DNA of 35,091 nucleotides, from assembly GCA_009703055.1 (NCBI GenBank), contig WLGW01000013.1, forward strand, positions 1-35,091, written 5' to 3'. The notes beneath the pieces are model-generated. The model was not told where the DNA came from. It ran no database searches and saw only the letters and a program-made list of their open reading frames with translations. Below, piece after piece: positions 1 to 35,091 of the stretch (the first letter of the stretch is position 1; every line of letters starts with the position of its first letter). The stretch is from Actinomycetota bacterium (lineage in GTDB: Bacteria > Actinomycetota > Acidimicrobiia > Acidimicrobiales > Ilumatobacteraceae). Both the position numbers and the translations under genes were made by a program.

Positions 1-264
1 GATTTCAAAAAGGTAGAGATTGCTACTGAAGGTGAAGTTCGGTCATTCACGATTGTTACGTTTGCCGCTCCTGGCGTGCCCGTTCCTTTTGTTGCCGCAA
101 TCATCAACTGCGGTGGCACGAGCGTTCGCGCGAACGTTATTAATTGCGACCCCACACCCGAAGTGGTCAGCCTCGGCATGAAGGTTCGCCTCGCCACCTA
201 TTCACTCGGCAACGACGACAACGGATCTGAAGCCATCGGCTTCGGATTTGAACCAATCAAGTAA
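1..264 (+). CDS. DUF35 OB-fold (Zn-ribbon/OB) protein, C-terminal part
   Basis: The reading frame is open from the first base, so the gene is cut by the window edge. The visible 87 residues look like the OB-fold half of a DUF35 protein: a beta-rich stretch with PGVPVPFVAA, then a VNVxxCDP-like strand and a 'GMKV' turn, ending in FGFEP. In this family an N-terminal zinc ribbon, here outside the window, precedes the OB fold. DUF35 proteins usually sit next to and bind a non-decarboxylating thiolase of the SCP-x type, or act as acyl-CoA-binding partners. The next gene is exactly such a thiolase, 30 bases downstream, which supports the call. The ATG-like starts inside the frame are internal and should not be used. 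Confidence 0.7.
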   Translation, partial: DFKKVEIATEGEVRSFTIVTFAAPGVPVPFVAAIINCGGTSVRANVINCDPTPEVVSLGMKVRLATYSLGNDDNGSEAIGFGFEPIK

Positions 265-294
265 GTACAAGAACAGAGAACACTGGAGAACACC

Positions 295-1500
295 ATGGCA
301 TCAGACGACATCTACATCCTCGGCATTTACATGACGAAGTTCGGTAAGTATCCGGACAGAGACACAGTTGACCTTGCAGCGGAAGCGGTGATGGCAGCAC
401 TCGCAGACGGCGGCGTCACCATGAAGGACATGGGCATTTTGGCTGCAGGTTGCCTCATGGGTCAAGGTGGCATCGGTCAGCAGATTCAGAAGCAGGTCGG
501 CCAAACAGGCATTCCCGTGTACAACGTCTCGAACGCATGCGCTACCGGGGCCACAGCACTGCGTACAGCAATCATGGCCATTAAGGCCGGAGAGTGCGAC
601 ATGGGCCTCGCTGTAGGCGTTGAGAAGCTGGCAGGAGTTGGACTTCTCGGTGCAAGCTCAGGTCCAAAGGGTCCTGGCAAGGAATGGAAAGCAACAGGTC
701 GTTACGGCTCCGTCGCAAACACCGATGGTCTTATCGGTACGGCAAACATGCCCGGCACCTTTGCTCAAGTGGGTATGGAGTACGGGCACAAGTACGGCGG
801 CGCAACATTCGAACTTTTCGCGAAGATCTCCGAAAAGAATCATGCACACTCCACACTCAACCCCCTTGCTGCTTACAACAAGCGGATGACACTTGACGAG
901 ATCATGAATGACATCATGATTGCGTATCCAAACACGCGTCCGATGTGCTCTGCTAACTGCGATGGTGCGGCAGCAGCCGTTGTCGTGAGCGGTAAGAAGT
1001 TGAAGACACTTTCGCTCGAGCAGCAACGTCGAGCCATCAAGGTGTCCGCTTCCGTTCTCACCAGCGATCCATACCAAGAGGCTTGCCAGGTTCTGCCTGA
1101 CGTCAATACGTTGACTCGCATTGCTGCAAAGCAGGCGTACGAACAGGCTGGCGTCTCCCCTTCAGATCTCAATTTGGTTGAACTGCATGACTGTTTTGCA
1201 ACAGCTGAGCTTGTTCATTACGACAACCTCATGTTGTGCGAAGAAGGCGGTGCGGTTGACTTCTTTAATTCGGGCGCAACATGGCGTGACGGCAAGACAC
1301 CAGTCAACGTTTCTGGCGGACTTGAATCCAAGGGTCACCCAATTGCTGCAACTGGCATTGCCAACATCTGGGAAGTGTGCCATCACCTTCGTGGTGAAGC
1401 AGGTCCACGACAGATCGAAGGCGCCAAGGTTGGTTTGGCCCACGTCATCGGATTGGGATCAGCCTGCGGCGTTCATATTCTTGAGAAGTCCGCTCTCTGA
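295..1500 (+). CDS. Thiolase family protein (SCP-x / acetyl-CoA acetyltransferase-like)
   Basis: A 401-residue thiolase-fold protein. The nucleophilic cysteine is C82 in NACATG; H298 lies in the HDCF motif typical of SCP2-type thiolases; H348 lies in the GHP motif of GGLESKGHP; C391 near the C-terminus supplies the second cysteine. These residues support an intact Claisen-condensing or thiolytic active site acting on CoA thioesters. The SCP-x subgroup is linked to degradation of branched or sterol-like acyl chains, but the substrate cannot be read from the sequence. The start is ATG 295 with a GGAG ribosome binding site six bases upstream. The DUF35 protein just upstream is the usual partner, so the two probably form a complex. 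Confidence 0.88.
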   Translation: MASDDIYILGIYMTKFGKYPDRDTVDLAAEAVMAALADGGVTMKDMGILAAGCLMGQGGIGQQIQKQVGQTGIPVYNVSNACATGATALRTAIMAIKAGECDMGLAVGVEKLAGVGLLGASSGPKGPGKEWKATGRYGSVANTDGLIGTANMPGTFAQVGMEYGHKYGGATFELFAKISEKNHAHSTLNPLAAYNKRMTLDEIMNDIMIAYPNTRPMCSANCDGAAAAVVVSGKKLKTLSLEQQRRAIKVSASVLTSDPYQEACQVLPDVNTLTRIAAKQAYEQAGVSPSDLNLVELHDCFATAELVHYDNLMLCEEGGAVDFFNSGATWRDGKTPVNVSGGLESKGHPIAATGIANIWEVCHHLRGEAGPRQIEGAKVGLAHVIGLGSACGVHILEKSAL

Positions 1501-2654
1501 GCGAAGACGCCCTTGCACAGGGTTTCGTAGACCCAGCTTTCGAGCCTGTACGCGAAGCCTTCATCAATAACTTCATTGAGCATGCCGAAATCGGTGCCTC
1601 TGTTTCCATCTCTGTCGATGGTCGTACTGTCGTTGATCTCTGGGGTGGATTTGCTAATCCGCAACGCACTCGTACATGGGATCAAGATCAATTGGTCAAT
1701 GCATTCTCCGTCGGCAAAGGCATTACAGCTGTCGTTGCCGCACAGTGTGTAGCACGAGGAGAAGTGTCGTACGACTCTGAAGTCGCATCGCTATGGCCAG
1801 AGTTTGCATGCCACGGCAAGGAACACCTCACTCTTCGCGATCTTCTAGGACATCGATCAGGTCTCCCTGCAATACGACCACGTATGGCGCCTGGGTCCAT
1901 GATGCAGTGGTCTCAGATGACCAATGCACTTGCTGTCGAGAAACCATGGTGGACACCCGGTGTCACCCATGGATATCACGTCAACACCTTTGGCTTTCTG
2001 GTGGGCGAAGTCCTCCGACGCGCAACAGGACTCACCGTGGGTCAACTCATCAGTCGCGACATCGCAACTCCCCTGCAAGCAGATGTGTACCTCGGAGCAC
2101 CCGACCACCTTCATCAACGGATGGCTGATTTTGAGTGGCCAGGCGAGCCAATGCCCGAAGAAGAACCGCCTGGGCTTACCGAAGAACAGTTGATGCAGAT
2201 CAATACGTATTACAACCCGTCTGGTCTTTCAGGAGCTGGCGTGGTGAATTCGCCCGAATGGCGCCGGGCTGAGATGCCCAGTACAAACATGCATGCCAGT
2301 GCGCGGGGTGTTGCCGCTCTGTACCGCGTACTTGCCCATGGCGGTACTCATGGTGGCGTCGAGATTGTTCCGTCTGCAGTTCTTTCCGAAGCAGTCACAG
2401 AGGTCTCTCACGGTGATGACGCCGTTCTTGGCAGGGTCTCTCGCTTTGCTCATGGATTTCAGATTCCCATCCCTGAGCGCGGCTTTGGGCCGAATCCCAA
2501 TGCGTTCGGTCATTACGGAGCTGGTGGTTCTGTCGGTTTCTGTGACCCCACTGCGAAAGTTGGTTTCGGATATGTCATGAATCAGATGGGACCGCGCTGG
2601 CAGAATCCTCGTAACAAGGCACTCATAGAGGCGCTCTATCTCTGTCTTCAGTGA
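1497..2654 (+). CDS. Serine beta-lactamase-family hydrolase (class C / EstB-like esterase)
   Basis: A 385-residue class C beta-lactamase/esterase-like hydrolase when read from CTG 1497. The catalytic SxxK is S71-V-G-K74; a YHVNTFG segment supplies the tyrosine motif; an FGHYGAGGSVGF stretch near the C-terminus matches the third motif of family VIII esterases. No signal peptide is visible, so it is probably cytoplasmic and an esterase or amidase rather than a resistance enzyme. Start: the frame has a stop at 1482-1484 and no ATG, GTG or TTG until TTG 1692, which would remove the conserved N-terminus (VDPAF, VVDLWGG) and leave only five residues before the SxxK serine. CTG 1497 overlaps the thiolase stop as CTGA and has GAGAAG eight bases upstream, so it is the likeliest start. 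Confidence 0.8.
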   Translation: MSEDALAQGFVDPAFEPVREAFINNFIEHAEIGASVSISVDGRTVVDLWGGFANPQRTRTWDQDQLVNAFSVGKGITAVVAAQCVARGEVSYDSEVASLWPEFACHGKEHLTLRDLLGHRSGLPAIRPRMAPGSMMQWSQMTNALAVEKPWWTPGVTHGYHVNTFGFLVGEVLRRATGLTVGQLISRDIATPLQADVYLGAPDHLHQRMADFEWPGEPMPEEEPPGLTEEQLMQINTYYNPSGLSGAGVVNSPEWRRAEMPSTNMHASARGVAALYRVLAHGGTHGGVEIVPSAVLSEAVTEVSHGDDAVLGRVSRFAHGFQIPIPERGFGPNPNAFGHYGAGGSVGFCDPTAKVGFGYVMNQMGPRWQNPRNKALIEALYLCLQ

Positions 2655-2687
2655 GTATTTCTTACCTGCAGCGTGCAAGGATGCAGT

Positions 2688-3917
2688 ATGAGCAATAGTT
2701 CCGCAATTCGTCCGACCGACCTATTGCGTATCAAGCCATTCCGATTGCTGTGGCTGAACAGTTTCATCTTCATCTTGGTGCAGAGCACCCAACGTTTCGC
2801 CTTCGTGTGGCTTGCGCTTGGCCTCGGTGCCAAATCCGACATCAGCGGACTCATTCTCTTCGTGATGGGCCTACCGGCTCTCCTCATCTCGCTCCCCGTC
2901 GGCGTCATGAGCGATCACATGAATCGACGAACGCTGTTAATCGTGAGCCAGATTGGTGCCACTGGTATCACGGTTGCCATCGCAACGATGATCACGATGG
3001 ATGCAATGACCATTCGGTGGGCAGTGATTGGTTCCTGCATCTCTGGCATCTTTATTGCATTGGGTACACCGGTCCGTTCAGCAATTGTTCCGACATTGGT
3101 CCCTAGCGACAAGCTGGTGGGGGCGATTGCAATCAGCACCATCGGAAACAATTTTGGACTCATCATCGGCCCCATTGCCGCAGGACCTGCGATTGATATC
3201 TGGGGAATCAAAGGAGCCTTCTGGCTTCAAGCAGCTCTTTATGCAATTGGTTTCCTCACACTTGTTCCCCTTCAACTACCACCAAGCCACAACACACATC
3301 GCAAGAGACTGCGCGAGGAGATCTTTGGTGGCATCTCATTCATTCAGAGCAATGCTGCTGTTCGATCCTTCTTTGTTTTATTGGCAGGCTCGGTTCTCTT
3401 CATGATGGCTCCTTGGATTGTTCTTGGTCCCCAAATTGCCAAAGAACAAGCTGGAGCCAGTGCGAGTCAAACAACAGTTCTGTTTGCAATGCTCGGAGTT
3501 GGCCAGTTGCTGACATCCACACTCATTATGCGTTTCAACCACAAAATGGTGCGCAAGGGAATGTGGTTCATGTGCGGGTTGTGCTGGGGTGGTTCCATTC
3601 AGGCGCTGTTAGGACAGTCAACATCAATCCTCTGGATGGGAGTTCTTCTCTTTGCATGGGGAATGGGTGGTGGCTTCTACATGAATCTCAGCCAAACACT
3701 TATCCAGAACAACACTCCACCGCAGGTGATGGGTCGCGTGATGGCCTTTCACTCATTACTCATGAGTGGATTAGCTCCGACAGGAGCCCTCATCGTTGGT
3801 GTCATTGCACGACGCATCGATAGTGCACCACTCACCTTCTCCATTGCCGGAGTACTGATGTTGTTGCTCGCAATCTTCTTCCTCACAGCGAAGAAGCACT
3901 TGCGCCCGATGGCATAG
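2688..3917 (+). CDS. MFS transporter (efflux type)
   Basis: A 409-residue polytopic membrane protein with about twelve hydrophobic segments and a basic cytoplasmic loop near the middle (HNTHRKRLREE). The D-H-M-N-R-R-T stretch between the second and third helices matches the MFS motif-A loop (GxxxDxxxRR). The overall pattern resembles the EntS/macrolide-efflux branch of the major facilitator superfamily; the substrate is unknown. I chose ATG 2688 because AAGGA lies six bases upstream. An in-frame GTG at 2673 would lie upstream of this ribosome binding site. It follows the beta-lactamase gene by 33 bases on the same strand, so co-expression is likely. It converges on pyk with only a short gap and no clear terminator. 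Confidence 0.85.
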   Translation: MSNSSAIRPTDLLRIKPFRLLWLNSFIFILVQSTQRFAFVWLALGLGAKSDISGLILFVMGLPALLISLPVGVMSDHMNRRTLLIVSQIGATGITVAIATMITMDAMTIRWAVIGSCISGIFIALGTPVRSAIVPTLVPSDKLVGAIAISTIGNNFGLIIGPIAAGPAIDIWGIKGAFWLQAALYAIGFLTLVPLQLPPSHNTHRKRLREEIFGGISFIQSNAAVRSFFVLLAGSVLFMMAPWIVLGPQIAKEQAGASASQTTVLFAMLGVGQLLTSTLIMRFNHKMVRKGMWFMCGLCWGGSIQALLGQSTSILWMGVLLFAWGMGGGFYMNLSQTLIQNNTPPQVMGRVMAFHSLLMSGLAPTGALIVGVIARRIDSAPLTFSIAGVLMLLLAIFFLTAKKHLRPMA

Positions 3918-3950
3918 AACAACTACCGAACTGGGTGACGATAAGAAGTG

Positions 3951-5303
3951 CTACGGCTCTCGGTGTAAAAGAATCGTGTCGGCATCTGAACGAGGATGAA
4001 GTCGTGATGCACACACAACAATCTCATCACCGCTCTGCAGCATGCCGATGTCTTTTGTCAACTTGATTGCTGATGTCACAGCCGACGTAAAGTTTCTATC
4101 TCGCTCGAGCACAAGCGGATACACACCCCTGTTGACGTTGAGTTGTCGAGATCTGTCATCGCTTGGAGTAATCGCGACAATTGGACACGATGGACGACAT
4201 GAGGCCATCAACCTCGCCGAGAAACCAGAAAGCGAAATGGACAGGATGAACTTGGCGGAGGTGCGTTTCGCTAATGCGCTCGCAGCCGCTGTGACAGCAG
4301 CCGCGCCGGGGTTCTCATCTGCAAAGTAGTTCGGCATCGATACATGCTTCTCAGATTCTTGACAAATACGTGCCATCGCACGAACCGCTTCAGAAGGATT
4401 CAATCCGACTGCTGTCTCCCCTGACAGCATCACTGCGTCGAAGCCATCTCGAACAGCGCCACTCACATCAGCTACCTCGGCACGAGTGGGACGCGATGAG
4501 GTTGTCATTGACTCAAGCATTTCCGTTGCACAGATAGAGACAACTCCCTGTCGTAGGGCGCTCAGTGCAATTCGACTCTGCGCATCGGGGACACTCTCAT
4601 ATGGTGTCTCCACTCCAAGATCACCACGAGCCGCCATCACACCGTCACTGACGGCACAGATTTCATCGATTCGAGCCAATGCCTGTGGACGTTCAATTTT
4701 TGCAAAGACCATGATGTCTTCGCCCACTAGTTCACGAATCGATATGACATCATTTGGTGTTTGAACAAAAGAGACTGCAACGATTTCCACTCCGAGATCT
4801 CGTGCGACCGTGAGATCATCAAGATCCTTTTGAGACAACACACTGCCTCGGACTTCGGTGTCAGGGAGATTGACGCCCTTGCCCTGCTGCAGGTAGCCCC
4901 CTCGAACAACACGGAGCGAGAACTCATTGCCAGTGATGTCTTCCACAACGGTTTCAATACGACCATCATCCATCAAGATGCGATGCCCGATTGCGAGACC
5001 ACGGGAGCCATCACCTTGTGAAGACTCAATTCCTAAATCAGACAACTTGAAACTCACGTTCGAGCCCGTCTCAAGATCAAGAGACATCGGGGCAAAACGA
5101 AGCTTTGGGCCTTGAATGTCCACCATGATTCCGGTGTGAGGAGCAGCTTCACGCACCAAGGAAATCGCCTTCGGTAAATCTTGCGTGGAGAGATGCGAAC
5201 AGTTCAGTCGAAATACTGAGACCCCAGCAGCGACGAGACTCTGAATCCCGTCGAAGGACAACGAAGCTGGCCCAAGTGTGGCAACAATCTTTGTTAATCG
5301 CAT
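3951..5303 (-). CDS. pyk: Pyruvate kinase
   Basis: A 450-residue pyruvate kinase, which converts phosphoenolpyruvate and ADP to pyruvate and ATP. It opens MRLTKIVATLGPAS and shows DIQGPKLR, the FAKIERP lysine/glutamate motif for Mg and substrate, ARGDLGVE, the MLESM and RPTRAEVADV active-site segments, and MLSGETA. Minor departures from the common consensus are RLNCSH for RLNFSH and ATEMLESM for ATQMLESM. The start is ATG 5303; a longer frame upstream is only the translated tRNA-Leu 3' half. There is no room for a ribosome binding site because the tRNA CCA ends at 5304, so translation is probably leaderless after tRNA processing or relies on a signal inside the tRNA. Glycolytic neighbours tpiA, pgk and gap lie upstream on the same strand. 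Confidence 0.93.
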   Translation of the reverse strand: MRLTKIVATLGPASLSFDGIQSLVAAGVSVFRLNCSHLSTQDLPKAISLVREAAPHTGIMVDIQGPKLRFAPMSLDLETGSNVSFKLSDLGIESSQGDGSRGLAIGHRILMDDGRIETVVEDITGNEFSLRVVRGGYLQQGKGVNLPDTEVRGSVLSQKDLDDLTVARDLGVEIVAVSFVQTPNDVISIRELVGEDIMVFAKIERPQALARIDEICAVSDGVMAARGDLGVETPYESVPDAQSRIALSALRQGVVSICATEMLESMTTSSRPTRAEVADVSGAVRDGFDAVMLSGETAVGLNPSEAVRAMARICQESEKHVSMPNYFADENPGAAAVTAAASALAKRTSAKFILSISLSGFSARLMASCRPSCPIVAITPSDDRSRQLNVNRGVYPLVLERDRNFTSAVTSAIKLTKDIGMLQSGDEIVVCASRLHPRSDADTILLHREP

Positions 5304-5390
5304 TGGTGTCGAAGGGGGGACTTGAACCCCCACGCCCTCACGAGCGCCAGTCCCTTAAACTGGTGCGTCTGCCTATTTCGCCACTTCGAC
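5304..5390 (-). tRNA. tRNA-Leu, anticodon AAG, CCA encoded
   Basis: A full class II cloverleaf reads from 5390 down. The acceptor GTCGAAG pairs perfectly with CTTCGAC. The D stem is GCG/CGC. The anticodon stem CCAGT/ACTGG encloses the loop TTAAGGG. A long variable arm (GCTC/GGGC) marks it as a leucine-type tRNA. The T stem GGGGG/CCCCC encloses TTCAAGT. Discriminator A is at 5307 and CCA is encoded at 5304-5306. Counting from U33 gives anticodon AAG (bases 5354-5356), which reads CUU, and CUC if A34 becomes inosine. G37 fits a CUN decoder. Bacteria normally carry GAG here. The ATG of pyk follows the CCA with no gap. Confidence 0.92.
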
Positions 5391-5401
5391 GTGGAATGTA
5401 A

Positions 5402-5430
5402 AGGTTAGCCAGGGAAGACCCGGGAACCAA
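5402..5430 (-). promoter_or_regulatory. Possible promoter for tRNA-Leu and pyk
   Basis: On the minus strand, TTGGTT (5430-5425) and TAACCT (5407-5402) are separated by 17 bases. The TAnnnT -10 box lies 11 bases before the tRNA 5' end, which would leave a leader of about four bases. The -35 match is weak (three of six), so this is a candidate only. It would drive tRNA-Leu together with the abutting pyk gene. Confidence 0.35.
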
Positions 5431-5434
5431 CGGA

Positions 5435-5674
5435 CTAGTTGCTCAGCAAGAACGCCAAGGCGACAACAGTGAACAGCCATACGGTCGCAAAGACTGCGGT
5501 AATGCGGTTCAAGTTGCGCTCAGCAGCTGCAGATCCAAGTCCGGCGCCAGCACCGCCTCCGAACATGTCGGAGAGGCCTCCGCCCTGGCCACTATGAAGC
5601 AGAACTCCGACAATCGTCGAGAACATGGCAATCACATTGATGACAAGAGTGAGGTAGAGAATGACTGTACGCAC
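5435..5674 (-). CDS. secG: Protein translocase subunit SecG
   Basis: A 79-residue protein with two hydrophobic helices (about residues 4-26 and 57-78) joined by the glycine-rich loop HSGQGGGLSDMFGGG, the SecG signature. SecG is the accessory membrane subunit of the SecYEG channel. The start is GTG 5674, with AGGA about nine bases upstream. It lies 48 bases downstream of tpiA in the order gap-pgk-tpiA-secG that is common in Gram-positive bacteria, and is probably transcribed with them. Confidence 0.92.
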   Translation of the reverse strand: MRTVILYLTLVINVIAMFSTIVGVLLHSGQGGGLSDMFGGGAGAGLGSAAAERNLNRITAVFATVWLFTVVALAFLLSN

Positions 5675-5722
5675 GGTTGATAATCCTATCTGTCGGAAAT
5701 GGGCTTCCCAGCCTTATCCCCT

Positions 5723-6511
5723 TCAGTCCTGATGGAGCCGATACTGGACAATGCGGGCGAACTCGTCAGGATCAAGGCTGGCGCCGCCTACAAGGGCACC
5801 ATCGATGTCTGGCTGAGCCATGAGCTCCGCAATGTTGGCAGCCTTAACTGAGCCTCCGTATTGAATCCGCACTTGTTGGGCGGTTTCAGCCCCAAACAAC
5901 ACCCCAACTTCACGTCGGATAGCGCCACAGACATCCTGAGCATCCTGTGAGGTAGCCGTCTTGCCTGTTCCAATCGCCCAAATGGGCTCGTAGGCAATCA
6001 CAAGCGAAGAGACCTGCTCTGGAGTGAGCTGTGCCAGCGCAGCGCGCACCTGCCCGAGCACTTTGTCATTGGTTGAACCAGATTCACGCTCTTCCAATGT
6101 CTCACCGCAGCACACGATCGGAATCATGTTGTTGGACAGGATGGCGCGAACCTTCTTATGCACGATTGCATCGGTCTCACCAAAAACTTCGCGTCGTTCA
6201 CTGTGACCACAGATGACGTAACGAACATTCAACTTGCTCAAAAAAGCAGGTGACACTTCACCGGTAAACGCACCATTGTCATCTTCGTGGCAATGCTGTG
6301 CGCCCAAGATGAACCGCAGATGGTCACCTTCGAACAAAGTTTGCACACTACGGATATCGGTGAAAGGTGGATGGATCGTCACGTCGACTGCGTCAAAGTC
6401 ATCCTTGCCCACCAGGTAGGCCAACTTCTGAATGCACTGAATCGCTTCATAGTGATTCAGGTTCATCTTCCAGTTACCACTGATGATGGGTTGTCTTTTG
6501 TTATTTAACAT
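5723..6511 (-). CDS. tpiA: Triosephosphate isomerase
   Basis: A 262-residue TIM-barrel enzyme interconverting dihydroxyacetone phosphate and glyceraldehyde 3-phosphate. Catalytic K15 lies in SGNWKMN, H103 in CGHSERR, and the base E175 in AYEPIWAIGTGKTA. The phosphate-binding YGGSVKAAN and GALVGGASL loops close the barrel. The start is ATG 6511, with GAGGTG six bases upstream inside the end of pgk; a longer reading from 6550 would lack this signal. The gene overlaps the pgk stop by 11 bases, so translation of the two is probably coupled. Confidence 0.95.
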   Translation of the reverse strand: MLNNKRQPIISGNWKMNLNHYEAIQCIQKLAYLVGKDDFDAVDVTIHPPFTDIRSVQTLFEGDHLRFILGAQHCHEDDNGAFTGEVSPAFLSKLNVRYVICGHSERREVFGETDAIVHKKVRAILSNNMIPIVCCGETLEERESGSTNDKVLGQVRAALAQLTPEQVSSLVIAYEPIWAIGTGKTATSQDAQDVCGAIRREVGVLFGAETAQQVRIQYGGSVKAANIAELMAQPDIDGALVGGASLDPDEFARIVQYRLHQD

Positions 6512-7616
6512 TTGGTGCACCTCGCAAAGCAGCCAGACCAGGAAGGTCACCTAGTTCAAGAAGTTCCAAAGATGCGCCGCCACCGGTTGACACATGGTCG
6601 ACTTCGTCATCAAGTTTGAATTGAGCAAGTGCTGCGGCACTGTCTCCACCGCCAACGATTGTGAAGGCTTTCGTTGCGGCCATTGCCTCAGCGACTGTGC
6701 GTGTCCCTGCAGCAAAACGTTCATCTTCAAACATGCCCATTGGGCCATTCCAGAAGACTGTCCGTGCGTCCATAATCACGTCAGAGAATGCAGCTGCTGA
6801 ACCCGGTCCGATATCGAGCCCCTTTGCGCCCTCTGGCAATCTTTGTCCGAACGTTGCAAAGTTTCCATTTGCATCAAGACCGACGAGGTCATCAGGAAGA
6901 TGAATGGGCTTACCTGAATCAAGGAGTCGACGACAGGTTGCAATCTGATCCAACTCGCAAATGGAGTCACCCACTGGGTAGCCCTTTGCAGCAAGGAATG
7001 TGAAGCACATTCCTCCACCAATAACTAGTGCGTCCACTACTTGCAAGAGAGACTCAATAACTCCGAGTTTGTCGCTTACCTTTGCACCACCAAGAACAGC
7101 TACAAACGGCCTCTTCGGGTGATCACGGAGACCGCCCATCACTTCCACTTCTTTTTCAAGAAGTCGACCAGCAGCCGATGGCAATGTGCGCGGAGGACCA
7201 ACAATGCTGGCGTGTGCACGGTGTGCAGCACCAAACGCATCATTGACATACATATCGATGCCCTTCACCAATGAAGCTGCAAACTCGGGGCTGTTGCCCT
7301 CTTCGCCGGCATTAAAGCGCAGGTTCTCGAGAAGTTCGACACCAGGTGCCAACTCGGCCAAACGACGACGAACTGGCTCCATGGAGTACTTCGCAACTGG
7401 AGCACCCTTCGGACGACCAAGATGACTTGCGCATACAACTGTTGCACCACGAGATGTCAGCCACTCAATTGTTGGCAATGCTGCACGGATACGGAAGTCG
7501 TCCGTAATCACACGAGCATCGTCGGGGCCTTCCATGGGGACGTTGAAGTCTGTGCGAACGAGAACACGTTTGCCAGAGACATCGCCCAGGTCTTCAAGGA
7601 CCGGTACACGCGACAT
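6501..7616 (-). CDS. pgk: Phosphoglycerate kinase (compact form)
   Basis: A 371-residue phosphoglycerate kinase, making ATP from 1,3-bisphosphoglycerate. Motifs in order: VRTDFNVP, SHLGRPKG, the NLRF segment, YVNDAFGAAHR, GGAKVSDKL, FWNGPMG, and the nucleotide loop VGGGDSAAAL. The protein is about 20-25 residues shorter than the common bacterial length. The shortening is visible around residues 88-97, where RRRLAELAPGVELLENLRF runs straight through without the usual insertion before the NLRF motif. All catalytic motifs remain, so it should be active. ATG 7616 lies nine bases after the gap stop. Part of the gap-pgk-tpiA-secG run. Confidence 0.95.
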   Translation of the reverse strand: MSRVPVLEDLGDVSGKRVLVRTDFNVPMEGPDDARVITDDFRIRAALPTIEWLTSRGATVVCASHLGRPKGAPVAKYSMEPVRRRLAELAPGVELLENLRFNAGEEGNSPEFAASLVKGIDMYVNDAFGAAHRAHASIVGPPRTLPSAAGRLLEKEVEVMGGLRDHPKRPFVAVLGGAKVSDKLGVIESLLQVVDALVIGGGMCFTFLAAKGYPVGDSICELDQIATCRRLLDSGKPIHLPDDLVGLDANGNFATFGQRLPEGAKGLDIGPGSAAAFSDVIMDARTVFWNGPMGMFEDERFAAGTRTVAEAMAATKAFTIVGGGDSAAALAQFKLDDEVDHVSTGGGASLELLELGDLPGLAALRGAPNVK

Positions 7617-7625
7617 GATGAACGC

Positions 7626-8639
<1,014 letters not shown>

Positions 8640-8712
8640 TCACGAAGGCGCACAGGAACCCCTCCGCACCGCCTTAGACCCTAGTTCGCCAACCCCTGTG
8701 GAACAGGATCAG

Positions 8713-9567
8713 TCAGGCGTTGATGTCTCGATGGGTCACCCGTGGGTGGTACCCAGCGGCATTCAGCCTCTTTGAGACTTCCTCGACCATGGCAACCGAA
8801 CGATGTCGCCCCCCGGTACATCCGATGCCAATAGTGAAGTAACTACGGCCTTCTTGCACGTAGGCCGGAAGTATCAATCCGATCAGGCCATCGATTCGTT
8901 CAAGAAACTCATCACTGAGTTCTTGACCAAGTACAAATTCCTTCACACTCTGATCGAGCCCACTGAACGGCCGTAAGTTTTCGTCCCAATGCGGATTCGG
9001 CAAGAAGCGAACATCAAGAATCATGTCAGCATCCATTGGCACACCATGCTTGAAGCCAAAGGACAAAACGGACACTTGCAGCGCGTCACCAGGATTCTCG
9101 GGACCGAAAAGATGCACAAGTTGATTCCGTAAATTATGAACGGTGAGACCGGTGGTATCGATAACCAAGTCAGCAAAACCCTTCATGCCGTTAATGGCAA
9201 CGCGCTCAGATTCGATGACTTCTTCCAGACCCATGATGCCGTCACTCATCGGATGTTTGCGACGAGTTGCTTCATAACGGCGCACTAATTCGCGAGTAGA
9301 CGCCTCAAGGAAAAGAATTCGCACGGAATGACCTTGTTCGCGTAACGAGCGCACCGCATCAAGAATCGCTGTTTGGTGTCGAGCATTCCCAACAACTAAG
9401 CACAGCTTCACGATTTCGCCACCAGCTTCGCCGGAGAGTTCCACGACTTTGTCAATCAACACCACGGGAAGATTGTCAACCACGAACCAACCAAGGTCTT
9501 CCAAATCATTTGCTGCTTGGGAACGACCAGCCCCAGACAGTCCCGTCACAACAAGGATGTCAGTCAT
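8713..9567 (-). CDS. rapZ: RapZ/YvcJ-family nucleotide-binding protein
   Basis: A 284-residue RapZ (RNase adapter)/YvcJ family protein with an N-terminal P-loop NTPase and a C-terminal domain. The P-loop reads GLSGAGRS (residues 9-16), with arginine in place of lysine as in other actinobacterial members known to me. Further family motifs are DNLPV, FGFKHGVPMDAD, and GIGCTGGRHRS at residues 247-257. In enterobacteria RapZ controls glmS mRNA decay through small RNAs and senses glucosamine 6-phosphate; its role in Actinobacteria is less clear. The start is ATG 9567, overlapping the methyltransferase stop by eight bases. In most Actinobacteria yvcK and whiA follow rapZ; here gap follows directly. 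Confidence 0.93.
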   Translation of the reverse strand: MTDILVVTGLSGAGRSQAANDLEDLGWFVVDNLPVVLIDKVVELSGEAGGEIVKLCLVVGNARHQTAILDAVRSLREQGHSVRILFLEASTRELVRRYEATRRKHPMSDGIMGLEEVIESERVAINGMKGFADLVIDTTGLTVHNLRNQLVHLFGPENPGDALQVSVLSFGFKHGVPMDADMILDVRFLPNPHWDENLRPFSGLDQSVKEFVLGQELSDEFLERIDGLIGLILPAYVQEGRSYFTIGIGCTGGRHRSVAMVEEVSKRLNAAGYHPRVTHRDINA

Positions 9568-10291
9568 GGGCTTTCACCAATCGGAGATACAACAGGCGTG
9601 GAACAGTGTGAGCCAACTGATATTCAGGGGCTCGGTCAAGGAAACCTTGTGGAGGAGAAGGCTCAAGCATTCGTTCCAACCGTAACCCATGAGCGAGCAG
9701 CGTGTTGATGTAGCGACTCAACGGACGATGAATGAATCTGATGAAGACACCCAATTCAACTTCCTCGATGGACTCAGCTTCCACCAAGTACGGCCCTATT
9801 CGCCAGTACTGCTCCGGCGGATCAATGATGTGATCATCAATCCATCCACTGCCAGGTGTCTGCAGAAGTGGATGATTCAGGAAGAAACTGAACTGCCCAC
9901 CTGGCTTCAGCACTCGTGAGACCTCAGCAATAGCTGCGTCGACTTCGTCAATGTGTTCGAACACCAGACAAGCAATCACTGCATCCTGTGACGCATCTTC
10001 AACAGGCAAAGAAGTCGCAGAACCCAAGAGAAATGTTGGTCCACCGCCACGCTCATGTGCGATATCAATGTGCATCTGTGTTGGATCTATACCGAGCACT
10101 TGCGAACCCTGCTTTGTCAGCGCACGAGCAATCTGCCCATCACCACAACCAACGTCAAGAATTGTGCGACGACCCTCCAACTCTTCAAGAGCTAAAGGAA
10201 TGATCTGTTCAACGTATTCAGGGTCTGCGCCGTCGGTGAAGCCGTCAATCCACCATTGCGCGTATTTGTCCCACAGACCGTTGTTCGACAT
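9560..10291 (-). CDS. Class I SAM-dependent methyltransferase
   Basis: A 243-residue protein of the Methyltransf_11 type. The SAM-binding motif I is ILDVGCGDGQ (residues 44-53), followed by an acidic motif II (GIDPTQ) and VSRVLKPGGQF as motif post-III. The substrate cannot be told. I chose ATG 10291 because AGGTG lies six bases upstream; GTG 10300 lacks such a signal. It sits between uvrC (gap of about 10 bases) and rapZ (8-base overlap), so it belongs to this operon, although it is not a usual member of the uvrC-rapZ cluster. A small-molecule or cell-wall precursor role is possible but unsupported. Confidence 0.85.
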   Translation of the reverse strand: MSNNGLWDKYAQWWIDGFTDGADPEYVEQIIPLALEELEGRRTILDVGCGDGQIARALTKQGSQVLGIDPTQMHIDIAHERGGGPTFLLGSATSLPVEDASQDAVIACLVFEHIDEVDAAIAEVSRVLKPGGQFSFFLNHPLLQTPGSGWIDDHIIDPPEQYWRIGPYLVEAESIEEVELGVFIRFIHRPLSRYINTLLAHGLRLERMLEPSPPQGFLDRAPEYQLAHTVPRLLYLRLVKAHD

Positions 10292-10301
10292 CTCCTTCAC
10301 C

Positions 10302-12176
10302 TTAGGGCTCTGGATGGAAACGTTGGTAGATGGCTATTGCAACTGCTTCGGGAAGCCAGGACAGAATTTTGAGATCGTCAAGGCTCGCCTTCTTCACAGC
10401 GTTCACTCCGCCCATCTCCTTCACCAAGCGCTTCGCACGGGCATCTCCTAGTCCAGCGATGCCTTCAAGAGACGATGAGACCATCCGCTTTCCACGTAAT
10501 TCGCGATGGAAGGTGTTCGCAAATCTATGCGCCTCGTCGCGAATGCGTTGCAACATAAATAGTGCTTCGCTCCCCCGAGACAAAAGAACTGGAGCACTTT
10601 GACCAGGCACGTACACCTCTTCATACCTTTTTGCGAGAGAAGCAACAGGAATCTCATCTGCAAGACCCAACTCGTTCACCACTTCGATGGCGACACCGAG
10701 TTGACCTTTTCCGCCGTCCACCAATAACAACTGTGGCGGATACGCGAACTTCCCAGGACGCTCGCCGCGCTCGCCTACCGGCTGATCTCTTTCAGCAACA
10801 TAGGCAGACAATCTGCGGGTGAGTACTTCCCTCATTGCCGCATAGTCATCGTTGCCGGGCACATCTTTCACTTTGAAGCGTCTGTATTCACGCTTGTTCG
10901 GCAGGCCGTCTTCCATCACGACCATGGAACCCACATAGTCGGTTCCTTGCAGGTGAGCCATGTCGTAGCACTCAATGCGAAGTGGAGCTTCAGGCAATCC
11001 GAGCGCATCTTGCAATTCAGACAACGCACGACTGCGCGAATTGTGATCAGTTGCTCGGCGCATCCGGTGACGAACAAATTCTTCTTTGGCGTTGATCGTC
11101 ACTGTCTCTTGTAGTTCCCTCTTGTCGCCGCGCTGAGGAACACGAATCTGAACAATGCTGCCTTTGAGGTGACGAAGCCATTCGGCGTACGTCTCCACAT
11201 CGTCGGGGACGACGGGAACAAGAACTTGAGATGGAATTCCCAATGGTGGCTGGTCTCCGTACATCTCTTCCAAGACTCGGTCAACCACTCCACCGGCAGA
11301 TAATTCCTCGACCTTGTCCATGATGAACCCTTTACGACCCACCACGCGACCTTTACGCACGAAGAACACTTGCACTGCAGCTTCTAGCTCATCATCGGCA
11401 ATACCAATAATGTCGAGATCTTCGTCTCGTTCACCAACCATCTGCTGTTTCTCAAGTGCGCGCTGCACACCGCCAAGACGATCACGAATACGAGCGGCCT
11501 TCTCAAATTCCAAAGACGCGGATGCTGCTGCCATCTCATCCTGCAGTCCTTGCACGACCGCATCAGTATCTCCATCAAGAAACGAGATGAGTTGAGCGAC
11601 ATGGTCTGCGTACACCTCTGGTTGCACTTCGCCCACACATGGTCCGGAGCATTTTTCAATGTGGAACAACAGACATGGCCGCCCCAGCCGTTTGTGCTGA
11701 TTGAACTTTCCTTGGCTACAGGTGCGCACAGGAAAAGTACGAAGCAAGAGGTCTAATGTTTCGCGAATAGCCCAGGCGTGCGGATACGGGCCAAAGTAAC
11801 GGGTCCCTTTGCGCTTCGTACCGCGCATCACGACCGCCCTCGGATACTCCTCATCCACAGTGACGGCCAAGAACGGATAACTCTTGTCATCTCGTAGGCG
11901 AACATTGAAACGAGGGTGATGCTGTTTGATCAGTGAGTGCTCAAGGATGAGTGCTTCGACTTCATTGCGGACTTCTATCCATTCAACGTCAGTTGCTGTT
12001 TGCACCATTGATGCAGTTCTTGGATGCAGTTGTGATGGATCCTGGAAGTAATTCGACAGTCGCTGACGAAGATTTGAGGCTTTCCCGACGTAGATCACAC
12101 GACCGTGCTCATCCTTGAATTGGTAGGACCCTGGAGATGTGGGTATCGAACCAGCAGGAGGACGCTGCACCGACAT
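10302..12176 (-). CDS. uvrC: Excinuclease ABC subunit C
   Basis: A 624-residue UvrC, the nuclease that cuts on both sides of a lesion in nucleotide excision repair. It has an N-terminal GIY-YIG domain (about residues 12-95; GSYQF, VIYVGKA), a cysteine cluster C153, C168, C176, C180 that fits the iron-sulphur site, a UVR domain near residues 200-235 that binds UvrB, the RNase H-like endonuclease (YDMAHLQGTDYVGSMVV, LLLVDGGKGQL), and a helix-hairpin-helix at the end (GIAGLGDARAKRLV). ATG 12176 lies two bases after the uvrA stop. All three uvr genes are adjacent on one strand, which allows joint expression. Confidence 0.97.
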   Translation of the reverse strand: MSVQRPPAGSIPTSPGSYQFKDEHGRVIYVGKASNLRQRLSNYFQDPSQLHPRTASMVQTATDVEWIEVRNEVEALILEHSLIKQHHPRFNVRLRDDKSYPFLAVTVDEEYPRAVVMRGTKRKGTRYFGPYPHAWAIRETLDLLLRTFPVRTCSQGKFNQHKRLGRPCLLFHIEKCSGPCVGEVQPEVYADHVAQLISFLDGDTDAVVQGLQDEMAAASASLEFEKAARIRDRLGGVQRALEKQQMVGERDEDLDIIGIADDELEAAVQVFFVRKGRVVGRKGFIMDKVEELSAGGVVDRVLEEMYGDQPPLGIPSQVLVPVVPDDVETYAEWLRHLKGSIVQIRVPQRGDKRELQETVTINAKEEFVRHRMRRATDHNSRSRALSELQDALGLPEAPLRIECYDMAHLQGTDYVGSMVVMEDGLPNKREYRRFKVKDVPGNDDYAAMREVLTRRLSAYVAERDQPVGERGERPGKFAYPPQLLLVDGGKGQLGVAIEVVNELGLADEIPVASLAKRYEEVYVPGQSAPVLLSRGSEALFMLQRIRDEAHRFANTFHRELRGKRMVSSSLEGIAGLGDARAKRLVKEMGGVNAVKKASLDDLKILSWLPEAVAIAIYQRFHPEP

Positions 12177-12178
12177 AA

Positions 12179-15133
12179 CTACTTCTTCGACTTGGCTGGA
12201 GTCTTTGATGGCGCTGCCTTTTTCTTTGCAGCAGGTTTTGCGGGTGCCTTCTTTGTTGCTGCCTTCTTGACACTGCTCGGCGTCGGCACGGGCATCCCTA
12301 ACAACGGAGCTAAGTAGCGACCCGTGTGACTCTCCCCAATGGCAGCGATGTCTTCCGGAGTCCCCGTCCCCACAATGGTTCCGCCACCGTTTCCACCTTC
12401 TGGCCCCAAATCAATGAGCCAGTCTCCGGTCTTGATGACATCAAGATTGTGCTCAATCACTAAGACCGTGTTGCCTTGATCGACCAATCGGGACAGAACA
12501 GTGAGAAGACGACGAACATCTTCAAAATGCAATCCTGTTGTTGGCTCATCAAGCAAGTACATGGTGTGCCCTGTTGAGCGCTTTGCCAATTCGCTCGCAA
12601 GCTTCACACGCTGAGCTTCGCCACCAGACAGAGTCGGCGCTGATTGCCCCAGGCGAACGTAACCCAGTCCGACGTCAACAAGGGTCTGCATGTGGCGCGC
12701 AATCGAAGGCTGATTGGAGAAGAATTCAAGCGCCTCTGACACCGGCATATTGAGAACTTCCGCGATGTTCTTACCCTTGAATGTGATCTCAAGAGTGTCC
12801 CTGTTATAGCGAGCACCCTTGCACACCTCACATGGCACGTACACGTCTGGTAAGAAGTGCATTTCAATCTTGATCGTTCCGTCACCCGAACAGGCTTCGC
12901 ATCGACCACCCTGAACATTGAAACTGAAGCGACCAGGTTGATAACCCCGCACCTTTGATTCAGGCGCCGCTGCAAAGAGCTTTCGAATGGAATCGAAAAC
13001 TCCCGTATATGTCGCAGGGTTCGAACGTGGAGTACGACCAATCGGCGATTGGTCCATATCAATCACTTTGTCGATCGCATCAATACCTTCCACGGTTCGA
13101 TGCTTTCCAGGAGCTTCCTTGCTCTTATAAATGCGCTGCATCATCGCTGGAAGCAAAATGTCTCTGATCAGCGTGCTCTTACCGCTTCCCGACACACCAG
13201 TGACCGCAATAAAACAACCAAGCGGAATCTCAACATCAAGTTCCTGCAGGTTGTGCTCACGGGCGCCCTTAATCGTGATCACATCTCCACTTGGGCTACG
13301 GCGCTTCTCTGGCACCGCGATTGATGCTTTCCCTGTCAGATAACGACCTGTAATGGATTCCTTTGCCTTCGCAATACCAGACACGGGACCGCTGTACACG
13401 ACTTCACCGCCGTGTTCACCAGCACCTGGACCAATGTCGACAATCCAGTCGCTTTCCTTAATTGTTTCTTCGTCGTGCTCCACAACAATGACCGTGTTGC
13501 CGAGATCGCGGAGACGAAGCAAGGTCTCAATTAATCGGCGATTGTCGCGCTGATGAAGACCAATACTTGGCTCGTCCAATACGTACAGAGTCCCCACCAG
13601 ACCCGAACCAATCTGGCTGGCCAAACGAATGCGTTGCGCTTCACCGCCTGCAAGAGTGCCAGCAGAACGAGAAAGTGTCAGATAGTCGAGTCCGACGTCT
13701 AGCAAAAACCCAAGACGGGCATTGATCTCTTTGGTGATTCGTTCGGCGATCATGGCATCCCGATCACTGAGTGTCAGACCGGAAAGGAACGATGCGGATT
13801 CACCAATCGACATGTCACAAACAGCAGAGATGTGCTTGTCGTTCACGGTCACTGCGAGCGAACTTGGCTTCAGTCGCGCACCCTCACAGACAGGACACGG
13901 CACCTCACGCATATAGGTCTCAAACTGCTCACGCGTCCAGTCGCTCTCTGCATCGACGTGACGGCGCTTGATCCACGGAATCACACCCTCGTACGAAGTA
14001 CTGAATTGTCGTGTCTTGCCAAAACGATTGCGGTACTTCACCTGCATCGCACCTGCCTTGCCGTGCAAGACCAGTTTCTGATGCTTCGCCGGAACCTTTG
14101 ACCAAGGCTTATCGATGTCTATGTCTTCTTGCTCTGCAAGTGCAACGAGCATGCGATGGAAGTACTGCGTGTGAGCACTGCGCCATGGAGCGAGAGCACC
14201 ATCACGCAACGACATTGATGGGTCAGGAATCACCAACTCCGCATCAACTTCAAACTTGGTGCCCAGACCGTCGCAGTTTTCACACGCACCATAGGGAGAG
14301 TTGAATGAGAAGTTGCGGGGTGCGGGCTCTTCGAAGCTGGCATCACATTTCGGACACGCAAGATGTTGGCTAAAAGTAAGTGTTTCACTTTCCTCGCCAT
14401 CTTTTCCGACGAGTTCAACACCTGCGACGCCGTCTGCAAGCTTCAGAGCGGTTTCAAGTGAATCAGTCAGACGACGATCAATGTCATCACGTCGGACCAA
14501 GCGGTCCACCACAATGTCAATCGTGTGATTCTCGTATCGGGCCAGTTTCTCGCCAGAAGCCAGGAACTCTGCAATGTCCCGTACCTCGCCATCGATTCGG
14601 GCACGAACAAAGCCTTGGCCAGCGAGGTCAGCTAAGAGCGTGTCGTATTCGCCTTTTCGTCCACGGACAACTGGTGCGAGCACTTGGAAGCGAGTGCCTT
14701 CTTCGAGCTTCATGATCCGGTCAACTATTTGTGACGGCGTCTGGCGCTGCAGTTTGGTTCCGTCAGTCGGGCAATGCTGCACTCCAATGCGCGCGTACAA
14801 AAGACGCAGGTAGTCATAAATTTCCGTAATCGTGCCCACAGTGGAACGAGGGTTACGAGATGCTGATTTTTGGTCAATTGAAATCGCAGGGCTCAAACCT
14901 TCGATGACATCAACATCGGGCTTATCCATTTGGCCAAGGAATTGACGAGCATAAGCAGAGAGACTTTCAACGTATCGACGCTGACCCTCAGCGTAAATGG
15001 TGTCGAACGCAAGGGAACTCTTTCCACTGCCGGACAGACCTGTAAAAACAATGAGTTTGTCGCGAGGCAGTTCGAGACTGATGTTCTTCAGGTTGTGCTC
15101 GCGTGCTCCGCGAACGATGATTTTGTCAGCCAC
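12179..15133 (-). CDS. uvrA: Excinuclease ABC subunit A with lysine-rich C-terminal tail
   Basis: A 984-residue UvrA, the damage-recognition ATPase. It has two ABC modules: Walker A GLSGSGKS at 32-39 and GVSGSGKS at 646-653, and signature motifs LAGGEAQ (494-500) and LSGGEAQ. Zinc cysteines are seen at C260, C263, C284 and C287, with a second set in the GGRCEAC and CEVC segments. The start is GTG 15133, directly after an in-frame stop codon, so no longer form is possible. The C-terminus is unusual: residues 955-984 are almost only Lys, Ala, Pro, Thr and Ser, with 12 lysines in 30 residues, resembling histone H1-like tails. Such a tail could add non-specific DNA binding; this is inference. Confidence 0.97.
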
Positions 15134-15154
15134 CTACGGAAGGTTACTCACCCA

Positions 15155-17176
15155 TCACTTGGCGTCACGAAGTTCCCGGCGGAGGTCATTTATCTCATCC
15201 CTGAGGCGAGCTGCATACTCAAATTTGAGGTCGGTTGCGGCATCATTCATCTCTTGTTCAAGGGTCTGAATAAGGCGTTGCAATTCCTGTTGAGGGAGCG
15301 ACTTGATCTCTGCCTTCACCTTGTCTCGTTCGCGATTACGACGTTGGCCCTTGCCCGGAATAGGTGCTGTTCCGTCCCCGCCCGTGATAACCGAAAGAAT
15401 GTCTCCCACTGCTTTGCGGATTGTTTGAGGATTGATCCCATGCTCCAGGTTGTAGGCAATCTGGGTTTCCCGACGACGCTTGGTTTCGCCAATAGCCCTC
15501 TCCATGGATGGCGTGATCTTGTCGGCGTACATCACCACTTGGCCAGCCACGTTTCGTGCAGCACGTCCGATCATCTGAATCAGTGACGTTTCACTACGAA
15601 GGAAACCTTCCTTGTCTGCATCAAGAATTGCCACAAGAGATACTTCCGGCAAGTCAAGACCCTCGCGAAGAAGGTTGATGCCTACGAGCACATCAAACTC
15701 ACCGAGGCGAAGCCCGCGGAGAATCTCAATGCGCTGCAGGGTGTCGATGTTGCTATGGAGATACCGCACATTGAGTCCCTGTTCGAGCAGATACTCCGTC
15801 AAATCTTCGGCCATCTTCTTTGTCAGTGTGGTGATGAGAACTCGGTCTCCAATTTCAATGCGACCTCGCACCATTTCGATGATGTCGTCAATCTGGCCCT
15901 TACTCGGCCGAACAATCACCTCTGGGTCCACGAGACCCGTGGGGCGAACAATCTGTTCAACAACCTTGGTGCTGTGTTTCAGTTCAAAGGGAGCGGGCGT
16001 TGCCGACATAAAGATGCATTGATTAATTCGCTCAATCGTTTCCTCAAAGCGAAGAGGCCTATTCTCCTTGGCGCTGGGGAGTCGGAAGCCATGTTCCACC
16101 AAAGTCTCTTTACGACTTCTGTCGCCTGCAAACTGCGCATGCAACTGAGGAACAGCGACGTGGCTCTCATCAATGATGAGCAAGAAGTCTTTCGGGAAAT
16201 AATCCAGCAAAGTGAAGGGTGGCTGACCAGGCTCTCGACCATCAATATGCATTGAATAGTTCTCAATGCCATTGCAATAGCCCATCTCTTGAATCATCTC
16301 GAGGTCGTACTGCGTTCTCATTCTCAGACGTTGAGCCTCCAGAAGCTTCCCTTGCGATTCAAAGAGCGCCAGTTGTTCTTGCAGTTCTTTTTCGATGCCT
16401 GCAACAGCGCGACGCAATCTGTCATCACCAGCAACGTAGTGAGTTGCCGGAAACACGACGATCTCACTCAGTTCTTGCAACGTCTCACCGGTCAGAACAT
16501 CAATCATCGTGATGCGATCGACTGTGTCGCCGAACATTTCGATGCGAAGAACATTCTCTTCATAGGCAGGATGAATCTCCACGGTGTCTCCGCGGACACG
16601 GAAATTTCCTCGACCCAATGTCATGTCATTGCGGTCGTATTGCAAGTCCACCATTCGACGGAGAATGCTGCGTTGGTCGTAGTCAACTCCTACGTGAAGT
16701 TCGAGAAGTTGTCCTCGATACTCCTCAGGGTCCCCCATACCGTAAATACACGACACACTGGCGACCACGATTGTGTCGTTGCGCGTCAGCAGCGCAGCAG
16801 TAGCTGAATGTCGAAGCCGATCAATCTCTTCGTTGACGGACGAATCCTTCTCGATGAAGGTGTCACTCGACGGTATGTAGGCCTCAGGTTGGTAATAGTC
16901 GTAGTAGCTGACGAAAAATTCAACTCGATTGTTCGGGAAAAACTCTTTCATCTCTGAAGCAAGTTGCGCTGCGAGGCTCTTGTTCGGAGCAAGGATGAGA
17001 GTTGCTCGCTGAGTCTTTTCAATTGTCCAGGCGATAGTTGCCGACTTGCCTGAGCCCGTGATGCCGAGCAGCGTCTGGAAGCGTTCTCCCGCTTCTATGC
17101 CTGCACTGAGTTCTGCGATGGCTGTGGGCTGATCACCGGCTGGCTCAAAATGAGAAACAACTTCAAATGCCGGCAT
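15155..17176 (-). CDS. uvrB: Excinuclease ABC subunit B
   Basis: A 673-residue UvrB, the helicase-like damage verifier that UvrA loads and UvrC joins. Walker A is GITGSGKS (38-45). The tyrosine-rich beta-hairpin that clamps DNA is the [12 protein letters not shown] region, about residues 93-104. Further helicase motifs are IIDESH, MSATP and [11 protein letters not shown]-terminal UVR coiled coil ([20 protein letters not shown]) pairs with UvrC. The start is ATG 17176; no clear ribosome binding site is seen. It follows coaE by 26 bases and precedes uvrA by 21 bases, as in mycobacteria. Confidence 0.97.
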
Positions 17177-17202
17177 GGGGTGAATCGTACCGACAGCAGA
17201 TG

Positions 17203-17853
17203 TCAGGGATTCTCATTTGGAGAAGTCTTACTCTCACGAGTACCTGCATCTTCAGTTGCAGGAGGTAGTTGCTGAGCCCACTGCCACACCGCATCCACTT
17301 GTACTTGCAAGGATTCCAAATCTCCAGAGTTATCAATCACTTGATCGGCAATCTTTGTTCGCTCTTCGCGAGTTGCCTGCTTTGCAATCACTGCCCTCGC
17401 GTCTTCTTCCTTCATTCCTCGGAATTCAGCAAGACGAGCGACTTGCACTTCCACTGGAACGTCAACGACGACAATGCCGCACAAGCCTTTACGCGGGTTC
17501 TCTGTCAGAAGAGGAATGTCGAGAATAACCACCTTGTCGGTGTTGCGCACTTCTTCCATGCGACGATCCATCTCAGTTGCCACCGCTGGGTGAACAATCT
17601 TGTTCAGATCCTTCAGGGCATCAGCATCACTAAAGGCGATGTTGCGAAGCTCTTCGCGAATGAGAGAACCATCTGCAGCAATGATGTGAGCACCAAAACG
17701 CTCGGCAAGCACGCCAAGTAGTGGTGCACCACGCTGCTGCAACTCGCGGGTTATCGCGTCTGCATCAATGATGACGGCACCACGTTTCGCCAACAGTGAC
17801 GAAACAGTGGATTTGCCGGAACCAATCCCGCCGGTGAGCCCGATCAGGATCAT
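17203..17853 (-). CDS. coaE: Dephospho-CoA kinase
   Basis: A 216-residue P-loop kinase that phosphorylates dephospho-CoA in the last step of coenzyme A synthesis. It opens [16 protein letters not shown] (P-loop at 8-15), has the DADAITREL aspartate motif, the RREELR-like [10 protein letters not shown] segment, and the lid [20 protein letters not shown]. The last 15 or so residues are polar and probably disordered. ATG 17853 lies 14 bases from the rpsA stop. The rpsA-coaE-uvrB order is the actinobacterial one. Mycobacterial CoaE carries a long C-terminal extension that is missing here. Confidence 0.94.
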
Positions 17854-17867
17854 GAGATCAGAGAGGT

Positions 17868-19178
17868 TTAGGCCTGCTCAGCTTCGGGTGCTGCAGGAGC
17901 TGCACCCTCTTCGCCAGGCTGACCGTATTCCTTGTAGTACTCAGCCCATGCAGCTTCACGCTCGGTGTCATCGCCACCGACCCAGTTGCCGTGCTCATCA
18001 ACGTCGAACTGACCCTGGTACTCAGCGGCGAGTTCGCCACCTTCAGCAGCCTGCTTGATGGAGATTGAGATGCGACGACGTGCAAGGTCGAGATCAATGA
18101 TCTTGACCCACAACTCTTCGCCTGGTGCAACAACCTGCTCAGCGGATTCAACATGATGTGCGGACATTTCGGAGATGTGCACAAGGCCCTCGATGCCATC
18201 GCCTACCTGGACGAATGCACCGAACGGTACAAGCTTCGTCACGCGGCCGTAGACCAACTGGCCCACTTCGTGGCTGCCAGCGAACTCTTGCCATGGGTCT
18301 TGCTGCGTTGCCTTGAGCGAGAGGCTGATGCGCTCGCGACTGAAGTCGACGTCAAGAACTTGAACTGTGACTTCGTCACCGATCTGCACGACCTGTGATG
18401 GGTGCTCAACATGCTTCCAAGAAAGCTCGGACACGTGAATGAGTCCGTCCATGCCACCGAGATCAACGAATGCACCGAAAGCGACAACCGAAGAAATCTT
18501 TCCGTGGCGAATTTCGCCGGACTTGAGATTGTTGAGGAAGTCGTCGCGGGTTTCCTTCTGGTTCTCTTCGAGGAAAGCACGACGAGAAAGGACGACGTTG
18601 TTGCGGTTGCGATCGAGTTCGATGATCTTGGCGTCGATTGTCATACCGATGTACGGCTGAAGGTCACGAACGCGACGGAGTTCAACGAGAGATGCAGGAA
18701 GGAATCCGCGAAGACCGATGTCGACGATGAGTCCACCCTTGACGACTTCGATGACGGTTCCGTGAACAACGCCTTCTTCTTCCTTCTTCTTTTCGATTTC
18801 GCCCCAGGCCTTTTCGTACTGTGCGCGCTTCTTGGAAAGAACGAGGCGACCTTCTTTGTCCTCAAGAGTAAGAACAAGAGCTTCAACTTTTTCGCCGAGC
18901 TTCACAACATCGTGCGGGTTGACATCATTCTTGATTGCAAGTTCGCGTGTTGGGATGACGCCTTCGGTCTTGTAACCGAATTCAAGGAGCACTCCATCGC
19001 GATCGATCTTGACGACGGTGCCTGTTACAAGCTGACCATCTTTGAGTTCCACCATGGTGCCTTCAATGGCATCTGCGAAGGTGGTGGGGAGATCACGCTC
19101 TGTGATCTGACGAGGGGTGTAGTTGCCTTCCGCGTCGAAGGTTCCCATAGGGGCGGAAGTGAGTGCTGCGTCGGACAA
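17868..19178 (-). CDS. rpsA: 30S ribosomal protein S1
   Basis: A protein of up to 436 residues with four S1 RNA-binding repeats, at about residues 48-118, 134-204, 220-290 and 306-378, followed by an acidic Ala/Glu/Pro tail. S1 helps mRNA bind the small ribosomal subunit. Four repeats is the usual actinobacterial form, against six in enterobacteria. The longest supported start is TTG 19178; ATG 19148 (MGTFDAEG) is an alternative, and neither has a clear ribosome binding site, which would fit the autoregulation known for rpsA. The first two repeats are the most divergent, as expected for ribosome-docking domains. Confidence 0.94.
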   Translation of the reverse strand: MSDAALTSAPMGTFDAEGNYTPRQITERDLPTTFADAIEGTMVELKDGQLVTGTVVKIDRDGVLLEFGYKTEGVIPTRELAIKNDVNPHDVVKLGEKVEALVLTLEDKEGRLVLSKKRAQYEKAWGEIEKKKEEEGVVHGTVIEVVKGGLIVDIGLRGFLPASLVELRRVRDLQPYIGMTIDAKIIELDRNRNNVVLSRRAFLEENQKETRDDFLNNLKSGEIRHGKISSVVAFGAFVDLGGMDGLIHVSELSWKHVEHPSQVVQIGDEVTVQVLDVDFSRERISLSLKATQQDPWQEFAGSHEVGQLVYGRVTKLVPFGAFVQVGDGIEGLVHISEMSAHHVESAEQVVAPGEELWVKIIDLDLARRRISISIKQAAEGGELAAEYQGQFDVDEHGNWVGGDDTEREAAWAEYYKEYGQPGEEGAAPAAPEAEQA

Positions 19179-19197
19179 GGAATTGGTCTTTCGAAAT

Positions 19198-19248
19198 GGA
19201 TAGGGATATATCGATGAAACCCGCTAACGGGTACCCATCCGTCGGACG
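19198..19248 (-). promoter_or_regulatory. Small tandem hairpins upstream of rpsA
   Basis: Reading the minus strand, CCGT-ccg-ACGG and then ACCCG-ttag-CGGGT form two short hairpins across the stop codon of the methyltransferase gene; TTTCATCGATATATCC follows. The TAG stop lies in the second loop. The stem is short and the T-run only three bases, so this could be a weak terminator or an rpsA leader element. No clear -35/-10 pair was seen. Confidence 0.25.
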
Positions 19249-19967
19249 GGCGTTGCAAACGCTACCACCAGAAATTCGGAACTCTCAGTGGTCGCCGGAC
19301 CCTCTACATAGCCTCCTGGGTCGACACTGGAAATGCTGTGGGGCTCGAAATCGCAGGCCGACAACATGAGCCGTAACTCGCGCGGCGTGTAGCACCCTGT
19401 CCACAAATCAACGGTCTGGCTCTCGCCTGCCTGGTTACGGATCTCCGTCACCTCATGGTTCACGCCTGAGCCCGCATCGAAGGTTGCTTGTTCGAAATAT
19501 TTGACCACGAAATAGGCGTTGAAGGCCGACAGAGCCAGCCCGCCACCGTCTTTCAATGCACGCCGGATTCCCTTCAGCACATCAACGTCTTGCCCGTTCG
19601 CGGTCATCAAGCCAAATGCCCCTTGACAGAGACACACCGCCGCGTCGAACTCTGCATCAAACGTGAGAGCACGCGCATCCATTCGCTCGAAAGTGGCGCC
19701 CTTGGGTGCGGCGTCCGAAGCGAGGTCAACGAAGGTTTGGCTGATATCAATTCCGTGGACACTGATTCCTCTGCGTGCAAATTCATAGGCATGGCGCCCT
19801 GGTCCACACCCAACATCGAGCACACGCATTCCTGGCTTCAGGTCGAGCATCGAAATGATGTGATCAACTTCTTGAACAGTTCCCTTGGTGAACGAGTACC
19901 GCAGATACGCAGAGCCCATGTGATCGGCCATTGGTTCAAACCAATGTGACCCCACCTCACTCGACAT
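19224..19967 (-). CDS. Class I SAM-dependent methyltransferase
   Basis: A 247-residue methyltransferase-fold protein. SAM motif I is VLDVGCGPGRHA (49-60), with the GIDIS acidic strand after it. The substrate is unknown. I place the start at ATG 19967, five bases after the polA stop, with AAGGGG about eight bases upstream inside the polA end; a reading from 20006 would overlap polA by 34 bases. It is inserted between polA and rpsA, which are near neighbours in mycobacteria. It is not closely similar by eye to the methyltransferase next to uvrC, beyond the shared fold. Confidence 0.83.
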   Translation of the reverse strand: MSSEVGSHWFEPMADHMGSAYLRYSFTKGTVQEVDHIISMLDLKPGMRVLDVGCGPGRHAYEFARRGISVHGIDISQTFVDLASDAAPKGATFERMDARALTFDAEFDAAVCLCQGAFGLMTANGQDVDVLKGIRRALKDGGGLALSAFNAYFVVKYFEQATFDAGSGVNHEVTEIRNQAGESQTVDLWTGCYTPRELRLMLSACDFEPHSISSVDPGGYVEGPATTESSEFLVVAFATPVRRMGTR

Positions 19968-19972
19968 TGGGA

Positions 19973-22657
19973 CTACCCCTTCGCTTCGGCCCATGTCGGG
20001 CCCCACGCTGCATTCACCTCAAGTGGCACGACCAATTCAGCAGCAGACTTCATGATGTCGAGGACGAGCGGACCCACTACTTCCTTTTCGTCATCAGGAA
20101 CTTCAACAATGACCTCGTCATGTACTTGAAGGACAACACGTGCTCGTACTCCGGCCTTCACCAAGGCTTTATCGATTCTCACAAGAGCGATCTTGAAGAT
20201 GTCGGCGGCAAGACCCTGAATCGCAGCGTTCATCGCTTGACGTTCACCAGCTTGTCGAATACGGAAATTGTCACTCATCAACTCTTCAATATGGCGACGT
20301 CGACCGAACAGTGTCTCCGTGTATCCAACTTGTCGTGCCTGATGGATTGCATCATCCATGTATTGCTTGACGTTGGGAAACGCCTCAAAGTACGCATTGA
20401 GAATTCTTGATGCTTCATCAACAGGAATGGAGAGACGTTGGCTCAAGCCGTAGGCCTCCATGCCATAAGCAAGACCATACGAAACCATCTTCGCTTTTGA
20501 TCTCTGATCATGAGAGACATCAGTTGGCTTGACACCAAACACACGAGCTGCAGTCGACGTGTGAATGTCCTCGCCTGCTTGGAACGCAGACACAAGACCA
20601 GGGTCATTCGCTAGATGAGCAATGCAACGCAATTCGATTTGGTTGTAGTCCGCCACCAGGAGGGACCAACCCTTTGGCGCAACGAATGCAGTGCGGAAAA
20701 TGCGACCCTCATCACTACGAACGGGAATGTTGTGGAGGTTTGGCTTATCGCTACTCAAACGACCTGTTCGTGCAACCGTTTGGTTAAAGGTGGCGTGAAT
20801 ACGACCATCGTCAGCAATCTCATTTAACAAACCTTCACCATACGTAGATCGAAGTTTTTCAATCTCTCGGTAACGAAGAAGAGGTCCAATGAACTCTGGC
20901 CATTCATCATGCAACTTTTCAAGAGTCGCAGCATCAGTGCTGTAGCCAGTTTTTGTCTTCTTCCCCGGCGTCAACCCCTTGTCTGTGTACAGAATCTCTC
21001 GGAGTTGTGTTGGTGAATTGACGTTGAAATCTCGACCAGCAATTTCACGGAGAGACGCAGCGAGTGTCGTTGTTTCCTCCGCAAGTCGATCACGAATGCT
21101 TTCCAAAGCTTTCTTGTCAACACCGACACCGACGCTTTCCATCTTTGCCAACACATGGACGAGCGGATTCTCCATCTGGTTATAGAGATCGGTGTTTGCG
21201 ATGTTCTTGAGTTGTGCAGTGAGAACAGGCTTCAGGGCAGCCACAAAAAGTGCTGCCTCTGCAGTCGCGCGAACATTGTCGTCATCTGATTGACCACCAA
21301 AGTCGAACTGACCAGAAGCCTCTGCAGCGGTAGAGGGAGTACTTCCAAGGAATGACAATGAAACGTCAGACAACGAGTAACTCGATCGTGATGGGTCAAT
21401 GAGATACGCCGCAATGGATGTATCAAGACGAAGAGCAGTGATGTCAATTCCGTCAACCAACAGAGATCGCATTGCACTCTTGGCATCATGCATCACCACA
21501 GAGGGCGCTGACGCCAAGAGACGCGACACCTTCTCAGAGAGGAATACCTCACGCGGAAGATACGCAACAGAGCCACGTCCTGCATCGAGAACGACTGCGA
21601 GACCGTCCACTTCAGAGCGCCCAGGCTCACCGACGAAACGAGCGGAAATTGTCAGTTCAATCAATGAAGAAAGTGCAGATAACGCCTTCGCTTCCGTATC
21701 GAGAACTTCTACTTCATTGAGAACGACACTCACCACAGGGGTCTCAGTGGAAGAGATTTCAACGGTCTCACCTCGGGTGGACCAACCATTGTTCTTAATG
21801 GTGTCGTTCAGACGGCGACCCATTGTTTTGAACTCAAGAAAATCGAACATCTTCATTGTCGCGCCTACATCAGGCACGGGTGCGAGTGCATTCAGATCAA
21901 TCTCGACAGGAACATCACGCTTCAACACCATGATGGCGGCGTTACGAATCACTCGTTCGCCGTGTTCAAGTAATCCGGCTTTTAGTTTTGGTGTCTGCGC
22001 CTCTGCGGCAGCAACTACGTCATGAATATTTCCGTATTGATTGATGAGCTTTGCCGCAGTCTTTTCTCCGACGCCCGGAATGCCGTCAAGATTGTCGCTG
22101 GGGTCACCGCGAAGAGCTGCGTAGTCGGCGTACTGCGCTGGCGTGACACCAGTGCGTTCAAGAATTCCGGCTTCGTCGTACAAGGCATAGTCGCTCACGC
22201 CACGCTTGTTATACAGAACACGGATGTGCGGATCTTGCACGAGTTGGTAACTGTCGCGATCTCCCGTCACGACGATGATGTCGTGGCCTTGATCATTCGC
22301 GTGTGTCGCAAGAGTTGCAATGATGTCATCACCCTCAAAGCCCGCTAGCTCAAACCACTTGATGCCCATTGCGTCAAGAAGTTCGCGAATAATTCCCAAC
22401 TGTTGAATCAGAATTTCTGGCGCCTTGTCACGCTGCGCTTTGTACTCAGGAATTGCCTCGTGACGGAAGGTCGGCTCGGGCCGATCAAAAACAACAGCGA
22501 TGCCATCAGGCTTGTGATCCTTCACCAACGTCAGCAACATCGTGGTGAAGCCATAGACCGAGTTGGTGACTTGGCCACTTGCATTGGTCATGTCGTCAGG
22601 CAAGGCAAAGAAGGCTCGATATGCGAGCGAGTTTCCGTCGAGAGCCATCAAAAGCAT
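19973..22657 (-). CDS. polA: DNA polymerase I
   Basis: An 894-residue family A polymerase for gap filling and Okazaki fragment processing. The N-terminal 5' nuclease (DGNSLAYRAFFAL, GDRDSYQLV, GIPGVGEKTA) is intact. The middle 3'-5' exonuclease-like region has lost the DxE metal-binding pair, so no proofreading is expected, as in mycobacterial Pol I. The polymerase domain carries motif A as DYNQIELR (Asn where Ser is usual), the O helix RSKAKMVSYGLAYGM with tyrosine at the position of E. coli F762, and motif C QVHDEVIVEV. The tyrosine is typical of actinobacterial enzymes and is linked to weak discrimination against dideoxynucleotides. ATG 22657 has GGGGAG upstream. Confidence 0.97.
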   Translation of the reverse strand: MLLMALDGNSLAYRAFFALPDDMTNASGQVTNSVYGFTTMLLTLVKDHKPDGIAVVFDRPEPTFRHEAIPEYKAQRDKAPEILIQQLGIIRELLDAMGIKWFELAGFEGDDIIATLATHANDQGHDIIVVTGDRDSYQLVQDPHIRVLYNKRGVSDYALYDEAGILERTGVTPAQYADYAALRGDPSDNLDGIPGVGEKTAAKLINQYGNIHDVVAAAEAQTPKLKAGLLEHGERVIRNAAIMVLKRDVPVEIDLNALAPVPDVGATMKMFDFLEFKTMGRRLNDTIKNNGWSTRGETVEISSTETPVVSVVLNEVEVLDTEAKALSALSSLIELTISARFVGEPGRSEVDGLAVVLDAGRGSVAYLPREVFLSEKVSRLLASAPSVVMHDAKSAMRSLLVDGIDITALRLDTSIAAYLIDPSRSSYSLSDVSLSFLGSTPSTAAEASGQFDFGGQSDDDNVRATAEAALFVAALKPVLTAQLKNIANTDLYNQMENPLVHVLAKMESVGVGVDKKALESIRDRLAEETTTLAASLREIAGRDFNVNSPTQLREILYTDKGLTPGKKTKTGYSTDAATLEKLHDEWPEFIGPLLRYREIEKLRSTYGEGLLNEIADDGRIHATFNQTVARTGRLSSDKPNLHNIPVRSDEGRIFRTAFVAPKGWSLLVADYNQIELRCIAHLANDPGLVSAFQAGEDIHTSTAARVFGVKPTDVSHDQRSKAKMVSYGLAYGMEAYGLSQRLSIPVDEASRILNAYFEAFPNVKQYMDDAIHQARQVGYTETLFGRRRHIEELMSDNFRIRQAGERQAMNAAIQGLAADIFKIALVRIDKALVKAGVRARVVLQVHDEVIVEVPDDEKEVVGPLVLDIMKSAAELVVPLEVNAAWGPTWAEAKG

Positions 22658-22676
22658 GTCGCTCCCCTATCTACAT

Positions 22677-23255
22677 CTATTCGGGACGAAGCTCACCAGA
22701 GACAACCATGTCGGCAACAGCCTTCATTGTTGTGCGGTGGTTCATCGCGCCGCGCTGAATGAATCCATACGAATCAGCTTCAGACATCTTGAACTGGTCG
22801 ATGAGAATGCCCTTGGCCCTATCAATGGATTTACGAGCTTCCAGTTGTTCGCCAAGAACTTCTACTTCGCCATTGAGTGCTTGCATCTCACGAAAACGAC
22901 CAATGGCGACTTCGATGGCAGGAATCAGATCACTCTTCTGGAACGGCTTCACCAAATAAGCAAGCGCACCAGCATCACGGGCCTCTTCAATAATCTCTCG
23001 CTGACTAAACGCCGTAAGAACAAGAACTCCACAGATGCGATCCTTGGTGATGAGACGTGCTGCCTCAAGACCATCCATGCCCGGCATCTTGATATCAAGA
23101 ATGGCGAGATCAGGTCTGTGCTCTCGAACAAGGTCAACCGCTTTGTCGCCGCGGCCAGTCTCGCCAACAACGATGTAGCCCTCTTCTTCGAGGGTCTCTT
23201 TCAAGTCGAGACGAATGATCGCCTCGTCCTCAGCAATCACAACACGAATACTCAT
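22677..23255 (-). CDS. pdtaR: Response regulator with ANTAR RNA-binding domain (PdtaR-like)
   Basis: A 192-residue protein with a receiver domain (acidic pocket E9/D10, phospho-acceptor D54 in AILDIKMPG, T81, K103 in LVKPF) and a C-terminal ANTAR domain (about 125-185; KSIDRAKGILIDQFKMSEADSY). ANTAR domains bind paired hairpins in mRNA leaders and prevent transcription termination. The nearest known relative in layout and position is mycobacterial PdtaR (Rv1626), which lies close to polA and is phosphorylated by the kinase PdtaS. No kinase gene is present here. The start is ATG 23255 with AAGGAG eight bases upstream; it overlaps the stop of the coiled-coil gene as ATGA, so the pair is translationally coupled. 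Confidence 0.92.
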   Translation of the reverse strand: MSIRVVIAEDEAIIRLDLKETLEEEGYIVVGETGRGDKAVDLVREHRPDLAILDIKMPGMDGLEAARLITKDRICGVLVLTAFSQREIIEEARDAGALAYLVKPFQKSDLIPAIEVAIGRFREMQALNGEVEVLGEQLEARKSIDRAKGILIDQFKMSEADSYGFIQRGAMNHRTTMKAVADMVVSGELRPE

Positions 23256-23545
23256 CGAGTGGACTCCTTCATTCGGTCGAGCAGATCATCAATCTTTGCC
23301 TGTACCTCGCCAATTTCAACCACCAACTGATCATGATGCTTGACAATTGTGTCCGCATGGCGCTTGGCTTCACGATATTCCTGGTCTGCCAAGGGGGTTT
23401 CTGAGACCAAAGCCCGAAGAGAGAGATCCTCTGCATCGTCAACCAAATGCGACATTTGGTCCTTTACGACGAGCAATTCCTTCTGCAACTCCTTCAGACG
23501 AGCTGAAGCCGAAGACAGCCGCCTGTGGAGAATACGTTGACCCAT
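23252..23545 (-). CDS. Small coiled-coil protein coupled to the ANTAR regulator
   Basis: A 97-residue protein I do not recognise. It is highly charged and helical, with heptad-like leucine and valine spacing at about residues 10-45 and 60-92, no cysteines and no membrane segment, so a coiled coil is likely. The start ATG 23545 is chosen because a longer frame continues upstream through tRNA-Leu(CAA) and the fabD promoter region, which is not coding. Its TGA overlaps the ATG of the ANTAR response regulator. It lies 26 bases downstream of the tRNA and may share its transcript. The tight coupling suggests a partner or stability role for the regulator, but this is inference. Confidence 0.72.
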   Translation of the reverse strand: MGQRILHRRLSSASARLKELQKELLVVKDQMSHLVDDAEDLSLRALVSETPLADQEYREAKRHADTIVKHHDQLVVEIGEVQAKIDDLLDRMKESTR

Positions 23546-23571
23546 ACCACTCAGTGTATGAATCACCTGGG

Positions 23572-23654
23572 TGCCCGAGGTGGGACTCGAACCCACACGC
23601 CCTTCCGGACAACGGATTTTGAGTCCGTCGCGTCTGCCATTCCGCCACTCGGGC
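23572..23654 (-). tRNA. tRNA-Leu, anticodon CAA
   Basis: A class II cloverleaf from 23654 downward: acceptor GCCCGAG/CTCGGGC, D stem GCG/CGC, anticodon stem ACGGA/TCCGT with loop CTCAAAA giving anticodon CAA (reads UUG), long variable arm, T stem GTGGG/CCCAC with loop TTCGAGT, discriminator A. The bases after the discriminator are CCC, so CCA is not encoded here, unlike in the other tRNA-Leu of this window, and must be added by the CCA enzyme. No clear promoter was identified upstream. Confidence 0.95.
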
Positions 23655-23700
23655 CAGGAGCATGAGAGCGTATCGGCGAAGACACCTCCCGCCCTACTTA

Positions 23701-23737
23701 GTGGTAACAGTCTTGCCACCATGCTCCCGTCTAAGGT
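23701..23737 (+). promoter_or_regulatory. Hairpin and possible -10 box ahead of fabD
   Basis: In the divergent space between tRNA-Leu(CAA) and fabD, GTGGTAA-cagtc-TTGCCAC (23701-23719) forms a seven-pair stem with one wobble. Further on, TAAGGT (23732-23737) fits the TAnnnT form of a -10 box, only nine bases before the fabD ATG. No -35 box with normal spacing is seen. If used, transcription would start at or very near the ATG, giving a leaderless message; fabD indeed lacks a ribosome binding site. Confidence 0.3.
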
Positions 23738-23746
23738 TTTTTCACC

Positions 23747-24922
23747 ATGCTCGCGTTCACATTCCCCGGCCAAGGCTCCCAGCGACCTGGAATGGGTCGT
23801 CCCTGGGTCGGTCATGACAGCTGGGAATTGGTGGACGAAGCCTCTGACGTGTCGGGCAGGGATGTCGGAGCGCTCCTATTAGATGCAGACGCCGAGGTCC
23901 TGAAAGACACTCGCAATGCACAACTCACGACATTCGTTTCATCTCTCATGGTTCTTGACGCCGTTGAACGACTAGGAATTGAACCCAGCTTCTGTGCCGG
24001 ACACAGCTTGGGCGAATACACGGCGTTAACCGCGACAGGCGCTTTGTCGTTTGAAGATGGTGTGCGACTCGTTGTGGAACGCGCTGATGCCATGCACGAA
24101 GCTGGCCTCGCAAGCCCTGGCACGATGGCTGCAGTACTTGGTCTTGACGATGATCTTGTCGAGGTTGCATGCCGTCGCGCTGATGCGGACGTATGGGTTG
24201 CCAACTTCAATGCACCTGGACAAGTAGTAATTGCCGGCTCCCCTGCAGGAGTTGCATCAGCTGGTGAGCACGCCAAAGAGCTCGGGGCGAAGAAGATCAT
24301 GCCGCTCCAAGTTTCTGGAGCGTTCCACACGCCATTCATGACCGCAGCAAGAGAACGTTTACGCTCTGCAATCGCCTTGGCTTCACCACGAGACGTTGAA
24401 GTACCTGTGATTTCAAACGTTGACGCCATCGCTCACTCTTCAGGTGAAGAATGGTCGTCACTTCTTTCAGCACAGTTGTCAAGCCCTGTTCGTTGGAAGC
24501 ATTGCTTGCTCACCATGCAAGAACTAGGCGTCACAGGTTTTGTCGAACTGGGTCCTGGTGGTGTCCTCACGGGCATGGCAAAGCGAACTGTGGATGACGC
24601 ACGGACGATCACTGTCTCCACCCCCGAAGAACTCGACAAGCTCATCGAATGGGTCAACGCGTCGTCTCCTACGGGTGCTGCACAATTAGAAGGTGAACAC
24701 CTTTTTGCCGTAGAGCGCCTCGTCGTCAGCCCTTCAGCAGGTTTGTTTTCTCCTGAGTCGTCGGTGACTGTGGGCTCGCAGATCAATGTTGGCCACATCA
24801 TTGGTCGCGTTGGCGACAACGACGTGCGCTCCCCTTTTGCAGGAGTGATTCAGAACTTCATCGCTGTTGAAGGCGAGAGAGTGACAACTCACCAGCCCAT
24901 CGCATGGCTGCGCTCGGTATAG
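23747..24922 (+). CDS. fabD: Malonyl-CoA:ACP transacylase with C-terminal biotinyl/lipoyl-like domain
   Basis: A 391-residue protein, about 80 residues longer than ordinary FabD. Residues 1-300 are the acyltransferase that moves malonyl from CoA to ACP: FPGQGSQ (6-12), nucleophile S87 in GHSLGE, R112 in the ERADAM segment, and H194 in SGAFHTPFM. Residues 318-391 are an extra beta-rich domain whose repeats (VGHIIGRVGDNDVRSPFAGVI, then VEGERVTTHQPIAWL) follow the barrel-sandwich pattern of biotinyl/lipoyl carrier domains, but the hairpin that normally carries the modified lysine (AMKM) reads GDNDVR and has none. The start is ATG 23747, without a ribosome binding site. First gene of the FAS II operon. 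Confidence 0.9.
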   Translation: MLAFTFPGQGSQRPGMGRPWVGHDSWELVDEASDVSGRDVGALLLDADAEVLKDTRNAQLTTFVSSLMVLDAVERLGIEPSFCAGHSLGEYTALTATGALSFEDGVRLVVERADAMHEAGLASPGTMAAVLGLDDDLVEVACRRADADVWVANFNAPGQVVIAGSPAGVASAGEHAKELGAKKIMPLQVSGAFHTPFMTAARERLRSAIALASPRDVEVPVISNVDAIAHSSGEEWSSLLSAQLSSPVRWKHCLLTMQELGVTGFVELGPGGVLTGMAKRTVDDARTITVSTPEELDKLIEWVNASSPTGAAQLEGEHLFAVERLVVSPSAGLFSPESSVTVGSQINVGHIIGRVGDNDVRSPFAGVIQNFIAVEGERVTTHQPIAWLRSV

Positions 24923-24936
24923 CGGGAAGAAGAACG

Positions 24937-25887
24937 ATGCCCAAGATTCCTTCCAATGTTCGTGGCGCCCGCTTCACAGGCTGGGGTACAGCCCTTGGCC
25001 ATGAGACCGTCACAAACCATGATCTCGCCAAAACAATTGACACCAGCGATGAATGGGTTCGCGAACGAACCGGAATCCATCGTCGGCATATCGGTGGTTC
25101 AACAGCCGAACTAAGTATCGCCAGCGGTGCAGCAGCGCTTCAGATGGCGGGTATTGACCCGACGTCCATCGACGCTCTTGTTCTTGCAACAACAACGCCT
25201 GACAGAACAGTGCCTGCAACCTCAGCGACTGTTCAGAATGCTCTCGGTTTACGTTGCGGTGCGTTCGACATCAATGCAGCGTGCTCTGGCTTTGTCTACG
25301 GATTAGTCAATGCACATGGTCTTATTGCAATGGGAGCAGAACGCATTCTCCTCATTGGTACTGACACTTTGCGTCGCATCACTGATTGGACAGACCGCAA
25401 CACTGCAATTCTTTTTGCAGATGGTTCCGGCGCCGCAGTGCTTGAAGCAACAAATGGTCATGGTCAACTCTTGGGTTGGGATCTTGATGCCGATGGTTCA
25501 GCCGAAGAGATTTTGTACTCAAATATCGGCGAGACCTTGCACATGGACGGGAAAGAAGTTTTCCGTCGCGCTGTTCGCATCATGGTAGATAGTGCTCAGA
25601 AGTCGATGGCTCATGCTGGTGTCACCGCAGATCAGATCAACGTCATCGTTCCGCATCAAGCCAATATCAGAATCATCTCTGCCGCTTGTGAGCGTCTCGG
25701 CATCTCTATGGATCGAGCATCAGTAGTGATTCACGAAACCGGCAACACCTCGTCTGCATCGATTCCGCTCGCTCTGTTCGGTGATTTCGATCAAACAAAA
25801 CCAAAAGAAGGAGACCTTGTTCTTCTCGTTGGCTTTGGCGCTGGCATGACTGCAGCAAGTGCGATTCTTGAATGGGGTGCACAATGA
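24937..25887 (+). CDS. fabH: Beta-ketoacyl-ACP synthase III
   Basis: A 316-residue KASIII, which starts fatty-acid synthesis by condensing an acyl-CoA with malonyl-ACP. The catalytic triad is C116 (NAACSGF), H240 (VPHQAN) and N270 (ETGNTSSASIP). The substrate (acetyl or branched) cannot be told. I choose ATG 24937, 14 bases after the fabD stop with a GGAAGAAG purine run just upstream; a reading from 24904 would begin inside fabD. The last bases overlap fabG as ATGA. Confidence 0.95.
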   Translation: MPKIPSNVRGARFTGWGTALGHETVTNHDLAKTIDTSDEWVRERTGIHRRHIGGSTAELSIASGAAALQMAGIDPTSIDALVLATTTPDRTVPATSATVQNALGLRCGAFDINAACSGFVYGLVNAHGLIAMGAERILLIGTDTLRRITDWTDRNTAILFADGSGAAVLEATNGHGQLLGWDLDADGSAEEILYSNIGETLHMDGKEVFRRAVRIMVDSAQKSMAHAGVTADQINVIVPHQANIRIISAACERLGISMDRASVVIHETGNTSSASIPLALFGDFDQTKPKEGDLVLLVGFGAGMTAASAILEWGAQ

Positions 25888-26588
25888 GTCGTGTCGTTCT
25901 CATCACTGGTGGCTCACGCGGCATTGGTCTTGCATGTGCTCAACGTTTCGCACAACTAGGAGACAAAGTTGCTGTCACGTACAACTCATCTCCTCCACCG
26001 GCAGAGTTCTTCGGCGTCCAGTGCGATGTCACCGACACGGCACAAGTAGATGCTGCCTTCAAGGCTGTTGAAGAGCACTTCGGCCCCGTTGAGATTTTGG
26101 TATCCAACGCCGGCATTACAAAGGACACTTTGCTGCTACGCATGAGCGAGGCTGACTTCTCCAACGTCGTTGACGCAAACCTCACCGCTGCTTTTCGAGT
26201 CGTGAAGCGAGCGACCCAAGGGATGCTGAAAGCGCGTAAGGGTCGCATCATCTTGATGTCCTCGGTCGTCGGGCTACTCGGCTCCGCAGGGCAAGCCAAT
26301 TACGCGGCCTCAAAGGCAGGCCTCGTCGGTTTTGCACGGTCACTCGCACGAGAGCTTGGATCTCGCAGTATCACTGTCAATGTTGTGGCTCCAGGCCCCG
26401 TTGCCACCGATATGACTGCAGCTCTCGGTGAGGATCGACTGAAGGAATTGACGTCTGCAGTGCCCCTCAACAGAATGGCGACGCCCGAAGAAATCGCAGG
26501 TGTGGTGGCCTTTCTTGCAGGTGACGACGGCGCGTACATCACCGGAGCCGTGATTCCTGTTGATGGCGGATTAGGTATGGGTCACTAG
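25884..26588 (+). CDS. fabG: 3-oxoacyl-ACP reductase
   Basis: A 234-residue short-chain dehydrogenase that reduces 3-ketoacyl-ACP with NADPH. The nucleotide motif is TGGSRGIG (8-15), the NAG motif is in SNAGIT, and the catalytic tetrad is N99, S127, Y140 and K144 in the GQANYAASKAG context typical of FabG. The ATG overlaps the fabH stop (ATGA), showing translational coupling. The longer reading from 25872 has no support. Confidence 0.94.
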   Translation: MSRVVLITGGSRGIGLACAQRFAQLGDKVAVTYNSSPPPAEFFGVQCDVTDTAQVDAAFKAVEEHFGPVEILVSNAGITKDTLLLRMSEADFSNVVDANLTAAFRVVKRATQGMLKARKGRIILMSSVVGLLGSAGQANYAASKAGLVGFARSLARELGSRSITVNVVAPGPVATDMTAALGEDRLKELTSAVPLNRMATPEEIAGVVAFLAGDDGAYITGAVIPVDGGLGMGH

Positions 26589-26606
26589 ACCCGTCAAAAC
26601 ACCGTC

Positions 26607-26636
26607 TTGACCAAGGTCATTGTGCGAAAATAGAAC
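26607..26636 (+). promoter_or_regulatory. Promoter ahead of acpP
   Basis: TTGACC (26607-26612) and TAGAAC (26631-26636) are separated by 18 bases in the 66-base gap between fabG and acpP. Five of six and four of six bases match the main sigma-factor consensus. Transcription would start near 26643, just before the AAGGAG ribosome binding site (26645-26650). An internal promoter here would give the extra acpP output the cell needs. Confidence 0.55.
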
Positions 26637-26654
26637 TCAAATCAAGGAGAAATT

Positions 26655-26891
26655 ATGAGCAACGAAAATTTTGATCGCTTTGTGAAGTGTGCAGTGGAGA
26701 CGTTGTCCGTCGACGCATCAAAGGTCACCATGGAAGCAAGTTTTGCTGACGACTTGGACGCCGACTCACTTGACGTCGTTGAACTCGTGATGGCACTTGA
26801 AGAAGAATTCGGCATTGAAGTGCCAGAAGAAGAACTCACTGACGTCACCACCGTTGGTCAGGCCTTTGCCATCATCACCGGCAAGCTCTAA
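26655..26891 (+). CDS. acpP: Acyl carrier protein
   Basis: A 78-residue acidic helical protein. S38 in the DADSLD motif is the attachment site for 4'-phosphopantetheine, and the following [12 protein letters not shown] helix matches the recognition helix of ACPs. It carries growing acyl chains between FabD, FabH, FabG, FabZ and FabF. ATG 26655 has AAGGAG at five bases, the strongest ribosome binding site in this operon, in line with high expression. Confidence 0.97.
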
Positions 26892-26910
26892 CTAGGACTA
26901 CTCCCCCGAC

Positions 26911-28095
26911 ATGATTGGCGCAGGACACCGCGTCGCGATTACTGGTCTTGGCGTTGTCGCGCCATGTGGTCACGGCAAAGAGAACTATTGGAAGGGTCTG
27001 TTCGGATCTGGAATCAATGGCACCACGTCACTGATAGTTGATGATTGGGATCCGCTTCCGTATTTCCCCGGACCGAAGGAAGCTCGCCGCGCTGATCGAG
27101 TCGAGCAGTTTGCTTTGGCTGCAGCCGCCGAAGCATTTGAACAAGCTGGAGAGATTGGCGTAGATCCTTCACGCTTTGGCACCATCTTTGCCACCGGCAT
27201 CGGCGGATTGCACACACTCGAGGAACAAATTCAAATCCGTCTCGACAAGGGTGACCGACGCGTCTCCCCTTTCCTTGTTCCCATGATGATGGCCAATGCA
27301 TCAGGTGCGGCCATCTCCATGAAGTACGGCCTCCAAGGCCCGAACGAAACGATCTGTACGGCATGCGCCGCGGGCACTCACGCACTTGGATATGCAGCCC
27401 GTCTGATTGCATGGGGTCGTTGTGACGCCGTGGCATCTGGTGGTTCTGAATGCGCAGCTACAGCAACTTCCCTTGCAGGCTTCGGCAACATGACCGCATT
27501 GTCATCAACTGGCGAGTCAATGCCATTTGATGAACGTCGTAATGGCTTCGTCATGGGAGAAGGCGCAGCCGTGTTTATTCTCGAGCGATACGACTTGGCA
27601 GTCGCTCGTGGCGCAACCATTCTCGGAGAGATTCTTGGCGCTGGCAGCAATGCTGACGCTCACCACATCACTGCACCATCACCTGGCGGCACCGGAGCTA
27701 TCAAGTGCATTCATCTTGCACTCGATGAAGCAGGACTGTCTCCCGCCGATATCGCTCTCGTCAATGCGCATGGCACTTCAACGCCACTGAACGACGCTGC
27801 CGAAGCACAGGCCGTGACAGAGGTGTTCGGAGCAAAGGCTGTTCCAGTCACTAGCGGCAAGGGCGTCACCGGACATGCACTCGGTGCGGCTGGAGCCCTT
27901 GAAGCAGCACAGGTACTTCTCTCCTTCCAACACAAGATCATTCCCCCCACTGCCGGAACAACAGTCCTAGACCCGACAATGAGTATTGACCTTGTCATCG
28001 GCGAAGGACGTGAGTGGACCCCTGGCCCTGCTATCTCCAACAACTTTGGTTTTGGCGGACACAACGGGTCCATCATCATCGCGCCTGCGTCCTAG
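26911..28095 (+). CDS. fabF: Beta-ketoacyl-ACP synthase II
   Basis: A 394-residue KAS II that elongates acyl-ACP with malonyl-ACP. C152 in TACAAG is the nucleophile, H287 in NAHGTSTPLND and H322 in GVTGHALGAAG are the decarboxylation histidines, and K317 precedes the second one. The ATG at 26911 lies 19 bases after the acpP stop; its ribosome binding site is weak. The gene is the last of the plus-strand FAS II operon and its stop overlaps that of the convergent GNAT gene by four bases. Confidence 0.95.
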   Translation: MIGAGHRVAITGLGVVAPCGHGKENYWKGLFGSGINGTTSLIVDDWDPLPYFPGPKEARRADRVEQFALAAAAEAFEQAGEIGVDPSRFGTIFATGIGGLHTLEEQIQIRLDKGDRRVSPFLVPMMMANASGAAISMKYGLQGPNETICTACAAGTHALGYAARLIAWGRCDAVASGGSECAATATSLAGFGNMTALSSTGESMPFDERRNGFVMGEGAAVFILERYDLAVARGATILGEILGAGSNADAHHITAPSPGGTGAIKCIHLALDEAGLSPADIALVNAHGTSTPLNDAAEAQAVTEVFGAKAVPVTSGKGVTGHALGAAGALEAAQVLLSFQHKIIPPTAGTTVLDPTMSIDLVIGEGREWTPGPAISNNFGFGGHNGSIIIAPAS

Positions 28096-28658
28096 TCAGC
28101 GTGCCACGCATCGCGCTTCATCGACCACAGTCTTGTACGACCTGAGGATGTATTCGCTTCTAGAGCGCTTTCATATTCCTTCACCATCGTAAAACCGAGT
28201 CTCTCGGGAATGAATTGAGAACATACGTTTGCGACGTCATGTGCGATGAGGACTTCATGGACCTCGGGCAGTGCAAGTGCCACGCCTGTCAGGACACTAG
28301 TAACACGAGTGGCTATTCCCTGCCCCACACAAGCTGTGCGAACCCAGTAGCCAATCTCAATCTGACCAACTCCATGCCGCAGGTGAAGACCAGAGCAACC
28401 CACAAGTTGGTCATCACGAAATATGCCGACTGGGAAATCTTTCTTCTCTTCCCAATCTTTTGACCATTGTGCAATCAACTCTTCGCGTTGAGTCACGGAC
28501 TGCGGTTCAAACTGAGCCCATGGCATCCACTGCAAAAGTTCTGACAGGCTTTCCGTGACGGCCTCAACAACTTGGCCCGCGTCAGACACTTCTAAGGAAC
28601 GAATCACGAGGTCATCAACAATGAACCGTCGTGGAATCTCAGAGTTCAACCAAGCCAT
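28092..28658 (-). CDS. GNAT acetyltransferase, RimJ/RimL-like
   Basis: A 188-residue GNAT-fold protein. It has the RimJ/RimL-type N-terminus (DLVIRSLEVSDAGQV), a central GYWVR strand, and the acetyl-CoA loop ACVGQGIATR (109-118), where the usual arginine is relaxed. The C-terminal ERLGF motif is typical of this group. It probably acetylates an N-terminus or a small amine; the target is unknown. The start is ATG 28658 or TTG 28661. The only purine-rich site, AGAGGA, lies within a hairpin (28662-28680). It is the last gene in the minus-strand trp/bcp/fabZ run. Confidence 0.82.
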   Translation of the reverse strand: MAWLNSEIPRRFIVDDLVIRSLEVSDAGQVVEAVTESLSELLQWMPWAQFEPQSVTQREELIAQWSKDWEEKKDFPVGIFRDDQLVGCSGLHLRHGVGQIEIGYWVRTACVGQGIATRVTSVLTGVALALPEVHEVLIAHDVANVCSQFIPERLGFTMVKEYESALEANTSSGRTRLWSMKRDAWHAD

Positions 28659-28661
28659 CAA

Positions 28662-28680
28662 CGCAGAATAATCCTCTGCG
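28662..28680 (-). promoter_or_regulatory. Hairpin covering the GNAT ribosome binding site
   Basis: A perfect inverted repeat CGCAGA/TCTGCG with a seven-base loop lies between fabZ and the GNAT gene. On the minus strand it holds AGAGGA in the left arm and loop, directly before the TTG/ATG start. It has no T-run, so it is not a standard terminator. It could restrict translation of the GNAT gene. Confidence 0.4.
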
Positions 28681-28699
28681 AGTAATCAGATAAACAGAG

Positions 28700-29128
28700 T
28701 TAACGGTCGGCGAAGACGAACATCAAATCAAGTTCGCACGCTACTTCACCGTTGACTAATGCTCGTCCCGAACCTTTTCCAGCACGCGCACTAATCCGGC
28801 CCAAGTCTGCCTGCAGTTCCAACTCATCGCCAGGCACGACTTGGCGACGAAAACGGGCGCCATCAATGCCACCAAACAAAGGCAACTTCGTCGAGAACTC
28901 TGGCTTCACAAGAAGTGCATACGCACCGAGTTGCGCGATTGCCTCACACATCAAAACACCAGGCAACGTAGGACGACCCGGGAAGTGTCCAGAGAAGAAC
29001 CACTCATCGCCCGTTAACTGCCAGTGGCCTACTGCCTTGACACCAGGTTCAAGTGCGCTGATGCGATCAATGAAGAGAAACGGCGAACGATGCGGAAGAA
29101 CATCGATGGGCGCAGGAAAGTCGTTCAT
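28700..29128 (-). CDS. fabZ: 3-hydroxyacyl-ACP dehydratase
   Basis: A 142-residue single-hotdog-fold dehydratase that removes water from 3-hydroxyacyl-ACP. It begins MNDFPAPIDVLPHRSPFLFIDRI, the standard FabZ opening, with H48 in SGHFPG and E62 in CEAIAQ as catalytic pair. The ATG at 29128 overlaps the bcp stop as ATGA; the longer reading from 29185 lies inside bcp and is rejected. It supplies the dehydratase step missing from the plus-strand fab operon, 600 bases away on the other strand. Confidence 0.92.
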   Translation of the reverse strand: MNDFPAPIDVLPHRSPFLFIDRISALEPGVKAVGHWQLTGDEWFFSGHFPGRPTLPGVLMCEAIAQLGAYALLVKPEFSTKLPLFGGIDGARFRRQVVPGDELELQADLGRISARAGKGSGRALVNGEVACELDLMFVFADR

Positions 29129-29574
29129 TTTCCGAGAGCCTTCAAGAGGTTCTTCGGAGTGTCTGCAGGAGAGATCTTGTACCAAGCTTCCAGGACGACA
29201 CCGTCTTGAATCAAGAAAGCAGATCTCTCAATACCCATGTACTTGCGGCCGTACATTGACTTCTCTTTCCATACTTTGAATGCTTCCGCAACTGTATGTT
29301 CAGTATCTGCGAGTAATGGAAAACCGAGTTCATACTTATCATCGAACTTCTTCTGCTTCTCTGGCTTGTCAGGGCTGATGCCAATGATTGCTGCGCGACC
29401 AACATCAGCTTTGATATCCCGCAATCCACAAGATTGCGTCGTGCATCCTGGCGTGTCGGCCTTCGGGTAGAAGTACACAAGAACCTTTTTCTTGCCCTGC
29501 GCAGCAAGCGACCATGGCTTGCCGTTCTGGTCCAGTAACTCAATCTTTGGTGCTTTGGAGCCTTGCTTCAACAT
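29125..29574 (-). CDS. bcp: Thioredoxin-dependent thiol peroxidase
   Basis: A 149-residue peroxiredoxin of the BCP/PrxQ class, reducing peroxides with thioredoxin. The peroxidatic C44 lies in YPKADTPGCTTQ and the resolving C49 follows five residues later, the PrxQ arrangement. Other conserved parts are GISPDKPEKQKKF and RSAFLI. ATG 29574 lies nine bases after the preceding small gene. No strong ribosome binding site is seen. Confidence 0.94.
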   Translation of the reverse strand: MLKQGSKAPKIELLDQNGKPWSLAAQGKKKVLVYFYPKADTPGCTTQSCGLRDIKADVGRAAIIGISPDKPEKQKKFDDKYELGFPLLADTEHTVAEAFKVWKEKSMYGRKYMGIERSAFLIQDGVVLEAWYKISPADTPKNLLKALGK

Positions 29575-29583
29575 CCCAAAAGA

Positions 29584-29901
29584 TTACTTGGCGCGACGTA
29601 ACCCGTACCCATAGAAGCCGCCCTTTGGACGCGCATGGGCATGGTAGTGATCGGGAATAGTTCGCATGTTGTTGTCGATACGCATTTCAAAGTCAAAGAA
29701 CTCCTCAACGACCTTTTCCAACTTCTCGTGGAGACGAGTCTTTACTTCCTCAGACGGATTGGCATCGTGCTCGCGCCACACGACCATCGGAACAGCGCAT
29801 GATTCACACTCTGCGATCCAACATTCCTCGTCTTCGTAGAACCACTCAGACATTCGGGCCGCTTCACACAGCTCGCATCCGCCGGAACCAAAGATGCTCA
29901 T
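29584..29901 (-). CDS. Small Cys/His-rich putative metal-binding protein
   Basis: A 105-residue protein I do not recognise as a named family. It has two CxxC pairs (C9/C12 and C32/C35) plus C27, which look like a zinc ribbon, followed by a helical acidic part (50-75) and an HxHxH cluster at H85, H87 and H89 in DHYHAHARP. The start ATG 29901 is preferred; a reading from 29961 would run into trpA, whose stop is at 29903. It sits tightly between trpA and bcp, so it is probably co-expressed. The C-terminal HxHxH recalls histidine-triad proteins, but the rest does not match that fold by eye. Confidence 0.7.
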   Translation of the reverse strand: MSIFGSGGCELCEAARMSEWFYEDEECWIAECESCAVPMVVWREHDANPSEEVKTRLHEKLEKVVEEFFDFEMRIDNNMRTIPDHYHAHARPKGGFYGYGLRRAK

Positions 29902-29902
29902 C

Positions 29903-30682
29903 TCACCACTTCGTAGAATCGAGCGCCTGACGCACTTCGCGAACATAGGCACCCACGGCATCGGGACCGCCTTCGATCATGCGACGCACAACAGAGGCTC
30001 CCATAATCACGCCATCAGCGACGCGACTCGCTTCCACGGCCTGCTCAGCATTCGACACACCCACACCAACGAGCACGGGCTTCGTTGTCACCTTCATGAC
30101 CCGTGCCGCTAAGGCAGTCGCTGTTCCGGCAAGTGTTACTCGCTCGCCTGTCACTCCAAGTAATCCCACGGAGTACACGAATCCACGAGCACGCTCCGTC
30201 ACTCGCGGCAAACGCTCATCAGGAGCCGTTGGCGCAGCGAGCATGACAGTCTCAATTCCTGCTTCATCTGCAGCAGACGTCCATGGACCAGATTCTTCTA
30301 GTGGAAGATCGGGCACGATTGCAGCCGAGATTCCTGCTGCGGCCAAGTCAGAAGCAAAACGCTTCTCGCCCGCATGAAAAACTGTGTTGTAGTAACACAT
30401 CACTGCCAAAGGAATTCCGACATCCAGTGTTCGCACTTCATGAAGAATCGACAAAGGCGTTGTACCAGCATCAAGCGACACCTGAGATGCCTGCTGGATG
30501 ATGGGGCCATCCATCACTGGATCAGAAAAAGGAATTCCGATCTCAACCGCATCGGCGCCATTGGCTGCACACGCACGAATCGATTCCACCCATCCCGGGT
30601 ACCCGCCCGTGATGTACGGGACAAGACATTTTCCACCCGCATCAATGCGCGCACGAAGAGCAGTCTCTAAACGACCACTCAC
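29903..30682 (-). CDS. trpA: Tryptophan synthase alpha subunit
   Basis: A 259-residue TIM barrel that splits indole-3-glycerol phosphate to indole and glyceraldehyde 3-phosphate. Catalytic E47 and D58 lie in [14 protein letters not shown]. Phosphate-binding segments GLLGVTG and GVGVSNAEQ are present. The start is GTG 30682, overlapping the trpB stop as GTGA, so the two are translationally coupled and made in equal amounts, which suits the alpha2beta2 complex. Confidence 0.96.
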
Positions 30683-31845
30683 TTCACGCCGCCCAGAATG
30701 CTCATCATCTGACCAACATCCTTATCACCGCGACCAGACAAGTTCATGAGAACAGTCTTGCCCTGCATTTTCGGGGCCTCGCGGATAATCCACGCCATGG
30801 CATGTGCACATTCGAGAGCAGGAATGATTCCTTCTGCACGAGACATCACTTGGAACGCACTGATCACTTCATCATCGGTAACTGTCGGATACTCCGATCG
30901 ACCAATAGACGCAAGATATGAATGCTCTGGCCCGACGCCAGGGTAATCAAGACCGGCAGAAATACTGTGCGCTTCAGCTACCTGTCCGTGCTCATCCTGC
31001 ATGAGGTAACTCTTCATGCCGTGTACGACACCGGGTTGACCACGTCCGACAGCTGCTCCACCAGCTGGTTCCACACCAATCAAGCGAGCAGGGGTGTCAA
31101 CGAAACCCGAGAAGATTCCCATAGCGTTTGAACCGCCACCGACACAAGCAACAACGAAGTCTGGATTAGTGCCAAGTAAATCATTGCACTGCACGTAGGC
31201 CTCGTCACCAATCACACGGTGAAACTGGCGAACCATGTAGGGGTACGGGTGTGGACCCATGACGGAACCGAGGCAGTAATGCGTCGACTCAACAGTTGCA
31301 ACCCAATCACGCATTGCTTCATTGACTGCATCTTTGAGGGTCTGGCTTCCAGACGTGACTGCTTCAACTTCTGAACCAAGAAGACGCATACGGAACACAT
31401 TCAATTCTTGACGGGCGACGTCAACCGCACCCATATAGACCTTGCATTCAAGACCCATCAATGCAGCCGCAGTCGCCGATGCCACACCGTGCTGACCAGC
31501 GCCAGTCTCGGCAACGATGCGCTTCTTGCCCATACGCTTTGCCAACAGAGTTTGACCAATCACATTGTTGATCTTGTGCGATCCTGTGTGATTCAAATCT
31601 TCGCGCTTGAGAATCAGGCGAATACCCAACTGCTCACTGAGGTTGTGACACTCCGTGATCATGCTGGGTCGGCCCGCATATTCATGCAGCACTTCATCTA
31701 GTTCTTTGCGGAATGTTGGGTCAGCCCAAGCATCAACGAAGGCGGCTTCCAATTCTTGACACGCAGGAATCAGTGTCTCAGGAACGAAGCGACCGCCGAA
31801 CTCGCCGAAGCGGCCGTCGGCACCGGGGGTGACCATGATGCTCAT
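30679..31845 (-). CDS. trpB: Tryptophan synthase beta subunit
   Basis: A 388-residue PLP enzyme joining indole and serine to tryptophan. PLP-binding K91 lies in [10 protein letters not shown]113 in AETGAGQHG is the catalytic glutamate; GGGSNAMG binds the PLP phosphate. It is the TrpB1 type that works with TrpA. The start is ATG 31845 or ATG 31836. The 54 bases before it (31846-31899) hold a weak AGGG/CCCT hairpin with a run of five Ts in its loop, and no clear promoter. Confidence 0.97.
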
Positions 31846-31899
31846 ACCTAGATTTCACCACGAATAAGGGCAAAAACCCCTACTGATTGCAAGTGACTT

Positions 31900-32553
31900 C
31901 TACTCGTGCATCCAGTCATAGGGGGCTTTCTCCCCACCGTCGTAGTCCGTAGGTGCCGCAAGCCGTGCCGCATCAATGAATCGCTTCATCAAAATCGCGT
32001 CTTTACGCCCCGGAGAGGCCTCGATACCGCTACTGACATCAACCCCAAACGGACGCACTTGGGCTATTCCTGTTGCCACATTCTCGGGCGTCAGCCCACC
32101 AGCGAGAATCACATTGAGACCCTCTGGCAACTCCCCCGCGAGGCTCCAATCGAATACCTTTCCGGAACCAGGCGCCGGAGCATCAACAAGCACCATTGAT
32201 GTCCCGAAGGAATTTGCTCGAACAGCATCAACCGACCCTGCGCTCACCGCCTTGATCACAGTTCTGATGTGTTGAGCGACGTACGCAACATCATCAGCAG
32301 TCTCGTGACCATGCAACTGAGCGGCACGCAGTCCTGCCGACTGAGTCATCTCCACGACTCGCTTCGGGTGCTCGTCACGGAACACACCGACAGTCAGAAT
32401 CTCTGGTGGGAGGCGCCGAGTGATGTCGTACACCTTCTGCGCCGCTATCTGACGAACAGATGGGGCAAAGACGAAGCCAATGGCATCCGCTCCGAGAGCG
32501 ACGGCCAACAAGGCGTCATCCTCGTTCGTAATTCCACAGATTTTGACGAACAT
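31900..32553 (-). CDS. trpF: Phosphoribosylanthranilate isomerase
   Basis: A 217-residue TIM barrel for the third step of tryptophan synthesis. C6 in VKICGIT and D172 in FGVDVSSGIE form the acid-base pair; QLHG and AGGLTPENV are further family motifs. I choose ATG 32553 over TTG 32556. The separate trpF contrasts with mycobacteria and streptomycetes, which use the dual PriA enzyme for this step and lack trpF. Confidence 0.94.
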   Translation of the reverse strand: MFVKICGITNEDDALLAVALGADAIGFVFAPSVRQIAAQKVYDITRRLPPEILTVGVFRDEHPKRVVEMTQSAGLRAAQLHGHETADDVAYVAQHIRTVIKAVSAGSVDAVRANSFGTSMVLVDAPAPGSGKVFDWSLAGELPEGLNVILAGGLTPENVATGIAQVRPFGVDVSSGIEASPGRKDAILMKRFIDAARLAAPTDYDGGEKAPYDWMHE

Positions 32554-32567
32554 CAATTGTCACGGTA

Positions 32568-32586
32568 CTCCGAATCGGAGCTCCGA
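32568..32586. repeat. Overlapping palindromes in the trpC-trpF gap
   Basis: The 41-base gap between trpC and trpF contains CTCCGA-a-TCGGAG-CTCCGA. The middle arm can pair with either neighbour, so two alternative hairpins compete. The right pair (TCGGAGCTCCGA) is a perfect 12-base palindrome. It could be an RNA stability element or a protein-binding site. Confidence 0.45.
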
Positions 32587-32594
32587 CTGAGCAA

Positions 32595-33374
32595 TTAATC
32601 AACACACAGCTCGGTCAGAGCACGGGCGGGATCATCTGCGGTCACAAGATGTTCGCCCACAAGCACAGCGTCATATCCAGCCGCCCTCAATGCCACGGCA
32701 TCGTCACGTCCGCGCACTCCAGATTCAGCGACCTTCACGAGATGTGACGGGATGAGAGAACCCATACGCACTGCACGTTCTTGGTCAACCTGGAACGTCA
32801 CCAGATCACGCTGGTTCACACCAATGAGGTTCGCACCCGCATCAAGGGCCACCGCCAATTCGGTTTCATCGTGAACTTCAACCAATGCATCGATATCGAT
32901 TCTGCGAGCCAATGCAAGGAAGTCTGACAACTCTTCGGAACTGAGAGCCGCAGCAATCAACAACACGCAGTCAGCACCCATTATGCGCGCATCGCACAGG
33001 TCACGAGCATCAACCGTGAAGTCTTTACGAATCACCGGCAATGAGCATGCATTCCGTGCTGCCTGCAGGTCAGCAACCGAGCCACCGAAGTGCGGCTCAT
33101 CGGTCAACACAGACAAGCACGATGCCCCTCCTAGTTGATAGTTCATGGCCATCACTGAGGCATCCATGTCAGCGTTGAGATCGCCCTTCGATGGCGATCT
33201 CCGTTTGATCTCTGCGATGACAGCCAAGTGCGGCGTCAATGAAATTGCATTCGCAAAACCACGGGGCGGCGCGCACGACAGCGCTTCGTCAACCAGCGCT
33301 TCCAGCACACGAGCATCAGCTGATGCACGAGCGCGATGGAAATCAAGAATGTTGTCGAGATATGTGCGGGTCAT
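32595..33374 (-). CDS. trpC: Indole-3-glycerol phosphate synthase
   Basis: A 259-residue TIM barrel closing the indole ring. Key residues E55 and K57 lie in AEIKRRSPSKG, with IRKDF holding the second lysine, and GVNQRDL and AESGV later. ATG 33374 lies 25 bases after the ABM-domain gene stop. It begins the run trpC-trpF-trpB-trpA; trpE, trpG and trpD are not in the window. Confidence 0.96.
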   Translation of the reverse strand: MTRTYLDNILDFHRARASADARVLEALVDEALSCAPPRGFANAISLTPHLAVIAEIKRRSPSKGDLNADMDASVMAMNYQLGGASCLSVLTDEPHFGGSVADLQAARNACSLPVIRKDFTVDARDLCDARIMGADCVLLIAAALSSEELSDFLALARRIDIDALVEVHDETELAVALDAGANLIGVNQRDLVTFQVDQERAVRMGSLIPSHLVKVAESGVRGRDDAVALRAAGYDAVLVGEHLVTADDPARALTELCVD

Positions 33375-33399
33375 CGGAAACGAAGCCCTAACTCAAGGG

Positions 33400-33705
33400 T
33401 TAGAGACCCTTGCCGCCAAGCGGTGTCATCATGTTGAACTCAGGTGCTCCACCTACAAGACCACCAACCTTGGCGCCAAGCTCCTTGAACCAATCAGAGC
33501 CGAGGTGTGCATCCATCGCTGCTTGGTTGTCGTACAACTCGTACATCCACAAGACATCTTCGTTACCCATGTCGACATGCAAGATGTATATGCGAGTCGC
33601 TTCTTCAGACTTCACATTTTCAAGCGCAAACTTCATGGCTTCGGCCAATTCCTTGCCCTTGCCTGGCGCTGCGGGCAACTTCACTACTGCGACTACTTGG
33701 CTCAT
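33400..33705 (-). CDS. Antibiotic biosynthesis monooxygenase (ABM)-domain protein
   Basis: A 101-residue dimeric alpha-beta barrel protein of the ABM type, recognisable from the strand-helix-strand pattern and the DVLWMYELYDNQAAMDAHLGS segment. ABM proteins include quinol and haem oxygenases and many of unknown role; no catalytic residue can be assigned. The start is ATG 33705, with GGAG five bases upstream; a reading from 33750 is not supported. It precedes trpC by 25 bases and so may be the first gene of the trp operon, though a metabolic link is not evident. Confidence 0.8.
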   Translation of the reverse strand: MSQVVAVVKLPAAPGKGKELAEAMKFALENVKSEEATRIYILHVDMGNEDVLWMYELYDNQAAMDAHLGSDWFKELGAKVGGLVGGAPEFNMMTPLGGKGL

Positions 33706-33773
33706 GATGTCTCCATCTGTCATCCATCGCCACTGTGACGACTGCACCAAACTACACCGCGAAGGCGCTGTGA

Positions 33774-35081
33774 TTAGAAGCCGAGAATGTCAGAAACGTT
33801 ATTCAACAAGTCATCAATGGGGACTCGCACTTGCTCCGTGGAGTCACGATGACGAATGGTCACGGCATTGTCTTCCAGCGAGTCGAAGTCAACGGTGACA
33901 CACAATGGCGTACCAATCTCGTCCTGTCGGCGGTAGCGACGACCAATTGCTTGGGTCTCGTCGTAATCACACATGTAACGCTGAGACAACTTGCCATAAA
34001 TCTCGCGTGCCAACGGAGACAATGTGTCTTTCTTGGAAAGCGGAAGAACGGCAACCTTGTACGGAGCCAAGCGAGGGTGCAAGCGAAGCACGGTTCGTGC
34101 TTCGTCGTTCACGACATCTTCGTCATATGCGGCCAAGAGGAATGCGGCCATCGTGCGGTTTGCTCCGGCAGCAGGCTCAATGACATACGGGATATAGCGC
34201 TCATTCGTTGCCTGATCAAAGAAGTCCAACTTATGTCCCGACGCATTGGCATGTTGCGTGAGGTCGAAGTCAGTGCGCTGCGCAATTCCTTCAAGCTCGC
34301 CCCAACCCCATGGGAACATGAACTCAACGTCACTTGTTCCAGCCGAGTAGTGAGACAACTCATCGTCATCATGAGGGCGGATGCGCAACATCTCGCGAGG
34401 AATACCAAGTTCGACGTACCAATCGAGGCGGGCCTGGCACCAGTACTCGTACCACTTCGCACCATCAGCAGGTGGAACGAAAAATTCCATCTCCATCTGT
34501 TCAAACTCGCGGGTGCGGAAGATGAAGTTGCCAGGGGTGATCTCGTTGCGGAAACTCTTACCAACCTGTGCAATGCCAAAAGGAGGACGCTTGCGGCTCG
34601 TCTGCAACACGTTTGCGAAGTTCACAAACATTCCCTGTGCAGTCTCTGGACGCATGTACACATCAGCACCGGAACCTTCGACAGGCCCCGCAGTTGTCTT
34701 AAACATCAAGTTGAAAGCACGAGACTCAGTGAACTCGCAGCCCTTTTTCCCTTGCGGACAGTCACGCTCTTCGATGTGGTCTTCGCGAAAGCGGCGCTTA
34801 CAGACTGTGCAGTCAACCAAAGGGTCAGAGAAGTTAGCAAGATGACCGGAAGCCTCGAAGACCTGAGGGGGTCCGAGAATGGCAGCATCAATCAGAACGG
34901 TGTCATCGCGCTGTTGCACCATGGTGCGAATCCAAGATTCCTTGACATTGCGCAACATAAGTGAGCCCAAGGGGCCGTAGTCGTACGACGAGCGAAACCC
35001 GCCGTAGATCTCAGCGCTGGGGTACACAAACCCGCGGCGCTTGCACAGATTAACGATCTGGTCGAGGTCTTTGGCTGGCAT
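33774..35081 (-). CDS. glyS: Glycyl-tRNA synthetase (alpha2 type)
   Basis: A 435-residue class II synthetase of the homodimeric (archaeal/Gram-positive) type. It has the N-terminal VYPSAEIYGGF and YDYGPLG motif, a zinc-like cysteine set (CTVC and CPQGKKGC), motif 2 as FRNEITP...RTREFEQMEMEFF, motif 3 near AGANRTMAAFL, and a C-terminal anticodon-binding domain. The start is ATG 35081, ten bases from the window end, so the upstream signal cannot be judged. 68 bases separate it from the ABM gene; no clear terminator or promoter is seen there. Confidence 0.96.
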   Translation of the reverse strand: MPAKDLDQIVNLCKRRGFVYPSAEIYGGFRSSYDYGPLGSLMLRNVKESWIRTMVQQRDDTVLIDAAILGPPQVFEASGHLANFSDPLVDCTVCKRRFREDHIEERDCPQGKKGCEFTESRAFNLMFKTTAGPVEGSGADVYMRPETAQGMFVNFANVLQTSRKRPPFGIAQVGKSFRNEITPGNFIFRTREFEQMEMEFFVPPADGAKWYEYWCQARLDWYVELGIPREMLRIRPHDDDELSHYSAGTSDVEFMFPWGWGELEGIAQRTDFDLTQHANASGHKLDFFDQATNERYIPYVIEPAAGANRTMAAFLLAAYDEDVVNDEARTVLRLHPRLAPYKVAVLPLSKKDTLSPLAREIYGKLSQRYMCDYDETQAIGRRYRRQDEIGTPLCVTVDFDSLEDNAVTIRHRDSTEQVRVPIDDLLNNVSDILGF

Positions 35082-35091
35082 AGAAATACAA

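Follow-up and report, generated by a model that had tools for sequence, protein, structure and literature searches.

What might a malonyl-CoA:ACP transacylase (FabD) do with a C-terminal domain that resembles a cofactor carrier and has no lysine to hold the cofactor? This question is raised by an open reading frame at positions 23747-24922 (+ strand) of the DNA analysed here, a stretch of 35,091 nucleotides, referred to here as the window, from a genome of the Ilumatobacteraceae. The frame has 391 codons and no internal stops, and encodes FabD fused to a barrel domain. The enzymes of type II fatty acid synthesis are usually regarded as free. The FabD domain comprises residues 1-300 (23747..24646, +) and matches TIGR00128 and Pfam Acyl_transf_1 (2e-36); residues 1-284 score 280.2 bits against TIGR00128, above the curated cut-off of 260.9. 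The FabD motifs GQGSQ, GHSLGEY and GAFHTP start at positions 8, 85 and 191, respectively, and Q9, S87, R112 and H194 are invariant across 26 aligned FabD sequences; we take these four residues to be the active site, i.e. the catalytic Ser-His together with Gln and Arg. By sequence, the window FabD is an intact malonyl-CoA:ACP transacylase. Most of the stand-alone FabD chains among the PDB matches have ~300-320 residues and, therefore, the window residues beyond ~310 are extra, in agreement with an initial annotation that had described a complete transacylase followed by an additional domain.

The fusion gene is at the head of an operon with the order fabD-fabH-fabG-acpP-fabF. Its stop is overlapped by fabH (24904..25887, +, with an alternative start at 24937; Pfam ACP_syn_III and ACP_syn_III_C), which is followed on the same strand by fabG (25872..26588, +; Pfam adh_short_C2, 2.3e-61), acpP (26655..26891, +), encoding an acyl carrier protein of 78 residues that as a blast query finds acpP in the operons of loci L117 and L278, and fabF (26911..28095, +), encoding a ketoacyl-ACP synthase (Pfam ketoacyl-synt). 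FabF scores 418 bits against a TIGR03150 cut-off of 493.75 and is, therefore, a divergent member of its family. A FabA/FabZ-like gene lies downstream of the operon on the opposite strand, and a tRNA-Leu (CAA) gene (23570-23654, -) just upstream of fabD, also on the opposite strand; a second tRNA-Leu (AAG) gene is at 5304-5390 of the window.

A full-length AlphaFold2 model, based on an alignment of 58 sequences, has a mean pLDDT of 85.6. The pLDDT is below 50 at residues 308-321, after which strands run from 323 to 390. The linker (residues 301-314; 24647..24688, +) comprises the end of the last FabD helix, which extends to residue 305, and is then disordered. It is followed by the segment EGEHLFA (residues 315-321; 24689..24709, +), in which G316, E317, L319, F320 and A321 are invariant in the 58 sequences, while the E of the motif is present in 135 of 157 rows of the barrel family. 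Because this segment is almost invariant and is unordered in the model, it would suit a contact motif, and we regard it as a candidate for one.

The C-terminal domain (residues 318-391; 24698..24919, +) is predicted by AlphaFold2 to be a barrel-sandwich domain of the BCCP type. When residues 310-391 were predicted alone, the mean pLDDT was 92.2 and six strands were formed. The top Foldseek matches of this model in the PDB are Pyrococcus BCCP (5gua, E 5.9e-5), BesA and E. coli AccB, and VIA-align ranks E. coli AccB first (4hr7_G; Z 12.3, with 67 residues aligned at 0.9 A and 24% identity), with a Z of 11.8 for Arabidopsis BCCP1 (9a87). However, BesA and efflux adaptors also reach a Z of about 11 and, therefore, these families are not separable by fold alone. 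Thus, the prediction gives the carrier-type barrel that the initial annotation had proposed, and not the unrelated fold that it had named as grounds for abandoning the proposal. The two-fold repeat that it had read in the domain fared less well, because the local alignment score of the two halves was equalled in 980 of 5000 shuffles; we do not use this repeat as proof of the barrel.

Searches of the Pfam and NCBIfam libraries with the window's barrel domain gave no match above any curated cut-off. As a single sequence, the barrel scores 20.3 bits (E 5.1e-4) against Pfam Biotin_lipoyl, under the gathering score of 22.1, and the whole protein scores 14.9 bits, likewise under 22.1. By contrast, a profile of 25 barrels encoded by separate genes (described below) matches E. 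coli AccB with an E of 1.8e-7 over profile positions 6-78 of 82. The same profile matches lipoyl E2 chains with similar or better E-values (best 1.8e-12, in three matched stretches), but these matches span a shorter part, about positions 24-81 of 82. Among the 25 separate members, 14 match the BCCP model PRK07051, 10 match the YqeB model TIGR03309 and 19 match Pfam Biotin_lipoyl at an E of up to 0.01, all of these being E-values only, except for one match shown under the cut-off. TIGR03309 is also the best single-sequence NCBIfam match of the window barrel (E 1.1e-5); we rejected an identity as YqeB because the score is 25.1 bits against a cut-off of 220 and the match is confined to model positions 162-212. 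In other words, the significance of the barrel rests on the family profile and the fold, and not on the single sequence, and the length of the profile match together with the fold favours BCCP over YqeB, despite the similar or better E-values of the lipoyl E2 chains. We conclude that the barrel is a relative, and probably a descendant, of a BCCP-type biotinyl domain.

At the site of the biotinyl hairpin, the window barrel has VGDNDVR (residues 355-361; 24809..24829, +), which is four residues shorter, and residues 301-391 contain no lysine at all; the sequence that the initial annotation had read in the hairpin where the biotinylated or lipoylated lysine should be is thus borne out. Neither the (A/S)MKM biotinyl hairpin nor a lipoylated lysine is present in the window barrel. 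In the alignment of the family, the biotin column holds no lysine in any of 157 rows, while all four controls (two BCCP domains and one lipoyl domain from the window's own genome, and the AccB of a relative) have one there. The column holds a gap in 81 rows, i.e. a short hairpin as in the window, G in 49 and other residues in 27; these rows are not 157 independent genomes, since the window occupies two of them and some genomes appear under two locus numbers, and two real YqeB rows (L236, L237) are left out. With the lysine missing from every row, a true biotin or lipoyl carrier is ruled out.

The fusion is conserved in related genomes. A match is present in 55 of the 61 genomes searched, which include the window's own; the fusion is encoded in one frame in 44 (among them G055, in which two pieces of one frame were found), and FabD and barrel matches are separate in seven. 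Among genomes of the same family with a FabD match, FabD and barrel are in one frame in 31 of 33; the two exceptions are a frame change inside FabD (G019) and a fragment of 100 residues (G023). These counts rule out a frameshift or assembly artefact absent from close relatives, the other ground for abandonment that had been named. When named genomes were scanned, 189 relatives turned up, of which 80 were kept; all 80 match across FabD and barrel, although this share is not a frequency because the scan was queried with the fusion itself. Among the named relatives, the nearest (99-75% identity) are MAGs, and most of these bear the title Ilumatobacteraceae, Acidimicrobiaceae, Acidimicrobiales or Actinomycetota; the record titles of a few relatives look mislabelled. 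Over 1653 pairs of the 58 sequences, pN/pS is 0.18 for FabD, 0.41 for the linker (residues 301-316) and 0.29 for the barrel, with synonymous sites near saturation. The barrel is under purifying selection. In a FabD tree of 88 rows, made by a quick method, the fused/separate state changes at least twice, with starred branches forcing one change.

For a carrier barrel that has no cargo site and stays under selection, a binding module is the best reading. As to what it binds, we suggest, with a probability of about 40%, that it is a BCCP-derived, non-biotinylated adaptor that would link a carboxyltransferase and FabD, similarly to plant BADC. The genomic context of the barrel, in particular where it is encoded separately from FabD, bears on this proposal in both directions.

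In the window's class, the Acidimicrobiia, a barrel search matched 120 of 198 genomes at an E of up to 1e-3. The list of matches has a gap, and we took the family to be the matches better than 1e-20; many of those weaker than 1e-6 lie in long frames of the biotin- or lipoyl-carrying kind, of which some were read. Among 396 genomes sampled from the phylum, 64 match the barrel profile (E up to 1e-7), with YqeB behind some of the matches, and 324 have FabD (E up to 1e-30). Many actinobacteria thus have FabD and no detected barrel, which counts against the adaptor. Most of the 80 loci that were read have fabD, a small barrel ORF and then fabH, fabG and fabF on one strand. The distance from the fabD stop to the barrel stop is 250-431 bases, often about 260, so that the two genes nearly touch or overlap. 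A FabD match is present in 90 of 101 chosen loci, as a separate gene in 59 and fused in 31, and among the 80 loci a fabH match is present in 57 of the 59 separate-gene loci and nine of the 10 fused loci; L098 and L113 have no fabH match. The barrel is, in sum, a recurrent part of actinobacterial fab operons.

A carboxyltransferase gene is a further companion in part of the family. In loci whose sequence extends 1.4 kb or more past fabF, and counting genes no further than 1.5 kb from fabF on its own strand, it follows fabF in 27 of 46 separate-gene loci overall and in 24 of 26 from the window's class; the loci are related and the counts, therefore, do not represent independent events. Outside the window's class, three of 20 separate-gene loci have such a gene near fabF, and the other 17 count against the adaptor. 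Among fused loci with room for the gene, it is present in one of 57 (L238), and the window has no carboxyltransferase match by tblastn and none after fabF. The fused form itself, therefore, has no gene-order link to a carboxyltransferase, and this is the weak point of the proposal. Moreover, each of three operon-type carboxyltransferases that were scanned falls short of the cut-off in all NCBIfam models listed; their substrate is thus unproven, which also counts against the adaptor.

Loci without a FabD match number 11 among the 80. Two of these are YqeB (L236, L237), and six of the remaining nine link the barrel to a carboxyltransferase gene (G212, G499, G042, G525, G324 and G490). In G212 (locus L084), a Carboxyl_trans gene (PF01039, E 1.4e-121) directly follows the separate barrel, and in both G212 and G499 the barrel and the carboxyltransferase are together while the fab operon is absent there; in G499 a weak fabG-like match about 2 kb from the pair is the only fab-type gene. 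On another contig of G212 the order is fabD-fabH-fabG-acpP-fabF without a barrel, with FabD cut by the contig end, and G499 has fabD beside fabF and fabG matches, again without a barrel. In G042, G525, G324 and G490, the barrel, fabH, fabF and carboxyltransferase genes are kept and FabD is elsewhere. L229, L231 and L233 are barrel-fabH-fabF-carboxyltransferase clusters without fabD, from genomes whose FabD is elsewhere, adjoining a fabG match. The barrels of G499, G525, G324 and G490 are distant (E about 1e-12 to 1e-14), and this counts against the adaptor, as do the other three of the nine loci (L099, L100 and L228; barrel E about 1e-12 to 1e-16), which have neither fab nor carboxyltransferase matches. 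The genetic partners of the barrel are FabD and FabH, joined in part of the family by the carboxyltransferase. The initial annotation had proposed a mute mimic of a carrier domain that may dock acetyl-CoA carboxylase or ACP and so channel malonyl groups. This proposal is partly supported: what stands of it is a lysine-less barrel whose separate form often has a carboxyltransferase gene in its operon and, in two genomes, adjoins that gene away from the fab operon; the fused loci, at one in 57, do not share this link, and docking and channelling would be further steps. The separate-gene form, and the greater reach of the BCCP match compared with the lipoyl match, are additions to that annotation.

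The loci without fab matches have features of their own. L099:4588-4914 (-) and L100:4510-5007 (+) are small lysine-less barrel ORFs (E about 1e-16) from two other families of the class; both have a Phosphodiest (PF01663) gene nearby and no fab matches, and represent a second context. L228:4873-6435 (-) contains a barrel-like stretch (E 3e-12) near genes for a C39-like peptidase and an O-antigen ligase-like protein, and is not near fab genes.

In the window's own genome, the gene most similar to the operon carboxyltransferase (52% identity) lies on contig C58, where as read it sits between a regulator and a citrate-synthase-like gene. Three proteins of this genome score above the Biotin_lipoyl cut-off with the lysine kept, all of them away from the fusion. 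True biotin carriers are encoded in two frames, biotin carboxylase-BCCP and BCCP-carboxyltransferase. The latter is on contig C26 (L264:1162-2907) and has a biotinyl domain (SMKM) and then a carboxyltransferase domain in one frame, an unexpected order. A carrier barrel tied to a carboxyltransferase, therefore, exists in the same cell.

In the model that we favour, a BCCP-type biotinyl domain would have lost biotinylation and come to serve as a protein-protein adaptor. This false carrier domain would bind the malonyl-CoA-making carboxyltransferase, or another subunit of the carboxylase, and would thereby hold FabD beside the carboxylase, so that either the hand-over of malonyl-CoA to ACP would be local or the carboxylase would be tuned to FabD. 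In the window's lineage, in which the carboxyltransferase gene is outside the operon, the adaptor welded to FabD would be the tightest version of this arrangement. Gene order may, on the other hand, reflect co-regulation only. The statement that a dedicated pseudo-carrier of the Actinomycetota, i.e. a BCCP domain stripped of biotin, bridges the carboxyltransferase producing malonyl-CoA and the FabD using it is one that we put forward tentatively and regard as doubtful.

Four other explanations were weighed against this adaptor model. The barrel could act within fatty acid synthesis only, binding FabH, ACP or another FAS II enzyme and keeping FabD in a loose complex, with the carboxyltransferase as a mere operon companion. 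The presence of fabH in 57 of the 59 separate-gene loci with fabD, the 17 separate-gene loci outside the window's class without a carboxyltransferase gene near fabF, and the order barrel-fabH-fabF without fabD in four genomes all fit this idea, as does the M. tuberculosis FabD, which is said to contact KasA, KasB, FabH and others (PMC2765072, in the part of the text available). But in G212 and G499 the barrel adjoins the carboxyltransferase gene and not fabH, and in L098 and L113 fabH is missing, and we consider a scaffold of this kind rather unlikely. A regulatory role, in which the barrel competes with or caps the true BCCP at the biotin carboxylase or carboxyltransferase and so sets the supply of malonyl-CoA, would require the fusion only for fixing stoichiometry. 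It can draw on the plant BADC proteins, motif-less BCCP homologues described as inhibitors or assembly glue (PMC11926652, in the part available), on the Z of 11.8 between the barrel model and Arabidopsis BCCP1 (9a87) and on the carboxyltransferase linkage in part of the family; however, inhibition needs no FabD fusion, and the carriers found in the window's own genome are parts of longer chains and not a free BCCP of the kind that BADC uses, all of which makes this role improbable.

There is little to recommend a passive add-on that merely stabilises or dimerises FabD. While the presence of FabD in 90 of the 101 classed barrel loci would be expected from it, the barrel is also a separate protein and occurs in nine loci without fabD, a disordered linker lies between the two domains in the model, and the barrel is under purifying selection. 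A different cofactor, or a modification on another residue of the barrel, could be accommodated by the conserved E, R, Q and W positions of the domain, but is very improbable given that the hairpin is shortened in 81 of 157 rows and that the window barrel has no lysine.

The favoured adaptor would have relatives among known systems. The BCCP biotinyl domain (E. coli AccB, 1bdo/4hr7; Pyrococcus BCCP, 2evb/5gua) resembles the barrel in predicted fold, in length and in profile similarity over nearly the whole domain. However, the barrel has no biotinyl lysine, its hairpin being shortened or K being changed to G, has an additional conserved GE..ER segment and an AWLR end, and is fused to FabD or encoded beside it. 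The family model TIGR00128 covers residues 1-284 of the window FabD above its cut-off and leaves the C-terminal barrel outside. The C-terminal region of YqeB (TIGR03309) is also similar to the barrel, but the match is partial and far under the cut-off, and the gene context is different. HlyD/RND adaptors and the N-terminal barrel of NqrA are likewise lysine-less barrels in contexts that differ from that of the window barrel. To our knowledge, the fasII operon of M. tuberculosis contains no barrel gene. In many separate-gene loci, the order fabF-carboxyltransferase resembles that in M. tuberculosis, in which kasB, a gene of the fasII operon, lies upstream of accD6, which encodes a carboxyltransferase (PMC4014462, in the part available). 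Among the matches listed and in the open-licence literature, we found no account of FabD fused to a barrel, and none of a BCCP relative in bacterial fab operons that is without its lysine; the parts are known, while their combination, spread and genetic partners appear to be undescribed.

The closest functional parallel may be the plant BADC (biotin attachment domain-containing) proteins, BCCP homologues without the biotinylation motif that are reported to act as inhibitors or glue of the heteromeric acetyl-CoA carboxylase and serve fatty acid synthesis (PMC11926652, in the part available). The likeness is one of description, and BADC partners BCCP and biotin carboxylase, while the available part of that source makes no mention of a fusion to FabD. 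By being, in different lineages, fused to FabD or linked to a carboxyltransferase gene, the conserved cargo-less BCCP relative described here names two partners, and hints at an unrecognised helper between the making and the use of malonyl-CoA. If the adaptor model is true, bacteria would have, in the barrel, a counterpart of plant BADC that physically joins the carboxylase to a dissociated fatty acid synthase, and through it the route of malonyl-CoA from the carboxylase to FabD could become testable.
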